From Akkermansiaceae bacterium (lineage in GTDB: Bacteria > Verrucomicrobiota > Verrucomicrobiia > Verrucomicrobiales > Akkermansiaceae): a DNA stretch of 64,000 bases. Where the stretch lies: positions 38,462 to 102,461 of the forward strand of contig SUVL01000004.1 of assembly GCA_015062005.1 (NCBI GenBank). Reading direction: 5' to 3'. Positions within the stretch are counted from its first letter, which is position 1; each line of letters begins with the position of its first letter. Position numbers and translations under genes: made by a program. This document shows, piece by piece, positions 1 through 64,000 of this stretch. The notes under the pieces are model-generated. The model was not told the origin of the DNA, searched no databases, and saw nothing but the letters and a program-made list of their open reading frames with translations.

Positions 1-2
1 CG

Positions 3-419
3 GCGGGCTCATCGCAGTGCTATGTGCTGGGGTACGAGGAATGCCGCGAGCTCATCGACAAGATGAAATTCGGCGCAGAATCCGACCTTTTCGGAAAGGA
101 GAAAGACGATTCCTTCCAGGGAGCGCTGGGCAATATCTACCAGAGCTTCGCCGGGGTCGACATCTACCCCACCATGGAAGAAAAAGCCGCCCGGCTGCTT
201 TACTTCACGGTCAAGAACCACGCGTTCTTCGATGGCAACAAGCGCATTGCCGCCGCCGTATTCCTCTACTTCCTGAACCGCAACAACGCGCTGTTCATCA
301 ACAGCGTCAAGCGCCTGGCCGATGCCACACTCGTGGCCCTGGTCATCCTCATTGCGGAATCCCGCCCGGATGAGATGGAGACCATCATCTCCGTCATCCT
401 CAACTGCATGCAGCAGTAA
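3..419 (+). CDS. RhuM/Fic-DOC family protein, C-terminal part (5' end outside window)
   Basis: The reading frame is open to the left edge of the window, so this is the 3' part of a longer gene; the GTG at 24 is not convincing as a start. The visible part carries the Fic/DOC signature HAFFDGNKR (His followed by F-x-D-G-N-K-R), the catalytic loop of enzymes that transfer AMP or another phosphate-containing group to hydroxyl residues of target proteins. The stretch before it (LGYEECRELIDKMKF) is like the linker seen in RhuM-Fic fusion proteins, so the missing N-terminus is probably a RhuM domain. The target is unknown. Such genes often sit in accessory or defence regions. Confidence 0.8.
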   Translation, partial: AGSSQCYVLGYEECRELIDKMKFGAESDLFGKEKDDSFQGALGNIYQSFAGVDIYPTMEEKAARLLYFTVKNHAFFDGNKRIAAAVFLYFLNRNNALFINSVKRLADATLVALVILIAESRPDEMETIISVILNCMQQ

Positions 420-482
420 AAAACCGGAGCAGGGCCCGGCGGGCGCTGCTCCGGTTATATATATAAATAAGGGTGTGATGCT

Positions 483-1115
483 TTACTCGGCCGCCGGGGT
501 CTCGGCGGGTTTTTCAGCCGGCGTTTCCTCGGGCTTGTCGGAGCCTTCGGGTCGTTCGCTGGCAGCGCTCACCATAAGCTCGCGGCCCATGAAGGGCTGG
601 CCATGCAACACCTCGGCAGCGCGCCTGGCATCATCGAGCATCTGCATTTCCACAAAGGCATAGCCCTTGCTCTTATACGTGCGCGGGTTGTAGATAATCT
701 CCACGCTGCGAACGTTGCCGAAACCCTTGAAGAGGTCCTCCAGCTCAGCCTCGGTAGCCTCGTAAGAGAGGTTGCCTACGTAGAGGCGGGCGTTGCGGGT
801 GGGAGCCACAGAGGCGGGGCGGCGGCGCTTTTCCTGGCGGGCGGCGGGGTTGCCGCCCTGGTTGCTGCGGCCCTTGGCCACGCGCACGTTCTCCTTGGGT
901 TTGCGCTTGTTGGGGTTCTGGTTGTCTTTCTTACCAGCATCATCCTTCTTCTTCTTACCAATACCAAAGAAGCCAAGAATGCGCTGCAACAGGGAGGGCT
1001 TGGGTGCCGGTGCCTCCTGTGCCCGCGGCATGCGGCGGCGGTAGGGGCGGCCCTTGTTGTTACGGCGGCGGCGGGCTCCCTGACCCTGCCGGCCTTGCGT
1101 ATGATGTTCAGCCAT
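483..1115 (-). CDS. RRM-domain RNA-binding protein
   Basis: This 210-residue protein has a basic, low-complexity N-terminal half (about residues 1-105, rich in R, K, Q, N and P) and one RNA recognition motif at about 109-186. The two RNP motifs are clear: RNP2 LYVGNL at 111-116 and RNP1 KGYAFVEM at 150-157, with the aromatic residues that stack on RNA. The C-terminal tail is acidic and Pro/Ala-rich. Bacterial single-RRM proteins (Rbp family) bind single-stranded RNA; the long basic N-terminal extension is unusual for them and could add non-specific nucleic-acid binding. It is transcribed away from carB. No RNA target can be inferred. Confidence 0.85.
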   Translation of the reverse strand: MAEHHTQGRQGQGARRRRNNKGRPYRRRMPRAQEAPAPKPSLLQRILGFFGIGKKKKDDAGKKDNQNPNKRKPKENVRVAKGRSNQGGNPAARQEKRRRPASVAPTRNARLYVGNLSYEATEAELEDLFKGFGNVRSVEIIYNPRTYKSKGYAFVEMQMLDDARRAAEVLHGQPFMGRELMVSAASERPEGSDKPEETPAEKPAETPAAE

Positions 1116-1475
1116 ATAGGTTATTGAATCGTATTTCTATCGTGTGGGGGGGAATCATGCCCGGCTCTGCCTGTACATTCCTGGCCGCCAGGGCATTTTG
1201 AGGATTTATTTCAGGGCATAGTATGCCCATAACTATGTTACTACTCCGCCGCGGCTTGGCAAGCTTAAATCGCGCCAGTAGAAGAAATATTTCCGGAATC
1301 CGGGTTTTCGGAATATGAACATTCCGGCCGGGAAATCTTCCTTTCATTACGGCATCCGTACCGGCATTATTTATGAAATCACCGGCTCAAGAGAGAATTT
1401 TTTTAGAGTTTAAGTGCATATAAGTCTTGCATTTTAGGTCGAATTGTGGCATATATCTGCAAGTTTACACTGACC
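1116..1475. other. Divergent intergenic region upstream of carB
   Basis: This 360-bp segment separates the RRM gene (minus) from carB (plus). I see no credible gene in it. It contains short palindromes (about 1215-1229, GGGCATA-g-TATGCCC, and 1309-1326, CGGAAT...ATTCCG). A weak carB promoter candidate is TTGTGG at 1444-1449, 16 bp, TACACT at 1466-1471, only 4 nt before the carB ATG. No riboswitch or attenuator was recognised. Confidence 0.4.
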
Positions 1476-4400
1476 ATGCCTAAAGACACATCTATCAAGA
1501 AGATTCTCGTCATTGGCTCGGGCCCCATTATTATCGGTCAGGGGTGTGAGTTTGACTACTCCGGAACACAGGCCTGCAAGGCTCTGAAACAAGAAGGTTA
1601 TGAAGTGGTGCTGGTGAATTCCAACCCAGCCACCATCATGACCGACCCGGAGACAGCTCCCCGCACTTATGTAGAACCGATTACGCCCGAATATGTAGAA
1701 AAAATCATTGCCCGCGAACGGCCGGATGCCATGCTGCCCACCCTGGGTGGCCAGACGGCCCTGAACTGCGCCATGGCCCTGCACAAGGCCGGCACGCTGG
1801 AGAAATACGGCGTGCGCATGATTGGCGCGGATGCTGAGGCAATCGACAAAGGCGAAGACCGCCAGAGTTTCAAGGATGCGATGATGCGCATCGGCCTGGA
1901 CCTGCCGGCCAGCGGCGTGGCCCACAACATGGCCGAGGCCTGGGACATCGCCAAGAATGTGGTGGGCAACTACCCGATGATTATTCGCCCGGCCTTCACG
2001 CTGGGTGGCACCGGCGGCGGCGTGGCCTACAACAAGACGGAGTTCGAGGAAATCGTTTCCCGCGGTCTGGATCTTTCCCCGGTGCACGAGGTGCTCATCG
2101 AGGAGAGCCTGCTGGGCTGGAAGGAAATCGAGATGGAGGTGATGCGCGACTGCGCGGATAACTGCATCGCTATCTGCTCCATCGAGAACCTGGACCCCAT
2201 GGGTATCCACACCGGCGACTCCATCACCGTGGCGCCGGCAATGACGCTGACGGCCCGCGAGTATGCGCTGGTGCGCCAAGCTTCGTTCGACATTATCCGC
2301 GAAATCGGCGTGAAGAGCGGCGGCAGTAACATTCAGTTCGCCATGTGCCCGCGCACAGGCCGCCTGGTGGTCATCGAGATGAACCCGCGCGTGAGCCGCT
2401 CCTCTGCCCTGGCTTCCAAGGCCACCGGTTTCCCCATTGCGAAGTTTGCGGCGAAGCTGGCCATCGGCTACACGCTGGATGAGCTGCGCAACGATATCAC
2501 CAAGGTGACGCCGGCTTCCTTCGAGCCGACGATTGACTACGTGGTGGTGAAGGTGCCGCGCTTCACTTTCGAGAAGTTCAAGAAGGCGGATGAGCGCCTG
2601 ACCACGGCCATGAAGAGCGTGGGCGAGGTGATGAGCATCGGCCGCACGTTCAAGGAATCCCTGCAGAAGGCGCTTCGCTCGCTGGAGACGGGCCGCTGGG
2701 GCTTCGGTTTCGACCTGAAGGACCCGAAGAACCCGACCCGCGATGAGATTGCAGCCAAGCTGGCCGTGCCGAATGCAGACCGTATCTTCTGGATTCAGAC
2801 CGCATATGTGAACGGCTGGACGCTGGAGGAAATCCAGGACCTGACGGATATTGACCCCTGGTTCCTGGACCAGCTCAAGCAGCTGGCTGAGGCCGGCATG
2901 AAGCTCAAGGACCTGGACCTGCTGGAAGCCAAGAAGATGGGCTTCTCCGACCGCCAGATTGCGCTGGCCCGCGGCTGCACCGAGGACGAGGTGCGCGCTG
3001 CCCGCAAGGCGCAGGGTGTGGTGCCCTGCTACCGCCTGGTGGATAGCTGCGCTGCGGAGTTCGAGGCCATCACGCCGTACTTCTATTCCTCTTACGGTGA
3101 GGAGAATGAGGCCCGCCAGACGGATACGAAGAAGATTATGATTCTGGGCGGTGGTCCGAACCGCATCGGCCAGGGTATTGAGTTCGACTACTGCTGCTCT
3201 CACGCATCCTTTGCGCTGAAGGAGCTGGGCTATGAGACCATCATGGTGAACTCTAACCCGGAGACCGTCTCCACCGACTTCGATACCTCCGACAAGCTTT
3301 ACTTCGAACCGCTTACGCTGGAAGATGTGCTGAACATCTGCGACCAGGAGAAGCCGGATGGCGTCATCGTGCAGTTCGGCGGCCAGACCCCGCTGAACCT
3401 GGCTGCTGCCCTGCAGGAGCGCGGTGTGCCCATCATCGGCACCAGCCCCCGCAGCATCGAGCTGGCCGAGGACCGCAAGTACTTCTCTGCCCTGCTGGAT
3501 GAAATCGGCCTGAAACAGGCTGAGGCCGGCACTGCCACGAATGAGGACGAGGCCGTGGAAGTGGCCAGCCGCATCGGTTACCCGGTGCTGGTGCGCCCGA
3601 GTTTCGTGCTGGGTGGCCGCGCCATGATGATTGTGTACGATGAGAAGGAGCTGCGCACCTACATGCGCGAAGCGGTGGATGCCTCCCCCGAGCGCCCGGT
3701 GCTGGTGGACCGCTTCCTGGAGCACGCCATGGAGATTGACGTGGACGTGATTGCGGACGGCGAGACGAGCGTGGTGGGTGCCATCATGCAGCACGTGGAG
3801 CCGGCCGGTATCCACTCCGGTGACTCAGCCTGCATGATTCCGCCGAACCGCGTGTCCGTGGGCATGCACAAGGAGATGATGCGCGCTGCCAAGGAACTGG
3901 CTGCCAAGCTGAATGTGAAGGGTCTCATGAATTGCCAGTTCGCCATCAAGGATGAGCAGCTGTATGTGATTGAGGTGAACCCGCGCGCTTCCCGCACGGT
4001 GCCCTTCGTGTCAAAGTCCATCGGGGTGCCGCTGGCCAAGCTGGCTGCCAAGGTGATGAGCGGCTGCAAGCTTAAGGACCTGGGCTTCACCAAGGAAGTG
4101 GTGCCGCCCTACTACACTGTGAAGGAGGCCGTGTTCCCCTGGAACCGCTTCCCGGGCATCGATGTGGTGCTGGGGCCGGAGATGCACTCCACCGGTGAGG
4201 TGATGGGCATCGACGCCGACCCGGAGGTGGCCTACCTGAAGAGCCAGATTTCGGCCTTCAACGCCCTGCCCAAGGAGGGTCTGGTGTTCATCTCGGTGAG
4301 CGACCGCGACAAGAGCATCGTCACGGAGATTGCCCGCACGATTGCCAAGGCCGGATTCGACATCTGCGCCACCAAGGGCACCATGATTCACCTGCTGCAG

Positions 4401-4697
4401 AACGGCATTGAGTGCGAGCGCGCCTACAAGGTGCACGAGCGCCGCCGCCCGGATATTGTGGACCGCATCAAGAACGGTGATATCGTGTTCGTCATCAACA
4501 CGCCCGGCTCCCACGACGCCCGCGAGGACGAGGTGGCCATCCGCGCCGCTGCGGTGAGCAGCAATATCTCCTACACCACGGACCTCTCCAGCGCCCGCGC
4601 CTGCGCCGCTGCCATGCTGCACGCCAAGAACAAGGAGACCCACGTGCGCACGCTGCAGGAATACCACGCCGAGGCTATGGCTGAGTATCAGAACTGA
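1476..4697 (+). CDS. carB: Carbamoyl-phosphate synthase large subunit
   Basis: CarB makes carbamoyl phosphate from bicarbonate, ATP and ammonia delivered by the glutaminase subunit CarA, feeding arginine and pyrimidine synthesis. The start at 1476 ([17 protein letters not shown]) matches the usual CarB N-terminus and gives 1,073 residues, the standard length; an in-frame GTG at 1446 would add ten atypical residues and lies in a possible -35 box. The two homologous ATP-grasp halves are visible: the first begins at [23 protein letters not shown] and the second at [21 protein letters not shown], each with its grasp domain, followed by the C-terminal MGS-like allosteric domain (from about residue 940). 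carA is not adjacent. Confidence 0.97.
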
Positions 4698-4714
4698 TAC
4701 GCCCGCTGATTTGC

Positions 4715-4755
4715 ACCGCCCCCTTTCCCCAACCCGGAGAGGGGGCGGTTTTTTT
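4715..4755 (+). terminator. Intrinsic terminator of carB
   Basis: A GC-rich hairpin (outer arms ACCGCCCCC at 4715-4723 and GGGGGCGGT at 4741-4749, extended inward by five more pairs) is followed by seven T residues, 18 nt after the carB stop codon. Confidence 0.9.
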
Positions 4756-4756
4756 G

Positions 4757-4819
4757 ATTGACAATTGACAATTGACTATTGACTATTGACTATTGACTAT
4801 TGACTATTGACTATTGGCT
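4757..4819. repeat. Heptanucleotide tandem repeat, nine units (ATTGACW type)
   Basis: Nine consecutive 7-bp units, ATTGACA twice, ATTGACT six times, then ATTGGCT, follow the carB terminator directly. The exact period of seven continues in a different unit at 4833-4874. Confidence 0.9.
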
Positions 4820-4832
4820 TTCAGCACGCCTG

Positions 4833-4874
4833 ACTTCATACTTCGTACTTCCCACTTCGTACCTCGTACTTCTA
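4833..4874. repeat. Heptanucleotide tandem repeat, six units (ACTTCGT type)
   Basis: Six 7-bp units (ACTTCAT, ACTTCGT, ACTTCCC, ACTTCGT, ACCTCGT, ACTTCTA) end one base before the start codon at 4876, so this repeat forms the entire immediate upstream region of the next gene. Confidence 0.85.
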
Positions 4875-4875
4875 C

Positions 4876-6249
4876 ATGTCTACCCGGCCGATTTCCATTG
4901 CCTGCCTGCTTTACCTGCTGTTGCCCTGCCTGTTGTTTCTGGCGGGGTGGGTGCAGGCGTGGGTGGCCTGGCCGGTGGGGCTGGGGCTGGTGGCAGCGGT
5001 GCTGTGGGTGGCGCGGCAGTGTCCGGCGCGGCCGCTGCGGTGGAGTGGTGCAGGGGCTCTGCAGGTGGTGCTCCTGCTGCTGCTGGGGGCTCTGTGGGTG
5101 CTGACGACTGGCCCCTGGGGACTGGTGGAGCAGAGCGGTGATGCAACGGTGCGCAATGCGATTTATGCCTCCCTGGTGCGGGATGCATGGCCGCTGACGG
5201 TGGCGGGCGAACCTTTCGTGTATTACCTGGGTTTCTGGCTGCCCCCTGCCCTGGCGGCGAAGCTGGGCGCCCCGGCGGAGGCGGCGCTGCTGCTGTGGAT
5301 GCTGGCGGGGGTGTGGCTGGCGCTACTGGCTGTGGCCTGCGGGCAGGGCACGCGGCGGGCGCTGGTGTTCCTGCTCATCCTGCTGCTGCTGGGGGATATG
5401 CTGAACTGGGCCAACCGCGTTTATTACAAGCTTTTTGATGGTGAGCTGCAGGAGTGGGCCTTGTTCCTGGACCTGCATTTCACGCCCTCCTGCGTGCAGT
5501 TGCGGAATACTTTCAATCACTACCTGGCGCCGCTGGTGCTGCTGGGCATGCTGGCGGGCAGGCTGCTGCCAGCGCACTTCGGGCTGGCGGGGGTGGCGCT
5601 GGTGGGTATCTGCTCGCCGCTGGCGGCAGTGGCACTGCTGCCGCTGGTGCTGCTGCGCGGGGGCCGGAATGTGGTGAACCTGCCCACGGTAGCAGGGGTG
5701 GTGTATGCTGCCCTGCCCATGCTTTACCTGGCTGGTGGCTCAGGAAGCCAGGTGGCGTTCATGCGGCCGGAGGGTGCCTGCAGCCTGGCTGCGCTGAGTA
5801 GCGGGCAGCTCTGGCTGCGCTATGGTGCGCAGCTGCTGCTGGTGGCTGGCCCTGCCCTGCTCTTCCTGTGGCGCTGGCGCCGCACGGCCTGGTTTGCATC
5901 TTCCCTTTTGCTGGCCGCTACCATGCCCCTGCTCTGGCTCGGCCTGTGGAACAATGAATTCATCTACAAGGGCGCAGCGGTCATGTGGTTCTGCCTCTCC
6001 TGGCTCTATGCTGCCGCATGGCGCCACGCCAGAAGGCCTGGAAAGCTCGTTCTCGCGCTTTTTGTCCTCCTTTCCGCATCAGATGCCTACGGACAGCTTG
6101 CCGGCGCCCTGAAGAGCTTCTCTGCGCGTCCAGAGCTCAGGCAGCAGAATACCCGGAATGAGTGGCAGGAAAACCTGCACCAGCCCGATGATGCGCGCGC
6201 TGCGCAATTCAAGGGTAATCCGAAATGCCCTGCCCTGTTCAAGTTTTGA
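4876..6249 (+). CDS. Polytopic inner-membrane protein, unknown function
   Basis: The 457-residue product is almost entirely hydrophobic, with roughly ten to twelve predicted membrane segments separated by short loops. An early loop, about residues 75-120, is the most polar part and includes DATVRNAIYASLVRDAWP and then YYLGFWLPPALAAKL, an arrangement like the first periplasmic loop of GT-C glycosyltransferases and DUF2298-type proteins. I cannot see the catalytic acidic motif well enough to assign it. The C-terminus is a short soluble tail. The ATG at 4876 directly follows a heptad repeat and no Shine-Dalgarno sequence is visible. Confidence 0.7.
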   Translation: MSTRPISIACLLYLLLPCLLFLAGWVQAWVAWPVGLGLVAAVLWVARQCPARPLRWSGAGALQVVLLLLLGALWVLTTGPWGLVEQSGDATVRNAIYASLVRDAWPLTVAGEPFVYYLGFWLPPALAAKLGAPAEAALLLWMLAGVWLALLAVACGQGTRRALVFLLILLLLGDMLNWANRVYYKLFDGELQEWALFLDLHFTPSCVQLRNTFNHYLAPLVLLGMLAGRLLPAHFGLAGVALVGICSPLAAVALLPLVLLRGGRNVVNLPTVAGVVYAALPMLYLAGGSGSQVAFMRPEGACSLAALSSGQLWLRYGAQLLLVAGPALLFLWRWRRTAWFASSLLLAATMPLLWLGLWNNEFIYKGAAVMWFCLSWLYAAAWRHARRPGKLVLALFVLLSASDAYGQLAGALKSFSARPELRQQNTRNEWQENLHQPDDARAAQFKGNPKCPALFKF

Positions 6250-6280
6250 GCATTACTGACAGAGTGAACGCATATTTTCG

Positions 6281-6309
6281 TTGACTATAAGCGTTCTATC
6301 AGGCAGAAT
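6281..6309 (+). promoter_or_regulatory. Sigma70-type promoter
   Basis: TTGACT at 6281-6286, a 17-bp spacer and CAGAAT at 6304-6309, ending 10 nt before the ATG at 6320. It shows that an upstream in-frame TTG is the -35 box rather than a start codon. Confidence 0.65.
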
Positions 6310-6319
6310 AACGCACCTC

Positions 6320-6931
6320 ATGCGCTTCCCCCTCATCCTCATCAAGAATGGCAAAGATGCCTACCCCGAACTCATCACTGCCCCGTGGCAGCTGGGTCAG
6401 CCCGGGCTCGATGTGCTCCAGAAGCGCGATTCCTGGATGGGTTCCAACTGTTACATGGATGGCTTGTTCAGCCGCATCACCAATGTGAGCAGCAAACGCA
6501 AGGGCCGCTTCTGGGAAAGCCTGCTCCACCGCGCCGATGCCGCCTACTGGGATGTGCAGGTGGAAATGACCATGCTCAAGGACTATGACCTCGATGTCAT
6601 CAAGATGGAACTCATGCAGGCTGTGGAACAGGATGACATGAACCTTACGGAGTTCTACTCCCCGGAGTGCATCACCTACCTCATCAACCGCTGCTCTTCC
6701 TTTGCGGAAATCCTGGTCGTCGGTTGCCTCACCGGCATGTGGGATGCCCAGAACTCCACCGCCCACCTCCCTGCCCTGCATAACGACCCGGCCATGCGCG
6801 ATTGCGTTCCCTGCATCACTTCGAAGGAATACCTTGGCCCGCTCAGCGAAAGCCATATCCGCGAACTGGCTGCCAAGGTTGTTTTCTCCGAGCACGAAGG
6901 CCTCTTTGAGACCATTACCTCAGCGGAGTAA
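6320..6931 (+). CDS. Hypothetical protein
   Basis: The 203-residue product starts MRFPLILIKNGKDAYPELIT and has no signal peptide or membrane segment. It is mixed alpha/beta in character, with one Cys-containing stretch near the C-terminus (MRDCVPCITSKEYLG). I do not recognise the family. The ATG at 6320 is chosen because a promoter ends 10 nt upstream. The 3' end overlaps the convergent miaA gene by 12 nt. The coding strand is C-rich, unlike the G-rich gene before it. Confidence 0.6.
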   Translation: MRFPLILIKNGKDAYPELITAPWQLGQPGLDVLQKRDSWMGSNCYMDGLFSRITNVSSKRKGRFWESLLHRADAAYWDVQVEMTMLKDYDLDVIKMELMQAVEQDDMNLTEFYSPECITYLINRCSSFAEILVVGCLTGMWDAQNSTAHLPALHNDPAMRDCVPCITSKEYLGPLSESHIRELAAKVVFSEHEGLFETITSAE

Positions 6932-7846
6932 CGCCGCTATTCTCTCCGCTGTCTGCCGCGCTGTCTCCCCTGCACCGACTTCTATGGGCGTGAGCCATTT
7001 TTCACGTCGTAACCAGGTTCGCTGCCGCTTCGCATACTGTCGTGTAGCCAGACTTATCGCAGAAACGAGCTCAGAGCGCGTTAAACGGCCTTTCATGTAT
7101 TCCTGGATGTGTGACAGCCCAAGCGTCTTTGAGGCCGTTGTAGACAGCGTCAGGCCCTCCAGCGCGGCTACTTCTTCTATCGCACCATCACGCAGCATCT
7201 GCTCAGCGCGGCGCGCTATGCGCTCATCCAGTTCCCCTGTGTTGCGAACAATGCAGAAACCCGGTCCTGCAGGCTCCTGCCAGTTGTTCCTCCAGTATGA
7301 AAGCGGTTTGCCTCCCAAGATTACGATTTCAAGATTACGAACCACATAACGATGATTGCATAAATCAGTAGCCGCCGCTCCCTCCGGGTCTGCTTCCTGC
7401 AAACGTCGCACTGCTTCTTCAAGCGTGAGGGCATTCAATTCCTCGCGAAGCGCTGCATCCGACGGCGGCGCAGTAGAAATTCCGTGGGTTATAAACTTGA
7501 CATAAAGCCCTGAGCCTCCTGTATGTATGGGTAGCATGCCACCTTTTTGCATTTCAGAGCAAATCTCCTCTGCTCTGCGCGCATGTACAGCCGCATCATT
7601 GTTCTCCGTGGGCTCCATAAAGCCTACCAAGTGGTGCTTTACCCTGTCCATCTCCTCAATTGTAGGCGCTGCGGTAATGATTGGCATGCGTTTGTAGACC
7701 TGGTAGGCATCTGTGCTGATAATTTCAGCTTTGCCCATCAGTTCTGCCAACTCCACTGCAACTGCACTTTTGCCACTGCCGGTTGGTCCTAGTATGAAAA
7801 CCGGTTTTGTTCCACGTGGAACATTCACATCAGACTTTATCACCAT
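6920..7846 (-). CDS. miaA: tRNA dimethylallyltransferase
   Basis: MiaA transfers a dimethylallyl group to N6 of A37 in tRNAs that read codons starting with U. The P-loop GPTGSGKS is at residues 20-27 and is followed by the expected ISTDAYQVYKRMPI substrate loop, the family's (D/S)xxQ(V/I)Y region, and the TKxxxRRQxxW-like C-terminal motif in the form LATRQYAKRQRTWLRR. With the ATG at 7846 the protein has 308 residues; an ATG at 7858 is also possible. Both starts lie inside the end of the preceding DUF805 gene, so translation is probably coupled. A perfect parS-like palindrome (7808-7823) lies in codons 8-13. Confidence 0.93.
   Translation of the reverse strand: MVIKSDVNVPRGTKPVFILGPTGSGKSAVAVELAELMGKAEIISTDAYQVYKRMPIITAAPTIEEMDRVKHHLVGFMEPTENNDAAVHARRAEEICSEMQKGGMLPIHTGGSGLYVKFITHGISTAPPSDAALREELNALTLEEAVRRLQEADPEGAAATDLCNHRYVVRNLEIVILGGKPLSYWRNNWQEPAGPGFCIVRNTGELDERIARRAEQMLRDGAIEEVAALEGLTLSTTASKTLGLSHIQEYMKGRLTRSELVSAISLATRQYAKRQRTWLRREKWLTPIEVGAGETARQTAERIAALLR
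7808..7823. promoter_or_regulatory. parS-like site 1 (perfect)
   Basis: TGTTCCACGTGGAACA, a perfect 16-bp palindrome identical to the ParB-binding parS form known from pseudomonads, placed inside the miaA coding region. Confidence 0.85.
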
Positions 7847-8381
7847 ATTTGTTAGCATTAGGATTTCCTGGCAGCAAGGTAAGAATAAACAGAAACAGCG
7901 AAAGAAGGGAAAGAGGTAAATCCGCATAACGAAACCATTGTTCCATGTGGAACATTGTTTCACTGAAAACGTATTTGAAATCTGCTTCCTCCATAGCAAA
8001 TTGCGTTGCATAAAATACGCCTACACCGAAAAGTAGAGCTACTAGCAGGTAGTGTAAAATAATCCAAAAAGCACTCCAACCAACGTCATGTAAGCGACGC
8101 ACGTAGACAGAAAGCAGGGGTGTAGCTACATAAAGAGTTAAGCCTAAATTAATTATAAGAAAAAGAATGAAAACAGGTGCGTATGAAACAAGGAGAAAAG
8201 GTACAGGAATAAGAGTGATGAGTGTACCTATGATAGTAGCAGACCAGTATTCCATGCGTCCTGCCCTGCCGGTCATTCGGGCATAATTCTCCTTTCTGAG
8301 GCATTTTATGAACTCTGCCCAGGCTTGGGCAAGGAGTGTATCACGTGGAACAGGTGGAAGATTATCAGTGGCAGTACTCAT
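7830..8381 (-). CDS. DUF805 membrane protein (small form)
   Basis: This 183-residue protein belongs to the DUF805 (YhaH/YiiR-like) family of small membrane proteins of unknown role. The signs are the GRAGRMEYW entry motif, four hydrophobic segments, the central VRRLHDVGWSAFW motif and the GNPNANKYGD C-terminal signature. It overlaps the next upstream gene by 4 nt (ATGA) and runs into miaA. It is the third of three consecutive DUF805 genes that form one transcription unit with miaA. The DNA is noticeably more AT-rich than the rest of the window. Confidence 0.85.
   Translation of the reverse strand: MSTATDNLPPVPRDTLLAQAWAEFIKCLRKENYARMTGRAGRMEYWSATIIGTLITLIPVPFLLVSYAPVFILFLIINLGLTLYVATPLLSVYVRRLHDVGWSAFWIILHYLLVALLFGVGVFYATQFAMEEADFKYVFSETMFHMEQWFRYADLPLSLLSLFLFILTLLPGNPNANKYGDKV
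7939..7954. promoter_or_regulatory. parS-like site 2 (one mismatch)
   Basis: TGTTCCATGTGGAACA differs from the perfect palindrome at one central base. It is followed at once by TGTTTCACTGAAAAC, itself reminiscent of the TGTTTCACGTGAAACA form of parS with one base missing. Confidence 0.7.
8337..8352. promoter_or_regulatory. Degenerate parS-like site 3
   Basis: TGTATCACGTGGAACA matches the palindrome at 14 of 16 positions. It lies in the DUF805 coding sequence near its N-terminus. Confidence 0.45.
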
Positions 8382-9181
8382 GAGAATGAAAAGTATTTTC
8401 GGCTGAATCCATACTTGTTTATGCCTTTATCACTGTCGATGAATGCCGCAATGAGGAGGAAGAAATTGAGACAAGCACCAATTCCTGAAAGGACAAATAG
8501 AGCTGTGCCGTAGAAAGATGCCGCATCTACCAAGTCAGAATTAAAAAGAGCATCTACTGATTCCTCAATCCGCTCATCAGAGTACGGATAAAGATACTCG
8601 CTATCACAACTGATCATATACTCATCACTTACGATGCATGTACGCTCGTCAAACCATATCGCATCTCTAACGAGTGTGGAAAACTCAATGTAGGCAAAGG
8701 CAATCGGTATCGAAAAGAATGCCATCTGAAGAGAATCAAGCACAAAAGACAATGCAGACCACTTACCACTCACACCAAAATCATGCAATCTCCTTGCTGT
8801 TAAGAATACGCCGGGGACAATGACCAAGAGAACAATCAATAGCTGCAGCGCCATGAAAAGAAGAAATCCTGCTGACGAGAGAAAGGAATCAAGGACATGG
8901 ATATAGAAAAATAGCAGCGTCAATGAAGTCAGACACGCAAAGAAGGAGCTGATGATGATATAACTCCAAAACTCCTTACGCGTTGCCCTGCCCTGCCAGG
9001 TAAATAAGCGGTGCAAAAATGTGAAAGTAAAATGACTCCATATCGAGTTTCCTTCAGGGCGCAACCTTCTGCCGCAATGTGGGCAGTCCAGAGGCAATTG
9101 ATTGTTCTGAACCTGAAAGAAATTCCCGCATAAATCACAAGGAACTTCTTTTCCCGGTACATCAGGCAAGGGATATTCCAT
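8378..9181 (-). CDS. DUF805 membrane protein with N-terminal zinc ribbon
   Basis: The 267-residue product begins with a compact zinc-ribbon-like domain (CDLCGNFF, then CPHCGRR; residues 16-38), then a DUF805 domain with GRATRKEFW, several membrane segments, ARRLHDFGVSGKW and the C-terminal INKYGFS signature. A long hydrophilic insert rich in Asp, Glu and Ser lies between the third and fourth hydrophobic segments and is absent from the two neighbours. It is translationally coupled to the following gene (ATGA overlap). Function is unknown; the zinc ribbon suggests binding of a partner rather than catalysis. Confidence 0.8.
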   Translation of the reverse strand: MEYPLPDVPGKEVPCDLCGNFFQVQNNQLPLDCPHCGRRLRPEGNSIWSHFTFTFLHRLFTWQGRATRKEFWSYIIISSFFACLTSLTLLFFYIHVLDSFLSSAGFLLFMALQLLIVLLVIVPGVFLTARRLHDFGVSGKWSALSFVLDSLQMAFFSIPIAFAYIEFSTLVRDAIWFDERTCIVSDEYMISCDSEYLYPYSDERIEESVDALFNSDLVDAASFYGTALFVLSGIGACLNFFLLIAAFIDSDKGINKYGFSRKYFSFS

Positions 9182-9183
9182 AC

Positions 9184-10074
9184 TCAGCCTTTGGGATAAA
9201 TTGTAGATGGACCGTATTTATTTGCACCTTTCTGACTGGGTAAAAGTGTAGCAACAAATAAGTAAATACTAACAGCGCCAAAAATGAGCATATTGGCAAG
9301 TAAAGACAAGAGCGCAAAAGCGATATTACTGGAAATGACACCCTCTGTAGAAATAATTTCTTCACCTGATAATGCAGCTACATAGATAAACCAGACGGTA
9401 CTTCCCACAAATGCAAGATAAGAAACAACACCGAATATTACAGAAAAAGCTGAGCGACCCGTATCATGCAAACGGCGCACACTGACCGAAAGAAATGGAA
9501 AAACAAGTGCCAATACAAACACGATTTGCGCACCTACTATGACTGCTACTGTTCCATTTTGAAAATAGGATGAGAAAGCCTCACCAAGTACTGATAAATC
9601 ACCCGATTCTTGCGCAGACATCAGTTTCTCGTTAATTTCCGACGGCATCAAGACATTACCCGCAATATTCACAACTTGGTAGAACACATAATAGAAAAGG
9701 TAAAATCCCCAGAATTCAGTGCGTGTAGCCCTGCCCTTCCAATTAAACGAATTTTTCAGCGCATATACGAATGCCCACCAGAGACCCTTGGTATGCCCAT
9801 GAATACCCCGACCACAATCCGGACAGTTTTCCGGAACTTGCTGGCCTGTCAACTCATTATGGCAGTGTGGACAGTTTCCAATTGCATTGTTCCATGTGGA
9901 ACAATCATTACCCACCTTATCTAACAACTCCGAAAAGGGTTTCCAACTCGAATCGCCAGCTACAGCAGCCAAGGTAGAATCATTAATCAATCCAGAGTGC
10001 AAAAAGGAAAGCATCTCCTCTTTGCTATAGGGTCCTTGTAATTCTTTTGCTAAATTCAGATAATAATATTTCAT
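9184..10074 (-). CDS. GYF_2 / zinc ribbon / DUF805 fusion protein
   Basis: Three modules are seen in the 296-residue product: a GYF_2-type domain (MKYYYLNLAKELQGPYSKEEM..SWKPFSELL, residues 1-55), a zinc ribbon (CPHCHNEL..CPDCGRG, about 65-90), and a DUF805 membrane domain with GRATRTEFWGF, VRRLHDTGRSAFS and GANKYGP. GYF-type domains bind proline-rich peptides, so it may recruit a partner to the membrane. The ATG at 10074 is chosen because it begins the GYF domain and a promoter on the minus strand (TTGACT, 17 bp, CATAAT at 10088-10093) ends 13 nt before it. It is the first gene of the DUF805-miaA unit. Confidence 0.8.
   Translation of the reverse strand: MKYYYLNLAKELQGPYSKEEMLSFLHSGLINDSTLAAVAGDSSWKPFSELLDKVGNDCSTWNNAIGNCPHCHNELTGQQVPENCPDCGRGIHGHTKGLWWAFVYALKNSFNWKGRATRTEFWGFYLFYYVFYQVVNIAGNVLMPSEINEKLMSAQESGDLSVLGEAFSSYFQNGTVAVIVGAQIVFVLALVFPFLSVSVRRLHDTGRSAFSVIFGVVSYLAFVGSTVWFIYVAALSGEEIISTEGVISSNIAFALLSLLANMLIFGAVSIYLFVATLLPSQKGANKYGPSTIYPKG
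9888..9903. promoter_or_regulatory. parS-like site 4 (one mismatch)
   Basis: TGTTCCATGTGGAACA, the same one-base variant as at 7939, lies between the GYF and zinc-ribbon codons of the DUF805 fusion gene. Confidence 0.7.
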
Positions 10075-10129
10075 GGGCTGTGCGTCTATTATGCATCCTA
10101 TCTCACGCTTAGTCAAGGATAGAATTGAC

Positions 10130-10157
10130 TTGAATATATTCCATTTAATGATATAAT
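10130..10157 (+). promoter_or_regulatory. Promoter of the glycosyltransferase gene
   Basis: TTGAAT at 10130-10135, 16 bp, and a consensus TATAAT at 10152-10157, ending 10 nt before the ATG at 10168. It diverges from the promoter of the DUF805 operon. Confidence 0.75.
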
Positions 10158-10167
10158 CACCCAGGAC

Positions 10168-11184
10168 ATGAAGACCCTACCATCGATCAGCATCCTTGTT
10201 ATGAGTTACAACCAGGAAGCCTACATAGCAGACTGTGTTGACTCTGTTTTAAGCCAGGAATATGATGGCGAGTTGGAGTTCATTTTCTGCGATGATAACT
10301 CTTCAGATTCAACATTTAGTATCATTCAGGAGAAAGTACGTCAGTACACCGGAACACGCAGAATTGTAGCTCATAAGTGCCCTGAAAACGGTCGAGTCGC
10401 CGTTAATATGAATACAGCCGTAAGTCTTTCTCAAAATGACTGGTTAATGCGTGTTGATGGTGACGATATATTGCATCCCGACCGGACCAGGCTCAGCGCT
10501 CTAGCTATTATGAACGACGCTGATGCTGTAGCCGTAAGCGGTCAATTAAAGGAATTTTCCAGCACGCCCACACCTATCAAGAATCCGAGCGATTCGGATG
10601 TAGTTTTCAAAAGTTATCATCATCGACAGTTCACAGATAGAACGAAACCAGATAAACTTGAATGGTGGGGTGGAGTAATGACCATGTCGCGGCGGATATT
10701 TACAGAATTTGGCAATATGCCAGCAGAATGCGATGTGCTCGATGATACAATGTTTGGCGTAAGGAGCCTGATGTTAGGAAATATTGTTATTATCGAGAAT
10801 GCTGTTCTGCTTTACTACCGCAGGCACTCGACCAATGTTTCTTCTGCTGTCAATCATGATGCTTCCCTGAGCATCCGCCAATTAATTAGAAGTGACTTAG
10901 CATCAAGAGATTATTACAAGCGTGGAGTACATTGCCATCAGCCTATACTGGCAGAGCTTCAAACGCATTCCACCCTGTATCCCGAATATTCTACACTTTA
11001 CCGTTATTTTAAATTCCTGTTCAGCGAGCTGCAGAGACAAGCGTTTTTCTGGGAAAAATCATGGAATGAACGCATAGCTGATGCTCACATAAGCGGACCT
11101 TTCTGGAAGAAAATTCCATGGGCATTGAAAGTTATGTGTCCATTTACCTACGCCCTTGCTGCAAAATTGATGAAAAAATCCTGA
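10168..11184 (+). CDS. Family 2 glycosyltransferase
   Basis: The 338-residue protein has a GT-A fold N-terminus typical of GT2: ISILVMSYNQEAYIADCVDSVLSQ, then the nucleotide-sugar site FCDDNSSDST and the metal-binding D-x-D equivalent VDGDD at about 94-98. The acceptor half includes WWGGVMTMSRR and the acidic CDVLDDTMF that usually holds the catalytic base. No membrane anchor is present, so it is probably cytoplasmic, working on cell-surface glycan or lipid-linked sugars. It stands alone, without other polysaccharide genes, and its DNA is AT-richer than the surroundings, suggesting acquisition. The sugar donor cannot be inferred. Confidence 0.88.
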   Translation: MKTLPSISILVMSYNQEAYIADCVDSVLSQEYDGELEFIFCDDNSSDSTFSIIQEKVRQYTGTRRIVAHKCPENGRVAVNMNTAVSLSQNDWLMRVDGDDILHPDRTRLSALAIMNDADAVAVSGQLKEFSSTPTPIKNPSDSDVVFKSYHHRQFTDRTKPDKLEWWGGVMTMSRRIFTEFGNMPAECDVLDDTMFGVRSLMLGNIVIIENAVLLYYRRHSTNVSSAVNHDASLSIRQLIRSDLASRDYYKRGVHCHQPILAELQTHSTLYPEYSTLYRYFKFLFSELQRQAFFWEKSWNERIADAHISGPFWKKIPWALKVMCPFTYALAAKLMKKS

Positions 11185-11204
11185 TTTCAAACGAAATCAG
11201 GATT
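11172..11204 (-). terminator. Terminator of the minus-strand ncRNA
   Basis: A perfect 12-bp stem (AATCCTGATTTC at 11177-11188, GAAATCAGGATT at 11193-11204, 4-nt loop). Read on the minus strand it is followed by six U residues. The hairpin also covers the stop codon of the convergent glycosyltransferase gene. Confidence 0.85.
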
Positions 11205-11217
11205 CCTTCATATAAGA

Positions 11218-11394
11218 TTAACCGCTGTGCCGTCAGTGGTGAAAGAGCCACGTTCCCTGTAATCAGGTGGGTGCGGAGCCTGGGTCGTCTGAGGTATCCA
11301 TTGGACGGAACATAATACCCATTTAAGCTTGGTGCCCCATGTAGTTCTATAACGGTCCGGGCCTGTGAAACCACGCGTCACGAACACAGCAGCT
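11218..11394 (-). ncRNA. Candidate structured ncRNA (6S-like topology)
   Basis: This segment has no credible gene but shows a complete minus-strand transcription unit: a near-consensus promoter ending 7-8 nt before about 11394, and a strong intrinsic terminator at 11172-11204. The 5' end CTGCTGTG can pair with CACAGCGG near 11222-11229, and inside that GTGGT pairs with ACCAC, closing a roughly 175-nt molecule end to end. A small hairpin (CCTG-atta-CAGG) lies in the 3' half and a longer apical stem (GGTAT...ATACC) in the middle. A closed rod with a central bubble is the topology of 6S RNA, but I cannot confirm the family. Primary transcript about 220 nt. Confidence 0.5.
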
Positions 11395-11401
11395 GAGTAT
11401 G

Positions 11402-11430
11402 TATATAGCACAATAGTGCAGAATTTTCAA
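11402..11430 (-). promoter_or_regulatory. Promoter of the minus-strand ncRNA
   Basis: On the minus strand: TTGAAA (11425-11430), exactly 17 bp, TATATA (11402-11407). Predicted start of transcription is near 11394. Confidence 0.75.
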
Positions 11431-11449
11431 GAATTTTTGCCAACAAAAT

Positions 11450-11465
11450 TGTTCCACGTGGAACA
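11450..11465. promoter_or_regulatory. parS-like site 5 (perfect)
   Basis: TGTTCCACGTGGAACA in the intergenic region between the ncRNA promoter and the argS promoter. Confidence 0.85.
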
Positions 11466-11496
11466 GTAGAAACACATTTCAACACGCTTGAAAACA

Positions 11497-11525
11497 TTGA
11501 CAAATAAAGGAAAAACGTGTAGAAT
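11497..11525 (+). promoter_or_regulatory. Promoter of argS
   Basis: Consensus TTGACA at 11497-11502, 17-bp spacer, TAGAAT at 11520-11525, then 10 nt to the ATG at 11536. A TTG upstream that could be taken as a start lies before this promoter. Confidence 0.8.
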
Positions 11526-11535
11526 GCGCGCGGAC

Positions 11536-13290
11536 ATGACTATACCCACGCTACTTTCAGAGCAGTTAACCGCAGTGTTGCGTTCCATACTTGGAGAGGC
11601 ACTGCCAACCGAATTTAAAGCATCCGTAACTCCCTCACAGGATTTACGCTTTGGCGACTACCAGAGCAATGCGGCCATGATGCTGGCGAAACAGGCCAAA
11701 ATGAATCCGCGTGCTCTTGCCACCCAGGTTATTGAAAATTTCGGCGATTCTGAAATTGCAACGCTTGAAATTGCAGGACCAGGATTCATCAATTTCCGCG
11801 TGAAATCAGAATATTTTGCGGCACGCACAGCCGCCATGCTGACCGATGAGCGTCTTGGCGTGGCTCTTGTATCTCAGCCTAAAACCATCGTCATTGATTT
11901 TTCGGCACCGAATGTCGCCAAACCCATGCATGTCGGTCACATTCGTTCCACCATTATTGGTGATACCCTTGGACGACTTGCCCGTTTCATGGGACACAAG
12001 GTTATCACTGACAACCACATCGGCGACTGGGGTACACAGTTCGGTATGATTCTCTGGGGTTGGAAGAATATCCTGGACCAGAACGAACTGGAAAAAGACC
12101 CGATTGAAGCACTTCTGAATGTATATAAGGAAGTCAATTCGCGCTGCAAAGAAGACGAGACACTGCTTCCGCTCTGCAAGGAGGAGCTTGTGAAGCTCCA
12201 GAGCGGTGATGCCGAGAATCTTGAAATCTGGCAGAAGTGCATAGCAGTCACTAAAATTGGTCTGGAAAAGATTTACTCCCAGCTGGATATCACCTTCGAT
12301 TACTGGTTAGGCGAAAGTGCTTATAATGATGCACTTGCGCCACTTGTAGAAGATTTGATAGGGAAGGGGATAGCCCGTGAAAGCGATGGTGCAATCTGCG
12401 TCTTCTCCGATGGTTTCCACAAGCCACAGAATGATCCATTCCTGGTACAGAAGGATGGTGAGTGGTGCCCTGTGCCCGCTATCATCCGCAAGGCCGATGG
12501 CGGTTTCCTTTATGCCACTACCGACCTGGCCACACTAGACTACCGCTCTGAAAACTTCAAGGCTGATGCCATCTGGTACGTCGTAGGTGCGCCGCAAGAG
12601 AAACATTTTAAGCAAATTTTTGATATCGAGCGCATGCGCGGTATCACCGGCGACTTCCGCCATGTGGCATTCGGCTCTATTCTTGGCAAGGATCGCCGGC
12701 CATTCAAGACTCGTTCCGGCGACACCGTTAGCTTGCAGGACGTTATTGATGAAGCAGTTACGCGAGCCACAGCAGTGGTCGAAGCCAAGAGTCCCGATAT
12801 GCCGGCAGAGGAAAAGACAGCGGTTGCCCAGGCAGTCGGTATCGGTGCCATCAAGTTTGCTGAGCTTTCCCAGAATCGCATGAGCGACTACATTTTCGAC
12901 TGGGAAAAGATGCTCGCACTCACTGGCGACACAGCTCCCTACCTGCAGAACTCCTACGTGCGCGTACGCTCCATCTTCCGCAAGATTGATGGTGAATTTG
13001 TAGCACCCAAATCATTGACTATCAGCGAAAACGCTGAAATCAACCTGGCTCGTCTCCTTGTTCGCTTCGGTGAAGTTGTACCTTCTACGCTTGATGACTG
13101 CCGTCCGAACCTTCTGGCCGCATACCTCTATGAACTGGCCAAGGCCTTCCACAGTTTCTATGAAGCCTGCCCGGTGCTGAAGAGCGAAGGAGAGGTTCGC
13201 GAAACGCGTCTGGCACTTTGCGACCTCACTGCCAAGGTACTGAAGAAGGGCATGGGACTCTTCGGTATTAACATGCCTGAACGCATGTAA
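11536..13290 (+). CDS. argS: Arginyl-tRNA synthetase
   Basis: ArgS charges tRNA-Arg with arginine. The class I signature HIGH appears as HVGH in NVAKPMHVGHIRSTIIGD, and the DNHIGDWGTQFGM block that follows is diagnostic of ArgRS. The N-terminal tRNA D-loop-recognition domain (Arg_tRNA_synt_N) precedes it and the DALR anticodon-binding domain forms the C-terminus, ending in the usual GLFGINMPERM. The chosen ATG at 11536 gives 584 residues and sits just behind the promoter. The stop codon overlaps the next start (TAATG), suggesting coupling. Confidence 0.96.
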   Translation: MTIPTLLSEQLTAVLRSILGEALPTEFKASVTPSQDLRFGDYQSNAAMMLAKQAKMNPRALATQVIENFGDSEIATLEIAGPGFINFRVKSEYFAARTAAMLTDERLGVALVSQPKTIVIDFSAPNVAKPMHVGHIRSTIIGDTLGRLARFMGHKVITDNHIGDWGTQFGMILWGWKNILDQNELEKDPIEALLNVYKEVNSRCKEDETLLPLCKEELVKLQSGDAENLEIWQKCIAVTKIGLEKIYSQLDITFDYWLGESAYNDALAPLVEDLIGKGIARESDGAICVFSDGFHKPQNDPFLVQKDGEWCPVPAIIRKADGGFLYATTDLATLDYRSENFKADAIWYVVGAPQEKHFKQIFDIERMRGITGDFRHVAFGSILGKDRRPFKTRSGDTVSLQDVIDEAVTRATAVVEAKSPDMPAEEKTAVAQAVGIGAIKFAELSQNRMSDYIFDWEKMLALTGDTAPYLQNSYVRVRSIFRKIDGEFVAPKSLTISENAEINLARLLVRFGEVVPSTLDDCRPNLLAAYLYELAKAFHSFYEACPVLKSEGEVRETRLALCDLTAKVLKKGMGLFGINMPERM

Positions 13291-14669
13291 TGACACCCCG
13301 TATGAAACCCTCTTTTTCCATCCTCTGCCTGGCTATTGCAATGCATTGCTGGGCAGAGGATAACACTTTACACAGTTCAGCAATTTCCGACACCCGGAAA
13401 CCTGTTTTGCAAGTGCTGATCAGCAGCGACTCAGAGGACGCCGCACTGCATGTGAATCTGGGGCTTCAGCACTGCCTTTTAAATTATCAGGAAAAAGCCC
13501 GCTACCATTTCAAAAAGGCAGTTGAAGCAGATGACCAGTGCCTGCTGGCTCACGTCGGTATGCTCATGGTATATCCCAGTGGCAGCACCGGATACAAGCA
13601 ACATCTTGCGCATGTCAATGCCTTGTCCGAAACTGCTGTGCTGACTCCCGTTGAGGAATGGTATTTCGCTACATTCCTTCAGTACATCTCCGGTGATATA
13701 TACGGGACAGCTGCTGCTTTCCGCCAAAGAGCAGCCACATACCGCCGCGACACCTCGGCCGCCTGCTGGGATATCCTCCTCAACCACTATGCTGCGGAGC
13801 AGGGGGCTGATATCATCGAACGAGCTAATGCCCTGGTCAGCCGCTACCCCGAGCACGCCCTTGTCCATTATTGCCGGGCACTGCTGGATGAGTACTCCTC
13901 AGAACCCTCGCAGGAAGCCCTCACAAGCGCCAGAAAAGCTGTGGAACTACTTCCGGGTAATCCTGCCGCACACCAGCTTCTGGGGCACCTTCTGCGACGT
14001 TCTGGCAAGCTTGAGAACGCTATCAATGAATTTCAGAAAGCGAGGCAATGCGCTGCGTCAGACCTCCGCCTCATCCCGGAATCCGATGCCGCATGCTATC
14101 GACTCGCAGCCCTGTCAGAAATTAGTGCCAACTGGAGCGCCGGACGCAAAATTGACGCATTGCGCCAATGCCATGCCCTCAGTAAGCAAATCAGCACTGA
14201 CGGGGCAGGGGAGGGGAGTATGCTGATGCAGTGGGAAGCGCGCACGCTTCCCTTGAGACTCCTCGTACTGCAACCAACAGCTCCAGCCGGAGCCGCCATC
14301 AATGCCGCTGCTCAAGCCTGCAATGCTCCTTCCGGCACTCCAATCAAGCATGTGGAGGATTGCCTTATTGCCGCAATACGAACCCGTTCGCTGGCTGATT
14401 CCGGACGCTACAATACCGCAACACAGACGCTCTCCAAGGCTGAAGAGCAACTGGCTGAACTCAGGAAATGTCATGATGAAATGACCAGGAAGGGTGGCTT
14501 GCTTCTGACCTGTTACCGCCGGGCAGTGCAGGCCTGCACCGGAGCTATCATCCGCGCCCGGCTTGCTCTTTATACCGACAGTGCTGATATATGGCAACCC
14601 CATCTCAATGAGCTCCTGGCCCAGCCTGAACCGCGCCTTATGCCACCTGTCTTGCCTGAAATCAAGTAA
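13290..14669 (+). CDS. Exported TPR-like protein
   Basis: The 459-residue product has a short signal peptide (MKPSFSILCLAIAMHCWA, cleavage before EDN) and helical repeats that look like degenerate TPRs, clearest at about residues 60-95 (VNLGLQHCLLNYQEKARYHFKKAVEAD) and 220-255 (HQLLGHLLRRSGKLENAINEFQKA). TPR arrays bind other proteins. An alternative ATG at 13302 gives a cleaner signal peptide; the ATG at 13290 overlaps the argS stop and would allow translational coupling. Function is unknown. Confidence 0.7.
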   Translation: MTPRMKPSFSILCLAIAMHCWAEDNTLHSSAISDTRKPVLQVLISSDSEDAALHVNLGLQHCLLNYQEKARYHFKKAVEADDQCLLAHVGMLMVYPSGSTGYKQHLAHVNALSETAVLTPVEEWYFATFLQYISGDIYGTAAAFRQRAATYRRDTSAACWDILLNHYAAEQGADIIERANALVSRYPEHALVHYCRALLDEYSSEPSQEALTSARKAVELLPGNPAAHQLLGHLLRRSGKLENAINEFQKARQCAASDLRLIPESDAACYRLAALSEISANWSAGRKIDALRQCHALSKQISTDGAGEGSMLMQWEARTLPLRLLVLQPTAPAGAAINAAAQACNAPSGTPIKHVEDCLIAAIRTRSLADSGRYNTATQTLSKAEEQLAELRKCHDEMTRKGGLLLTCYRRAVQACTGAIIRARLALYTDSADIWQPHLNELLAQPEPRLMPPVLPEIK

Positions 14670-14678
14670 TACAAGGGA

Positions 14679-14694
14679 TGTTCCACGTGGAACA
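14679..14694. promoter_or_regulatory. parS-like site 6 (perfect)
   Basis: TGTTCCACGTGGAACA between the TPR gene and the first lipoprotein gene, about 1.4 kb from the DnaA-box cluster. As a perfect palindrome followed by TCCTTTATTTTTT it might also act as a weak terminator. Confidence 0.85.
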
Positions 14695-14716
14695 TCCTTT
14701 ATTTTTTAAGGATTTC

Positions 14717-14745
14717 TTTACAAGGGAAGAACAATGTGGTAGATT
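14717..14745 (+). promoter_or_regulatory. Promoter of lipoprotein gene
   Basis: TTTACA at 14717-14722, 17 bp, TAGATT at 14740-14745; the ATG at 14752 begins exactly 6 nt downstream of the -10 box, implying a leaderless mRNA. Confidence 0.7.
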
Positions 14746-14751
14746 AAGCGT

Positions 14752-15372
14752 ATGACGGTTCGTCACTTCATTCGGAGCATACTTCTCAGCACTAGCGTGA
14801 TTCTCAGCTCGTGTGCTTACATGCAGACGCACAAAAACATAGAGGAGGGTTACCGGCAGCGCAGCGGGTATCAACTCACACCTGAGCTGGAACTTTACCA
14901 GGCAGGTGGCCGTTACTATCTGGCTGCCGACAAGCAGGCATATCGCAAGGATTATCCTGCCATCTATGATTCCATTTTTCTGAAGGGAAAGAACGAGCCG
15001 ACGCTCATCATGATTGGTCAGGATTCCACGAAGGTTTACCGCAGCATTTCCAGCGGCACCGCCCAGGTCCTGCAAATGGAAAATGGATACGCAGATCTGA
15101 CCGTGCTGAGCGATGAACTGAAGAGCAGTTCTGGCGAATGGATGACATCCCTTCCAGCCAATTCACGGCGCTGCAAGACGAGGGCCGAAATAACCGGCAC
15201 CACAACTACGTGGTTGAACGAAGAGACACCGCAACCGGTTCCTGCCGGTATAAAGGCTCTCAGCATCATCGACCAGGTCGTCATCGACTGGCCGGGAACT
15301 ATTCTGTACAACACGGCGATACCCATCATGGCGCCTTTTGTTTTCTTTCACGAATTTTTAAATGAAGAATAA
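14752..15372 (+). CDS. Predicted lipoprotein, unknown function
   Basis: The 206-residue product has a lipoprotein signal (hydrophobic stretch ending LSSC, lipidated Cys21). The mature part has a YYLAADKQAYRKDYP segment and a second hydrophobic stretch near the C-terminus (IPIMAPFVFFHEF). It is weakly similar in layout to the next gene, which has a signal of the same type, a similar LYxxxGxxY segment and a hydrophobic C-terminal stretch, so the two are probably distant paralogs. The spacing of 6 nt to the next gene implies one operon. No enzymatic motif is seen. Confidence 0.7.
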   Translation: MTVRHFIRSILLSTSVILSSCAYMQTHKNIEEGYRQRSGYQLTPELELYQAGGRYYLAADKQAYRKDYPAIYDSIFLKGKNEPTLIMIGQDSTKVYRSISSGTAQVLQMENGYADLTVLSDELKSSSGEWMTSLPANSRRCKTRAEITGTTTTWLNEETPQPVPAGIKALSIIDQVVIDWPGTILYNTAIPIMAPFVFFHEFLNEE

Positions 15373-15378
15373 GTTACA

Positions 15379-16035
15379 ATGAAGATGAAAAAAGTCATTC
15401 TTTCCGTATTGTGTGCCCTTTGTGCATTTCAATTGAGCTCCTGCAGTGTCCGCACACATGTTGCAGTGGCTGACCTGGGCCGAAGTGCAGATGCCATCCT
15501 GGTTCCTCTGGAGCAGCCTACGCTGTACCGCGTCAATGGCCAATGGTACATGGGCGGCATGATGGCCAATATAGAGCGTTACAACGCACCATCCATACGC
15601 CCCGAACAGTTACCCCCAGAGAGACGGCATCCGGAGCGCTACGTTCTGGGCAGCGATGATATGAAGGATGTCTATTGCGCCATACCGGATGATATGGCGG
15701 AAAGTATTCGCAAGGGTACCTACACCCATTCCCATGCCATCAGCTTCATTAACAGGAAATGGGTCGGAAAACTGCCCGAGGGCAAAGTAGCGAAGGAACG
15801 AGTAAAGACCTCGGCGCCGGATTATTTCCGCGGCATGTCCAACCACCGCCTCATGCAGACAAGCAAGGGAACCTACCTGCTGGCCAAAATAGGTGAGTTC
15901 TCCGCTGATTTCGGTGCCATCTATGCATACCCGCTGGCAGGACTTTGTACCATCATCGTAGATGCCCCCCTGAGCTTCCTGTACAGCCCTCCTGCCCAGG
16001 ATTCCAAAGTAGCCCAGCCTGAGGAAGTGGAATAA
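15379..16035 (+). CDS. Predicted lipoprotein, paralog of the preceding gene
   Basis: This 218-residue product has a lipobox LSSC with Cys22. The mature region includes LYRVNGQWYMGGMMANIERYNAP and, near the C-terminus, a hydrophobic stretch IYAYPLAGLCTIIVDAPLSFLY, in the same position as in its neighbour. It is the last gene before the putative replication origin. Function is unknown. Confidence 0.7.
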   Translation: MKMKKVILSVLCALCAFQLSSCSVRTHVAVADLGRSADAILVPLEQPTLYRVNGQWYMGGMMANIERYNAPSIRPEQLPPERRHPERYVLGSDDMKDVYCAIPDDMAESIRKGTYTHSHAISFINRKWVGKLPEGKVAKERVKTSAPDYFRGMSNHRLMQTSKGTYLLAKIGEFSADFGAIYAYPLAGLCTIIVDAPLSFLYSPPAQDSKVAQPEEVE

Positions 16036-16311
16036 TAAACCCTTAAAATACAACACATTATTATACTTATCCACAATTATTGTTAATAACTCTGTGGATA
16101 ACACGTTCATAAGTGTGTTAATTACTTTTCTACACAATCAGGGTAGCGGTTCTGAACAGGCTTATCTACAATTTTCAAACCTGTAACGGATTAACCTGTA
16201 TAAGATTGCAACATTTACAAACTTATCCACACACCTGATGAAGAATAGTTTCTATATATACTGTAGATACATCATTCAAGGGTAAAAACAGGCAAGTCTC
16301 AGAGCAGCGCC
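16036..16311. other. Putative chromosomal replication origin (oriC)
   Basis: This gene-free, AT-rich segment holds three perfect DnaA boxes TTATCCACA (16067-16075 plus; 16093-16101 minus; 16223-16231 plus), a one-mismatch box TTATCTACA (16162-16170) and weaker ones (TTTTCTACA at 16126-16134; 16262-16270 minus). AT-rich stretches that could unwind lie at 16036-16092 and 16249-16262. It is the only place in the window where I found such a cluster, and it lies next to parS-like sites. The + strand appears C-rich to the left (line 13741-13800: 25 C, 15 G) and G-rich to the right (17941-18000: 12 C, 27 G), though individual genes vary. dnaA itself is not adjacent. Confidence 0.75.
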
Positions 16312-16339
16312 TTGACAGCTCCACAATGGCTGGTACAAT
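16312..16339 (+). promoter_or_regulatory. Promoter of ribD
   Basis: TTGACA at 16312-16317, 16 bp, TACAAT at 16334-16339, then 6 nt to the ATG at 16346. Confidence 0.8.
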
Positions 16340-16345
16340 AGCGGC

Positions 16346-17383
16346 ATGCAGGAGTCAACCGACCAACAATGGATGCAGCGCGCCCTGGAGCTGGCGCGCC
16401 GGGGATTGGGTCTTACCAGTCCCAACCCACCCGTGGGTGCCGTTATCGTACACAACAACGAACTCATCGGAGAAGGGTACCATGAGGTAGCAGGTGAGGC
16501 GCATGCAGAACGCCGGGCCATTGCTGATGCCTATGCCCGCGGTAAGGGAGGATTGCTGCCCGGTTCCACAATTTATGTAACCCTGGAGCCTTGCTCCAGC
16601 ACAGGGCGCACAGGAGCCTGCACAGAGGCCATCATTGCCGAGAAGATAGGCAGGGTAGTCTATGGCTCCACGGACCCCGATATGCGCCACCAGGGCCGCG
16701 CTGACGGCATTCTGGAGGCGGCCGGGATACCAGTTACCTCCGGCGTGCTGAAGGACGCCTGCGACCGCTTTCTGCGCTCCTGGTTTCACGCCATCATGAC
16801 CGGGCGCCCCTGGGTTACGGCCAAGGTAGCCACCACTCTGGACGGGCGGATGACCCGGCGGCTCAAATTCTGGCTCAGCGGGGTTGAAACCCTCCGGCAT
16901 GCGCACCAGCTGCGACTGGAAAGCGATGCCATTCTCATCGGCGGGAATACCCTCCGGACAGATGACCCGGCGCTGACTATCCGGAACCCGTGGCAGGTAC
17001 CATCCCTCCGCAAGAAGCAACCCTGGCGCATTGTGCTTACCAACAACCTTCTTTCGCTGCCACCCCAGGCCAAGTTGTTTACTGATGAATACCACAAGCG
17101 CACCCTGGTCTGGGAAAATGTGAAGGACTTGCGTGTGCTGCTCAATGAGCTCTATACCAGATACGGAATCGTGAACCTCATGCTTGAATGCGGCGGCCGC
17201 CTCCTGCGCCGTTTCCTGGAAGAAGGCCTCATCAACGAATGGATGCAGAGTATTTCTCCCATGGTCGGTGCCGGACCGGATTATGTCGTCCCGGGAGAAT
17301 TCCTCCCCAGTGAGTTTATCTTCCAGCGTGAGGAGCTCATTGAATGCGGCCGCGATATCATCATACGCGGTACGCTGGGGTGA
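16346..17383 (+). CDS. ribD: Bifunctional riboflavin biosynthesis deaminase/reductase
   Basis: RibD carries out the second and third steps of riboflavin synthesis: deamination of the diaminopyrimidine and reduction of its ribosyl side chain. The N-terminal deaminase domain has the zinc site HAE (residues 53-55) and PCSSTGRTGAC (82-92), with the two cysteines that complete it. The C-terminal reductase domain begins near WVTAKVATTLDGRM and has the LIGGNTLRTDDPALTIR NADPH region. The length, 345 residues, is normal. The next pathway gene in the window, riboflavin synthase, lies 5.4 kb away. The ATG is 6 nt behind the -10 box. Confidence 0.95.
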   Translation: MQESTDQQWMQRALELARRGLGLTSPNPPVGAVIVHNNELIGEGYHEVAGEAHAERRAIADAYARGKGGLLPGSTIYVTLEPCSSTGRTGACTEAIIAEKIGRVVYGSTDPDMRHQGRADGILEAAGIPVTSGVLKDACDRFLRSWFHAIMTGRPWVTAKVATTLDGRMTRRLKFWLSGVETLRHAHQLRLESDAILIGGNTLRTDDPALTIRNPWQVPSLRKKQPWRIVLTNNLLSLPPQAKLFTDEYHKRTLVWENVKDLRVLLNELYTRYGIVNLMLECGGRLLRRFLEEGLINEWMQSISPMVGAGPDYVVPGEFLPSEFIFQREELIECGRDIIIRGTLG

Positions 17384-17411
17384 TGGTTTTAGTGACATTA
17401 CACCTGATTAT

Positions 17412-17427
17412 TGTTCCACATGGAACA
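17412..17427. promoter_or_regulatory. parS-like site 7 (one mismatch)
   Basis: TGTTCCACATGGAACA lies 1.1 kb on the other side of the DnaA-box region, just after ribD. It is the only site of the cluster to the right of the putative origin. Confidence 0.7.
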
Positions 17428-17465
17428 TTAAAATCCGCAAATATGTGCCATAAGGGCTTATAAGC

Positions 17466-17494
17466 TTGCCGTGCGCATGGATATAGGGTAGAAT
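17466..17494 (+). promoter_or_regulatory. Promoter of the twin lipoprotein genes
   Basis: TTGCCG at 17466-17471, 17 bp, TAGAAT at 17489-17494, 13 nt before the ATG at 17508. Confidence 0.65.
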
Positions 17495-17507
17495 ACGGGA
17501 CAAGATA

Positions 17508-18254
17508 ATGAAGATAAGCCTGCGTCAATTATTGGCAAGTGTAATGGTAGCGGTGGGGGTGACATCCTGTTATCCTCCGCCGGTTCAGTATCCGTACACG
17601 GAAATGGTGGTGAGCCGCCGGATACAGCTGAAGGATAATCTGCTTGCCCTGTTGCCCCCGGAGGAGCAAGTGCAGCCGGCAGCCAGAGAAGAGGCCACCT
17701 GGCTGGCCGATACAGCATATAAGGCGGCGGCGGGCATAGCACGAGTGAATGGTTCCTACTTTCCAGGTTGGGCGGGCAATGCTTTTATCAATTCCCGTTT
17801 GCAGGATCGAGGGCTCTGCTGGCATTACCAGCATGATATGTTCCGTGAGTTGCGGCGGCGGCCACTGAACTATTTCCGGATTGGGTGCTGCGTGCGTGAT
17901 GGTGGGAAAGCATCGGAGCACAACTGTGTGTACGTAGCCGCCAAGGGAGCAGAGTGGCCGGAAGCCTGGGTGCTGGATGCCTGGATGTGGAATGGGCGTC
18001 TGAAAGTGGATGATGCCCGGAAACTGAGCAGGAAGCGCTGGGCTGATTTGCCCTCCATTTGCCGGATTCAGTCTGTCTATTATCAGGAAGGGCACCAGTG
18101 GCCCATAGAGCATTGGAGCGTGCTTCGCGGTCCGGATAATGATTATGAAAGCTACTGGCTGCCGGAGATGCGGCGTTCCTCGCAATACCGCCGCATGTAT
18201 GACAACGTTGAGAAAGGCAAGCTGGAACACCCCGGCAGGCTGACCAATTACTGA
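17508..18254 (+). CDS. Lipoprotein with Cys-His-Asp arrangement, copy 1
   Basis: The 248-residue product has a lipoprotein signal (VGVTSC, Cys21). A core at about residues 100-165 is shared with the next gene: RGLCWHYQHD, LGCCVRD-like IGCCVRD, EHNCVYV and VLDAW. The invariant Cys104, His138 and Asp157 follow the order and rough spacing of the catalytic triad in transglutaminase-like and other papain-fold enzymes (G-x-C-W, H-x-x-V/Y, D). I infer, but cannot prove, a cell-envelope papain-fold hydrolase or transferase. It is in an operon with its paralog, 1 nt apart. Confidence 0.7.
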   Translation: MKISLRQLLASVMVAVGVTSCYPPPVQYPYTEMVVSRRIQLKDNLLALLPPEEQVQPAAREEATWLADTAYKAAAGIARVNGSYFPGWAGNAFINSRLQDRGLCWHYQHDMFRELRRRPLNYFRIGCCVRDGGKASEHNCVYVAAKGAEWPEAWVLDAWMWNGRLKVDDARKLSRKRWADLPSICRIQSVYYQEGHQWPIEHWSVLRGPDNDYESYWLPEMRRSSQYRRMYDNVEKGKLEHPGRLTNY

Positions 18255-18255
18255 T

Positions 18256-18999
18256 ATGAGACTGATATCCCTTTTGGTGTTTCTGTTGGTTTCCACCCTG
18301 GTGGTTTCCTGTCAGCATGCACCCAGAGTGGGGTATACCGAGCGGTCTCACGTGGTTAAGAAGAGGGCAGACCTTAAGAAGAAACTGCTGCAACTGCTGC
18401 CAGAGAACCAGAAGGCGGCGGCAGAGCAGGAAGCCACCTGGCTGGCAGATACGGCTCACAAGGCCTCGGCAGCCATTGCGCGTTACAACGACCCGATTTT
18501 CATGAACTGGTTGAATAACCGGGCCATCAACAGCAAGAAATACCGCCGCCACCGCGGGTTGTGCTGGCATTACCAGCATGATTTGTACCGTGAACTCCGG
18601 CGAAGGCCGCTGAAGTATTTCACCCTGGGGTGTTGCGTGCGCGACCAGGGGCGCGGCGGGGAACACCACGTGGTATACATCAAGGCTCGAAATGGCCGGT
18701 GGCCCTCCATAGTGATGCTTGATGCCTGGTGGTATACCGGCCGCCTGGTGGTGGAAGATGAGAGCGATGCATATGACTGGAAAGATGACCCTGGCACCGT
18801 TCGCAAACTGAACAAGGTTTATCCTGAAGGCCACCGAAAGCCCATCGAACACTGGGCCATGATACGCAAGAGTGAAGGCTACGAGGATTATGTGCCCAGT
18901 GATTCCCCCGCTGCCCGCAATACCCCCCAGTGGAAGTACATGCAGCAGCAGATGAAGCAAGGAATGAAACGCCGCCGCGGCCGGCCGTATGATTATTGA
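18256..18999 (+). CDS. Lipoprotein with Cys-His-Asp arrangement, copy 2
   Basis: This 247-residue tandem paralog of the preceding gene has lipobox VVSC (Cys19). The shared blocks are QEATWLADTAHKA, RGLCWHYQHDLYRELRRRPLKYF, LGCCVRDQG, EHHVVYI and MLDAW, with candidate triad Cys103, His137 or His138 and Asp156. The C-terminus is strongly basic (MKRRRGRPYDY). The two copies agree best in the presumed active-site core and diverge at the ends, which suggests an old duplication kept for catalysis. The sequence is G-rich on the coding strand, in contrast to genes left of the putative origin. Confidence 0.7.
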   Translation: MRLISLLVFLLVSTLVVSCQHAPRVGYTERSHVVKKRADLKKKLLQLLPENQKAAAEQEATWLADTAHKASAAIARYNDPIFMNWLNNRAINSKKYRRHRGLCWHYQHDLYRELRRRPLKYFTLGCCVRDQGRGGEHHVVYIKARNGRWPSIVMLDAWWYTGRLVVEDESDAYDWKDDPGTVRKLNKVYPEGHRKPIEHWAMIRKSEGYEDYVPSDSPAARNTPQWKYMQQQMKQGMKRRRGRPYDY

Positions 19000-19088
19000 T
19001 AATCGAATAGTTAGAGAGTACTCTAGCAAATTTGATTAAAGTGAACATTTTGCTTGCCTTTCGGGTGGCTATCCCCTAAACTGTGCGC

Positions 19089-19478
19089 GTGCAACAAATC
19101 GCTTTTAATGAAATCAGTGCGGCGGAGGTTTCGGCCATTCCTGCCATGCAGCAGCTGAAGCTTTTCTTCGCTTTCAAGGTAGACGAAGGATGCCTGACCG
19201 GCACCCCCACGGATTCGCGTTTCGGCGTGATGGAACGCGATGGGCGCCGCATTTTCCGCTTCCGTTCGGATGATAGCGACTACCGCATCTACTTCACCGT
19301 AGAGAAGAATGCCGATGGTGATGACGTGGTCGTGGTGCAGAGGGTGCTGCATGCAGATTCGCTCAAGGATTTCCTCTTCCGCAGCGGCATGGGTGCCGAT
19401 GCAGAGGACTCGAAGCTGAGCAACTCCCGCAGCTTCTGGAAACTCATCGAGGACGGCGAGAAAGCCGCCCGCAAGTAA
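19089..19478 (+). CDS. RelE/ParE-fold-like protein without visible partner
   Basis: The roughly 130-residue product has a central stretch GRRIFRFRSDDSDYRIYFTVE, then VVVVQRVLHADSLKDF, which resembles the beta-strand core of RelE/ParE superfamily proteins (R-x-x-x-x-DYRI-x-Y, V-x-R-x-x-H). No antitoxin gene is adjacent, so it may be a solitary or domesticated member. The GTG at 19089 is preferred over GTG 19083, because a promoter (TTGCCT at about 19054-19059, 17 bp, TAAACT at 19077-19082) ends exactly 6 nt before 19089. The family assignment rests on pattern only. Confidence 0.5.
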   Translation: MQQIAFNEISAAEVSAIPAMQQLKLFFAFKVDEGCLTGTPTDSRFGVMERDGRRIFRFRSDDSDYRIYFTVEKNADGDDVVVVQRVLHADSLKDFLFRSGMGADAEDSKLSNSRSFWKLIEDGEKAARK

Positions 19479-19496
19479 TCCCCCACCATCAAGCGC

Positions 19497-20411
19497 ATGC
19501 CCGCGCCAATTCAGTATCTGGTGCACATGCCCGGGAGGATAGCCGCGGTGGCGGGAGTCACGCTCACCCAGCTGGTGCGCATGCGTCTGTTCCTGGTGCC
19601 GGCAGTGGTGGCGCTGCTGTTTCTGGGTTTGCAGTTCATACCGTACCAGGGCAACATCGGGGCGGAGTTCCAGGGGGTGGCCCAGCTGCAATTCATCAAA
19701 GATGTGAGCCTGGGCTGCATGCAGCTTTTCGGGCTCATCTTCTGCGTGGCCGCCACGGCGCTGCTCCTCCCGCGCGATGCCGAGGACCGCATCCTCTACA
19801 CCATTCTCTGCAAACCGGTGCCGCGCTTTGATTACCTGGCCGGCAAGGCTCTTGGGGTGCTTGCGCTGCTTGTGCTCATGATCGGCCTGCTGGATGGTGT
19901 CATGAGCCTGCTGCTGGCCCAGCGTGTGGGCAGCATCAGCGCCGAGCTCACCGCCACCCTCTCGGCCAATGGATACAGCCAGGCCGATATGCAGCCCTAC
20001 CTCGACCAGGTGAGCGCCGCCGGCAACAGCTGGAACACCCAGCGCGGCGTGCTCGCCACCCTGCTGGGCTACGGCGTGCTCACCACCCTCACCCTCCTCA
20101 TCTCCTGCTTCACCAGCGGCACCATCGTCAGCATCATCTTCGGCCTTGGGGCCTACTTCATCGGCATGTTCCAGGACATGCTCTTCTCGGCTATTTCCGC
20201 AGGGCAGGGGACTACCGCCGCCATGCGCTGGGCCGAGCAGGCCTGCGCCGTCATCCTGCCCGATTTCGGCCTCTTCAGCGTGGCGGATACCGCCAGCGCC
20301 GGGGCAGAGCTCAGCTGGCCGCTGCTTGGTGGGCTGGCCCTCATCGCCGCGGGCTATATGCTGCTGCACCTGCTCACCGCCACCTGGATATTCAGCCGAA
20401 AAGAATTCTGA
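19497..20411 (+). CDS. ABC-2 type transporter permease
   Basis: The 304-residue protein has six hydrophobic segments, the first after a short cytoplasmic N-terminus, and the motif RDAEDRILYTILCKPVPRFDYLAGKALG, typical of ABC-2 permeases where the coupling region lies between segments two and three. A large periplasmic loop (about residues 140-190) separates segments four and five. No ATPase gene is adjacent, so its ATPase must lie elsewhere. It is followed 3 nt later by the Sel1 gene, so the two are probably co-transcribed. Confidence 0.75.
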   Translation: MPAPIQYLVHMPGRIAAVAGVTLTQLVRMRLFLVPAVVALLFLGLQFIPYQGNIGAEFQGVAQLQFIKDVSLGCMQLFGLIFCVAATALLLPRDAEDRILYTILCKPVPRFDYLAGKALGVLALLVLMIGLLDGVMSLLLAQRVGSISAELTATLSANGYSQADMQPYLDQVSAAGNSWNTQRGVLATLLGYGVLTTLTLLISCFTSGTIVSIIFGLGAYFIGMFQDMLFSAISAGQGTTAAMRWAEQACAVILPDFGLFSVADTASAGAELSWPLLGGLALIAAGYMLLHLLTATWIFSRKEF

Positions 20412-20414
20412 GCT

Positions 20415-20825
20415 ATGCTGCAGGAACTCAGAACCCGCGCCGCCGCCGGAGATGCAGAGGCCGCCCTGCACCTCGCCAAGAAACTCATCCGGGGCAGGGG
20501 AGAGGGCCGCAACTTTGAAGAAGCCGTGGAGTGGTTCGATGCTGCCGCCCGCGCCGGCCTGGTGGATGCGCTCTACTGGCTCGGCAAATGCTACCTGAAA
20601 GGTCTGGGCTGCCCGCGCGACCCTGCCGGCGGCTGCAGCTGCCTGGAGCGCGCTGCCCTGGCCGGCCACGCCGCCGCCGCCCTCAAACTTGGCGAATGTT
20701 TTGAAAAAGGCACTGGTGCACCCGCCAGCTCCGAGCTTGCCGCCTACTGGTACCGCAAAGCCGCCGCCCGCGGCGAAACCCGCGCGTATGATAAATTGCT
20801 GAATTTAGCTCGCCGGCGGCGGTGA
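20415..20825 (+). CDS. Sel1-repeat protein
   Basis: This small protein of 136 residues is built of three to four Sel1-like repeats (AEAALHLAKKLIRGRGEGRNFEEAVEWFDAAARAG, DALYWLGKCYLKGLGCPRDP, AAALKLGECFEKGTGAPASSELAAYWYRKAA). Sel1 repeats are short TPR relatives used for protein binding. It has no signal peptide. It directly follows the permease gene. The specific partner is unknown. Confidence 0.8.
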   Translation: MLQELRTRAAAGDAEAALHLAKKLIRGRGEGRNFEEAVEWFDAAARAGLVDALYWLGKCYLKGLGCPRDPAGGCSCLERAALAGHAAAALKLGECFEKGTGAPASSELAAYWYRKAAARGETRAYDKLLNLARRRR

Positions 20826-20897
20826 ACACAACTTTTTTGCTCGCCAATGGGGGAGTGAATGTGCTAGTATGGTGCTGAACGTTTTCTGAACTTTATT

Positions 20898-22823
20898 ATG
20901 CGCAAGTGGTTCATGGCAACAATAGTCTGGGGCATGGCAGCTCTGCTGGGCAACCTGCAGGCCCAGGAGGAACTCGTCCCCGTTGAACATTCACACCAGC
21001 AACCGGCCTGTGTGCACCACGGCACGGCTGCGGTACCCACCGTGGAGGAAATCCGCGCAGAGGCCGAGGCCAAGGAGGCGCTGGTGAAGAGCCTCAATCT
21101 CTGCCCGAACGCGAGCAACGCATTGCTCATAGCGGCAGAATCCATGAGTCTGGAGGCGCTGCAGGCCTATTTGTCGAACGAGCACCACGCGTACGATGGC
21201 CACAGCGTGCTGGAGCACGCCGCCATGAAGGTGAAGTTTGCCCTGCCCATGGCGCACAAGCCCTGCCCGGAGTGTGGCAAGACCGTGTACCACGCCGACC
21301 CGAATGGCCAGCTGGCCGCCTGGAGCCACCACTACACCTCCGGCAAGCTGCAATACAGCCGCTTCCCCATTCCGCTGCAAATCTATTCCAAGGCCGAGCA
21401 GGGCATGGGGCTCTGGGACAAGCTGGTACACCGCGTGAAGGTGGATAACTTCAACCTGGCTGCCTCACTTATCTTCCTGCTGGCCATTCTGCACACCTTC
21501 ATGGCGCCCATGTTCCAGAAGTGGGCCCACCACATGGAAAAGGCCCACAAGCAGAAGCTGCGCGAGGAAAAGTTCCGCATTCTGCACCCGGAGCAGCGCA
21601 TGCCGGTCTCCTTCGGCAGCACGCTCTGCCACTTCCTGGGCGAGGTGGAAGTGGTGTTCGGCCTCTGGATTATCCCCTTTGCGCTGGTCTGCCAGCACTA
21701 CTACAGCATGGATGACTTCCTGCGCTACATCGACCGCGACACCAGCTTCACCGAGCCGCTCTTCGTGGCGGTCATCATGGTCATCGCCTCTTCCCGCCCC
21801 ATCTACCGCCTGGCGGAGAACACGCTCAAATTCGGCGCCGGCATGGGTGGCGGCACCCCGGCAGCCTGGTGGCTTTCCGTGCTTTGCATTGCGCCGCTGC
21901 TGGGCTCCTTCATCACCGAACCCGCGGCCATGACCCTGGCGGCCATTCTGCTGGCCAAGAAATTCTACCACCTGAAGCCCGCTCCGTCGCTGTGCTATGC
22001 CACGCTGGCGCTGCTTTTCGTGAATGTATCCGTGGGCGGAACGCTCACGCACTTTGCCGCGCCGCCCATCGTGATGGTGGCCGGCAAGTGGAACTGGGAC
22101 ATGGCGCACATGTTCGTGCATTTCGGCTGGAAAGCCATAGTCGGCATCGTCATCTCCAACATCATCTACTTCTTCATCTTCCGCAAGGAATTCACCCGCC
22201 TGGCTGAGGTGCAGCGCCTCAACAGCGCCTTTGACAGCGCGGTGCCCACCTCCTGGGAGGACCGCCAGGACGTCATTCCCGCCTGGGTATACGGCGTGTC
22301 CATCTTCTTCCTGGTGTGGACGGTATACTTTGCCCACCACCCGGCCATCTTCATCGGCGGTTTCCTCTTCTTCCTGGGCTTCACCATGGCCACGCCGCAG
22401 TATCAGAATGCCTTCTCCATCAAGGTGCCGCTGCTGGTGGCCTTCTTCCTGGCGGGGCTGCTCATCCTGGGTGGTGTGCAGGGCTGGTGGATGCAGCCGG
22501 TGCTGCAGGCCCTGGCTGAGCTGGGCGCCACCGCCACCATGGGGCTGGCCAGCATCCTGACCGCGTTCAACGACAACGCTTCTGTGACCTTCCTTTCCAG
22601 CACCGTGCCCAACCTGCCGGAGCACATCCGCTACGCCATCGTAGCCGGTGCCGTGACCGGCGGCGGTCTCACCGTGATTGCCAATGCCCCGAACCCCGCG
22701 GGTCAGGCCATCCTGGGCAAGTACTTCAAGAACGGCATCAGCGCTCTGCAGCTCTTCCTCTGGGCGGCACTGCCCACCTTCATCATCTTCTGCCTGTATA
22801 ACTTCATTTACTTCGGCAACTAA
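20898..22823 (+). CDS. Putative Na+/H+ antiporter (Na_H_antiport_2 type)
   Basis: The 641-residue protein begins with a signal peptide (MRKWFMATIVWGMAALLGNLQA) and a periplasmic region of about 170 residues rich in His and Cys (PACVHHG, KPCPECGKTVYHADP), which may bind metal. Then come about eleven membrane segments with conserved-looking polar blocks: ITEPAAMTLAAILLAKKFY, GGTLTHFAAPPIVMVAGKW, and LTAFNDNASVTFLSSTVPNL. This architecture fits the putative antiporter family known in Chlamydiae and Verrucomicrobia. The His/Cys-rich extramembrane part is not needed for antiport and may sense or deliver an ion. It lies 6 nt upstream of riboflavin synthase. Confidence 0.75.
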   Translation: MRKWFMATIVWGMAALLGNLQAQEELVPVEHSHQQPACVHHGTAAVPTVEEIRAEAEAKEALVKSLNLCPNASNALLIAAESMSLEALQAYLSNEHHAYDGHSVLEHAAMKVKFALPMAHKPCPECGKTVYHADPNGQLAAWSHHYTSGKLQYSRFPIPLQIYSKAEQGMGLWDKLVHRVKVDNFNLAASLIFLLAILHTFMAPMFQKWAHHMEKAHKQKLREEKFRILHPEQRMPVSFGSTLCHFLGEVEVVFGLWIIPFALVCQHYYSMDDFLRYIDRDTSFTEPLFVAVIMVIASSRPIYRLAENTLKFGAGMGGGTPAAWWLSVLCIAPLLGSFITEPAAMTLAAILLAKKFYHLKPAPSLCYATLALLFVNVSVGGTLTHFAAPPIVMVAGKWNWDMAHMFVHFGWKAIVGIVISNIIYFFIFRKEFTRLAEVQRLNSAFDSAVPTSWEDRQDVIPAWVYGVSIFFLVWTVYFAHHPAIFIGGFLFFLGFTMATPQYQNAFSIKVPLLVAFFLAGLLILGGVQGWWMQPVLQALAELGATATMGLASILTAFNDNASVTFLSSTVPNLPEHIRYAIVAGAVTGGGLTVIANAPNPAGQAILGKYFKNGISALQLFLWAALPTFIIFCLYNFIYFGN

Positions 22824-22829
22824 AGACTT

Positions 22830-23429
22830 ATGTTCACAGGACTCGTGGAATGCACCGGCAAGGTGCTGGAGCGCACGCCCGTAGCACAGGGCGCGCGCTA
22901 TGCGGTGGAGATTCCCTTTGCGGCAGAGCTCGCACTGGGGGATTCTGTGGCGGTGAATGGCTGCTGCCTCACCGTCGATAAAGTAGAGGGCAAGCGCGTG
23001 GAGTTCGACCTCCTCACGCAGACCCTGCGCGTCACCAGCCTGGGGCAGCTGCAGGTGGGCTCCCTCTGCAACCTGGAGCGCGCCATGGGCGGCAACGGCC
23101 GCTTCGGCGGGCACTTCGTCATGGGCCATGTCGATACCACCGGCAGCGTCACCTCCATCACCCCGGTGGGGCAGGACCACATGGTGCGCATCGCCATCCC
23201 GCAGGAATACATGCGCTACGTCATCGACAAAGGCAGCATCGCCATCGATGGTGTCTCCCTCACCGTGGCCAATATCACCGGCCCTGCCGAGCTGGAGTTC
23301 TGGATTACCCCGCACACCTGGGAGCGCACCATCATGCACACCTACGCCCCCGGCAGCATCGTCGATGTCGAGGTCGATATGATTGCCAAATACGTGGAAA
23401 AGCTCAAGATGCCCGCAGTGCAGTCGTAG
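22830..23429 (+). CDS. ribE: Riboflavin synthase, alpha subunit
   Basis: This enzyme converts two molecules of 6,7-dimethyl-8-ribityllumazine into riboflavin and the pyrimidine precursor. The 199-residue protein shows the two homologous lumazine-binding barrels: MFTGLVECTGKVLE..VNGCCLTV in the first half and GHVDTTGSV..IDGVSLTVANI in the second. The N-terminal MFTG is invariant in the family. It overlaps no neighbour; the short gap after the antiporter gene suggests co-transcription. The gene is called ribE or ribC depending on the organism. Confidence 0.95.
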   Translation: MFTGLVECTGKVLERTPVAQGARYAVEIPFAAELALGDSVAVNGCCLTVDKVEGKRVEFDLLTQTLRVTSLGQLQVGSLCNLERAMGGNGRFGGHFVMGHVDTTGSVTSITPVGQDHMVRIAIPQEYMRYVIDKGSIAIDGVSLTVANITGPAELEFWITPHTWERTIMHTYAPGSIVDVEVDMIAKYVEKLKMPAVQS

Positions 23430-23460
23430 CCATCCCCCGGTGCATTTCCACGGCCAATTT

Positions 23461-23511
23461 TAGCCGCTATCGGCTAATGACGGCTAATTATCGGCTAAAT
23501 TAGCCGATAAA
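23461..23511. repeat. 51-bp direct repeat, left copy (Fic operator region)
   Basis: A 51-bp sequence that recurs base for base at 24892-24942. Its right end contains a perfect inverted repeat with 11-bp arms around one central A (TTATCGGCTAA / TTAGCCGATAA), plus two further CGGCTAAT units. It ends 2 bp before the -35 box of the Fic gene, so it is well placed to be an operator. Confidence 0.9.
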
Positions 23512-23513
23512 AG

Positions 23514-23541
23514 TTGACAAGACGGTCTGCCTTGCTAAAAT
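23514..23541 (+). promoter_or_regulatory. Promoter of the Fic gene
   Basis: TTGACA at 23514-23519, 16 bp, TAAAAT at 23536-23541, then 6 nt to the ATG at 23548. Confidence 0.8.
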
Positions 23542-23547
23542 AGGCGC

Positions 23548-24894
23548 ATGAAGCGGCGCAGCAAAGTTCCGGCGTTAAAAGAGCTGATTGAACAGGAAAC
23601 GGGGAACCTTATGGATATTATGCATAAGGCACTCCCGGAAGCTCTGCGCATGGATCGTTATCTGAGCTGGCAGGAGCTGCGGCACCGGAAAGCGCCGGAT
23701 GGCATGAGCACCGGCCAGTGGTGGCTGGGCCTTAAATTGCACCGGACGCAGGCCAGGCAGAGCGTAGCTCTCTGCAATGCAAAGGGAGAGCCCTTCCATT
23801 TTGCCTCAACGCAACTGATTCAGCAATATCTGCACAAGATTGACCGGGCATCCGGAACGATGCTGATGACGGATGCCAATGCCGTATTCTCTGTAACGGA
23901 GCGAGATAAATACCTGCTGACTTCATTGGCCGAGGAAGCCATCATGTCCAGCATGCTGGAGGGTGCGGTGGTGACACGTTCAGAAGCCCGGGAGCTTATT
24001 CGCAGCAATCGGCGCCCGAAGGATGAGCATGAGCAGATGGTGATGAATAACTACCGCACAATGCGGATGATATTGCAGCACAAGGATGAGCCTCTCACGC
24101 CGGAGTTCATCATGTCGCTGCACCGGAGCATGGTGGAAGGTACACTGAAAAAAACGGAACGAGCAGGCACTTTGCGCCAGGCGGAAGACAAAGTTTACAT
24201 TGAGGACACCCGCACCGGCGATATCATTCACATGCCCCCCGCATCAGACAAGTTGGCAGAGCGTCTGGAATCACTCTGTCGCTTTGCGAATGATGAGGGG
24301 AAGGAGGAATATTACATCCATCCGATAGTTCGGGCCATCATCCTGCATTTTCAACTGGCATATGACCATCCCTTTGTCGATGGAAACGGTCGAACTGCCC
24401 GGTCTCTGTTCTACTGGAGTATGCTGCATTCCGGGTACTGGCTTTTTGAATACATTTCCATCTCGCGGGAAATTTACCGGCACTCGCGTAGTTATTATGA
24501 ATCTTTCCTGAACACGGAGGAAGATGAGAATGACCTGAATTATTTTATCATCGACCAGCTGAAAACCATCCTGGCATCCATTGAGAGCCTGAATGAACAC
24601 CTGCGCGATAAGCAGAAAATCCAGGAAAAGCTCCGCTATTCCCTTTCCGGTTTCACCCATCTCAATCACCGGCAGAAGAATGTGCTGCTGCATTTCCTGC
24701 AGCATCCGAATGCATACACTTCAGTCAGTCTGCACTGCGGCGAATACAAAGTGGTCCGCCAGACTGCCCGTACGGATTTAACGGGCTTGGAAGCTCTCGG
24801 GTTCCTTGTTTCGGAACTGATTTCACGCGAGTTCATCTTCAAGCCGGTTCCTGACCTGGAAAAAATGCTTAATAGCCTTATCGACCAAAAATAG
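23548..24894 (+). CDS. Fic-family protein with N-terminal inhibitory motif
   Basis: The 448-residue protein carries the full Fic catalytic loop HPFVDGNGR (residues 264-272, followed by Arg275), the site that binds the nucleotide and modifies target hydroxyls. An SSMLEG sequence at 134-139 matches the inhibitory-helix motif (S/T)xxxE(G/N), with Glu138 placed to block the site, so it is an auto-inhibited class II Fic. The C-terminal 90 residues (LNHRQKNVLLHFL..RTDLTGLEALGFLV) look like a winged helix. The gene is bracketed by 51-bp direct repeats; the right copy starts at the stop codon. The C-terminal winged helix could bind the palindromes in the repeats. Confidence 0.9.
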   Translation: MKRRSKVPALKELIEQETGNLMDIMHKALPEALRMDRYLSWQELRHRKAPDGMSTGQWWLGLKLHRTQARQSVALCNAKGEPFHFASTQLIQQYLHKIDRASGTMLMTDANAVFSVTERDKYLLTSLAEEAIMSSMLEGAVVTRSEARELIRSNRRPKDEHEQMVMNNYRTMRMILQHKDEPLTPEFIMSLHRSMVEGTLKKTERAGTLRQAEDKVYIEDTRTGDIIHMPPASDKLAERLESLCRFANDEGKEEYYIHPIVRAIILHFQLAYDHPFVDGNGRTARSLFYWSMLHSGYWLFEYISISREIYRHSRSYYESFLNTEEDENDLNYFIIDQLKTILASIESLNEHLRDKQKIQEKLRYSLSGFTHLNHRQKNVLLHFLQHPNAYTSVSLHCGEYKVVRQTARTDLTGLEALGFLVSELISREFIFKPVPDLEKMLNSLIDQK

Positions 24895-24942
24895 CCGCTA
24901 TCGGCTAATGACGGCTAATTATCGGCTAAATTAGCCGATAAA
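24892..24942. repeat. 51-bp direct repeat, right copy
   Basis: Identical over 51 bp to 23461-23511. Its first three bases are the stop codon of the Fic gene. The offset between the copies is 1,431 bp. Confidence 0.9.
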
Positions 24943-24966
24943 GGGACTGAACAGCAGCAAGCTGAA

Positions 24967-24994
24967 ACGCCGCCCGGATTTCTCCGGACGGCGC
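24967..24994. terminator. Hairpin between Fic and the EF-hand gene
   Basis: CGCCGCCCGGA and TCCGGACGGCG form an 11-bp stem (one mismatch) around TTTC, between two convergent genes. It could serve both directions, although no long T run follows on either side. Confidence 0.5.
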
Positions 24995-25035
24995 TCAGCG
25001 TCTCTATGCTATACCGTTACTCAACGGTAAAGGGT

Positions 25036-25761
25036 TTACTTTTGGCACTCGGGGCCGCAGCACTTGCCGTGGCGGGGACCATGGTGGCGGTGGCCGCGCT
25101 TGCCACACTCAGCCTTGATGGCTTCCTTCTCGGCGTCAGAAATCTGGCCGTCCTTGTCGGTGTCGAACTTCTCCATGAAGCGGGCCTTCATCTCAGCCTT
25201 GCGAGCCTCGCGGGCAGCCTTGTGTTCCTCACAGGAAAGCTTGCCGTCCTTATCAGCGTCAAACTTGGCGAGCATCTCGGCGCGGCGTGCTTCGAACTTG
25301 GCCTTCATCTCAGCCTTCTGCTCCTCGGTGAGCTGGGGACGGGGGCCGTGCGGGCCGCAGCACTTGCCGTGGTGGCGGGGGCCGTGCTTCCTGAACTCAG
25401 CCTTGGCGGCTTCCTTCTCGGCGTCGGAGAGCTGACCATCCTTGTCGGTGTCGAACTTCTCCATGAACTTGGCCTTCATCTCAGCCTTGCGAGCTTCGCG
25501 GGCAGCCTTGCGCTCATCTTCGGAGAGCTTGCCGTCCTTGTCGGCATCAAACTTAGCGAGCATCTCGGCGCGGCGTGCTTCGAACTTGGCCTTCATCTCG
25601 GCCTTCTGCTCCTCAGTCAGCTCAGGACGGGGGCCGTGGGGGCGGTGCATCTTACCGAAGCAGCAGGGGTGCTGCGGGGCGCACTCCGGCTTCTGCGGGC
25701 AATCCTGAGCCATGAGGGGCATGGCTGCGGCGAACAGGGCAAACATGAGCGATTTCTTCAT
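25036..25761 (-). CDS. Exported EF-hand protein with internal duplication
   Basis: The 241-residue product has a signal peptide (MKKSLMFALFAAAMPLMA) and then two nearly identical halves of about 86 residues. Each half has a charged helix (LTEEQKAEMKAKFEARRAEML) and two EF-hand loops: DADKDGKLSEDE at 72-83, DTDKDGQLSDAE at 104-115, and their repeats at 158-169 and 190-201. All four loops have the acidic residues for Ca2+ at positions 1, 3, 5 and 12. Each half ends in a His/Cys stretch (HHGKCCGP) that could bind a transition metal. A periplasmic Ca2+-binding protein is the best reading; the partner is unknown. Confidence 0.88.
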   Translation of the reverse strand: MKKSLMFALFAAAMPLMAQDCPQKPECAPQHPCCFGKMHRPHGPRPELTEEQKAEMKAKFEARRAEMLAKFDADKDGKLSEDERKAAREARKAEMKAKFMEKFDTDKDGQLSDAEKEAAKAEFRKHGPRHHGKCCGPHGPRPQLTEEQKAEMKAKFEARRAEMLAKFDADKDGKLSCEEHKAAREARKAEMKARFMEKFDTDKDGQISDAEKEAIKAECGKRGHRHHGPRHGKCCGPECQK

Positions 25762-25868
25762 GGTGATATGTACTTTCTATAGTTTGGATTTTTAGGGGGA
25801 GGAGATGCGGAAAGCACCGCTCCTCGCATAGGGGAACGGTGCCTTCTGTCAAATTCTACAACGGAATT

Positions 25869-26648
25869 TTATTTTTTTGCAAAAAAATCTTTCAGGGAGT
25901 TGAAATCGCTGGCGCTGGGTGCATCGGCGCGGGCGATGGCGGCCTTCTGGGCGGCGGTGATGGCAGCAGCCCCCTTGGCGGCCAGCGCGAGCATCTGGGC
26001 CATTTCCTCGGCGGTGAACACAGCTTCCTCACCGCTGCCCTGGACTTCCACATATTCGCCGCGCTCAGTCATGACCACGTTCATATCCACCTCGGCATCG
26101 CGGTCCTCCACATAGCAGAGATCCAGCAGGGGAGTACCCTGCAGCTTGCCCACAGAAATGGCAGAGACCAGCTGCTTCATGGGGTTCTTCTCCAGCGCGC
26201 CGGTGGCCACCAGCTTATTGAGTGCAATTTGCAGCGCCACCGCGGCGCCGGTGATGCTGGCCGTGCGGGTGCCGCCATCCGCCTGCAGCACATCGCAATC
26301 CACGCAGATGGTGCGGGCACCCAGGGCCTCCAGATCCACCACGGCGCGCAGGCTGCGGCCGATGAGGCGCTGAATTTCCACCGAGCGGCCATCCACCTTG
26401 CCGCCGGAATCTCGCTTCTTGCGGTCCAGGGTGGAGTACGGGAGCATGGCATACTCTGCCGTGAGCCAGCCACCCGGCACATGCTGCAGCTTCATCCAGC
26501 GCGGCACATCCTCCTCGATGGTGACAGCGCAAATCACGCGTGTGTTACCGAAGCACGAAAGTACAGAAGCGGTGGCATTCGGCGCCACGCCCAACACAAA
26601 CTCAAGCGGGCGCATTTCATCCACCCCGCGGTTATCCTGGCGTTCCAT
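25869..26648 (-). CDS. rph: Ribonuclease PH
   Basis: RNase PH is a phosphate-dependent 3' exoribonuclease that trims tRNA precursors. The 259-residue protein has the N-terminal RPLEF..NATASVLSCFGNTRVICAVTIEE, the tRNA/hexamer region GWLTAEYAMLPYST and the phosphate-binding GGTRTASITGAAVAL, and the usual C-terminal domain. The ATG at 26648 is chosen because a minus-strand promoter (TTGAGA at 26679-26684, 17 bp, TACAAC at 26656-26661) ends 7 nt before it; the ATG at 26654 would lie only 1 nt from the -10 box. It is transcribed away from the tRNA gene. Confidence 0.95.
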   Translation of the reverse strand: MERQDNRGVDEMRPLEFVLGVAPNATASVLSCFGNTRVICAVTIEEDVPRWMKLQHVPGGWLTAEYAMLPYSTLDRKKRDSGGKVDGRSVEIQRLIGRSLRAVVDLEALGARTICVDCDVLQADGGTRTASITGAAVALQIALNKLVATGALEKNPMKQLVSAISVGKLQGTPLLDLCYVEDRDAEVDMNVVMTERGEYVEVQGSGEEAVFTAEEMAQMLALAAKGAAAITAAQKAAIARADAPSASDFNSLKDFFAKK

Positions 26649-26837
26649 GAACATAGTTGTACCACAAGCAGCCCGATTTCTCAATCCCAAAATCCTGCGC
26701 GATGTTGCACCCGCGCGTATTCCAAAGCATGAGTAAAGAGAGCGGAAAATGGCAGGGCAGCATTGCCTGGAGCCTTGAAATAGCAGTGGCAGAGCCCGCA
26801 GAAAATCACCTTTTTGCAAAAAAATGCAGGATTTGGC

Positions 26838-26866
26838 TTGACGGGGCGGGGCAAAAGGTATATACT
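26838..26866 (+). promoter_or_regulatory. Promoter of tRNA-Gln
   Basis: TTGACG at 26838-26843, 17 bp of GC-rich spacer, TATACT at 26861-26866. Predicted start about 10 nt before the tRNA. Confidence 0.8.
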
Positions 26867-26884
26867 CCCGCCGTTCCAAGAACA

Positions 26885-26957
26885 CAGGGCTATGGTGTAA
26901 TTGGCAACACATCGGTTTCTGGCACCGCTATTCGGGGTTCGAGTCCCTGTAGCCCTA
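26885..26957 (+). tRNA. tRNA-Gln (anticodon CTG)
   Basis: The cloverleaf can be drawn by eye: acceptor stem AGGGCTA with TAGCCCT, D stem GTGT with ACAC, anticodon stem around the loop TTCTGGC (anticodon CTG, reading CAG), T stem CGGGG with CCCTG around GGTTCGAGTCC. The weak A1-U72 pair is typical of tRNA-Gln. The CCA end is not encoded. One pair at the base of the anticodon stem is mismatched. Confidence 0.85.
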
Positions 26958-26960
26958 CTC

Positions 26961-26992
26961 AAAAGCTCACAACTTCAGTTGTGAGCTTTTTC
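26961..26992 (+). terminator. Terminator of tRNA-Gln
   Basis: A perfect 14-bp stem, AAAAGCTCACAACT with AGTTGTGAGCTTTT, closed by a 2-nt loop and followed by a T-rich tail. Confidence 0.9.
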
Positions 26993-27037
26993 GTTTTACA
27001 TGGCTGTGGCTTTGTGGTAAAAATATTCCGCGCGCGT

Positions 27038-27520
27038 ATGAAGGACACATTCACACAAGCCTTGCGGCTGGGAATCATCATGCTTATTCTGGCTTTTGTG
27101 CTGGGGTGGGTGGATGCTTTTGTCTTTGCTCCGCGGCGCTTGCCGGCCTGTGTGCAGGAGAAGCTGCCGGCAGGCCGTATCTGCCTGGAGACCCTGGCCA
27201 CCCGCCACCAGAACAAAGTAGTGTGGGTGGACGCCCGCAGCCAGGCGGATTTTGAGCTCAACCACCTCATGCTGCCTGATAACCGCATGTTTCCCATCCG
27301 CAAAGGGGCTGATATGCAGCGTCAGGTAGATGCCGCCATTGGCCGCTTGCTGGAGGCCGGGGAACTGGGAGAAGCCGTTGTGGTATTCTGCACCAACGAA
27401 TGCACCGCCTCGGAGGAAATTGCCGCCGAATTGCGCGGACTGGGCATGATAGATGCTCCCATCTACGTGCTGGAAGGCGGCTGGGAGGTGCTCAAGGCCA
27501 ATGGCATGGGCGTGGATTAA
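27038..27520 (+). CDS. Membrane-anchored rhodanese-like protein
   Basis: The 160-residue product has an N-terminal membrane anchor or uncleaved signal (LGIIMLILAFVLGWVDAFVFA) and a rhodanese domain at about 45-155: VVWVDARSQADFELNHLMLPDNRMFPI, then the active-site loop VVVFCTNECTASEEIAAELRGLGM and IYVLEGGWEVL. The active-site Cys is in FCTNEC, which also holds a second Cys five residues later. Rhodaneses transfer sulfur to acceptors; the substrate here is unknown. The ATG at 27038 begins the anchor; upstream in-frame codons run through the tRNA gene and are not coding. Confidence 0.8.
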   Translation: MKDTFTQALRLGIIMLILAFVLGWVDAFVFAPRRLPACVQEKLPAGRICLETLATRHQNKVVWVDARSQADFELNHLMLPDNRMFPIRKGADMQRQVDAAIGRLLEAGELGEAVVVFCTNECTASEEIAAELRGLGMIDAPIYVLEGGWEVLKANGMGVD

Positions 27521-27566
27521 ATCTGGCTGTCCCGTGCACCGAAAGACTTCATTTCACACAAAATAC

Positions 27567-27595
27567 TTGACGCCGCGGGGCCTAGCTGGCATACT
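27567..27595 (+). promoter_or_regulatory. Promoter of SRP RNA
   Basis: TTGACG at 27567-27572, 17 bp, CATACT at 27590-27595; transcription should start near 27602. Confidence 0.75.
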
Positions 27596-27600
27596 CACAC

Positions 27601-27707
27601 CTGCCGCCGGGAACACCCCCGGAGGTATAGCTGGAAAACCCCGCCAGGACCGAGAGGTAGCAACGGTATTCAGACTATGCTTGTCGGGGTGTTGTTCCCG
27701 GCGGTTT
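27601..27707 (+). ncRNA. ffs: Signal recognition particle RNA (4.5S type)
   Basis: The roughly 105-nt segment folds into one long hairpin whose ends pair almost perfectly (GCCGCCGGGAACACCCC with GGGGTGTTGTTCCCGGCGG). Its apical part contains CCAGGACCGAGAGGTAGCA, matching the conserved SRP domain IV loop (CAGGnCCGnAAGGnAGCA) that binds the Ffh M domain. The RNA works with Ffh to target nascent membrane proteins. The 3' arm is followed by TTTTCTTTTTG, so the molecule forms its own terminator. The small, Alu-less form is as in most Gram-negative bacteria. Confidence 0.88.
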
Positions 27708-27752
27708 TCTTTTTGTTTCCCCTCCCGCCGCCCCGCCCAAGAAGAGATTTTT

Positions 27753-27821
27753 TATTCCCGAGCGGTAATAAAAGATTTGAAATTCGCAGTGGATGTGATA
27801 TTCTATTCCCGGACGGGAATA
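27753..27821 (+). promoter_or_regulatory. hipB promoter with two operator palindromes
   Basis: Two palindromes, TATTCCCG-AG-CGGTAATA (27753-27770) and the perfect TATTCCCG-GA-CGGGAATA (27804-27821), flank TTGAAA (27777-27782), 16 bp, TATTCT (27799-27804). Their centres are 51 bp apart. This matches the known design in which HipB binds several palindromes to repress its own operon. Confidence 0.75.
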
Positions 27822-27825
27822 AAAT

Positions 27826-28056
27826 ATGAACAAGAGTAAGCTCAGAACAGCGGCAGAGATAGGGAGGCTTGTGCGGGAGACGCGCAAGGCGCAGGGAATT
27901 TCGCAGGAGCAACTGGCCGGAGTGGCCAACACGGGAGTACGCTTTGTTTCTGATTTGGAGAACGGCAAACCTTCCATTCAGGTCGACAAAATGATTCAGG
28001 TGCTGGAGGCTCTGGGACTGGGTTTATACGCTATGAACCGCTGGGAGATTAAGTGA
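27826..28056 (+). CDS. hipB: HipB-type XRE antitoxin/repressor
   Basis: The 76-residue protein is a single helix-turn-helix of the XRE family, RLVRETRKAQGISQEQLAGVANTGVRFVSDLENGKPSIQVDKMIQVLEALGLGL, the form used by HipB-like antitoxins that repress hipBA and bind the HipA kinase. The stop codon overlaps the ATG of the hipA remnant (TGATG), the usual arrangement. With hipA reduced to a short frame, it may remain only as an autorepressor or as an immunity factor against HipA toxins elsewhere. Confidence 0.85.
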   Translation: MNKSKLRTAAEIGRLVRETRKAQGISQEQLAGVANTGVRFVSDLENGKPSIQVDKMIQVLEALGLGLYAMNRWEIK

Positions 28057-28163
28057 TGGAACAATTACACGTCTATTTGCGCGGGGAGCGGGTGGGAACC
28101 CTGGTATATGCAGAGATTCAATCCGGAATCCGCCGCAGAATGCAGCAGCTGGAGAGAGTATAA
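28056..28163 (+). pseudogene. hipA: hipA remnant with internal deletion
   Basis: The frame begins MEQLHVYLRGERVGTLVY, the expected HipA N-terminus (a strand with x-V-Y-L-x-G-x-x-V-G-x-L), but ends after 35 residues. The last half, AEIQSGIRRRMQQLERV, looks like a HipA C-terminal helix, so an in-frame deletion of some 400 codons, including the whole kinase domain, is a plausible origin. The product cannot be a kinase. Confidence 0.65.
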
Positions 28164-28181
28164 GCCTTCTCAGCCGTGATA

Positions 28182-28229
28182 CTACGCCCCCTTGGGCAGG
28201 AAATAGCCGCGCTGCTTGTCGTTGATGGG
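28182..28229. repeat. Second copy of the udg 3' end
   Basis: A 48-bp match (45 of 48) to 30261-30308, the last 16 codons including the stop of the uracil-DNA glycosylase gene. Read on the minus strand it encodes the same peptide, PINDKQRGYFLPKGA and stop; all three differences are silent or change only the type of stop codon. It marks the left edge of the acyltransferase island. Confidence 0.85.
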
Positions 28230-28248
28230 CGGTTGAAGACCGTTACGG

Positions 28249-28400
28249 TTTCAAAATCCGTAAAAACTAAATTTGAAAGATTATAGTCCCAATGAGTTAT
28301 TCTCGTCATGATAATCTTTATGTCTAATGGAAAGAAGCTCTCTGACCACGACAATTCTTTATTTAGAACAGTTTGTATGCTTGACTTACGGATTTTGAAA
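28249..28400. repeat. 152-bp segment with 15-bp perfect inverted ends
   Basis: TTTCAAAATCCGTAA at 28249-28263 and its exact reverse complement at 28386-28400. The right arm lies between the -35 and -10 boxes of the acyltransferase gene. There is no convincing gene between the arms. Confidence 0.8.
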
Positions 28401-28409
28401 GTGTATACA
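28381..28409 (+). promoter_or_regulatory. Promoter of the acyltransferase gene
   Basis: TTGACT at 28381-28386, 17 bp, TATACA at 28404-28409, 9 nt before the ATG at 28419. Confidence 0.75.
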
Positions 28410-28418
28410 TCGGGAGCG

Positions 28419-29519
28419 ATGTCTCAGCAGAGGGGAAAGACGTATTTGGACATTCTACGACTGGTTGCGATTTTTCTAGTAGTGTTTAATCACACAAATG
28501 GGTTTTACTATTCTTCCTATTCGGGAGGAGCGGATTGGGGGTACTGGGGGCTGCTGCTTCAAAATCAAGTGGTTAAGATGGCAGTGCCGTTATTTTTCGT
28601 GGTGTCGGGTGCATTATTGCTCACCAAGGAAGAATCTATCAGTGAATTGTGGAAGAAACGCATTCTTCGTTTCATCGTGGTCTTTTTCATTATTGCGGTA
28701 GTGCAGTATGCTTTTTTCTGTTATTGGAATGTAGAAAGTTTTAGTCCGAGCCATATTTATAAGCTGGTGTATTGCAATCTGGGCGAACATAACAACTTTT
28801 ATGCACATTGGTTTCTGTATGCATATGTGGGTATGCTTATCATGCTGCCTTTTTTGAGGATTGTGGCTAAAAATATTACAGTCAGACTATTTGCATATCT
28901 GTTCGGGGTTCAGGTGCTCTTTTGTTGTACATTGCCTGTATTGAGTCTCTGCCTGGGAAAATATATGGCCTATAGTGGATTCAATGACTGGATACCCTTT
29001 CACCAGGAATCGAAGTCACTACCCTTTGCCGCCGGGTACTGCGCATTCTATGTGTTGATGGGGTATGTTTTAGAGCATAAGATATCGATTGATGCTTGGA
29101 ATAAGTATCGCTTCAAGGCCATCCTGTCAGCCATGGGGTGTCTTGTTGCCGGTTGCATCTGTATGGAGGTTACAAGGCGCCTTCAGGGTGTTTCAGCTCC
29201 GAATGAGTCGTGGGTTTTTCTGACGTCATTCATACCGTTACCATGTGCGGTAGTGTACATGGAACTGAAATCAGTATGCATGAGGGTTAACCTCGCACCT
29301 GTGCTTAAAAGAATAATAGCATCACTGGGCGGTGCTGTTTTCACCGTGATGCTAATTGAAAATCTGTTCCGCGTCGGTTGGGAACCCTATATTGAAGAGA
29401 TGGAGGAAGTCATAGGAAGGCTCCCGGCAGCATGGATGAGTGCGGTGATGATATGCCTTGCTTCACTTGTTGTTGGGTTGCTCCTGAGGAAAATTCCTTA
29501 CGTGAACCGCGTCTTTTGA
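28419..29519 (+). CDS. Membrane acyltransferase (acyltransferase 3 family)
   Basis: The 366-residue protein has about ten membrane segments and the family landmarks: YLDILRLVAIFLVVFNHTNGF at the start, with the His thought to be catalytic, the VPLFFVVSGALLL segment, and AHWFLYAYVGMLIMLPFL. Such enzymes O-acetylate or otherwise acylate surface polysaccharides or lipids. The ATG at 28419 is taken from the promoter position; an upstream in-frame ATG would add residues unlike the family. The gene is AT-rich compared with its surroundings and lies inside a segment bordered by duplicated udg ends, so it was probably acquired. Confidence 0.88.
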   Translation: MSQQRGKTYLDILRLVAIFLVVFNHTNGFYYSSYSGGADWGYWGLLLQNQVVKMAVPLFFVVSGALLLTKEESISELWKKRILRFIVVFFIIAVVQYAFFCYWNVESFSPSHIYKLVYCNLGEHNNFYAHWFLYAYVGMLIMLPFLRIVAKNITVRLFAYLFGVQVLFCCTLPVLSLCLGKYMAYSGFNDWIPFHQESKSLPFAAGYCAFYVLMGYVLEHKISIDAWNKYRFKAILSAMGCLVAGCICMEVTRRLQGVSAPNESWVFLTSFIPLPCAVVYMELKSVCMRVNLAPVLKRIIASLGGAVFTVMLIENLFRVGWEPYIEEMEEVIGRLPAAWMSAVMICLASLVVGLLLRKIPYVNRVF

Positions 29520-29564
29520 TATGCAGATACTTACTTGAAGTTGCATGGGTTATAATTCGAGTAA

Positions 29565-30218
29565 ATGGGACCGGAAGGCATCTTTGCTCATATCAGATGC
29601 GCGTGCATGCCTGATGTGCTCTACCTTTTTTCTCCTGTTATTTATCATTTATTGGTGAACTGGCATGCTACCCGGGCGCTTGTGCTTCTTACGCTGCTCG
29701 CGGTAGTGGGTATCAGTGTGGCCGTACCACTCTTGCAACATTCCGGCTTTGTATGGCAGACTACCATTTCGTGGACGCGGGCTCGCTTGACGGCATTTGT
29801 GCTGGGTATGTATATTGCCCATATGGATTTTTCCGTTAAGCAGCTTTTGCACCCCGCTTATGTCATTATTGCAGTGCTGAGTCTTCTGGCTGCTTTGTAT
29901 TTTCACCTGGAAAGGGCACATCAAGGCGCTTTTTCAAACTACCTTCATTTGCTTCCATACACTTTGGTAGCTTTTGCGTTGCCCCTGTGCCTGGTGTTGC
30001 TATCGATATTTATTCCTACTAAATCGGGGTGGGTAATAACCTTTATTGGTTCATGTACCCTTGAGATATATCTGGTTCATGAGGCCATTTTCAAAAAGGT
30101 AAGCGTACTACCGTATAATGGTATAACGAAATTTCTGCTGGCGTATGGTTTGTCAGCAGTTGCTGCGGTAGTGTTGCATTACAGTTGCCGCTATTTGTGC
30201 AAACTCTTGCACAGGTAA
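29565..30218 (+). pseudogene. 5'-truncated second acyltransferase
   Basis: The frame encodes seven or so membrane segments corresponding to the C-terminal two thirds of an acyltransferase-3 protein (LYLFSPVIYHLLVNW, then RLTAFVLGMYIAHM, and GSCTLEIYLVHEAIF near the end). The N-terminal third, with the catalytic His and the SGALLL segment, is missing, and the region just before it (29520-29564) holds no such sequence. The first dozen codons are not family-like. It is therefore probably a remnant, although a short open frame remains. Confidence 0.7.
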
Positions 30219-30260
30219 CATGCCCGTTTTCCATGTTGTGGGCAGGGTTTTACTTTTGTA

Positions 30261-31223
30261 TTACGCTCCCTTGGGCAGGAAGTAGCCGCGCTGCTTGTCG
30301 TTGATGGGGAGGCCGGCGAGCTCCATGACATGGAGCATTTCCTCCCAGAGGCGGCGGCGCTCGCCGAGGTCGCTGGTGCGGAGCAGGTAGCTTGGGTGGT
30401 GGGTCACCACCACGGGGATGCCGCGGAAGTTCCAGGTGCGCTCCTGGTAGGCGGCCAGGGGCAGGTTGCCCTGCTGCAGCAGGCCGCGGGCTGCGATGAC
30501 GCCCAGGGCTACAATGACGCGCGGCTGCACCAGCTGCATCTCGAAATCGAAGACCGGCAGGCTGAAGAGCAGTTCCTTATCACTGGGCGGGCGGGTGTTG
30601 AGCGTCTGCCGCGGCTGGGCTGGGCGGAACTTGAGCAGCTGGGTCAGGTATACTTGCCCGCGGGTCAGGCCCATGGCCTTGAGCATGCCGTCCAGCTTGC
30701 TGCCGGCTTCGCCCTGGAAGGGTAGCCCGGCCTTCTCATCCTGGTAGCCGGGGGCATCGCCCACAAACACGATGTCTGCCTGCTGGTTTCCCTGCGGCAG
30801 CACCACTTTCTCACGCAGTGTGCCCAGTTTCAGCAGCGGTGGCCAGGTGGGCAGGATGCGGCGCATATTCGCCCAGGCTTCCTCGGCATTGCCGCCACCG
30901 GGGCGGAAGAAGGGGATTTCCGGCTCTTCCGCATCCTCCTCGGGAAGCGGTTTTTCGAGTTCGGCGCTCAGGCTGTTTTCCGGTGCCGTTTCTGCTGAGG
31001 CAGCCACAGGGGTGGTATCCTGCTGCATGGGCGGTGGCGGCCCCATGGGCTCTGCGGGCTGCGCTGCCGGCACAGGAGCCACTGGGGCAGGGCGCCCGCC
31101 GCGTTTGGCGGCCAGCATCCACTCGCGCAGCACCAGGCGCGCTTCTTCATCCACAGCCAGCCGCTGCACCCCCTGCGTCTGCAGGGTGTGAAGGTAATCG
31201 AGGACTAAGCTGCGGAGATTCAT
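30261..31223 (-). CDS. Uracil-DNA glycosylase, family 4/5-like, without Fe-S cysteines
   Basis: The protein removes uracil from DNA to begin base-excision repair. Of its 320 residues the first about 115 are a Pro/Ala/Glu-rich linker, and the catalytic domain follows: GDAPGYQDEKAGLPFQGEAG at 155-174 (family motif GEAPG..E...G.PFVG.AG), VYLTQLLKFRP and THHPSYLLR. The four cysteines that hold a 4Fe-4S cluster in family 4 are absent; for example KFRP stands where KCRP is usual. The ATG at 31223 lies 7 nt behind a -10 box. Its last 16 codons are duplicated at 28182. Confidence 0.88.
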   Translation of the reverse strand: MNLRSLVLDYLHTLQTQGVQRLAVDEEARLVLREWMLAAKRGGRPAPVAPVPAAQPAEPMGPPPPMQQDTTPVAASAETAPENSLSAELEKPLPEEDAEEPEIPFFRPGGGNAEEAWANMRRILPTWPPLLKLGTLREKVVLPQGNQQADIVFVGDAPGYQDEKAGLPFQGEAGSKLDGMLKAMGLTRGQVYLTQLLKFRPAQPRQTLNTRPPSDKELLFSLPVFDFEMQLVQPRVIVALGVIAARGLLQQGNLPLAAYQERTWNFRGIPVVVTHHPSYLLRTSDLGERRRLWEEMLHVMELAGLPINDKQRGYFLPKGA

Positions 31224-31230
31224 TCGCCGC

Positions 31231-31258
31231 ATGGTAGCACAATGAGCCGCTAAGTCAA
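31231..31258 (-). promoter_or_regulatory. Promoter of the uracil-DNA glycosylase gene
   Basis: Minus strand: TTGACT (31253-31258), 16 bp, TACCAT (31231-31236), 7 nt before the ATG at 31223. An ATG at 31232 overlaps the -10 box and cannot be the start. Confidence 0.7.
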
Positions 31259-31332
31259 GATTTAAGACTGTCCCGGCTCTGCCGGGGGCATATGTGTCCC
31301 AAAGATTATGAAAAAATAGCCCTAAACAACTT

Positions 31333-31484
31333 AAAGGCATAGTGTTCTGTGTGAAAAATCGTAGTGGGGTATCAGCCGCCTCACCATCGGCAGTAAGCTT
31401 TCATATGAGCTCCTATCGGCGTAAGCCGCTAACTTTCAATTTGTCAATCGTCAATTGTCAATCGTAAATCCTCGTGTCCCAAAG
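31333..31484 (+). repeat. Dispersed intergenic repeat, copy A
   Basis: About 150 bp closely similar to the reverse complement of 53895-54043. It contains a run of 7-bp units at about 31434-31468 (TTTCAAT, TTGTCAA, TCGTCAA, TTGTCAA, TCGTAAA), two units longer than in copy B, and ends in GTGTCCCAAAG. No gene is present. Confidence 0.85.
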
Positions 31485-31924
31485 TTTGAGTACGGAGCTC
31501 GATAAATTGGAATTTGTAGAGTAGTTTGCGGAGCGTCAGCGTAGCGGAATTTTGAGCCCGTCAGGGCGGTATAACCATAGCCCAGAGTGGAGCCGCGTTA
31601 GCGGCGGAACTCTGGGTTTGGAATAAAAAATAACCGGAACCCCGACCAACGTGGAGGGGTGGCAGGGAGGCCGCAGCTTATTGTGAAGCAACGATTTCTG
31701 CCGCCCACTCACTACGTTCGGGGCTCAGATAAATTTTTGAGCTAACCCGGGGTTCCGCGACTACGTCGCTCCACCCCGCGCTACTGGCTGTCGCCCTCCG
31801 GGCTCAGAATTCCGCGCACTACGTGCGCCTGTATGGGCTCTGCAAATTCCAATTTATTGCGCAGAGGGGGGCTTCTTCCAAAATGTTGCTGATATTTCTA
31901 TTCTCTACCAAATCTTTGGGACAC
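31474..31924. repeat. 451-bp nested imperfect palindrome
   Basis: The ends are an 11-bp inverted repeat, GTGTCCCAAAG (31474-31484) and CTTTGGGACAC (31914-31924). Nested inside are ATAAATTGG.. at 31502-31521 with 31838-31857 (19 of 20), 31544-31569 with 31791-31815, and CGGAACCCCG 31635-31644 with 31748-31757. A separate hairpin CCCAGAGT..ACTCTGGG lies at 31581-31616, and the heptamer ACTACGT occurs three times in the right half, twice as the loop of a GC stem. There is no gene. It could be a mobile palindromic element or a structured RNA. Confidence 0.75.
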
Positions 31925-32021
31925 GCGTGGGTTGCAACCCCCACAAAATGCTGAATTTGCTTGATATTTATCCTCTGGAAATGATAGACTGGCGGGGTAG
32001 ACTGGACGAACCCGCAATACC

Positions 32022-32750
32022 ATGAAATATCTTCTTGCTCTGTTGAGTTTTGCCGGCTTGCTGAGAGCCGAAGGCGTGCCCTATTCCGGGCTGGCCGCCG
32101 CTGACCGTGAAGGCGGCGGTGTGCTGGTATCGGCCGTTGCGCATTTCGGACCGGCCGACCGCGGCGGGGTGAACGCGGGTGATACGCTGCTCACCATGGA
32201 TGGCAAGCCCGTGACCAGCAAGGCGGAGCTCTATGCCTACCTGGCCGCCGCCACCCCCGGCCAGCAGATTACCTTCACGCTGCAGCGCCGTCATCTGACC
32301 CTGGAGCGCTGCATCACCATCAGCAACAGGTTGGAGCCGCAGGCTGTCTTTGAGCCATCTGAGCGGCATCTGGACAAAGAAAAATGGGCTGCGCTGGAGC
32401 ACCAGCAGTACCTCATTGCAGCGCAGCTGGCGGATGAAGCACCGGATTGGGGCAAGATAAGCGCCGCGTTTGCAGAAATCCGCCGCATCAGCAGCCCGGA
32501 TTCGCGGCGGCAGTGCTGCCACCTGTTTTTCTGGGGGAAGAAGAGTCTGCTGTTTATCTATGGCAACGAGGATTCCCTGGTGGCGGCTGAGCATTTCAAC
32601 GAAAAAGACCGGCCGGAGGAACTATACCGCCTGAGCGGCCGCGGCGCAGTCCCGCTGCCGGAGCATCTGCGCAAGCGCATCCGCCGCCAGATGGAGACCC
32701 TGCCGGATTTTGCTGCCTATTTTTCCATTCAAATCACTGAAAAACAATGA
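32022..32750 (+). CDS. Exported PDZ-domain protein
   Basis: The 242-residue product has a short signal peptide (MKYLLALLSFAGLLRA) and a PDZ domain at about 20-105, with GGVLVSAVAHFGPADRGGVNAGDTLLTMDGKPVTSKAELYAYLA, the usual peptide-binding and G-x-x-x-GD-x-I/L elements. No protease domain follows; the C-terminal half is helical and of no known family, with a CC pair in RRQCCHLFFW. It overlaps the next gene by 4 nt (ATGA), so the two products are probably made together. Confidence 0.8.
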   Translation: MKYLLALLSFAGLLRAEGVPYSGLAAADREGGGVLVSAVAHFGPADRGGVNAGDTLLTMDGKPVTSKAELYAYLAAATPGQQITFTLQRRHLTLERCITISNRLEPQAVFEPSERHLDKEKWAALEHQQYLIAAQLADEAPDWGKISAAFAEIRRISSPDSRRQCCHLFFWGKKSLLFIYGNEDSLVAAEHFNEKDRPEELYRLSGRGAVPLPEHLRKRIRRQMETLPDFAAYFSIQITEKQ

Positions 32751-33697
32751 ACAGAATTTTTATTTCCCTTTTACTGGTCAGCCAGCTGCCCCTGTGTGCA
32801 CAGGAGGTGAGCGCCGAGCTCCGCAACAACATCAGCGAGCTTATTTCCATCCGCGCGGCGAACAGACAGCGTGCCATCGCCGATTCCCTGGGTAAGGCAT
32901 TCAAGCCCGAGGTATACCATGAGCAGTTCCGCAAGACCCTGCTGGGCGGAACCCCGGTCGAGGATGAAGATGCAACGGATTGTCCGGTTGCCACGGCCAT
33001 GGCCAATGGTATCCTCAAGCAATTCGACCCGCAGGATTACGATGCAGGTGGCATTCTGCTGCGCATGGAAACCCACCTGGCCACACCTGCTCCCCGGAAC
33101 GAGGAGGAGGAAAAGAAAGCATATGAGGCTAATGAAAAGCTGGCGGAGGAGGTGCAGAAGGGCTACCGGCCGGTGCTTCGGGCCCGCGAACATGCCAAGG
33201 AAAAGGAAATTCTGCGGGCCAATGCTGAGCGCAGCAGTGTGGTGCAGCTGGATTTCGGCGTGCAGATGGAGGTGGAACCCGGTACTGATACCATCCGCAA
33301 TCTGAACCGTGGCACCACGGAAACCGGCGTGGCTTTCTACACCCGCACCACCCGCCGCATGGAGTGGAATGACCTGCCCGAGGCCATTCGCCTGCAGGAG
33401 GACAAGCTGCCGCCGGCGCGCAGCTGGACATTCTGGGTGCCCACCGAAGCTGAGGAGAAAGTGGCGGAATTCAAGCAGCGGCGTACGCAGAGCGAAGAGG
33501 CCCGCCGCGCCGAGCTCATGCAGAAGCTGATGGGCAACCGCAAACCTTCCGGTCTCACCAGAAAGCCCGTGATAAAGGAGGTTGAGGAGGAAGAAGAAGA
33601 GCAGGAAGAGCGCCCGATGAAGAAAATCAAGGTGTGGCGTGATGATCCGGCAGCCCCGGTGAAGACCCTGCCCGACGTGGTGAACGACATGATTTAA
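32747..33697 (+). CDS. Secreted protein, unknown function
   Basis: The 316-residue product has a signal peptide (MNRIFISLLLVSQLPLCA, cleavage near QEV). The region at about 25-155 is helical and charged, and the part around LGKAF..ATAMANGILKQFDPQDYDAGGILLRM is faintly like the N-terminal dimerisation domain of FkpA/Mip-type proteins, but no isomerase domain follows. A low-complexity Glu run (KEVEEEEEEQEERP) precedes a basic C-terminus. It is coupled to the PDZ gene and lies 20 nt before the first giant ankyrin gene, so all four genes may be one operon. Confidence 0.65.
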   Translation: MNRIFISLLLVSQLPLCAQEVSAELRNNISELISIRAANRQRAIADSLGKAFKPEVYHEQFRKTLLGGTPVEDEDATDCPVATAMANGILKQFDPQDYDAGGILLRMETHLATPAPRNEEEEKKAYEANEKLAEEVQKGYRPVLRAREHAKEKEILRANAERSSVVQLDFGVQMEVEPGTDTIRNLNRGTTETGVAFYTRTTRRMEWNDLPEAIRLQEDKLPPARSWTFWVPTEAEEKVAEFKQRRTQSEEARRAELMQKLMGNRKPSGLTRKPVIKEVEEEEEEQEERPMKKIKVWRDDPAAPVKTLPDVVNDMI

Positions 33698-33717
33698 CCC
33701 CCACACGGACTCATTCT

Positions 33718-36700
33718 ATGAAAATCAGACAATTTCTGAGCTGCTTCCTGCTGGGTGGTCTGCTGGCACCCGCTGCGGAAGAGATGGAGCAGAGCCTCAT
33801 GCCCTATATCCGCAACATCAGTTCACGCGAGCTGCGCAGCTGGACCCCCGAACAGGCATTCAAGGCGCTGGGCAACATGCCCGGCAGCCCCTCGCAGACT
33901 ACGTTCGACATGCTGAAAGCCACCTGGAAACAACCCGCCGGCTACGAGCGCGTCCGTTTCCAGCAGGAGCAGATGAAGCAGCTGATCAAGGACGGTAAGA
34001 CAACGGACATGAACACCTATATGCTCATCCTGTCGAACCGGCTGCTGCTGCGCTACCTCAGCCGGCAGGACCGCGACCTGTATGTGAACCACCTGCTCAA
34101 GGCCTACGAGCAGGAAAAACCGCAGGAGCTGCAACACCAGCTCAACTGGCTGGGCTCGCTCTGCTTCGTGGGCGATTTCTATGCCGAACACATGCTGGGC
34201 ATTCTGGGCGCCCTGCGTGGTGAACCCGCCATGCGCACCGAGCAGAAATACCAGCTGCACAACATGTACCAGAAACGCGCGGCCGAAAGCAACCGGTTGT
34301 GGACATCGCCACACGAAAATGCAGCCTATCTGAAGGCTCATGCCAACTCCTTCAACAAGGCACGTCTGCGATGCCTGCTGCACGACCACTCCGTGCACTA
34401 CGACTATGCCGCCCGCAGGGGACTTACCAACTGGCACTATCCCTGGGGCAAAGACCTGCCGATGCCGCTGGCACTAGGATTGCAGTTGATGAAAGGCCGA
34501 AGCCAGGGGCAGCTGCCACCCGTGGCAGCATTGCAGCAGATTCAGGCATCTTCTGCCACTCTGCCACCTGAAATGAAAGGATTCATCGTGCGCAACCTGC
34601 TGGCCGCAGCGCCTGATTACGCGCCCTGGAAATCGCTCAACGACCCCACGGCAGACCTCTCCGAAATGCCGGATTGCACGGCCGTGAATCTGCCGCAGTG
34701 GAATCCGGAGCTGATGGGGGCACCCACCACCCCTGAGCAGGATATTGCTGCGCTGGAAAAACTGGTGAAGCAGGAGCAGGACGCCGGAGCACTTTCCTCA
34801 CTGGTGCTCTTCACCCTGGCACAGGATGCCCGCGCCCGCGAAGACAGCATCTTCCGCGACGGGATTCCCAGCCAGGGGCATTTCAACTACTACGCTGATT
34901 ATGATATCGAAGTTTCAGAAGACGGAGTCGATATCCTCATCAATGAGAACGGCCCGGTCTTCGAAAAAGATGATGCCGCTCTGCGGGCCCGCTGCCGCAG
35001 CCTGAATGTGGCGCTGCACCGCTGCGCCCTGCAACTGGCACTACTGGAGCGCGACGGCAGGACCGCCGAGCATAAGGAAGCCGCCAAGGCCCTGGCAGCG
35101 GTGCTGAACCAGCACCGGCTCTGGCCACTGCTGATGAGTGAGTACAGTATGCGCCACCTGGGGCCGGAAACCTGTGTGCAGCTGCTGGATGCCTGCCGGG
35201 CCGACAGCAATATCCTCTACCACCTGGGGCGTCTGTTCACCAGGTCATCCATCTCCATCATTCATGATATTGCGGGGATTCTCACCAAACGCACCGATGA
35301 AGACGGCAAGCCTGACCCGGAGCAGGAACTTCTTGCCCCGATTCTCAGAGACCATTTCATCAACACGAATGAGCTGCCCCACACACCGGAACAACTGGCC
35401 GATATGCAGCGCCGCTGGCTGCAACTGGACGACATGGCCCCGGACAAGATGACAGCCGTGCGGCTTCTGCGCGTGGGACGCATGAATGCCGGCATGTACC
35501 GCACTGACCTGGCTGCGGAGCGCATCTCCGGCAAGCGAAGTATCCGGGGGTACCATCTTGTGCGCCACGCCCTGCAACAGGGCGACACCCCCACGGCAGA
35601 GAAAATTCTGGGCGTCATGTGCCACAGCCCTCAAATGTACAGTTACCCCGGCACCCGCCTGGCCATGGCGCTGGTAGCCCGTGCCAAAGGTGATGAAACA
35701 AATGCCCGCGAACAGGAACGGCTGGCTGTGACACTGGCGGCTATCTCTCTTAATTCATCCCATTTCTATTACTGGGAAGACGCTGTGCGTCTGCTGCTGG
35801 AGCACGGCATGACCCGCGAGGTGGAAAAACTGCTCACCATTCTGCCGAACCACGGCATGCCTTTCCTGCGCCGCGCGCTGATTCAGCGCCTGGCAGAGCA
35901 ACGGCGCTTCCGCAGTGCCGCCTTCTGGCAAGAGCTTGCCGTGGCCGATTTCTGCAGCAAGGCCACCCCGGCTCACGGTCTGGGCACACAGGCAGAACTG
36001 GCCAGCTGGCGAATTAAGGCAGATGCCTACCATGCTCTGGCACTCCTGCAGCAGAACCAGGCCTCCGAGCCCGCCAGAACCCTGCTGGAGCATACCATGA
36101 AACAGTTGGAACGCATGCCGGCACTGGCAGCCGAACTTGCACCCTTTATCCTGACCTGTGCAGATATACCCACCGGTACGCGCCAGGACTACCAGCGCCG
36201 CCTGCTGGCCGGAAGCGCCGGAAATGCCATTGCCCTGGCAAAACTGCAATCTGTGCAGCTGGAAAATCTGGTCACAGAAGATGAAAGCGCAGATATAGCT
36301 GCCCTGAATCAGGCTACTCCCATTACAGCCCCGGCACCCTTCCGCTCCGAGCTCTACACCTGGCACCTGCAGAAGGCAGATGCCGATGAAACAGCTGACA
36401 CCGGGAACGATGAACGCACGGCCACGCGCAGCACAATTCAGGCACGCATTGTCAACGCCTGCTATGACAACCCACACCAGGCTCCCTGGGTTCTGCTCCA
36501 GACCGATGCCGGACGCAAACGCTACATCAAACTCGATGAACTCGCGCCGGATGACATTCAGAACCTTATCGACTGGAAAGAAAAGAATAATATCCGCACC
36601 TGGGCCTTTACCAAAGAAAAGACCCTGGTAACAAAACCTTTTGAAGCGCGATTTGAAAGGCTGGTGCAGAACCCGCCCACCCAGTGCTTGCATGTTCGCG

Positions 36701-37977
36701 ACGGTGTGGATGTGAGCAACGGACTCACCGCCGAGTTCACCACCACCCACGGTACGGCTGTAACGTGGTACTTCAACCAGTTGGATGACGAAGCCCGCCA
36801 ATACATCCAGCAGAACGCCCGCGCAGAAAAACCAACTGTCCGTCTGCATACCACTCTGGCCGCAGCCGAAATCGAAGCAGCCCAGCGGCAGCAACCCATC
36901 ATTGCCTTCATGCTGGGGCAGCGCAGCGGCCCGGAGGAAAACATGCTGCACGAGCAACTGGCCGGCAGCAGCAAGGACCTGCCCACCAACTATGTGCTGC
37001 TGGTCTGCTACAAGGATGACGAAGGTAACTGGGAAACACCCGGCCGCCAGGTGCTCAACATCATTGGTGAAACCGCATCCATCCTCGAACCCGCCGGCAC
37101 ACCGGAAAATGAGCGTGTGCTCGATGGCGGATTCCAGGTTACACTGAACCATGTGCCCACCTTTGTGTTCCATTCCTTCCGCAGCCCGCTGCAGAACAGC
37201 CCGGAATACAAGGCGCTCACCGCTGCCATCCGTGCCAATAACGAGGCGGAGGTGAACCGCCTGCTGGATGCCACGCCGGAGCTTCTCCACGTGCGCACGA
37301 ATGAGTTTGCCTGCTGCCCGCTGCAGACGGCTATCAAGTTCAACAGCAGCGATAGTATGGTGGAGCTGCTGGTGAAGCGCGGCGCCCGCCTGAATACCCG
37401 CGACTGGTGCGGCAATACCCTGCTGCAGGACTGCCTCAACCGCAAGGATGAGAAACACTTCCGCCAGCTCCTGAAACTGGGTGCAGACCCGGACCTCCCC
37501 TCGCTTTCCATCAACAAGAAAGATGCCCTTTACCCGCTCATCAGCGCCATGCGCCAGCCGAAGTTCCTGGAGCCTCTGCTGGAGGCGGGTGCGAATCTGA
37601 ATGTGCTGCTGCCGAATGGCGAAAATGCCTTGTTTGAACTGATGAAGCAAAGCCCGAAGGCAGATGTGGCTCTACTGGCAAAGCAGGCAGAACTACTCAT
37701 TCCCCGCGGTATGAATATCAACACCCGCAATAAAATGGGTGAAAGTCTGCTCTGGAAACTCGCTCAACACGCCAACCGCAGCGACGTGAAAAACAACCCA
37801 CAGGAACTCAAAACCACTTTGGAAACCATGAGGCTCTTCATCCGCCTGGGAGCCGATGTGCAGGAAACCAGTACCGGCACCCCCTCGCTGCTCAGTCGTC
37901 TCCGCGGCCAGTATGGCTGGGCTCCACCCCTGAACCCGGAGGTGGAGAAACTCCTCATCCAACACGGAGCCCAATAA
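33718..37977 (+). CDS. Giant exported ankyrin protein, copy 1
   Basis: The 1,419-residue product has a signal peptide (MKIRQFLSCFLLGGLLAPAAEE). The first 900 residues are helical, with repeats of TPR/Sel1-like spacing (for example RGYHLVRHALQQGDTPTAEKILGVM, TRLAMALVARAKGDETNAREQERLAV). At about 930-975 a segment (RKRYIKLDELAPDDIQNLIDWKE) resembles an SHD1 domain. Around 1045-1110 (PIIAFMLGQRSGPEEN..YVLLVCYKDDEGNW) there is a thioredoxin-like pattern without the CxxC. Residues 1165-1419 hold four to five ankyrin repeats (ADPDLPSLSINKKDALYPLISAM, GANLNVLLPNGENALFELM). Function is unknown; a cell-surface or periplasmic binding protein is likely. Confidence 0.8.
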   Translation: MKIRQFLSCFLLGGLLAPAAEEMEQSLMPYIRNISSRELRSWTPEQAFKALGNMPGSPSQTTFDMLKATWKQPAGYERVRFQQEQMKQLIKDGKTTDMNTYMLILSNRLLLRYLSRQDRDLYVNHLLKAYEQEKPQELQHQLNWLGSLCFVGDFYAEHMLGILGALRGEPAMRTEQKYQLHNMYQKRAAESNRLWTSPHENAAYLKAHANSFNKARLRCLLHDHSVHYDYAARRGLTNWHYPWGKDLPMPLALGLQLMKGRSQGQLPPVAALQQIQASSATLPPEMKGFIVRNLLAAAPDYAPWKSLNDPTADLSEMPDCTAVNLPQWNPELMGAPTTPEQDIAALEKLVKQEQDAGALSSLVLFTLAQDARAREDSIFRDGIPSQGHFNYYADYDIEVSEDGVDILINENGPVFEKDDAALRARCRSLNVALHRCALQLALLERDGRTAEHKEAAKALAAVLNQHRLWPLLMSEYSMRHLGPETCVQLLDACRADSNILYHLGRLFTRSSISIIHDIAGILTKRTDEDGKPDPEQELLAPILRDHFINTNELPHTPEQLADMQRRWLQLDDMAPDKMTAVRLLRVGRMNAGMYRTDLAAERISGKRSIRGYHLVRHALQQGDTPTAEKILGVMCHSPQMYSYPGTRLAMALVARAKGDETNAREQERLAVTLAAISLNSSHFYYWEDAVRLLLEHGMTREVEKLLTILPNHGMPFLRRALIQRLAEQRRFRSAAFWQELAVADFCSKATPAHGLGTQAELASWRIKADAYHALALLQQNQASEPARTLLEHTMKQLERMPALAAELAPFILTCADIPTGTRQDYQRRLLAGSAGNAIALAKLQSVQLENLVTEDESADIAALNQATPITAPAPFRSELYTWHLQKADADETADTGNDERTATRSTIQARIVNACYDNPHQAPWVLLQTDAGRKRYIKLDELAPDDIQNLIDWKEKNNIRTWAFTKEKTLVTKPFEARFERLVQNPPTQCLHVRDGVDVSNGLTAEFTTTHGTAVTWYFNQLDDEARQYIQQNARAEKPTVRLHTTLAAAEIEAAQRQQPIIAFMLGQRSGPEENMLHEQLAGSSKDLPTNYVLLVCYKDDEGNWETPGRQVLNIIGETASILEPAGTPENERVLDGGFQVTLNHVPTFVFHSFRSPLQNSPEYKALTAAIRANNEAEVNRLLDATPELLHVRTNEFACCPLQTAIKFNSSDSMVELLVKRGARLNTRDWCGNTLLQDCLNRKDEKHFRQLLKLGADPDLPSLSINKKDALYPLISAMRQPKFLEPLLEAGANLNVLLPNGENALFELMKQSPKADVALLAKQAELLIPRGMNINTRNKMGESLLWKLAQHANRSDVKNNPQELKTTLETMRLFIRLGADVQETSTGTPSLLSRLRGQYGWAPPLNPEVEKLLIQHGAQ

Positions 37978-37995
37978 ACAAAATCACTTACTATC

Positions 37996-40900
37996 ATGCG
38001 TTTTCTTCCTTTCTTCATCCTCAGCAGCCTCATCGTGAATGCCGCAGAGGAGATGGGGCATACCTATGAGAACTCCTTTACGACGATTTCGGAGAAGGAG
38101 TTCGAGGAATGGAGCTTCCAGCAGGCTGTTCAGGCGCTGGGTACTCCGCCCGGGCCGGTGCTGGAATCGACTTACAAGATGCTGCGCAGCAGCTGGAACA
38201 TGAAGTCATACTACAAGCGCAACGGCCGCCAGCACTACCTGCTCAATGACATTACCCGCAAACACACTACCACCGACATGAATACCTACATGCTGGTGCG
38301 GGCGGATTCGGTGTGGATGGACCACTCGTGCAAGTTCGATTCCCTGGCGCTGGAGGAACACATGCTCAAGCCCTATGAGGAGAAGGAACCCCGCGAGCTG
38401 GAGCACCAGCAGAAATGGCTGGGCATGCTCGCCTTCCGCGATGACCGTGAGTGGGATTACCTGCTGGGCATTACAGAAGGTCAGCGTGGCATTCCGCCCA
38501 TGCTGACCCAGCGCCGCTTCACGCTCAGCGATGGTAAGGAGCAGCGCGCTTCGGAGGTGAACCGCCTGTGGACAGACCCGGTGCTGCATGCGCCCTACAT
38601 CATGCAGCGTGGTTCGGATTTTGCCCGATTGACGCTTCGCTGCATGCTGCACGATACCAGTGTGTTATATGATAAAGCCCAGCTTTCCGGCCTGACCTGC
38701 TGGAATTACACCTGGGGCAAGGACCTGCCCGAGCCCCTGGTGCTGGGCATGCAGCTCATGCAGGGGCGCGCCACCGGCAAGCTGCCCGCCGGGGCAGATT
38801 TGCAGAAGATTCGCGATGCCGCGGCCGGGCTGAGCCACGAGATGAAGAGCTTTACCGTGCGCAGCATGCTGGCGGCAGACCCCACCTGCATGCCCTGGAA
38901 GAAGCTGGATGACCCCACTGCCGGGCTGGGCGAGATGCCGGATTGCTCGGCTGTGTACACCGCGCAGTGGAGCAATGAACTGCTGGGCGCCGGTGGCAGC
39001 ACGGTGGAGGAGGATGTGGCCTTGTTTGACAAGCTGGTGCAGGAGGAAAAAGCGCAGGATATGCTCTCGTCCATGGTGCTCTACTCCCTTGCCGAGGGTG
39101 CGCGCGTGCGGCGCGACAGTAATTTCAATGTGTCGATTCCCCGGCAGGGGCATTTCCGCTTCTTTTCCAACTATGATGTCATGATGTCGGAAAATGGCGT
39201 GGATGTGCTGATTGATGAGCACGGCACACGCTTTGCCCGGAATGATGAGGCCTTGCGGGCCCGGTGTCTGCGGTTGAATGCAGCCCTGCTGCGCTGCGCC
39301 CTGCAGCTGGCCATGCTGGAGCGCGATGGCAAGACCGAGGCGCTGGACAAAGGCGCCGCTGCGCTGGCCGGGCTGTTGAACCGTGAGCACCTCTGGCCGC
39401 TGCTGCTCAACCTGCATATCAGCCACCAGATTACGCCGCGCTGCCAGGTGCGCCTCATGCACCACTGCCGGGCCGACCTCAGTATCATCGAGAGCATGGA
39501 CTCCCTGTTCAGCGGGGCCTCAACAGCCCCCAACCTCTTCTGGGCCAGGAGAGTCACGCCCCGCAAGGATGAGGATGGCGACCCTGATCCGGAGCCCGGG
39601 CTGGTGGCCAGTATTCTGCTCGCCCACCAGATTAATAACAGATGCATGCTCGCATCTGATGAGGAGTGGAAGACCATGCAGCGCACCTACATGGACCTGG
39701 AGGCAAAACTGCCGGGCAAGGGCTGTGCCGAAGCTCTGCTGCGCGTGGGGCGCATGAGTGATGATCTCTACCAGCCGGACCTGGAGGCCAAGTTTATCAC
39801 CGGTGCCAACAGCCGCCGTGGTTACTATATGGTCATGCATGCCCTGCGCAAGGGCGACCTGCCCACCGCCGAAAAGATTCTGGAGCGCATGACCAGTGCG
39901 CCCCGCAACTACAAGTACCCCTCGACGCGCATGGCCATGGCGCTGGTAGCCCGGGCCAAGGGGGATGAAGCCACCGCCCGGGAACAGGAGCGGCTGGGTG
40001 TCACCCAGGCGGCCATGCTGCTCAATTCGTACTACTCATATTACTGGAACGATGCCCACCAGCTGCTGCTGGAGCATGGACTCTCCCGGGAATCTGAGCG
40101 GTTGATGCTGCTGCAGCCCAAGCGCAACCTCTCCTATATCCGCCCGGAGCTCCAGCGCATCATGGCGGAGCAGAGGCGTTTCCGCGGTGCGGCTTTCTGG
40201 GCGGAATACAACCTGGCTTACTACGCCAGCTCCGCGGCTCATGTGGCCGGCAAAGGCTCGCAGCACGACCTGGTGAAGTGGCGCCTGCAGGCGGATGTGT
40301 ACCATGCGCTTTCGCTCCTGCAGCAAGGGAAGGGCGCTCAGGCGGAGGCTCTGCTTACCCCGGCCATGAAGCAGCTGGAGCGCATGCCCATAGCTGCTGC
40401 CACCTTGGCGCATGCCTTGCTCCAATGCGCAGATATTCCGCAGGAGACCCGCAGGAGCTATCGTGAGCGTCTGCTGGCCGGTGCTGCCGGGAATCCCACG
40501 GCGCATGCCCTGATTCAGGCGGTGGAGCTCAAGGACCTGCCCACGGTGGATGAAAGTGCAGAGCAGAAGATTCTGGAATCTATGGCTGCTGATGCTTCGG
40601 TGCACAGGCCGTTCTCCTCCCCGCTTTACACCTGGCACCTGCAGAAAACGGACCGGGTGCCGGATGAAGATGAGGAAACCGATGAACGCACGAGCAGCAG
40701 TGTCACCATCAGTGCCCGCATTTTGTCCGCGGGTTATGAAAAGGCCGGGCAGAGCCCCTGGGTGGAGCTGCTCACCGAAAAAGGCCGTAAACTGCGCGTG
40801 AAACTGGAAGAGATGGCGGCAGATGATATCGCCAATATCATCGAATGGAAGGAGACAAACGGCATCTGCACCTGGACGGTCCACCGGGGAATCCCCGTGG

Positions 40901-42252
40901 AAATCTTCGATGGCAGACTGGATAAGATAGCAGTCGAAAAATTCTCCGGCACTCATAAAATCAATGGCCGCGATGTATCCGACGGTCGTATAGCCGAGTT
41001 CACCCGCACAGATGGCAGCTACGCCAAGTGCTATGTCAACCTTCTGGATGGCGAGAACCGGGAACAGGCTGAGAACTGCCCGCGGGTGGAAGAGCGCAGC
41101 ATGGTGCTGCACACCACATTGGCTGCAGCGCAGGCTGCGGCAGGGTTCCGCAAGGTGCCCGTCGAGATTTTCATGCTGGGTCGCCGCGGGGGGGTGGAGG
41201 AGCAGAACTTCCGGAAAATGATAGAGAATAAGAGTGGCGGATGGAGCCAGGACAGTGCCATGCTGGTCTGCTACCAGGATGCCGATGGCAACTGGGAGGC
41301 ACCGGGTCGCGAGGTCATGAACCTGCTGCGCGCTGCCTGCCCTGAGGCCATGGATGCCCCCGATGCCGCCCCCGAGGACCGGGCGCTGGTGTCGGGCTTC
41401 CGGGTCACCATTTCGCCCAACCGGCATGAATTACCGGCGGTGCAGCCCTTTATGTTCACGCCCAATCTCTTGCAGGACCCGGATTACAAGAAAGCGGAGC
41501 AGGTGATTCGCCGCGGCAAGGTCGAGGAACTGGCTCAGATACTCAAAAACCGCCCCGAACTGGTGAAATCGCGCTCTCATTACAGCCCCGGCAACCTGCT
41601 GTACACCGCTTTGCTCAGCCGGCGCAATGAGATGGTCAAAGTCCTGCTGGAGCATGGCGCCAGCGCCAATGCCTGCACTTCCGATGGTACTCCGGCGCTC
41701 TATTTCTGCATCGGTTCCGGGAATGAGGAGCTTGTGCGCTTGTTTGTTCAGCATGGTGCAAAAATCAACAAGGCCTGCCGCAGTCGTTCGGGCCACCCGG
41801 TTTACCCCATTCAGCATGCGCTGGGAAATCCGGAAATGCTCAAGCTGCTGATTGAGCTTGGTGCTGATGCGAACATGCGTCTGGAAGGTGGCAGGACTCT
41901 GCTGCTATCCATGGTGGATAGCGCACCCTGGCTGGACCAGAAGGGGATTGAGGCCGTGATGCGCGCAGCAGAGGTTCTGATTCCTGCCGGGCTGGATATC
42001 AGCGCGCGCGATGCCCGTGGCAACAGCGTGCTGTTCTACATGGCCTGCATGACCTCGCGCTGCGCCAGCAGCCCGCCCCACCGCGAGCCTCTGCTGCAGG
42101 CTCTGCGCAGGCTGGTGGAGCTGGGGGCCGATACCGAGGAAACCGCCGGCGGTACCCCTTCGCTCATAGACCGCCTCCGGGGGAAGTACAGCAAGGATGT
42201 GCCCGCGATGCTCCCGGACGTGGAAAAAATCATCCGCAGGGAGGAAAAGTAA
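37996..42252 (+). CDS. Giant exported ankyrin protein, copy 2
   Basis: This 1,418-residue tandem paralog of the preceding gene can be matched to it over its whole length, starting with the signal peptide (MRFLPFFILSSLIVNAAEE). Shared blocks include KTTDMNTYML / TTTDMNTYML, WGKDLPMPLALGLQLMKGR / WGKDLPEPLVLGMQLMQGR and TRLAMALVARAKGDE / TRMAMALVARAKGDE, and ankyrin repeats end the protein (GADANMRLEGGRTLLLSMV). Identity is moderate and spread evenly, pointing to an old duplication under constraint. The coding strand is G-richer than that of copy 1. The two genes are 18 nt apart. Confidence 0.8.
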   Translation: MRFLPFFILSSLIVNAAEEMGHTYENSFTTISEKEFEEWSFQQAVQALGTPPGPVLESTYKMLRSSWNMKSYYKRNGRQHYLLNDITRKHTTTDMNTYMLVRADSVWMDHSCKFDSLALEEHMLKPYEEKEPRELEHQQKWLGMLAFRDDREWDYLLGITEGQRGIPPMLTQRRFTLSDGKEQRASEVNRLWTDPVLHAPYIMQRGSDFARLTLRCMLHDTSVLYDKAQLSGLTCWNYTWGKDLPEPLVLGMQLMQGRATGKLPAGADLQKIRDAAAGLSHEMKSFTVRSMLAADPTCMPWKKLDDPTAGLGEMPDCSAVYTAQWSNELLGAGGSTVEEDVALFDKLVQEEKAQDMLSSMVLYSLAEGARVRRDSNFNVSIPRQGHFRFFSNYDVMMSENGVDVLIDEHGTRFARNDEALRARCLRLNAALLRCALQLAMLERDGKTEALDKGAAALAGLLNREHLWPLLLNLHISHQITPRCQVRLMHHCRADLSIIESMDSLFSGASTAPNLFWARRVTPRKDEDGDPDPEPGLVASILLAHQINNRCMLASDEEWKTMQRTYMDLEAKLPGKGCAEALLRVGRMSDDLYQPDLEAKFITGANSRRGYYMVMHALRKGDLPTAEKILERMTSAPRNYKYPSTRMAMALVARAKGDEATAREQERLGVTQAAMLLNSYYSYYWNDAHQLLLEHGLSRESERLMLLQPKRNLSYIRPELQRIMAEQRRFRGAAFWAEYNLAYYASSAAHVAGKGSQHDLVKWRLQADVYHALSLLQQGKGAQAEALLTPAMKQLERMPIAAATLAHALLQCADIPQETRRSYRERLLAGAAGNPTAHALIQAVELKDLPTVDESAEQKILESMAADASVHRPFSSPLYTWHLQKTDRVPDEDEETDERTSSSVTISARILSAGYEKAGQSPWVELLTEKGRKLRVKLEEMAADDIANIIEWKETNGICTWTVHRGIPVEIFDGRLDKIAVEKFSGTHKINGRDVSDGRIAEFTRTDGSYAKCYVNLLDGENREQAENCPRVEERSMVLHTTLAAAQAAAGFRKVPVEIFMLGRRGGVEEQNFRKMIENKSGGWSQDSAMLVCYQDADGNWEAPGREVMNLLRAACPEAMDAPDAAPEDRALVSGFRVTISPNRHELPAVQPFMFTPNLLQDPDYKKAEQVIRRGKVEELAQILKNRPELVKSRSHYSPGNLLYTALLSRRNEMVKVLLEHGASANACTSDGTPALYFCIGSGNEELVRLFVQHGAKINKACRSRSGHPVYPIQHALGNPEMLKLLIELGADANMRLEGGRTLLLSMVDSAPWLDQKGIEAVMRAAEVLIPAGLDISARDARGNSVLFYMACMTSRCASSPPHREPLLQALRRLVELGADTEETAGGTPSLIDRLRGKYSKDVPAMLPDVEKIIRREEK

Positions 42253-42333
42253 TTCCCGGCCGCTGGCGGTGGCTGGGAATCGGGCGTGTTCTCGCCTGCG
42301 AAATGGCTCTGCCGCCGCCGGAACAGTCGGAAA

Positions 42334-42819
42334 TTACCAGCGGGCTTTATTAAAGCGCGCCACTTCGCGCTGCACCTCGCGCATTTCGGCGCGGGCCTTG
42401 AGGTCATAGCGCTGGTCGCGGTGGGTTTTGCCGCGGCCGGTGCCGATTTCGGCTTTCACCTTGCCGTTTTTCCAGTAGAGGCGGAGCAGGGGGAGGGCAA
42501 AGCCTTTCTGGGCCTGCTGGATTTCGAGTTTCAGAATCTCGCGCTTGTGCATGAGGAGCCGGCGCGGGCGCTTCGCCTCGTGCTGGAACCACTTGCCGGC
42601 GGTTTCCCAGGGCTGCACATCGCAGCCATAGAGGAAGAGCTGGCCTTTTTCCACGCGGGCGAAGGCATCTGCCACGTTCACTTTGCCGGCGCGGATGGAT
42701 TTCACCTCGGTGCCGCGCAGCTCGATGCCGCATTCGTGGCGGCTCATGATTTCGTAATCACGGCCGGCCTTTTTGTTGCTGGCAATCAGGTTGCTCTGGG
42801 GTGCGGGTTTCTTGGCCAT
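42334..42819 (-). CDS. smpB: SsrA-binding protein
   Basis: SmpB brings tmRNA to stalled ribosomes for trans-translation. The 161-residue protein shows the OB-fold core: NKKAGRDYEIMSRHECGIELRGTEVKSIRAGKVNVADAFARVEKGQLFLYGCDVQPW, then RPRRLLMHKREILKL and the tail GRGKTHRDQRYDLKARAEMREVQR that enters the decoding site. The N-terminus is slightly longer than usual (MAKKPAPQS). The tmRNA gene is not in the window. Confidence 0.96.
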   Translation of the reverse strand: MAKKPAPQSNLIASNKKAGRDYEIMSRHECGIELRGTEVKSIRAGKVNVADAFARVEKGQLFLYGCDVQPWETAGKWFQHEAKRPRRLLMHKREILKLEIQQAQKGFALPLLRLYWKNGKVKAEIGTGRGKTHRDQRYDLKARAEMREVQREVARFNKARW

Positions 42820-42861
42820 AATGGGGTGGGGGGGTGGAAGGGTGTTGGCGTCAAATAGAGC

Positions 42862-42902
42862 GACCCGGCGCTGCCGTACGTGGGAGCTTGCCGGGTCGCG
42901 CC
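42862..42902 (-). terminator. Terminator-like hairpin after rpoZ
   Basis: CGACCCGGC and GCCGGGTCG form a 9-bp GC stem with a long loop between rpoZ and smpB. On the minus strand it is followed by the weak T tail TCTATTTG. Confidence 0.55.
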
Positions 42903-42924
42903 GAAGGAATTCTCTGCGGGAGCT

Positions 42925-43239
42925 TTACAGGTCCGGGGTGATGGTGAGGGTATCCGGCTCCATGGGGGCGGCGGCGGCCTCAGCCAGTTCGGTAAAGGGA
43001 TCAGCCTCAGCAGCCTCGCCCCTGCTGGCAGCAAGTTCCTCGGGGGTCATCTCGTGCCAGGTGATTTTGCCCTCGATAATCTCCGTGAGAGCGATATCAC
43101 CGCACTGCATTTCCGGGGTGGTGACGATGAAGGGGTCAGAACCGTGGTTGAGCTGCTGCACGCGCTTGGAAACGATGTTGACCAGCAGCTGGTTGTCGCC
43201 TACGATCTGAGCGGCTTTTTCGATGAGTTCAACTTTCAT
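42925..43239 (-). CDS. rpoZ: RNA polymerase omega subunit
   Basis: The 104-residue protein begins MKVELIEKAAQIVGDNQLLVNIVSKRVQQLNHGSDPFI and has ALTEIIEGKI, the two conserved helices by which omega clamps the C-terminus of beta-prime. The C-terminal tail is acidic and Ala/Pro-rich. A promoter lies far upstream on the minus strand (TTGCAT, 17 bp, TACAAT), giving a leader of about 45 nt, unlike most genes in this window. The leader contains TGGTGATACCCC (complement strand, 43252-43263), also present before the gene at 55376. Confidence 0.9.
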   Translation of the reverse strand: MKVELIEKAAQIVGDNQLLVNIVSKRVQQLNHGSDPFIVTTPEMQCGDIALTEIIEGKITWHEMTPEELAASRGEAAEADPFTELAEAAAAPMEPDTLTITPDL

Positions 43240-43461
43240 GGGAGATAAAAATGGTGATACCCCGCAGGGGTGCGGGTGCGGCATTGTACAATGTTACGCC
43301 GCCGGATGCAAGCCTTTAATCACGTCAGCAAGGGAATAAAAGCCCTTGCGCACCACATTTTTGCTTGTCAAGCCCCGCCCCAGCGGGTAGGATAGCATCA
43401 TATAGACAGCGCCGGGCCCCGCCCCGGCATTTTACCGAACCCAACTGAAACACGTGTAAAG

Positions 43462-44040
43462 ATGGCTAATTTAAACAAAGTAATGATTATCGGCAACCTG
43501 ACGGCCGACCCGGATGTGCGCACCACCCCGCGTGGCAACACCGTGGCTGAGCTCCGCCTGGCTGTGAACCGCGTGAGCAGCGGCCCCAACGAAGGCGAGC
43601 GCCGCGAGGAAACCACCTTCCTGGATGTGACCTGCTGGGGTCGCACGGCTGAAATTGCCGGCCAGTACCTGGCCAAGGGCCGCCCCGTCTTCATCGAGGG
43701 CCGTTTGCAGCAGGATACCTGGGAGGATAAGCAGACCGGCCAGCGCCGCAGCAAAATCCGCATCGTTGCGGAGAATATGCAGCTGCTCGGCAGCCGCGGC
43801 GATGGTGCCGGCCAGCAGCAGGGCGGCGGTGGCTACCAGCAGCGCTCCAACAACTACAACAACGGTGGTGGCTACTCCAACGGCGGTGGTAACTACGGCG
43901 GTGGCCAGGGTGGCTACTCCAACGGTGGCGGCAACTATGGCGGCGGCTACTCCAACGGCGGCTACCAGCAGCAGCGCCCCCAGCAGCAGACCCCTCCCCC
44001 TCCCATGCCCGCCGAGGAGGATGATGATATTCCGTTCTAA
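43462..44040 (+). CDS. ssb: Single-stranded DNA-binding protein
   Basis: SSB coats single-stranded DNA during replication and repair. The OB-fold occupies residues 1-110 (MANLNKVMIIGNLTADPDVRTTPRGNTVAELRLAVNR..TFLDVTCWGRTAEIAGQYLAKGRPVFIEGRLQQDTWEDK). A Gly/Asn/Gln/Tyr-rich linker with YSNGGGNYGGG repeats follows, and the acidic tip EEDDDIPF, which recruits other replication proteins, ends the protein at 192 residues. A promoter about 75 nt upstream (TTGTCA, 17 bp, TAGGAT) gives a true leader. Confidence 0.97.
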   Translation: MANLNKVMIIGNLTADPDVRTTPRGNTVAELRLAVNRVSSGPNEGERREETTFLDVTCWGRTAEIAGQYLAKGRPVFIEGRLQQDTWEDKQTGQRRSKIRIVAENMQLLGSRGDGAGQQQGGGGYQQRSNNYNNGGGYSNGGGNYGGGQGGYSNGGGNYGGGYSNGGYQQQRPQQQTPPPPMPAEEDDDIPF

Positions 44041-44047
44041 GTCCAAG

Positions 44048-44133
44048 CCTCAGGCGAGGATATCGTCTTGCCGCAGGCAAGATATCGTCACGAAGTGATT
44101 TCGTCCGGTCTCCGTCAGGAGACCGGATTTCGT
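44048..44133. repeat. Hairpin array with 7-nt ATWTCGT linkers (after ssb)
   Basis: Four sequence-unrelated hairpins: CCTC-aggc-GAGG (44048-44059), CTTGCC-gca-GGCAAG (44067-44081), CAC-gaa-GTG (44089-44097) and CCGGTCTCC-gtca-GGAGACCGG (44105-44126). The 7-nt linkers after them read ATATCGT, ATATCGT, ATTTCGT and ATTTCGT. It begins 8 nt after the ssb stop codon. The last hairpin may terminate ssb. Confidence 0.85.
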
Positions 44134-44224
44134 TTACCTGTATGCCCAGGCTATCAATTTTCCAATCATCGGGAAACAAATATACCCAACATCGTTTTTA
44201 GTTAAAGTGTTTTTTCAAAAATGG

Positions 44225-44253
44225 TTGACAAGAGCGGGTTGCTGTGGTGAAAT
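44225..44253 (+). promoter_or_regulatory. Promoter of candidate small RNA
   Basis: Consensus TTGACA at 44225-44230, 17 bp, TGAAAT at 44248-44253. Confidence 0.75.
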
Positions 44254-44259
44254 AGTGGC

Positions 44260-44358
44260 GCAAGGTGGAGACACCTTGCCCCGGGAGGGGTCCCGGGTGT
44301 ACCAATAGCAAATTTGCAGGCCGTCCGGCATATGTTGTCGGGCGGCCTGAATGTTTTA
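44260..44358 (+). ncRNA. Candidate small RNA with three hairpins
   Basis: Directly after a good promoter come CAAGGTG-gaga-CACCTTG (44261-44278), CCCGGG..CCCGGG (about 44280-44296), then an unpaired stretch ACCAATAGCAAATTTG, and a long imperfect hairpin (CAGGCCGTCCGGCA with TGTCGGGCGGCCTG) followed by a U-rich tail. No open frame is credible. The single-stranded segment between the second and third hairpins is the likely interaction region. It ends just before a second promoter, so it is an independent unit. Confidence 0.55.
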
Positions 44359-44387
44359 TTGATGGGTTATGAAGGGGTGGCTATAAT
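44359..44387 (+). promoter_or_regulatory. Promoter of the small membrane protein gene
   Basis: TTGATG at 44359-44364, 17 bp, consensus TATAAT at 44382-44387. The leader to the ATG at 44437 is about 43 nt and contains the hairpin ATGCCGC..GCGGCAT. Confidence 0.75.
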
Positions 44388-44436
44388 GCTGATGCCGCTT
44401 TCCGCGGCATAGTGCCGACGGGGGCGGCGTTTTGCT

Positions 44437-44535
44437 ATGAAGTACAAATCGACCCCCACCAATGTAGTGATAATCCTCGCGATTATCTGGTATTTGTTCG
44501 ACCTGATTGTGAGAACAGTTCAGCTACTGAGGTGA
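44437..44535 (+). CDS. Small single-pass membrane protein (32 residues)
   Basis: The frame from ATG 44437 to TGA 44535 encodes MKYKSTPTNVVIILAIIWY followed by LFDLIVRTVQLLR: a positive N-terminus, one hydrophobic helix of about 20 residues and a basic end. It has its own consensus promoter, a structured leader and a GC-rich hairpin after the stop (44546-44577). This layout resembles small hydrophobic peptides of type I toxin-antitoxin loci and stress-induced small membrane proteins. No antisense RNA promoter was located, so that role is only a possibility. Confidence 0.5.
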   Translation: MKYKSTPTNVVIILAIIWYLFDLIVRTVQLLR

Positions 44536-44603
44536 ATTCCCCCATGCCCCGCCCCGGGTTTTGCTCTGGGCGGGGCGATTTGTGTCCGCCACTAGCGGGA
44601 AAA

Positions 44604-44671
44604 ACGAAATCCAGCCCCTGCGGGGCTGGACGATATCGCGCTGCGCGCGACGATATCCGCGTGGTGTGCGG
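44604..44671. repeat. Hairpin array with ACGATAT linkers (before trmD end)
   Basis: Hairpins CCAGCCCC-tgc-GGGGCTGG (44611-44629), CGCGC-tgc-GCGCG (44637-44649) and CCGC-gtggtgt-GCGG (44657-44671) are joined by 7-nt linkers ACGAAAT, ACGATAT and ACGATAT, the exact reverse complements of those at 44048-44133. It sits just behind the trmD stop codon, the mirror image of the array behind ssb. Confidence 0.85.
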
Positions 44672-44674
44672 ACG

Positions 44675-45466
44675 TCAGGGAGTCTCCTCCCCCTGAATCT
44701 TTCTGGGCTTGTAGGTAGTCAGCTTCGTTTTCTTGCGTTTTTTGGGGGCGAAGTATTCGGGGTGGGCGGCGGCCCAGGCTTCGTAGAGGTCCGGGCGGTT
44801 GGCCTTGGTGCGCTCGATGGATTTTTCCAGCTTCCATTCCGCGATGGCCTTGTGATTGCCGGAGAGGAAGACGGGTGGCACCTCCATGCCGCGGAAGACG
44901 TTGGGCTTGGTGTAGGCGGGGGCTTCCAGCAGGCCGTTGGAGAAGGATTCCTCCACGCTGCTGCGGTCATCGCCCAGGGCGCCGGGCAGCAGGCGCGCAA
45001 TGGCATCGATGACCACCACGGCGGCAATGGCGCCGTTGGTCAGGATATAGTCGCCGATGGAGAGCTCCATATCCACCAGGGTGTCAATCACGCGCTGGTC
45101 CACGCCCTCGTAGTGGCCGCAGAGGAAGATGTAGTGCGCATCGGATCCGTTCATGCAGGGGGCGGCCAGTTCCTCGGCCACGGCCTGGCGGAACACGCGG
45201 CCCTGCGGGGTCATGAGGATGACCTTTGTATTCTCCTGGCGCAGCTCTTCGATGGCCTCGAAGATGGGCTCGCACTTCATGAGCATGCCCTGGCCACCGC
45301 CGCAGAGGTAGTCATCCGTGCGGCGGTATTTATCGTGCGTCCAGTCGCGCAGCTGGTGTGCGCGCACCTCGATGAGCCCGGCCTCCGCCGCGCGCCCCAT
45401 GATGCTCTGGGACAGCGGCACCGAGATGAGCTCCGGAAACAGGGTCAGGACATCTACCTTAAGCAT
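44675..45466 (-). CDS. trmD: tRNA (guanine-N1)-methyltransferase
   Basis: TrmD methylates N1 of G37 in tRNAs, which prevents frameshifting. The 263-residue protein shows MLKVDVLTLFPELI, RRTDDYLCGGGQGMLMKCEPI, the trefoil-knot SAM site IFLCGHYEGVDQRVID and the SIGDYILTNGAIAAVVVIDAIARLLPGALG block (E-LSIGDYVLTGGE is usual; here TNGA replaces TGGE), then EAPAYTKPNVFRGMEVP. The C-terminus is Lys-rich. The start codon directly abuts a heptad repeat. rimM, rpsP and rplS, frequent neighbours, are absent. Confidence 0.94.
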   Translation of the reverse strand: MLKVDVLTLFPELISVPLSQSIMGRAAEAGLIEVRAHQLRDWTHDKYRRTDDYLCGGGQGMLMKCEPIFEAIEELRQENTKVILMTPQGRVFRQAVAEELAAPCMNGSDAHYIFLCGHYEGVDQRVIDTLVDMELSIGDYILTNGAIAAVVVIDAIARLLPGALGDDRSSVEESFSNGLLEAPAYTKPNVFRGMEVPPVFLSGNHKAIAEWKLEKSIERTKANRPDLYEAWAAAHPEYFAPKKRKKTKLTTYKPRKIQGEETP

Positions 45467-45501
45467 ATTTACAATTTACAAATTACAATGGACAATTTAT
45501 A
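45467..45501. repeat. Heptanucleotide repeat, five units (ATTTACA type)
   Basis: ATTTACA, ATTTACA, AATTACA, ATGGACA, ATTTATA, beginning at the base next to the trmD start codon. Confidence 0.85.
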
Positions 45502-45528
45502 GAGTCAGCTGCGCTGCGCGCAGGGGGA

Positions 45529-45900
45529 TTATTCATGTAGCCGGGTGCGGATGGTTTTAGCAGTGGCTGTGACGATGGCGCAGATTTCGCGGGCTTCCTG
45601 GTAGAGCGGTTCCAGACGTGAGGCGGGCTTTATTAGTTCGAAATGCCCGATGTGGTCGAGCCAGTACAGGCATTCGTCCGATTCTTCCTCGCAGATTTTA
45701 ATCTTGTTAAGGAAATCGCGGTCAGACTTAGCGCGGCATGCGGCGCGATAGTTGGCTCCCACAGAGGACGCGCAGCGCAGCAGTTGTTTGCCGTATACCT
45801 CAGCCAGCAAGGTGGTGCGTCCCATGTGCAGCACCAGGTTCCCCACCCGGTAGCTGAACTGCCTGGTGCGTTCCTTCATGGCTTCGCTTTGTTCAGACAT
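45529..45900 (-). CDS. Four-helix bundle protein (23S rRNA IVS-type)
   Basis: The 123-residue product matches the small four-helix-bundle family first found in intervening sequences of 23S rRNA genes: KERTRQFSYRVGNLVLHM, LLRCASSVGANYRAACRAKSDRDFLNKIKICEEESDECLYWLDHI and a final helix IVTATAKTIRTRL. The central SVGANYxAACxAxSxxDFxxKIxxxxEExxExxYWL pattern is diagnostic. The protein forms a pentameric basket; its role is unknown, and here it lies in ordinary intergenic DNA. ATG 45900 is preferred over an upstream in-frame ATG at 45927. Heptad repeats border the gene on both sides. Confidence 0.9.
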   Translation of the reverse strand: MSEQSEAMKERTRQFSYRVGNLVLHMGRTTLLAEVYGKQLLRCASSVGANYRAACRAKSDRDFLNKIKICEEESDECLYWLDHIGHFELIKPASRLEPLYQEAREICAIVTATAKTIRTRLHE

Positions 45901-45958
45901 AGACGCTGCGGAAAGAACGAAGTACAATCGGCGAGCAGAGCGAGCGGTACTTCACCAA

Positions 45959-45993
45959 TTGTACTTTGTCCTTTGTCAATTGTACTTTTTACG
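45959..45993. repeat. Heptanucleotide repeat, five units (TTGTACT type)
   Basis: TTGTACT, TTGTCCT, TTGTCAA, TTGTACT, TTTTACG; the last unit overlaps the stop codon of prfB. Confidence 0.85.
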
Positions 45994-47102
45994 CATTGGC
46001 GTTATGGCGGAGCATGGCTTCCACGTAGCCATCGATGTTGCCGTCCATCACGTCCTGGATGTTGCCGCACTCGAAACCGGTGCGCAGGTCCTTCACCATC
46101 TGGTAGGGCTGGAACACGTAGGAGCGGATCTGGTTGCCCCAGGCAATATCGCCTTTTTCGGAGTACTGGCGGTCGGCTTCGGCGCGCTTGCGGTCTTCCT
46201 CCAGCTGGATGAGGCGGGCCTTGAGCATGCGCATGGCTTCCTCGCGGTTGCGGAGCTGGGAGCGCTGGGTCTGGCAGGCCACGATGATGCCGGTGGGCAG
46301 GTGGGTGAGGCGCACGGCGGTTTCCACCTTGTTCACGTTCTGGCCGCCCTTGCCGCCGGAGCGGTAGGTATCCATCTTCACATCGGCTTCCTTCACCTCG
46401 ATTTCGATGTCGTCGGAGATATCCGGGGTGGCATCCAGCGAGCAGAAGGAGGTGTGGCGCTTGCCGGCGGAGTCGAAGGGGCTCATCCGCACCAGGCGGT
46501 GGATGCCGCGCTCGTTCTTCAGGTAGCCGTAGGCGTACTCACCGTCAATCTTGATGGTCACGGAGCGGATGCCGGCTTCATCGCCATCCGTGCTTTCCAT
46601 GATTTCTGTGTTGAAACCGTGGCGCTCGCAGTAGCGCAGGTACATGCGCAGCAGCATGCTGGCCCAGTCGCAGGCCTCGGTGCCACCGGCGCCGGCGTGA
46701 ATGGTCACATAGCAGCCGGCGTTGTCGTGCGGGCCGTTGAGGAGGGTCAGCAGCTCGAATTCCTCCAGTCGCTTGAACCAGGCATCGTATTCAGCCTTGG
46801 CCTCGCCGGCCATGTCGGGGTCTTCATCGGCCATTTCCACGGCCACAGCCACATCCTCCAGCCCGCTTTCCAGGCTGCGGAATTGCTCCAGGCGGCGCTT
46901 GAGCGGGTTCACCTCGTTCATGAGGGCGCGGGCGGCCTCGGGGTTATCCCAGAAATCCGGGGCGCTCATGCGCTCATCCAGTTCTGCTACTTTAGATTCA
47001 AGGCTTCCGAGGTCAAAGATAGCTCCCGAGCTCGGAAAGACGGGAGCGCATGGCTTCCGTGTCGAGCGCCGAGAGATCGATATTGGTCGTCTGGTTCTCC
47101 AT
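45989..47102 (-). CDS. prfB: Peptide chain release factor 2 with programmed +1 frameshift
   Basis: RF2 ends translation at UGA and UAA. The gene is in two frames: 29 codons from ATG 47102 end at CTT TGA C (stop at 47013-47015), and the rest is read after a +1 shift, through GACCTCGGAAGCCTT, into the frame that ends at 45989. The sequence GGGAGC TAT CTT TGA C has the classic shift site with a GGGAG pairing element three bases before TAT, as in E. coli, so RF2 controls its own synthesis. The downstream part has the catalytic GGQ in [25 protein letters not shown]. The stop-codon recognition loop was not examined in detail. Total about 370 residues. Confidence 0.95.
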
Positions 47103-47154
47103 AACGCGCGGGAGTATACAGGCTTTCCCCCTGGCTGTCAATCTAAATTGCACT

Positions 47155-47366
47155 GGTGCCCGGCACCTGTGCATGCGGCACGAAGTGCCGCTTTCATACC
47201 GCCGCAGGCGGTATTTCATGCGTGGCGCCAGCTTCGCTCAATGAAATACTTGCTATCGCAAGTATGTAAATACCGCTGCGAGCAGCGGTATGAAAGCACT
47301 GCTATCGCAGTGCATGAAATACATGCCTGTGGCATGTATGAAATCCCTCATGCTGGCGCATGAGGG
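47155..47366. repeat. Hairpin array with ATGAAAT / TTTCAT linkers
   Basis: At least seven perfect, mutually unrelated palindromes in 210 bp: GGTGCC-c-GGCACC (47155), GCGGCAC-gaa-GTGCCGC (47175), ATACCGCC-gca-GGCGGTAT (47196), ATACTTGC-tatc-GCAAGTAT (47246), ATACCGCTGC-ga-GCAGCGGTAT (47270), GCACTGC-tatc-GCAGTGC (47296), ATACATGCC-tgt-GGCATGTAT (47319) and CCCTCATGC-tggc-GCATGAGGG (47345). Linkers are TTTCAT in the left part and ATGAAAT in the right part, so the orientation flips near 47230. The array lies between recR and prfB. Confidence 0.9.
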
Positions 47367-47375
47367 GTGGGGAAA

Positions 47376-47984
47376 TCACACACTGCGGCGGCCTTCGAGC
47401 GCGCGCATGAGGGTGATGGCATCGGCATGGCCGAGGCCGGCGCCGGCGGGCATGCCCTGGGCCAGGCGGGTGCAGCGGCAGGGCAGGGTGCCGAGCTGCT
47501 CAGCCAGGTAGAGGGCGGTGGCTTCGCCCTCCACATCGCTGCCCACGGCCAGGATAACCTCGCAGCCGGGGTGGGCTTTCACGCGTTCGATGAGCTTTTC
47601 AACAGCCAGGTCTTCGGGCATGATGCCGTCCAGCGGGGAAATTTTGCCGCCCAGGCAGTGGTAGAGGCCGCGGAAGGTGCCGCAGCGCTCGATGGGGAGC
47701 ACATCCGTGGGCTGCTCCACCACGCAGAGCAGGGAGGAATCGCGCGTGGGGTCATCGCAGGCGGTGCAGCGGCAGCCCTGCCCGGCAAAGAAGCCGCACT
47801 CCGGGCAGCTGCCCACAGTATCGGCGGCGGCGGTGAGGGCGGTGGCGAGCTGGCGGGCTTCGTTGCGCCCCTGCTGCAGGAACCAGAGGGCGAGCCGCTC
47901 CGCCCCGCGTGTGCCCACGCCGGGCATGCGCTTGAGCGCGGCTATCATCTCCAGCACGGCCTTGGGGTAATCCTGGGCTTTCAT
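47376..47984 (-). CDS. recR: Recombination mediator protein
   Basis: RecR, with RecO and RecF, loads RecA on SSB-coated gaps. The 202-residue protein has the N-terminal helix-hairpin-helix (MIAALKRMPGVGTRGAERLALWFL), a four-cysteine zinc finger (CPEC at 60-63, then CRCTAC at 71-76), a Toprim domain (LLCVVEQPTDVLPIE, VILAVGSDVEGEATALYLA) and the C-terminal Walker-B-like region with ITRLAxGxPxGxxLxYxDxxTL in the form CTRLAQGMPAGAGLGHADAITLMRAL. Here a His (GLGHAD) replaces the usual Tyr. It overlaps the upstream membrane-protein gene by 4 nt. ybaB and dnaX, common partners, are encoded 10 kb away. Confidence 0.94.
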   Translation of the reverse strand: MKAQDYPKAVLEMIAALKRMPGVGTRGAERLALWFLQQGRNEARQLATALTAAADTVGSCPECGFFAGQGCRCTACDDPTRDSSLLCVVEQPTDVLPIERCGTFRGLYHCLGGKISPLDGIMPEDLAVEKLIERVKAHPGCEVILAVGSDVEGEATALYLAEQLGTLPCRCTRLAQGMPAGAGLGHADAITLMRALEGRRSV

Positions 47985-48454
47985 GCGCGGCAGCGGTGGA
48001 TGAGGTGGATGATTTCAGCCCCCAGCCAGCAAGCCAGGGCGCAGATGACCGGGGCGTTCATGTTCAGCACGCCGCCCCAGAGCACGCAGAGCACGCCCGG
48101 CAGCGCCAGCGCCACCGTGGCCAGCAGCCCCACCTGCAGACGCCCGGCGAAGTGCCGCTCCCGCAGCAGCACCAGAGCCAGGTAGAAGGTGACTGCCAGG
48201 CAGAGCCCGAAGGTGCCGGCCGGCCCCAGCAGGCTGATTTGCGCTTCTTCTGCGCCGATGAAGAAGGGCGCCCCGCCCAGGAAGCGGATCTGCTCCCACT
48301 CCAGGTACTGCATGGCACCGGCTGCCGTGAGCGCCACAATGAGCACCAGCACCGCGAGGCAGAGCCCGGCCCAGCGCAGCAGCAGGTGGTCGGTGCGGTT
48401 CATCTGCTGCGGGCCGCGCAGCCGGTTCAGGAGGGAGGCAAGGGCTTTCTTCAT
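47981..48454 (-). CDS. Small membrane protein, unknown function
   Basis: The 157-residue product has four hydrophobic segments (LLLRWAGLCLAVLVLIVALTAAG, GTFGLCLAVTFYLALVLL, VGLLATVALALPGVLCVLW and APVICALACWLGAEIIHLI). The ATG at 48454 (MKKALASLLNRL) gives a positive N-terminus before the first segment; a longer frame would add a His/Arg-rich stretch. It is translationally coupled to recR (ATGA). I do not recognise the family. Confidence 0.65.
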   Translation of the reverse strand: MKKALASLLNRLRGPQQMNRTDHLLLRWAGLCLAVLVLIVALTAAGAMQYLEWEQIRFLGGAPFFIGAEEAQISLLGPAGTFGLCLAVTFYLALVLLRERHFAGRLQVGLLATVALALPGVLCVLWGGVLNMNAPVICALACWLGAEIIHLIHRCRA

Positions 48455-48480
48455 GTGGTGGTGATTCCGGGGATTGCAGA

Positions 48481-48512
48481 CACGGCGGCAGTGGTTGCCC
48501 ACAGCCGCCGTG
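48481..48512. terminator. GC-rich hairpin after fabF
   Basis: CACGGCGGC and GCCGCCGTG form a 9-bp stem, with a smaller GTGG/CCAC stem inside, 32 nt beyond the fabF stop. No T run follows. Confidence 0.55.
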
Positions 48513-48543
48513 CAAATTGTTTTACAGGTTAAGCAGCATCAAC

Positions 48544-49797
48544 TTAATCCACATAGCGCTTCACAATGAGGGAAGCGTTGTGACCGCCGAAGCCGAAGGA
48601 GTTGCTCAGCGCTACATCCACGGTCATGCTGCGGCCCACGTTCGGGCACACGTCCAGGTCGCACTCGGGGTCCTGGTTGAACACGTTGATGGTGGGCGGC
48701 ACGAAGTTGTCCTGGATGGCCTTCACACAGGCCAGCAGCTCAATGGCGCCGGCTGCACCCAGCAGGTGACCGGTCATGGACTTGGTGGAGCTCACCACCA
48801 GGCCGTTTGTGGCATAGTCGCCGAAAGAAGCCTTGATGGCCTTGGTCTCGCAGATATCGCCCAGCGGGGTGGAGGTGCCGTGCGTGTTGATGTACTGGAT
48901 ATCCGTGGGCTTGAGGCCGGCGTGCTCCATGGCCATGTTCATGCAGCGCGCAGCACCTTCGCCTTCCGGCATGGGGGAGGTCAGGTGGTAGGCATCGGCG
49001 CTCAGACCATAACCCACCAGCTCGGCCAGAATTCTGGCGCCGCGGGCCTTGGCGTGCTCCAGGGTCTCCAGAATGATGATACCGGCACCTTCAGCCATCA
49101 CGAAACCATCGCGGTCCACATCGTAGGGGCGGGAGGCGGTGGCGGGGTCATCATTGCGGGTGGAAAGAGCCTTCATGTTGGCGAAACCGGCAATGCCTAC
49201 AGGCAGGATGGCAGCCTCGGCACCGCCGCAGATCATCACATCGGCATCGCCGAACTTCATGATGCGCCAGGCCTCGCCTATGCAGTGGTTGGCAGTGGCG
49301 CAGGCGGTGGAAATGCTCATGTTCGGGCCGCCGAAACCGTACTCGATACTCACCATGCCGGAGGCCATGTTGGTAATCATGTACGGAATGCAGAAGGGAC
49401 TCACGCGGCGGGGTCCGGATTTGAGGAGGGCTTCGCAACCATCGCCGTGGATACCCAGGCCACCGATACCGGAGCCAATCATCACGCCTACGCGTGTCTT
49501 GTCAACGGTTTCCAGGTCAAGGCCGGAGTTCTCCAGTGCCTCGCTCACGGCACCCATGGTCAGCTGCTCGAAGCGGTCACAGCGGCGCACGGCCTTGGGA
49601 TCCTTCTTGAAATAGGGAGCAGGGTCATAACCACGCACCTCACCGGCGATGTGGATGCTCAGAGCGCTGTCATCGCAGCCCTCAATCTTGCCGATACCGG
49701 AGCGGCCGTTTTTCATGCCCTCCCACGTTTCCTCGACACTGTTGCCGAGGGGGGAAAGGGCGCCCATACCTGTAATAACGATGCGACGGTTTGTCAT
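48544..49797 (-). CDS. fabF: 3-oxoacyl-ACP synthase II
   Basis: FabF condenses malonyl-ACP with acyl-ACP in fatty acid elongation. The 417-residue protein starts MTNRRIVITGMGALSPLGNSVEETW. The active-site Cys166 is in ISTACATANHCIGEAW; the two catalytic histidines are in NTHGTSTPLGD and KSMTGHLLGAAG; the C-terminal NSFGFGGHNASL loop is present. The ATG at 49797 follows a minus-strand promoter (TTGACT at 49834-49839, 17 bp, TAACGT at 49811-49816) by 13 nt. No acpP or fabD gene is adjacent. Confidence 0.96.
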   Translation of the reverse strand: MTNRRIVITGMGALSPLGNSVEETWEGMKNGRSGIGKIEGCDDSALSIHIAGEVRGYDPAPYFKKDPKAVRRCDRFEQLTMGAVSEALENSGLDLETVDKTRVGVMIGSGIGGLGIHGDGCEALLKSGPRRVSPFCIPYMITNMASGMVSIEYGFGGPNMSISTACATANHCIGEAWRIMKFGDADVMICGGAEAAILPVGIAGFANMKALSTRNDDPATASRPYDVDRDGFVMAEGAGIIILETLEHAKARGARILAELVGYGLSADAYHLTSPMPEGEGAARCMNMAMEHAGLKPTDIQYINTHGTSTPLGDICETKAIKASFGDYATNGLVVSSTKSMTGHLLGAAGAIELLACVKAIQDNFVPPTINVFNQDPECDLDVCPNVGRSMTVDVALSNSFGFGGHNASLIVKRYVD

Positions 49798-49938
49798 AAT
49801 GCTTGAATACACGTTACCGCATAGCTGGAGTTAAGTCAAGCATAAAAGATTGAACTTTCGGCGGAAAATTATTGTGGTGGTAATTTGATTGACTTTGCAG
49901 GCACAAGCGCTTTATAATGCAGAGTGCTGGCAGGGGAT

Positions 49939-51453
49939 ATGAGGGAATTGATACTATCAGGTCTGGATTTTCAAGCGTGGGTGACCTTGCTCACGGCGGT
50001 GGGGATATTTGCGTTGCTGCTATGCACCCGGATTCAGGCCGAACTGATTTTTCTGGGGGGCATGGCGGTGCTGCTGCTCACCGGGGTGCTGGATGCGCGG
50101 GAGGCGCTGGCGGGATTCAGCGCGCCCTCGGTCATTGTGGTGGCGCTGTTGTTTGTGGTGGTGGCGGGGCTGGTGCACACGGGTGTGCTGCATTGGGTGG
50201 AGAAGCACCTGCTGGGGCGGCCGAAGAGCTACCGGCAGGCGCTGGTGCGGCTCATGCTGCCGGTGGCAGGCATGGCGAGCATCCTGGGCAACACCACGGT
50301 GACCACCCTGTTCATCCACGTGGTGAAACTCTGGTCGCGCCGTTTGCGGGTAGCCCCCAGCCGCCTGCTGATACCGCTGAGCTATGCCGCCGGGCTGGGT
50401 GGGGTATGTACCCTTATCGGCAGTGCGCCGAATCTGATTATCTCCGGCCTGTATACCCAGGAAACCGGGGTGGCGCTGAGCATTTTTACCCCCACGCTGG
50501 CGGGCTTGTTCTGCCTGGCTGTGGGGCTGGTGAGCATGCAGGTGCTGCAGCACTGGCTGCCGGAGCGCCGCCCTTCCCGCCGCGTGTTCGGCCCGGGTGC
50601 GGGCATGCTGCACCGCCACACCGCCTATGTGAAGTTCGGCAGCCGGCTCATCGGCAAGCGCTTTGCCGAGACCGGGCTGGAAGCCCAGTGCTGCATCCAC
50701 CTTATCGGTGTGGAGCGCCGGGGGGAGCAGCTGCCGGCGGAGCCGGGGCAGGTGAAGCTTCGCGCGGGCGATACCCTCCTGCTGGAGAGCGACAGCAGCC
50801 GCCCGCCGGACCTGGGCAAGGAGGTACACTATGTGACCCGCCGCGAAAAATCTCCCGTGGGCTGGCGCACGGCGGCTTCCGGCGCCATCATGCTGGGCAT
50901 GATGCTGCTCACCACTTTCGGTCTGCTTACCCTGCTGCAGGCGGCTTTCCTGGCAGCGGCGGCCACCCTCATCTGCCGCTGCTGCACCGTGCAGCAGGCG
51001 CACAGCAGCATCAACTGGAACGTGCTCATGGTCTTTGCCGGCTCCATCTGCCTGGGCACTGCCATGGATAAGACCGGCGTGGCGGCAGATGCGGCCACCC
51101 TGCTGCTGAGCCTTTGCGGCACCGAGCCGCTGGTCATGCTCACCGCCGTCTGTGCCGTGGCGCTCTTCATTACCGAATTCATCGGCAATGCGGCGGCGGC
51201 GGCCATCTTCTTCCCCATCGCCTACCGCAGCGCCCTGGCCGTGGGCGCTGCGCCGCTCAGCTTCTGTGTTGCGCTCATGATTGCTGTGTCCTGCTGCTTT
51301 GCCACCCCCATCGGTTCCCCGCGCCACATGCTCATCTACGGCCCTGGCGGCTACCACTTTGCGGATTTCCTCCGCGTGGGCCTCCCGCTCGATTTCATCA
51401 TCCTTGCAGCAGATATTTTTATCGTCTCCCTCCTCTTCCCGCTGGCCGGCTGA
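49939..51453 (+). CDS. SLC13-type anion permease with RCK_C domain
   Basis: The 504-residue protein has the ArsB/NhaD/SLC13 (citMHS) fold: a first half of membrane segments with AGFSAPSVIVVALLFVVVAGLVHTG and ASILGNTTVTTLFIHVVKLW, a cytoplasmic insert at about 215-300 of TrkA-C (RCK_C) type (GKRFAETGLEAQCCIHLIGVERRGEQLPAEPGQVKLRAGDTLLLE), and a second half with VMVFAGSICLGTAMDKTG and TEFIGNAAAAAIFFPIA. Substrates of this class include sulfate and dicarboxylates. ATG 49939 has an AGGGG Shine-Dalgarno-like sequence 5 nt before it; GTG 49924 lies only 5 nt behind a strong -10 (TATAAT at 49913-49918) and is possible. Confidence 0.85.
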   Translation: MRELILSGLDFQAWVTLLTAVGIFALLLCTRIQAELIFLGGMAVLLLTGVLDAREALAGFSAPSVIVVALLFVVVAGLVHTGVLHWVEKHLLGRPKSYRQALVRLMLPVAGMASILGNTTVTTLFIHVVKLWSRRLRVAPSRLLIPLSYAAGLGGVCTLIGSAPNLIISGLYTQETGVALSIFTPTLAGLFCLAVGLVSMQVLQHWLPERRPSRRVFGPGAGMLHRHTAYVKFGSRLIGKRFAETGLEAQCCIHLIGVERRGEQLPAEPGQVKLRAGDTLLLESDSSRPPDLGKEVHYVTRREKSPVGWRTAASGAIMLGMMLLTTFGLLTLLQAAFLAAAATLICRCCTVQQAHSSINWNVLMVFAGSICLGTAMDKTGVAADAATLLLSLCGTEPLVMLTAVCAVALFITEFIGNAAAAAIFFPIAYRSALAVGAAPLSFCVALMIAVSCCFATPIGSPRHMLIYGPGGYHFADFLRVGLPLDFIILAADIFIVSLLFPLAG

Positions 51454-51483
51454 GGGAACACGACCATGGAAAATTAAAAAAGA

Positions 51484-51534
51484 TTAGAATCTTTCTAAAA
51501 TATTGTTGACATACCAAACAGGTAGTGATATAGT
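51484..51534 (+). promoter_or_regulatory. Rubrerythrin promoter with PerR/Fur-like palindrome
   Basis: TTGACA at 51506-51511, 17 bp, TATAGT at 51529-51534. Just upstream lies TTAGAAT-C-TTTCTAA (51484-51498), a 7-1-7 palindrome with one mismatch, close to the PerR box TTATAATnATTATAA. Confidence 0.6.
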
Positions 51535-51605
51535 GCTCGCGTTCCCGCCAGGCGGGAGACCAGTACACGACACGACAACACAACAACACGAAAGGAAACA
51601 CGACA

Positions 51606-52148
51606 ATGAAATACCAGTGCACAGTATGCGGCGAAGTCATCGAGAGCGACACCATGCCGGAAGTATGCCCCGTATGCGGGGTGGACACCTTCGTAGAGCT
51701 CGACGAAGCAGCCGAGAAGGTATATGCAGATGAGCACCGCGTAGGAGTGGCCCAGGGGCTGGACGAAGAAGTAGTGAAGGGGCTGCGCGACCACTTCCAG
51801 GGCGAATGCTGCGAGGTAGGCATGTACCTGGCTATGAGCCGCCAGGCCGAGCGCGAAGGGTATCCCGAGGTGGCCGAAGCCTTCCGCCGCTATGCGTGGG
51901 AGGAAGCCGAGCACGCCGCCAAGTTTGCCGAACTGCTGGGAGAAGTACTCACTGACAGCACAGAGAAGAACGTGGCCATGCGCGCCGATGCCGAGTTCGG
52001 CGCCTGCAACAGCAAGCTGGCCATCGCCAAGCGCGCCAAGCAGCTGGGCTACGACGCCGTACACGACACCGTCCACGAGATGTGCAAGGACGAAGCACGC
52101 CACGGCAAGGGTTTCGATGGCCTGCTGAAGCGCTACTTCGGCAAGTAA
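51606..52148 (+). CDS. Rubrerythrin with N-terminal rubredoxin domain
   Basis: The protein reduces hydrogen peroxide with electrons passed from its rubredoxin domain to a di-iron centre. In 180 residues the order is reversed relative to classical rubrerythrin: an N-terminal rubredoxin-like site ([10 protein letters not shown] and VCPVCG) precedes the ferritin-like four-helix bundle, whose ligands lie in [29 protein letters not shown] and DEARHGKGF. This form is found in anaerobes, fitting a gut or anoxic habitat. Unlike most genes here it has a 65-nt leader and an AAAGGA Shine-Dalgarno sequence 8 nt before the ATG. A PerR-like box precedes the promoter. Confidence 0.93.
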
Positions 52149-52194
52149 TGCAGAGTTTGACAGGATGCGGCAGCGCTGCCGTACCCGGTAACAC

Positions 52195-52228
52195 AAAACC
52201 GCCTGGAAAATCTCCAGGCGGTTTTCTG
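52195..52228 (+). terminator. Terminator of the rubrerythrin gene
   Basis: A perfect 13-bp stem AAAACCGCCTGGA / TCCAGGCGGTTTT with a 5-nt loop, ending in TTTTCTG. Confidence 0.9.
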
Positions 52229-52245
52229 CATTGATTATCAATAAT

Positions 52246-52280
52246 AAAGAAAGCCCTGCATGTTGTGCAGGGCTTTCTCC
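52246..52280. terminator. Second, bidirectional-type hairpin
   Basis: AGAAAGCCCTGCA (52248-52260) pairs with TGCAGGGCTTTCT (52266-52278), 5-nt loop. With A-rich and T-rich flanks it can end the convergent symporter transcript. The 140 bp from here to 52420 hold no gene; an AT-rich tract with T runs lies at 52403-52446. Confidence 0.8.
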
Positions 52281-52420
52281 AACTTACTACCTATGAAACT
52301 CAGTCCTCCCTTTTTTGTGGTCGTGGCGCTCTCTCCTTCACCGCGGCCGGTGGACTGTTATAAGGGATACGGTCTATAGGTCAGCTTTCTTTCACTAAAT
52401 GTTGAATTTTTCAGATTTTT

Positions 52421-53818
52421 TTAATTTTTTTCTGAATTTTCCTCATTTTTGCCGGTCAGGAGGGTTTTATCGACCTCGAAGAGGCGGTTTTCCCAGAGGT
52501 ATTTGCGGGTTTCGGCCACGAGCACGCCCGAGAGACCCACCATGCAGATGAGGTTGGGCAGGGCCATGAGGCCGTTGGCGAGGTCGGCAAAGTTCCAGAC
52601 GATGCTGCTCTTGGGCACCACGCAGCCAACGAAGGCCACGATAATCCAGAGCACGCGGTAGGGGTAGATGAGGCGGCGGCCGCCGATGTATTCCAGGGAG
52701 CGCTCTCCGAAGTAGGACCAGCCCAGCACGGTGGAAATCACAAAGGAGGCCAGGCTGATGGTGAGCATGGCACTGCCGAAGGTGCCCAGCGTGGCGAAGG
52801 AGACGTAGGTGAGCAGCTCGCCGTCGTTGGTGGTGATGTGGTCGTGCGCCATGATGCAGGTGGTCAGGGTGATGCCGGTGAGGCTGCAGATGACCACAGT
52901 ATCCCAGAAGGGACCGGTGGAGGCCACCAGGGCGTGTTGCACGGTGTTCGGGGTCTGGGAGGGGGCGGAGACGATGGGGGAGGAACCGAGGCCAGCCTCG
53001 TTGGAGAAGAGGCCGCGGCGCACGCCCTGCTGCATGGCCAGCATGAGGGTGGAGCCCACAAAGCCGCCGGCTGCTGCCTGCGGGTGGAAGGCGCTGTCCA
53101 CAATGTGGCAGATGGCCGGCCACACGAAGCCGGCATTGGTAATGAGGATGGCTATGCAACCTACGACGTAGACGATGGCCATGGTAGGCACCAGTGCAGT
53201 ACACACGCGGGCGATGCCCTGCAGCCCACCCAGCAGCACCGCACCCACCAGCAGCACCATCACCACGCCGGTAATCCAGGTGGGTACTTCCAGTGCGCTG
53301 TTGGCCAGCACCTGGGAAACGGCGTTGGCCTGGGTCAGGTTGCCGATGCCGAAGGCGGCAATGGCTGTGACTACGGCAAAGACCACGGCCAGCCACTTGC
53401 ACCTGAGCCCCTTCTCGATGGCATACATGGGGCCGCCGATGATGTTGCCCTTCTCATCGCGCGTGCGGTAACGGATGGCCAGCAGGCTTTCTGCGTAGCG
53501 CGTGGCCATGCCGAACACACCGGTGAGCATGCACCAGAACACGGCACCCGGGCCACCCGTGGTCACGGCTACAGCCACACCCACAATGTTGCCGGTGCCC
53601 ACGTTTGCCGCCAGCGAAACCATGAGCGAGGAAAACTGGGAAATCTGCCCCTCACCGTGTTTGGCAAAGTAGAGCCGCAGGCCGGTGAAGAAGTGGCGCT
53701 GCGGGAAACGCAGCAGGCAGGTCAGGTAGAGGTGCGTGCCCAGCAGCGCAAAGATGAGGATGTATCCCCACAGGAAGCCACAGGCGCTATCGAGTGTCTT
53801 ATCAATGAATTCTAACAT
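52421..53818 (-). CDS. Alanine/glycine:cation symporter (AGCS family)
   Basis: The 465-residue protein imports small amino acids with Na+ or H+. It has about eleven membrane segments and the family blocks: SLMVSLAANVGTGNIVGVAVAVTTGGPGAVFWCMLTGVFGMATRYAESLLAIRYR, GGPMYAIEKGL, GRGLFSNEAGLGSSPI in the form RRGLFSNEAGLGSSPIVSA, and WSYFGERSLEYI. The start at ATG 53818 (MLEFIDKTL) is set by a minus-strand promoter (TTGACG at 53855-53860, 17 bp, TATGCT at 53832-53837) 13 nt upstream; a further ATG at 53836 overlaps that -10 box. Length matches AlsT/AgcS. Confidence 0.93.
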   Translation of the reverse strand: MLEFIDKTLDSACGFLWGYILIFALLGTHLYLTCLLRFPQRHFFTGLRLYFAKHGEGQISQFSSLMVSLAANVGTGNIVGVAVAVTTGGPGAVFWCMLTGVFGMATRYAESLLAIRYRTRDEKGNIIGGPMYAIEKGLRCKWLAVVFAVVTAIAAFGIGNLTQANAVSQVLANSALEVPTWITGVVMVLLVGAVLLGGLQGIARVCTALVPTMAIVYVVGCIAILITNAGFVWPAICHIVDSAFHPQAAAGGFVGSTLMLAMQQGVRRGLFSNEAGLGSSPIVSAPSQTPNTVQHALVASTGPFWDTVVICSLTGITLTTCIMAHDHITTNDGELLTYVSFATLGTFGSAMLTISLASFVISTVLGWSYFGERSLEYIGGRRLIYPYRVLWIIVAFVGCVVPKSSIVWNFADLANGLMALPNLICMVGLSGVLVAETRKYLWENRLFEVDKTLLTGKNEENSEKN

Positions 53819-53894
53819 GGCAGCGGTAGCGAGCATACAGGAGCCCGCCCCCTGCGTCAAGTACATAGTGGCCGTATTACACAGAAAGCCACGC

Positions 53895-54043
53895 GTGTCC
53901 CAAAGATTTGGGATACGAGGATTTACGATTGATAAATTGAAAGTTAGCGGCTTACGCTGATAGAGACACAAATGAAAGCTTACTGGCGATGGTGAGGCGT
54001 CTGATACCCCACTACGAATTTTCACACAGAATACTATGCCTTT
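53895..54043 (-). repeat. Dispersed intergenic repeat, copy B (inverted)
   Basis: The reverse complement of this segment matches 31333-31484 closely over its length, but its internal 7-bp run is two units shorter. Its left end carries GTGTCCCAAAG within a longer 21-bp match to the right end of the 451-bp palindrome (31909-31929, opposite strand). It lies between the symporter and SMUG1 genes. Confidence 0.85.
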
Positions 54044-54099
54044 ATGTTGCGCTGCCAATGCTTATGGTGCGTATCATCAACAACTGCCAGGGCAGGGGT

Positions 54100-54837
54100 T
54101 CAACCCAGGCCGGCCTGGGAGAGGATTTGCAGAATCTGCTCTTTGGGGCGGGTGGGCCAGTGTTTGTTGGCTATGGGGCTTGCCGGGCTGGGGTGGAGTA
54201 TGGTGCCGAGGGTGAACTGCTGCGCGGGCAGGGCGGCGGCGGCCAGTTCCAGCTGCTTGAGTGCATAGCCCCCCACGCCGATGAGTACGCGGGGTTGCAG
54301 AATCTCAATGAGGCGCACCAGGTGGCGCTGGCAGGCGGCATCCAGGGCTTCCACCTGGCTCTTGGGCAACTGGGTGGGGGTGATGTTGGCACCGGTTTCT
54401 CCCATCCAGATGAGCGGGCAGTAGTTTGCCACGTAGGCATGTTTGAAAAACTCCTCCGCCGTGCCGTACATTTCCTCGAACAAGCCCCAGAGCCGGCGGC
54501 CGCTCACCTCCGAACGCGGGCAGGAAAAGCCTTGCACCGGTCGCTTCGGGTGGGTTTTCTCCGGGCTGCCGACTGAGGCGGTGATGCCCATCCACAGCGT
54601 CACTGCTGCAATTTCGCCAAAGGGTACTCCGGTCTGCGCCATGCCGAAGGGACCAGGGTTCATGCCGAGATAGAGCACATCCTTCTGCCCGGCGCCGAAT
54701 TGGCGGATGTAGGCTTCGTGCCCCTCCCAGGCGTATTCCAGCGGGTTGTAGGTGTAGGCCACCGGGGCTGCAAACTCCAGGGCGCTTACCTCACGGCTCA
54801 ATTCCTTTGCGGCGGCAATAAGTTGTTCTCTCTGCAT
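54100..54837 (-). CDS. SMUG1-type single-strand-selective uracil-DNA glycosylase
   Basis: The 245-residue protein removes uracil and hydroxymethyluracil from DNA. It matches the animal SMUG1 family closely: VLYLGMNPGPFGMAQTGVPFGE (residues 54-75), HPKRPVQGFSCPRSEVSGRRLWG, NYCPLIWM, and the catalytic ILHPSPASPIANKHW. The family is patchy in bacteria, often seen in Planctomycetes and related groups. ATG 54837 lies exactly 6 nt behind a promoter (TTGCAT at 54867-54872, 17 bp, TATATT at 54844-54849). It is the second uracil glycosylase in the window. Confidence 0.94.
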   Translation of the reverse strand: MQREQLIAAAKELSREVSALEFAAPVAYTYNPLEYAWEGHEAYIRQFGAGQKDVLYLGMNPGPFGMAQTGVPFGEIAAVTLWMGITASVGSPEKTHPKRPVQGFSCPRSEVSGRRLWGLFEEMYGTAEEFFKHAYVANYCPLIWMGETGANITPTQLPKSQVEALDAACQRHLVRLIEILQPRVLIGVGGYALKQLELAAAALPAQQFTLGTILHPSPASPIANKHWPTRPKEQILQILSQAGLG

Positions 54838-54887
54838 GGCGGCAATATAGCACAAATGCAGGCCGAATGCAAAACCGAATGAGAAAA

Positions 54888-54930
54888 AAGGCTTGCTCCC
54901 GCTCCCCCCGGTGGGGAAGCAGGAGCAATT
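54888..54930 (-). terminator. Terminator of the DUF6941-like gene
   Basis: TTGCTCC..TCCCC and GGGGA..GGAGCAA form a long stem; on the minus strand the hairpin is followed by CCTTTTTTC. Confidence 0.85.
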
Positions 54931-54962
54931 TTGGGAACAGAAGATTTTCTGTATCAGGCAGA

Positions 54963-55376
54963 TCAGGCCTGCTCGCCCTGCACCATGACGAGGCGGAGGG
55001 GAGTGGAAGCCACGAGCTCGCCGTCGAGGGTGATGTTGATGGCGTAGGTGCCCACCTTGTCGAAGCGGAGACCCTGGAAGTTCATGATGAGGTTGCGGGT
55101 CAGGAAGGAAGCGCCTTCGGGCAGAGCCACCTTGAGGTCACCCACGATGGGCATGCGCTCCTTGTCGAGCGGGGTGCCGTCTTCGTCCACGATGGAGATG
55201 CCGAGCTTGTGGTCGCCGGAGTCCTCAGGAGTGAGGCAGAGGCGGAGAGCCAGGGCGCAGGCAGGGTGGATGACGGGGAACTGACGGGCGAAGAGAGTAT
55301 CGAAGGCACCCTGCACGCAGAGCTTGCCCTGATAATCGGCGGCGTAGTCGCAAAGGACAGCAACTTGAATATCCAT
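54963..55376 (-). CDS. Conserved hypothetical protein (DUF6941-like)
   Basis: The 137-residue protein starts MDIQVAVLCDYAADYQGKLCVQGAFDTLFARQFPVIHPACALALRL and continues as an all-beta domain (GDHKLGISIVDEDGTPLD..FQGLRFDKVGTYAINITLDGELVASTPLRL). This is the pattern of the DUF6941 family, found across several phyla and of unknown role; the C-terminal half resembles an Ig-like carbohydrate- or ligand-binding sandwich. The transcript should have a leader of about 70 nt that contains TGGTGATACCCC (55410-55421, complement), shared with rpoZ. A strong terminator follows. Confidence 0.7.
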   Translation of the reverse strand: MDIQVAVLCDYAADYQGKLCVQGAFDTLFARQFPVIHPACALALRLCLTPEDSGDHKLGISIVDEDGTPLDKERMPIVGDLKVALPEGASFLTRNLIMNFQGLRFDKVGTYAINITLDGELVASTPLRLVMVQGEQA

Positions 55377-55506
55377 GGTATTAGTTAATTTAGTATTAAA
55401 GAACTGTTTTGGTGATACCCCTTGCGGGGGAAATGACTCTTCTACTTCTATCACAATTCTTGTGGCTTGCAAGCACAAAATGCACCATATGTCAGTGCTG
55501 ACAAAA

Positions 55507-56664
55507 TTATTTCAATACACGTCCTATCTGGCGGTTGGCCGCCACCATAATCGGGATGGAGGACACCAGGATGCAGAAGAGGAGGGTAGAGGAAATGAGC
55601 TGGATTTCAGGCATGATTTCCTCCAGGGTGAGTGAATACTGACCCATTTTAAAGAACTGGCTCACAATGATTTTTTGAGAATACATGAAGGTGGCCACGG
55701 CGCCTGCAAAGGAAGCCGCCACCAGCAGAAGGTTTTCGACGATGAAGGTACCCACCAGCAGCAGGGGGTGAATACCGAAACTTTTCATCAGCGTGTAAAT
55801 GAACTCGTTCTGCCGGTATTCCATGCCGGCCAGGGCAGTCAGCAGGATGCCGACGATGGCCACGATGCCCAGGCAGAAGACCGCGCGGCACTGGGTCTGG
55901 TTTCCCAGGATGATATCCATTTCCTCCAGCAGGGCGGCGGCAGAGGAGACGCTGCCTTCCAGTTTTTCGTATTTCTTGAGGCGGTTCAGGAACCGGCACA
56001 CATGGTGGAGGGATTCTGCGTTTTCCAGCTTGTTGACCTGGAAAATCATACGCCGGTAGCGCAGGTTGCGTTTCTGGCCCCGGTTTTCCAGCATATCCGG
56101 GGGAACCAGCAGGGCTCCGTTCTGTTGCAGGCGCATGAGCAGGTGGTCTGCCGGCAGGTGGCGCACCATGGCGGTGAAGCTTTCGCCCCCTTCTCCGATG
56201 AGGGAAACATCTGCAGGTCCGGGGGGGAGGGGGGCTTCATCTTCAGGGTAGAGCAGCGCCGGCCCGCCACTGGGGGATAGAAGCGGCATGAATTGCGCCG
56301 CGCGCCGGAAATCGTAGGTGATAATCTGGACATACCTATTCTCGCCGATGGAGGCGCTCCCTGCCGGAATGATGGAAATGGAATCGGCCCCGAGCAGTTT
56401 CTCTGCTTCACTTTGCGAGGGCAGGCAGTGCGATTGCCCGTTTTCCGGCAGGCTGAAGAAGGCGGCCACCAGGTCGCCGCCGCGGCTGCGTATCTTGTCG
56501 CGTATGGCCTTGGCGGAGATGACGTAGCTGCCCAGGAAGCAGAGGGCGCAGAGGGAAAGGAAATAGACGACCAGCACGCGGGCCAACGGACTGGAGGCAC
56601 GTGTGAACCAGCGGTGTACCGTGTCTTTAGCAAGGTACAGAATGGTCAAAATCAATGAGATCAT
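55507..56664 (-). CDS. MacB/FtsX-type ABC transporter permease
   Basis: The 385-residue protein has one membrane segment near the N-terminus (VLVVYFLSLCALCFLGSYVI), a periplasmic domain of about 220 residues, and three C-terminal segments (CLGIVAIVGILLTALAG, HPLLLVGTFIVENLLLVAASFAGAVATF, ISSTLLFCILVSSIPIMVA), the FtsX/MacB layout. These permeases act as mechanical transmitters rather than classic transporters. It overlaps the ATPase gene by 38 nt and is the last of a three-gene unit with the adaptor and ATPase. Confidence 0.85.
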   Translation of the reverse strand: MISLILTILYLAKDTVHRWFTRASSPLARVLVVYFLSLCALCFLGSYVISAKAIRDKIRSRGGDLVAAFFSLPENGQSHCLPSQSEAEKLLGADSISIIPAGSASIGENRYVQIITYDFRRAAQFMPLLSPSGGPALLYPEDEAPLPPGPADVSLIGEGGESFTAMVRHLPADHLLMRLQQNGALLVPPDMLENRGQKRNLRYRRMIFQVNKLENAESLHHVCRFLNRLKKYEKLEGSVSSAAALLEEMDIILGNQTQCRAVFCLGIVAIVGILLTALAGMEYRQNEFIYTLMKSFGIHPLLLVGTFIVENLLLVAASFAGAVATFMYSQKIIVSQFFKMGQYSLTLEEIMPEIQLISSTLLFCILVSSIPIMVAANRQIGRVLK

Positions 56665-57259
56665 CGGCCAGTTCGAGGAGTCGGCTGTCGTGGGTACTGA
56701 TAATGCAGATACGCTGAGCGGCGTCCTGGGTCACGAGTTTTTTAATGATGGAGGTATTGCCGTCATCCAGGCCGGAGGTGGGTTCATCCAGCAGGATGGT
56801 GGGGGCATTCTTCATGAGGGTGCGTGCGAGGGCGGCGCGTTGTGCCTGGCCGCCGGAAAGCTTATCGGCCCTGCGGTGGCGGAGCTCGGTGAGCCCCAGG
56901 TCTTGGATGAGCGATTCACAGCGGGGTTTCCATTCTCTGCGGGGGAGCATGGCCATTTCCGCCGCGAGGTGCAGGTTGCGCTCGACACTCATGAGAGGCA
57001 GCAGGTTGATGCCCTGGAACATGTAGGCAACATCGCGCCGGTGGTAGCGGCGGCTGGTAACCTTGGCCCCGGTGGGGGTGGTGATGCGGCCGCTGCTGAC
57101 TTTGAGGTAACCGGCCAGGAGTTTGAGCAAGGTGGTTTTGCCGGAACCAGAATAGCCTTTGAGCACAGTGATGCCAGGTTTGAACGCGTGCGAGAAGTTC
57201 TGGAACACCGGCACATCTCGGTTGTAGGCAAAGGAGATATTGTCGCAAATCAGTTCCAT
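56627..57259 (-). CDS. MacB/LolD-type ABC transporter ATPase
   Basis: The 210-residue ATPase has Walker A GYSGSGKTT, Q-loop YMFQGINLLP, signature LSGGQAQRAALARTLM, Walker B TILLDEPTSGLDD and the H-loop STHD. The FQ..NLLPLMSVERN form is typical of the LolD/MacB/FtsE group that pairs with FtsX-like permeases. ATG 57259 (MELICDNISFAYN) gives the normal domain start. It lies 4 nt downstream of the adaptor gene. Confidence 0.93.
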   Translation of the reverse strand: MELICDNISFAYNRDVPVFQNFSHAFKPGITVLKGYSGSGKTTLLKLLAGYLKVSSGRITTPTGAKVTSRRYHRRDVAYMFQGINLLPLMSVERNLHLAAEMAMLPRREWKPRCESLIQDLGLTELRHRRADKLSGGQAQRAALARTLMKNAPTILLDEPTSGLDDGNTSIIKKLVTQDAAQRICIISTHDSRLLELADDLIDFDHSVPC

Positions 57260-57263
57260 GCGT

Positions 57264-58292
57264 TTACTTATTGTTTTTCGGGCGGATGATGATGTTGCGC
57301 TGGCCGATGAGGATGAGGTGGTGCTCCGGGTAGAGCCGCGCCACGAGCTGTTCCCAGTTTTCACATTCGGCAGCCTCCGGGTGGGAGATGAGTTCCAGTT
57401 TGCTGATGTACTGGACATTTTCGCCAGCGTCATAGACCAGGCGTGCCTTGGCGTGGCTGCCGAGCATATTGAAGGCTGTTTCCTTGTCTGCCTCCGGTAC
57501 CCGGAAGTAATAGACCAGCATGTCGCCGTTGCCGGCACTGTTCTGCTCAACCTTGCGGTGGGAGAAGGTGCCGGTGAGGACCTTGCCTTCCGGCAGGTCT
57601 ATGGAGACGCTGAAGTTGTCCTCCGGCAGCTGGGTGAGTTCCGCCTTGTTCAGGTTGATGGTGATGTAGAAGGCGGAGTCATCGCACACGGAAGCGAAGG
57701 GGCGCCCAGGCAGGTTCAGCAGCTCAAAGGGTTTGCCTGGCTCTTTCGGCAGCGTGAAATGATACTGCAGGCGCCCGCTGAATGGCATTTTGAGCGTGAG
57801 TTTGGCGTGGGAACGTTCAAATTCCTGCTTCAAGAGGCGGGGTGAGCTTTCCATTTCCCGTTTCAACAACGCGGCCCGTGCGTCAATATCGCGGAGTGAT
57901 TCTTCCGTGGGCGGCATATCTTCAGCGCTTGCATGCCCGGCATACCGGCGTTCGCGCGGGGAAAGTTTCAGGAAAAACTCAACCTTGTTGCGCTGGTTTT
58001 CCAGTTTGCGGAGCTCATCGCGCAGGCGCATTTCCTCTCTGGCAATCTTGAGCTCCAATTCTTCATGTTCCTGGGTGGTGCGTTCCTCATTGAGCACAGC
58101 GATGACGGCCCCGGCTTCCAGGCGTTCTGCGGTGCTGGCCAGCTGGGTCACGATGCCGTTTTCCAGGTTGAGCGTAGCAGCCTGTTCCGGCACAATCTTG
58201 GCCGGCAGGGTGGCTACCTGCACAGGCTCCGCCTGAACTGTGGAAAGCAGGGCTGCCCACAGGGCGGAATGGAGGATGAGGCCACGCTTCAT
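57264..58292 (-). CDS. Periplasmic adaptor (HlyD/MacA-like)
   Basis: The 342-residue protein has a signal peptide (MKRGLILHSALWAALLSTVQA), a first biotinyl-lipoyl half (PAKIVPEQAATLNLENGIVTQLASTAERLEAGAVIAVLNEE), a coiled-coil hairpin at about 70-165 (TTQEHEELELKIAREEMRLRDELRKLENQRNKVEFFLK..) and the second lipoyl half and beta barrel (LTLKMPFSGRLQYHF..). It should link the inner-membrane permease to an outer-membrane channel, exporting a substrate or reporting on the envelope. The hairpin is shorter than in MacA. No TolC gene is near. Confidence 0.82.
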   Translation of the reverse strand: MKRGLILHSALWAALLSTVQAEPVQVATLPAKIVPEQAATLNLENGIVTQLASTAERLEAGAVIAVLNEERTTQEHEELELKIAREEMRLRDELRKLENQRNKVEFFLKLSPRERRYAGHASAEDMPPTEESLRDIDARAALLKREMESSPRLLKQEFERSHAKLTLKMPFSGRLQYHFTLPKEPGKPFELLNLPGRPFASVCDDSAFYITINLNKAELTQLPEDNFSVSIDLPEGKVLTGTFSHRKVEQNSAGNGDMLVYYFRVPEADKETAFNMLGSHAKARLVYDAGENVQYISKLELISHPEAAECENWEQLVARLYPEHHLILIGQRNIIIRPKNNK

Positions 58293-58319
58293 GAGAGATG
58301 GGGGGAGTACGTCCGTTGG

Positions 58320-58622
58320 TTACATGGGGAAGCCCAGGCCGCCAGTGACCTTGCGCATCTCGGCTTCAGCCATATTCTTGGCGCCGTTCAGGGCGTCCTG
58401 CACGGCTTTGAGCACCAGGCTCTGGAGGAATTCGGCATCGTCCGGGTCTACCACGGCGGGGTCAATGCTCAGGGATTTGATCATGCCGGTACCGTCGGCT
58501 GTGGCTTTGATTTTGCCGCCGGCAGCTTCGGCGGTGAATTCCTTTTCGGCCAGGCGTGCCTGGGCCTGGGCCATGTTGGCCTGCATGGCCTGGGCTTGCT
58601 TCATGAGTTTCTGCAGGTTCAT
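58320..58622 (-). CDS. ybaB: Nucleoid-associated protein YbaB/EbfC
   Basis: This small DNA-binding dimer of 100 residues starts MNLQKLMKQAQAMQANMAQAQARL and has the family's EFTAEAAGGKIKATADGTGMIKSLSIDP and the C-terminal GGLGFPM. In many bacteria it is encoded between dnaX and recR; here it directly follows dnaX (22 nt) while recR is 10 kb away. It probably shares the dnaX transcript. Confidence 0.93.
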   Translation of the reverse strand: MNLQKLMKQAQAMQANMAQAQARLAEKEFTAEAAGGKIKATADGTGMIKSLSIDPAVVDPDDAEFLQSLVLKAVQDALNGAKNMAEAEMRKVTGGLGFPM

Positions 58623-58644
58623 ATACTTGAGTATGGTTGAAGAT

Positions 58645-60552
58645 TTATTTGATGAGGGTGGCGTGGAATTCCTTGAGCGCGAGCTCGATGAGCGGGTCGT
58701 GGTAGAATTCCTCATCCGTGGGTTTGAGGGAGGCAGGAGCCGCTGGTTTTTCGACTTCAGGCTTTTTTTCCGGGGTCTTGGGCCTGGGGGCAGCGGCGGG
58801 GCGGGGGGCCGGCTCCGGCAGCGGGGCGGGGGGCGGCGGTTCTTCGGCCACAGGCGGGGGAACGCTGTCGTCCATCACCATGCGCAGGGTGATACTGTGG
58901 CCGCAGAACTTCGGAGTCAGTTCGGCCATGAGCTCGCTGAGCTGGTCACCCAGCAGGGCATCTCGCGTGTCGGTATCGCTGGGGTGAATGGCGATAGTCA
59001 CCAGCCCGTCATCATCTGAAATGAACATGGTGTTGCCCACCGAGCTGCTCTGCAGGGGAGCGGCTTCGCGCATGGCGGTCAGCAGCGCCTCCCAGCCTTC
59101 GGGGGTGAGCGGCCCGGCTGCGGGGGCTTCTCCGGCCATGAGGGGGGCGGGCTCATCATCGAACAGCGGCGGGGCGTCCTCCAGGTCGGGGTTCAGCTCA
59201 AAACTGGGCGGCGCATCATCAATGGGTTCCAGGCCGGGAGGCATGGGGGCGGGCTCCGGCTCAGGGGCTGGCGGAAGCGGCTCAGGGGCTGGAGCTGGTG
59301 CCGGAGCTGCCGGGGCAGGTGCCACCGGGCTGGCCATGGGCTGCGGGGCTGGAGCAGAAGGGCTCGCCGGGGCTATGTTCACTGCCGGCAGCTGGGTGGT
59401 GGCAATGGGGGTTTCCGGCAGCGGGGCGCCGTTGAGCGCGCGGATGATGTCGCTGATATTGGCTTCTGCCAGTGAATGCACGGCCTGGATGAGGCCCATT
59501 TCGAGGTGCAGGCGTTTGTTGGTGCTCCAGCGCATGTGTTCCTCAGTGCCGGAGAGCACCTCCATGAGGCGTACAATCTTATCCGCAGGGGTGCGGGCAA
59601 TGAGCTGGTTGAGGGGCTCGCGCCATTCCTCAGGCATGGCCAGGCTGGCTTCCTGCGGGGCTACCTTGCTGATGAGCAGCTCACGCACAGCTCCCATGAT
59701 TTCGCTGAGCAGCTGGCCCATGTCGCGCCCGGCTTCGGAAAGTTCATGCACCAGGTGCAGCAGGCTGGGCAGCTGGCGGTCCAGAATGTATGCCAGGGCC
59801 CGGGCCACGGTTTCGCGGCTGGTCACGCCGAAAATATCGTTCACGTCCTGCTCGCCGATATTGTTGCCGCAGAAGGAGACCAACTGGTCGAGCATGGACT
59901 GGGCATCGCGCATGCCGCCATCGGCCACGCGCGCAATGGCAAAGGCTGCCGGCAGGGTGAGGGTTACTCCTTCATTGGCAGCAATATTCACCAGGTGGTT
60001 TGCAATGATATCCGCCGGAATCGGGCGCAGGTCAAAGCGCTGGCAGCGGGAGAGGATGGTGGGCAGAATCTTGTGCGGCTCCGTGGTCGCGAAGATGAAC
60101 ATCACGTGGGCCGGCGGTTCCTCCAGTGTCTTCAGCAGCGCGTTGAAGGATTCCTTTGTGAGCATGTGTACCTCGTCAATGTAGATGATGCGGTACTGCC
60201 CGCGGGTGGGGGTGAACTGCACGTTGTCGCGCAGGTCGCGGATGTTGTCGATACCGCGGTTGGAGGCGCCGTCAATCTCCAGTACATCCAGGCTGCGGCC
60301 TTCAGCAATTTCCTGGCATACATCCTCATCCGGGTCAAAATCAACCTTGGGCCCGCCGCTGCAGTTGAGCGCCTTGGCAAAGATGCGGGCGGTGGAGGTT
60401 TTGCCGGTGCCGCGCGGCCCCACGAAAAGGTAGGCGTGCGCCAGGCGCTTTTGTTCGATAGCGTTGCACAGCGTGCGCACAACATGATCCTGCCCCAGCA
60501 CATCCTTGAAGGTGCGGGGACGGTATTTTCTGGCAAAAACCTGGTAACTCAC
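58645..60552 (-). CDS. dnaX: DNA polymerase III subunits gamma and tau
   Basis: DnaX is the ATPase core of the clamp loader. The 635-residue protein starts at GTG 60552 (VSYQVFARKYRPRTFKDVLGQDHVV), 7 nt behind a promoter (TTGCGG, 17 bp, TACAAT at 60560-60565). Walker A GPRGTGKT is at 45-52, the DEVHMLT box and SRCQRFDLR sensor follow. Of the four zinc cysteines usual after LNC, only Cys64 and Cys79 remain. A Pro/Ala-rich linker of about 110 residues precedes the C-terminal domain. An A7G run near codon 596 (58762-58769) forms the A AAA AAG heptamer of E. coli dnaX and is followed by a TGA in the -1 frame. Confidence 0.95.
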   Translation of the reverse strand: MSYQVFARKYRPRTFKDVLGQDHVVRTLCNAIEQKRLAHAYLFVGPRGTGKTSTARIFAKALNCSGGPKVDFDPDEDVCQEIAEGRSLDVLEIDGASNRGIDNIRDLRDNVQFTPTRGQYRIIYIDEVHMLTKESFNALLKTLEEPPAHVMFIFATTEPHKILPTILSRCQRFDLRPIPADIIANHLVNIAANEGVTLTLPAAFAIARVADGGMRDAQSMLDQLVSFCGNNIGEQDVNDIFGVTSRETVARALAYILDRQLPSLLHLVHELSEAGRDMGQLLSEIMGAVRELLISKVAPQEASLAMPEEWREPLNQLIARTPADKIVRLMEVLSGTEEHMRWSTNKRLHLEMGLIQAVHSLAEANISDIIRALNGAPLPETPIATTQLPAVNIAPASPSAPAPQPMASPVAPAPAAPAPAPAPEPLPPAPEPEPAPMPPGLEPIDDAPPSFELNPDLEDAPPLFDDEPAPLMAGEAPAAGPLTPEGWEALLTAMREAAPLQSSSVGNTMFISDDDGLVTIAIHPSDTDTRDALLGDQLSELMAELTPKFCGHSITLRMVMDDSVPPPVAEEPPPPAPLPEPAPRPAAAPRPKTPEKKPEVEKPAAPASLKPTDEEFYHDPLIELALKEFHATLIK

Positions 60553-60616
60553 GTCCGCTATTGTACCTGATTCATTCCGCCGCCGCAAGGACTATGTAAG
60601 TCAAGATGCAAAATGA

Positions 60617-60790
60617 AGGTGATAAATTGGGATTTGTAAGTACAATGTACAAGGGACAAAGTACAATTTGAAAGTTCCCTGCGGCTTCCGTCTTCGCCCT
60701 ACGGGCTACGCCGAGACTAGTTGCCGCAGCCGTTTAAAATGGCGAGCGGAACTCCTAAATTGTCCTTTGTACATCCCGATTCATTCACCT
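60617..60790. repeat. Nested imperfect palindrome before the TPR gene
   Basis: An inverted structure with outer arms at about 60620-60673 and 60755-60790, inner arms AGTTCC (60673) and GGAACT (60748), then TGCGGC and GCCGCA, and a central CCCTACGGG hairpin. It has the same build as the palindrome at 31474-31924. There is no gene in 60589-60898; a possible promoter for the next gene is TTGATT, 16 bp, TATGAT at about 60873-60878. Confidence 0.6.
60639..60673. repeat. Heptanucleotide repeat, five units (AGTACAA type)
   Basis: AGTACAA, TGTACAA, GGGACAA, AGTACAA, TTTGAAA; complementary units TTGTCCT and TTGTACA lie at about 60760-60773, so the repeat forms one arm of a larger inverted structure. 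Confidence 0.8.
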
Positions 60791-60898
60791 TTCCCGGGCA
60801 AGCGGAACTACCCGCGCGTGGTTGCATGTCACGGGCATACACGTTTCCGGCTTGATTCGTGCCGGGGAAGGTTTATGATGGGAAGTATATTTTTTACC

Positions 60899-63328
60899 AT
60901 GACCTCGACATACAAATGCACCTTGGCTGTTTTCTGTAGTCTGGCACTGGCCGGATTAGCCCCACTGCAAGCGCAGGATTCACGTGCGCAACAGCCTGCA
61001 AATCAGCGTGTCATGGATCCGGCGGAGTATTATCTGACCGCCTACCGCCTGTGCCGCGAATCGGAGCAGCTTGCCGCCCGGCAGAATTACAACGCCGCTA
61101 TCGCCAAAGGGCAGCAGGCGGAAAGGGTGCTGGCAGGAATCGTGAAAGACTTCCCGAACTGGAAGACCAATCTGGTCTCGACGCGGCGCCGCCTGCTGGC
61201 AGAGAACCTGGCAGCCTACCGCAAGAAGTCAGCAGATGCGCCCATTCCCACTGGGCGCCAGCCTGGGCGTCCGCTGGCCACGGAGATAGAGTTGCCGGGG
61301 AACACGCAGCCCTTCGACCCCATGAACAGTGAGTACCGCCCGGTCGATTTGCCGGACTACGATACCACGGATAAGAACCTCTACAATGCCTTGGCTGCCG
61401 CGCAGGAGGAATGCCGCAAAATGGCCGTGGCCTACCGTGATCTGAATGCCAAGTATGAGGATTCCCAGCGCCAGCTGATCTCGGCACGCATGGAGCAGCA
61501 GATGTATAAAGAACGCTATGAGCAACTGCAGCAACAGGTGACCACCGAGCGCACGGCCGGTAATGAAGTGGTGAACTCCCTCACCCAGCAGCTTGCTGAG
61601 CTGGAGGCCAAGTACCGCGCCAGTGAGGAGGCCCGCCAGAAGGCCGAAGCCCGCATTACTGAGCTGGAAACCAACCTGGCTCAGACCCAGGAAGAACTGG
61701 CCCGTGTCACCCGCGAACGCGATGCCCTGAAGGCGGAAAATGAGCAGCTCCGCGCCATTGTGGAGCTCAACAGCCCGGAAAAGACCAAGGCCCTGCTGGA
61801 TCAGAACCTTACCCTGGACCAGCAGCTCAAGGAGGCTCAGGCCCGAATCGCTGAGCTGGAGGGTCGCGCTGCCGGTTCGGATGACGAGCGCAGCGTGCTC
61901 CAGCAGCAGCTTGATTCCGCCCGTGGGGAGGCTGACCGCCTCCGCGATGAAATGAGTGGCATCTACGAGGAGAACATGGGCTACCGCCGCCGCGTTTCTG
62001 AACTGACGGAACGTCTGAACAATATTGAGGCGGACCTGGACAAAACTGCCGCCCAGGGACCGGTGGATCCCGCCCTGGCGGAGGAAAACGAACTGCTGCG
62101 TGAGGTGATTGCCAAACAGCGCCGCAGCCTGGCCATGCAGGAGGAAGGGCGCAAGCTCCTCATCGAGACCTACAAGCAGATCAAGAACCAGGACCCCGCC
62201 ATTCTCAGCGCCCTCCAGAAGCTGGATGAGGAAAGCACCCTGGATCTCACGGAGGCCGAGCGCCGCGTGATGGAGGCTGCCACCAGGGGTAATGAGGAAC
62301 AAGGTGCCCAGGCCGTGCGCGAAGGCCTGCAGATGGAGGCACTGGCCGACCTCGCCTCCAAGGCCTTCACCAAGGGGCGCTATACCGCCGCTGAGCAGCT
62401 CTACCGCACCCTCTACGATGCCCAGCCGGACCACGTGGCCGGCCTGGTGAACCTGGGTACTATTCTGCTCTACCGCAATAAGTGCGATGAATCGCTGGAG
62501 TTCTTCTCCCGCGCCACCCGCCTGGCTCCGGACCTGGCGATTTCCTACTTCCTGGCCGGTGTGAGCTACTACCGCCTGGATCGCCTGGATGAGGCCGCCC
62601 GCATGTTCACCCGCACCATTGAGCTCGACCCCGGCAATGCAGAGGCCTTCTTTTACCTGGCCAATATCGAGGGCGTGAGCGGGCAGTTTGACCAGGCTCT
62701 CAAGCATTTTGCCGCCGCGCTCAAGCTGAAGCCCGGCCTGGGCGATGCGCACTACAACATGTCCCGACTGTATGCCGAGCTCAAGCGGATTCCTGATGCC
62801 GCCCGCGCTTACGACCGCGCCATCCAGAACGGAGCCGAGCCTGACCCGGAGTTTGAAAAATACCTGCGCAGCCACCCGGACAGCGCCCAGAAGCCCGGCG
62901 AGGATATTCTGCAGACGGTGAACCCGGAGGAAGAGGCCGCAGAACTTCTCAGGAAGGACCCGGAAATGGAAAAGATTATCCAGGAGCGCGATGCCAACCG
63001 CATGGAAACCCCTGAGGTGACTCCCGTGGCCGACCCTGCCGGCGTGGCGGAACCCGCACCTGCTCCCACCAATGCCTTGTTCACGGAAGCAGCCGCTGAC
63101 CCCGCTTACCTGGAGAAACTGAAGGCCATTTACTGCGAGGTGCAGGCGGCTCCCACAGCCTCACCTGCCGGCGCTGGGCATGAGACGGATAAATCCCGCT
63201 TCACCACCGTGCGTGTGCGCACAGATGCAGGCGGCTACCGCCACCGCGTGAAACTCCGCCTCAAGCGCCCCGAACCCCAGCGCATCCGCAAGCGCGGTGG
63301 CGAGATTGAGCCGTTTAAAGAGAAGTAG
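60899..63328 (+). CDS. Exported coiled-coil and TPR protein
   Basis: The 809-residue product has a signal peptide (MTSTYKCTLAVFCSLALAGLAPLQA, cleavage before QD). Residues 190-460 form a long coiled coil (repeating Glu/Gln/Leu/Arg heptads such as LAQTQEELARVTRERDALKAENEQL). From about 490 to 660 there are four to five TPR units (AAEQLYRTLYDAQPDHVAGLVNLGTILLYRNKCDESLEFFSRATRLAP, ISYFLAGVSYYRLDRLDEAARMFTRTIELDP, AEAFFYLANIEGVSGQFDQALKHFAAALKLKP). The end is Pro/Ala-rich and then basic. A periplasmic scaffold is likely. An in-frame ATG at 60874 would precede the signal peptide and is less likely. Confidence 0.8.
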   Translation: MTSTYKCTLAVFCSLALAGLAPLQAQDSRAQQPANQRVMDPAEYYLTAYRLCRESEQLAARQNYNAAIAKGQQAERVLAGIVKDFPNWKTNLVSTRRRLLAENLAAYRKKSADAPIPTGRQPGRPLATEIELPGNTQPFDPMNSEYRPVDLPDYDTTDKNLYNALAAAQEECRKMAVAYRDLNAKYEDSQRQLISARMEQQMYKERYEQLQQQVTTERTAGNEVVNSLTQQLAELEAKYRASEEARQKAEARITELETNLAQTQEELARVTRERDALKAENEQLRAIVELNSPEKTKALLDQNLTLDQQLKEAQARIAELEGRAAGSDDERSVLQQQLDSARGEADRLRDEMSGIYEENMGYRRRVSELTERLNNIEADLDKTAAQGPVDPALAEENELLREVIAKQRRSLAMQEEGRKLLIETYKQIKNQDPAILSALQKLDEESTLDLTEAERRVMEAATRGNEEQGAQAVREGLQMEALADLASKAFTKGRYTAAEQLYRTLYDAQPDHVAGLVNLGTILLYRNKCDESLEFFSRATRLAPDLAISYFLAGVSYYRLDRLDEAARMFTRTIELDPGNAEAFFYLANIEGVSGQFDQALKHFAAALKLKPGLGDAHYNMSRLYAELKRIPDAARAYDRAIQNGAEPDPEFEKYLRSHPDSAQKPGEDILQTVNPEEEAAELLRKDPEMEKIIQERDANRMETPEVTPVADPAGVAEPAPAPTNALFTEAAADPAYLEKLKAIYCEVQAAPTASPAGAGHETDKSRFTTVRVRTDAGGYRHRVKLRLKRPEPQRIRKRGGEIEPFKEK

Positions 63329-63566
63329 CAGCTTCAAATAAAGGCCGCAGCCAGGAACTGAGGTCGATATCAAAGCAGACTTTCAGCACCAGGAACACCA
63401 CGCACAGCATGAACAGCGTGGCCACCACCGTGCGCACTACCTTGAAAAAGACCCAGATGGCCGCCAGAGCTGCTGCGGCGGTGCCGCCGGTTGTCACCGC
63501 CGGGTCCCACCCGCTGAACAGGGAGTTGAAAGCTGTTTCGGTCGCTTCTGCAAGGAAAGGAATCAT
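63315..63566 (-). CDS. Small single-pass membrane protein
   Basis: The 83-residue product (start MIPFLAEATETAFNSLFSGWDP) has one long hydrophobic region (TAAAALAAIWVFFKVVRTVVATLFMLCVVFLVLKVCF), possibly two tightly packed segments, and an amphipathic end. It overlaps the convergent TPR gene by 14 nt. A minus-strand promoter TTGTCA, 17 bp, TAGGGT lies about 50 nt upstream. I do not recognise the family. Confidence 0.6.
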   Translation of the reverse strand: MIPFLAEATETAFNSLFSGWDPAVTTGGTAAAALAAIWVFFKVVRTVVATLFMLCVVFLVLKVCFDIDLSSWLRPLFEAATSL

Positions 63567-63680
63567 GGCTGGGGTTGCTTGTGCGTCTGGTTGGAGCGCC
63601 CGCACCCTATCATACTCAGCGCTTTTTGACAAGCCTTTTGTTTTTTCTCTTTTTTTCCAGCACAGGCTTATAGCTGGACT

Positions 63681-64000
63681 CCTTTCAGGCGCGGAGCGGC
63701 TGTTTTCACTTTTCACCTTTCACTCGCACGCGCAGCGGGCGTTTTCACTGGGGTTCCAATGAGCGCTGGTGGGTATATCGTTGCTCTATCGGGAACGATA
63801 TCCACGCCTTTCAGGCGCGGAGCGGCTGTTTTCACTTTTCACCTTTCACTCGCACGCGCAGCGGGCGTTTTCACTGGGGTTCCAATGAGCGCTGGTGGGT
63901 ATATCGTTGCTCTATCGGGAACGATATCCACGCCTTTCAGGCGCGGAGCGGCTGTTTTCACTTTTCACCTTTCACTCGCACGCGCAGCGGGCGTTTTCAC
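63681..64000. repeat. 126-bp tandem repeat, at least 2.5 copies
   Basis: The unit begins CCTTTCAGGCGCGGAGCGG and recurs at 63681, 63807 and 63933 with no differences that I can see; the third copy runs off the window. Each unit contains the heptads TTTTCAC, TTTTCAC, CTTTCAC and later TTTTCAC, the hairpin CGCC-tttca-GGCG at each junction, and an inverted pair ATATCGTT / AACGATAT around 11 nt, which uses the same ATATCGT heptamer as the hairpin arrays at 44 kb. There is no gene. Confidence 0.9.

Follow-up and report, generated by a model that had tools for sequence, protein, structure and literature searches.

A hairpin array in an Akkermansiaceae genome as an internally deleted copy of a dispersed two-armed Gut-1-class element, probably acting as folded DNA

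Introduction

REPs are palindromes that combine a conserved stem with a tetranucleotide tag, and Y1 (HUH) enzymes use single-stranded DNA hairpins with a short conserved foot. The SDRs of Nostoc, reportedly described by Elhai et al. in 2008, are said to be tiny hairpins that are kept by compensatory change and lie beside or in tandem heptamers. Gut-1 (Rfam RF01706) appears, in the part of the 2010 description by Weinberg et al. that is devoted to it, as an orphan RNA found only in the human gut and known from environmental sequences alone, and it is rated there as a certain RNA (PMC2864571). The protein family PF05635 (IVP) is noted, in a passage of PMC10053308, to resemble the Avd protein of diversity-generating retroelements, and a passage of PMC4990558 records that the 23S rRNA intervening sequence (IVS) of Coxiella, which encodes a member of the S23p family, has tandem heptamers before its ORF. 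IVP genes adjoining cas genes are also on record, in the section of PMC3936711 that touches on them.

Here we analyse an array of small hairpins in the genome of an Akkermansiaceae bacterium. In the reading that we favour, with a probability of roughly 60%, the array belongs to a dispersed, two-armed element of the Gut-1 class, internally deleted at this locus, whose arms likely act as a fishbone of folded DNA, with recognition by a structure-specific protein predicted when the element moves.

Results and Discussion

The window, by which we mean the whole 64-kb stretch of DNA that was analysed, carries on its minus strand an ORF at 47376-47984, which we take to be recR, and downstream of it an ORF at 45989-47104 (main ORF 45989-46969, start region near 47104), which is presumably prfB. 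The array occupies the gap between the two genes. The recR stop codon lies 9 nt from the first hairpin on that side, and a promoter-like TTGACA-N17-TATACT of prfB (47113-47141, minus strand) adjoins the array at the other. An imperfect hairpin with 12-nt arms of 92% complementarity (47149-47173), the outermost of the left arm, precedes seven perfect hairpins that follow one another from 47175 to 47366, with stems of 7-9 bp and loops of 3-4 nt. In the left arm GCGGCAC(gaa)GTGCCGC (47175-47191), a hairpin position also present in other copies, is followed by the linker TTTCAT (47192-47197, plus strand) and by ATACCGCC(gca)GGCGGTAT (47196-47214), which recurs through the genome; the linker ATTTCAT (47213-47219, plus strand) then leads into a degenerate unit at 47220-47240. 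The right arm, with its linkers read on the plus strand, consists of ATGAAAT (47241-47247), the hairpin ATACTTGC(tatc)GCAAGTAT (47246-47265), the linker ATGTAAAT (47264-47271), the hairpin ATACCGCTG(cgag)CAGCGGTAT (47270-47291), ATGAAA (47290-47295), the hairpin GCACTGC(tatc)GCAGTGC (47296-47313), ATGAAAT (47314-47320), the hairpin ATACATGCC(tgt)GGCATGTAT (47319-47339), which also recurs through the genome, ATGAAAT (47338-47344) and the terminal hairpin CCCTCATGC(tggc)GCATGAGGG (47345-47366). Both left-arm loops of the perfect hairpins are of DNA mini-hairpin form on the plus strand, C(GAA)G and C(GCA)G, and three of the five right-arm loops (TATC twice, TGGC) read C(GATA)G, C(GATA)G and C(GCCA)G on the minus strand; the other two, TGT and CGAG, fall outside the GNA/GNNA pattern.

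The preliminary description had reported a series of perfect palindromes joined by constant linkers. The series was borne out, as were the TTTCAT-type and ATGAAA-type joints that it listed, with one further joint, ATGTAAAT, that differs from them; its reverse complement, ATTTACAT, is a left-arm linker of full copies. The interpretation given in that description proved correct in part. It had overlooked the inverted two-armed plan, the likeness to Gut-1, the IVP gene of some copies, the occurrence of the plan in Clostridia and the DNA-type loops, all of which are described below, and also the degenerate unit. Comparison of the window with the left and right segments of the copy L076, and with full copies, places the start of left-arm unit 3 (GCGTGGCGCCAGC) and a piece of the inner right arm (TTCGCTCA) side by side within this unit. 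Judging from the sequence, 47220-47240 is the joint of an internal deletion in which the core and the remainder of the left arm were lost, left unit 3 being fused here to the inner right arm with GCT common to both at 47231-47233.

Hairpins of the array type number 47 in the whole window. When the window was cut into 1204 overlapping tiles of 212 bp, 1068 held no hairpin and four held from 4 to 7, and outside the array 212 bp never held more than 3. Mononucleotide shuffles of 47155-47366 (n=1000) gave at most one hairpin, with a mean of 0.05, so the claim that the pattern is not common in shuffled sequence stands. Folding z-scores were -9.9 with RNA parameters on the minus strand and -11.2 with DNA parameters on the plus strand, and none of the 200 dinucleotide shuffles used in each case equalled the array. 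A CRISPR array was rejected on anatomy, there being no identical repeats with unique spacers; by inspection just the 6-8 nt linkers recur, in agreement with the earlier view. Inspection of the sequence showed no cassettes between the units, and an integron is unlikely. The 64-kb window contains no rRNA, and the array does not lie in an rRNA gene. No T-run follows the hairpins in the window.

A simple local oddity was rejected because copies are dispersed through the genome. The pattern TTTCAT-N12..36-ATTTCAT was found at 39 places in the 2.43-Mb genome and at none in a reversed control; many of these places are the same two hairpins face to face, 120-360 bp apart, and a few are unrelated (e.g. 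G000:C36). A BLAST search of the genome with the array gave 66 matches. The whole two-armed plan is fullest in the copies L063, L067, L074 and L076, and L073 is also two-armed. With [h] for a hairpin, full copies have a left arm of the form TTTCAT[h]ATTTCAT[h]TTTCAT[h]ATTTACAT[h]AATTCAT-TGAGCGAAGCGACTAG-TTACCGCTGC. A core of about 120 bp separates it from the right arm, in which the left-arm linkers, including TTTCAT, ATTTCAT and ATTTACAT, return in reverse order and complement, one of them with a single change, between stems that differ from those of the left arm. The outer ends differ between copies. The window array is an internally deleted, non-coding copy of this dispersed, multi-copy, two-armed element. 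Its stems had been described as unrelated, which is correct between positions, arms and species and incorrect between copies, the same stems recurring at more than 12 dispersed places of the same genome.

Some copies sit within another repeat that has 15-bp inverted ends and, by eye, duplications of about 9 bp, and this outer ACACGTGTCCCAAAG repeat may have carried some copies. As general ends of the element itself ACACGTGTCCCAAAG was rejected, since several Gut-1 copies are without it and many such repeats are without Gut-1. A repeat of 210 bp, bounded by inverted ends resembling ACACGTGTCCCAAAG and, by eye, by target duplications of about 9 bp, occurs at the loci L114-L138 of the same genome; some of its copies hold Gut-1 arms and others different inserts. 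A long tandem TTTTTGCATC run was also seen near another array, at about 5920-6045 of L061.

Gain or loss of copies could be followed at matching sites in relatives. Ten relatives were compared for the copy C27, which directly follows a terminator: five align by both flanks and lack the copy, and the other five align by one flank. The copy C34 is missing in 1 of 10 relatives, the one whose two flanks align side by side. The empty-looking C27 site of G005 retains a short stretch resembling the element end and may be a deletion scar. Of the features of a miniature inverted-repeat transposon, the element has inverted arms; by eye, neither the C27 nor the C34 site showed a target-site duplication, and the duplications that were seen belong to the outer ACACGTGTCCCAAAG repeat. 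Neither a transposase nor a target-site duplication could be tied to the element. At the window's own site, recR matched in 71 of the 76 genomes of the genus, and the 30 best loci were compared; 8 show the recR-prfB gap or an array behind recR, and the remaining 22 have another downstream gene or end too early. Two of the 8 lack an array; their gaps measure 92 and 82 bp, and one of them holds a single hairpin. The arrays of the other six, the source genome among them, are of several kinds: besides the window copy, G010 has a full two-armed copy, G005 an array fused to one with TATCG linkers, and G027 and G021 arrays of another kind, which is tandemly repeated in G018 (L268). In G018 the sequence read behind recR shows this Gut-1-type array three times over, and prfB was not found in it. 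Where array and prfB occur together, in five genomes, the arrays end at a common (A)TTTAGATTGACA, and the promoter-like TTGACA-N17-TATACT adjoins the array here and in the four relatives concerned.

It could be envisaged that the recR-prfB array is kept for the host, as an insulator, a terminator or an mRNA stabiliser, and its position between the recR stop codon and the prfB promoter in five of five such genomes would suit this. However, two relatives have no array at recR, the arrays found there are of several kinds, other copies occupy many unrelated places and no T-run follows the window hairpins, and a host function is thus highly improbable. As a copy of the dispersed element, the array fills the space from stop codon to promoter and may insulate transcription as a side effect.

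Against Rfam, the window array matched RF01706 Gut-1 at 47239-47325 (plus strand) with 38.1 bits, which is below the gathering cut-off of 50, and the C42 copy of the same genome matched with 50.7 bits, above it. The Gut-1 plan of three hairpins with TGAAA linkers is present in the array, one of the two inner linkers being TGTAAA. The genus survey covered 76 genomes, mostly incomplete assemblies, of the source genome's genus (likely Akkermansia); 27 have Gut-1 at E up to 0.001 and 17 above the cut-off, and among 14 control genomes one (E. coli) matches, below the cut-off. These matches, including relatives above the cut-off, are in favour of Gut-1 being a true structured non-coding RNA, or the 5' leader of an IVP mRNA, with the window array as a divergent gene copy, and so is the rating as a certain RNA in the Gut-1 section of Weinberg et al. 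(PMC2864571).

The preliminary description held that just the linker and the architecture are kept, which would imply compensatory change or a process that generates palindromes. Comparison with relatives upheld the conservation of linker and architecture, with stems that change in pairs. Four arm slots were set by their flanking linkers alone, which gave 196 distinct units, and the outer six pairs of each were scored; 1090 of the 1176 pairs are Watson-Crick. In slot S1 (125 units) the proportion was 92.0%, against a mean of 55.8% and a maximum of 60.4% in 500 shuffles that ignore relatedness, and all four pair types occur at several positions. Slots S2, S3 and S4 (34, 18 and 19 units) gave 89.7%, 100% and 95.6% against shuffle maxima of 69.6, 92.6 and 83.3%, relatedness again being ignored. 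The stems differ by paired changes between arms, sub-families and species, and the pairing is kept.

Among the 1176 pairs, G-T (16) is nearly as scarce as A-C (11). In a second set of 1450 pairs from 271 units of 68 clostridial and viral-contig loci, from which Akkermansia loci and loci with fewer than 6 linkers were left out, the counts were 8 and 5, whereas 66 tRNAs from the loci analysed gave 118 G-T and 0 A-C in 1429 pairs. Since RNA would accept G-U far oftener than A-C, the few G-T pairs speak for DNA. Loops were classed in the sense in which the linker reads TTTCAY, and the 147 clean loops from 404 units comprised 41 C(GNA)G, 25 C(GNYA)G, 10 C(GNRA)G, 2 C(TNC)G, no UNCG and 69 others, so that C(GNA)G and C(GNNA)G account for 76 of the 147 on the strand with TTTCAY. 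On G-C stems GNA and GNNA loops form extraordinarily stable, nuclease-resistant DNA mini-hairpins, according to the passage of PMC4686876 that deals with them. The excess of GNYA over GNRA (25 v 10 of 147), and the absence of UNCG from both loop counts, go against the RNA reading. In Clostridia, T(T/G)C outnumbers G(A/C)A by 42 to 3 in arm 1, and G(A/C)A prevails in arm 2 with 31 against 4; loop class and linker switch strand together between the arms, which also counts against RNA, since no single transcript would then have the favoured loops in both arms. In favour of RNA, GNRA or its complement makes up 40 of the 271 loops from clostridial and viral-contig loci, with 21 GNRA and 3 complements in arm 2 and 16 complements in arm 1. 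With those 21 GNRA and at least 14 GNYA, GNRA is not rarer than GNYA in clostridial arm 2, contrary to the DNA reading. A strand-specific RNA with UNCG loops in one arm and GNRA loops in the other had also been considered and was dropped, because UNCG loops number 0 and the loop classes are mirrored between the arms. By their scarce G-T pairs and DNA-type loops, the hairpins likely are DNA rather than RNA. The covariation seen here would pass the usual tests for structured RNA, yet it looks like selection on DNA shape; counts of G-T against A-C, together with loop classes, could be applied to other orphan RNA candidates.

Perfect stems could also be a by-product of replication, if template switching at quasi-palindromes perfects them and leaves inert repeats that no protein recognises. 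Mismatched intermediates are indeed few in the 68 clostridial and viral-contig loci (59 of 1450 pairs are non-Watson-Crick, 39 of them A-G or G-A), which fits template switching because one event would correct both sides, and internal deletions and a tandem triplication do occur. However, the family-specific linkers in both arms, the strand-specific loops and the association with IVP are left unexplained, and we hold this explanation to be very unlikely.

This association was seen in the core of the copy G000:C42, which holds a gene for a 118-residue four-helix-bundle protein (PF05635 23S_rRNA_IVP / TIGR02436). The family profile matches the solved structures 2rld and 2gsc, and the closest named records of the gene, among the matches listed, are Akkermansia MAGs from goat and sheep rectum with 97%, 92% and 86% identity. 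An IVP gene lies between the arms in one copy in each of three genomes (G000:C42, G038:C51 and G044:C71), which may be one inherited insertion, since all three adjoin the same neighbouring gene. The window copy has neither core nor IVP gene, and most of the copies read carry no IVP gene. At least nine IVP genes in eight genomes, among the matches listed, have a Gut-1 match within 250 bp (G000:C42, G002:C48, G010:C168, G018:C63, G018:C130, G023:C11, G030:C66, G033:C41 and G058:C168). PF05635 is present in 27 of 27 genomes with Gut-1 against 28 of 49 without it (p 2e-5, relatedness ignored). The open-access literature yielded no paper tying Gut-1 to IVP genes, with supplementary files, Rfam pages, subscription papers and preprints lying outside that search.

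The source genome has nine IVP genes, of which six were read, L257 and L260 lying outside the inspection. Beside four of the six (L255, L256, L259 and L261) are short tandem repeats rather than hairpins; these heptamer-like repeats are inverted between the flanks, e.g. GATTGACAATTGAC... against GTCAATTGTCAATAGTC, and look as if they were arms without hairpins. L261 lies in the window itself, as a second IVP/four-helix-bundle gene (45529-45927, minus strand; PF05635, 46 bits) just downstream of prfB, and is flanked by short inverted runs of an ACAATT-type repeat, not by hairpins. L254 (G000:C36) has an IVP gene flanked by two clean arms that belong to another family, whose linkers are TATCG/CGATA.

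The arrays might instead be repeats of the REP/BIME type, whose spread would be due to a REP-associated Y1 (HUH) transposase with single-stranded hairpins as its substrate, and hairpins with a short conserved foot would suit Y1 enzymes. The source genome contains five matches to Y1, two arrays flank a Y1 transposase gene at L061:2250-2735, and Y1 occurs in 23 of the 27 Gut-1 genomes against 27 of the other 49 (p 0.01). However, the L061 gene has repeats of its own (GAGCCCGCGAAGCGGGTGAAAGA) just outside it, and 4 of the 27 Gut-1 genomes have no Y1 match while IVP is found in all 27. The latter weakens a RAYT as the mover, although a missing Y1 is weak evidence because the assemblies are incomplete, and we regard a spread of this kind as improbable. 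The L061 gene, on the minus strand, is an IS200-like Y1 transposase gene with inverted repeats, placed between Gut-1-type arrays.

The same plan was found outside the genus. When species genomes were scanned with an alignment of 29 IVP proteins, at least 555 relatives were confirmed, the best 80 of which were kept; these are mostly Clostridia MAGs, largely from the gut, with six Akkermansia, and 2 viral contigs were added. The 500-bp upstream flanks of 80 of the 82 loci, those with at least 300 bp upstream, held 5.24 perfect hairpins per 500 bp against 0.61 in shuffles. A repeated linker, defined as some 7-mer occurring at least 4 times with both strands counted, was present in 73 of these 80 flanks against 2 of 69 flanks 2 kb upstream (Fisher p 2e-31); downstream of the IVP genes the figures were 10 of 77 and, 2 kb away, 6 of 64. 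The linkers vary by locus (ATTTCAC, ATGAAAT, TATTTCA, ATATCGA, ACTTCAC, AGCTAAA and others). Among the 75 linker-bearing loci, both orientations occur in 72; the orientation switches just once in 65, and the two counts differ by at most 1 in 54. DNA folds were computed for the 53 loci that have at least 6 linkers and switch once, and in these 70% of the linker bases (1850 of 2660) pair with linkers of the opposite arm. Gut-1 was found above the cut-off beside IVP genes at 9 of 20 loci scanned against Rfam. One of these, L251, is a contig classed as viral (IMGVR_UViG_3300031555_007195), which has an IVP gene and Gut-1 arrays above the cut-off. At L177, L178, L184, L192, L205 and L241, clostridial arrays start directly after a hairpin resembling an intrinsic terminator, several of them behind a tRNA gene.

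In Clostridia both arms lie upstream of the IVP gene, as an RNA leader might, in the space between the upstream gene, often its terminator or a tRNA, and the IVP start. Occupation of this mRNA-leader position makes the RNA reading all the more the main rival; set against the pair types, the loop classes and their joint change of strand, we nevertheless consider it unlikely.

For the folded-DNA element that we favour, a mechanism can be proposed. The hairpins keep their shape and not their letters, likely because the working form is folded DNA and not RNA; the acting form would be single-stranded or extruded DNA. Linkers would pair across the arms as a spine and the hairpins would stand out as ribs, a fishbone picture that draws on the share of linker bases paired with the opposite arm in the computed folds. 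A predicted structure-specific protein would recognise this fishbone of mini-hairpins as the element moves, and if it reads the shape, only shape and linker would be kept and the stems would drift in pairs. The IVP protein, with its resemblance to Avd, may bind the arms as the likely partner. The window copy, having lost its core, would depend on help from elsewhere. More tentatively, we suggest that Gut-1 at large could represent the structured DNA ends of a new class of mobile elements in gut Verrucomicrobia and Clostridia, whose single-stranded GNA/GNNA fishbone an Avd/IVP-type four-helix-bundle protein might read.

Relation to known systems

Like the Nostoc SDRs, as these are reportedly built, the arrays have tiny, compensatorily kept hairpins adjoining heptamers, but the SDRs are said to be single short units, whereas here ordered two-arm arrays are tied to a protein gene. 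With REPs and their RAYTs they share palindromes with a constant foot that would be read as single-stranded hairpins; in contrast to the conserved stem of REPs, the stems vary between units, the linker is 6-8 nt long and no RAYT is tied to the arms. The likeness to diversity-generating retroelements lies in the resemblance of PF05635 to Avd noted in a passage of PMC10053308; unlike in those systems, the arms were not noticed to have a reverse transcriptase or a template repeat next to them.

With the Gut-1 RNA (RF01706) the arrays share hairpins with (G/A)TGAAA linkers, and the covariance model covers part of one arm. The 2010 description has Gut-1 as a free-standing RNA with no known host, whereas in the present genomes it forms one arm of a two-armed element, with Akkermansia and Clostridia as hosts, a gene in some copies and loops of the DNA type. 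The orphan family thus gains hosts, a protein partner and a full anatomy over the 2010 description, and its status as RNA is put in question.

The 23S rRNA IVS with S23/IVP have PF05635 inside inverted sequences, as here, and the Coxiella IVS has heptamers, on the evidence of the passage in PMC4990558. The present element differs from them in lying outside rRNA, in having hairpin arrays as arms and many dispersed copies, and in that most of the copies read are without a gene. Hairpin arrays, inverted heptamer-like arms and the intervening sequences of 23S rRNA are connected in this way by a single protein family of unknown function.
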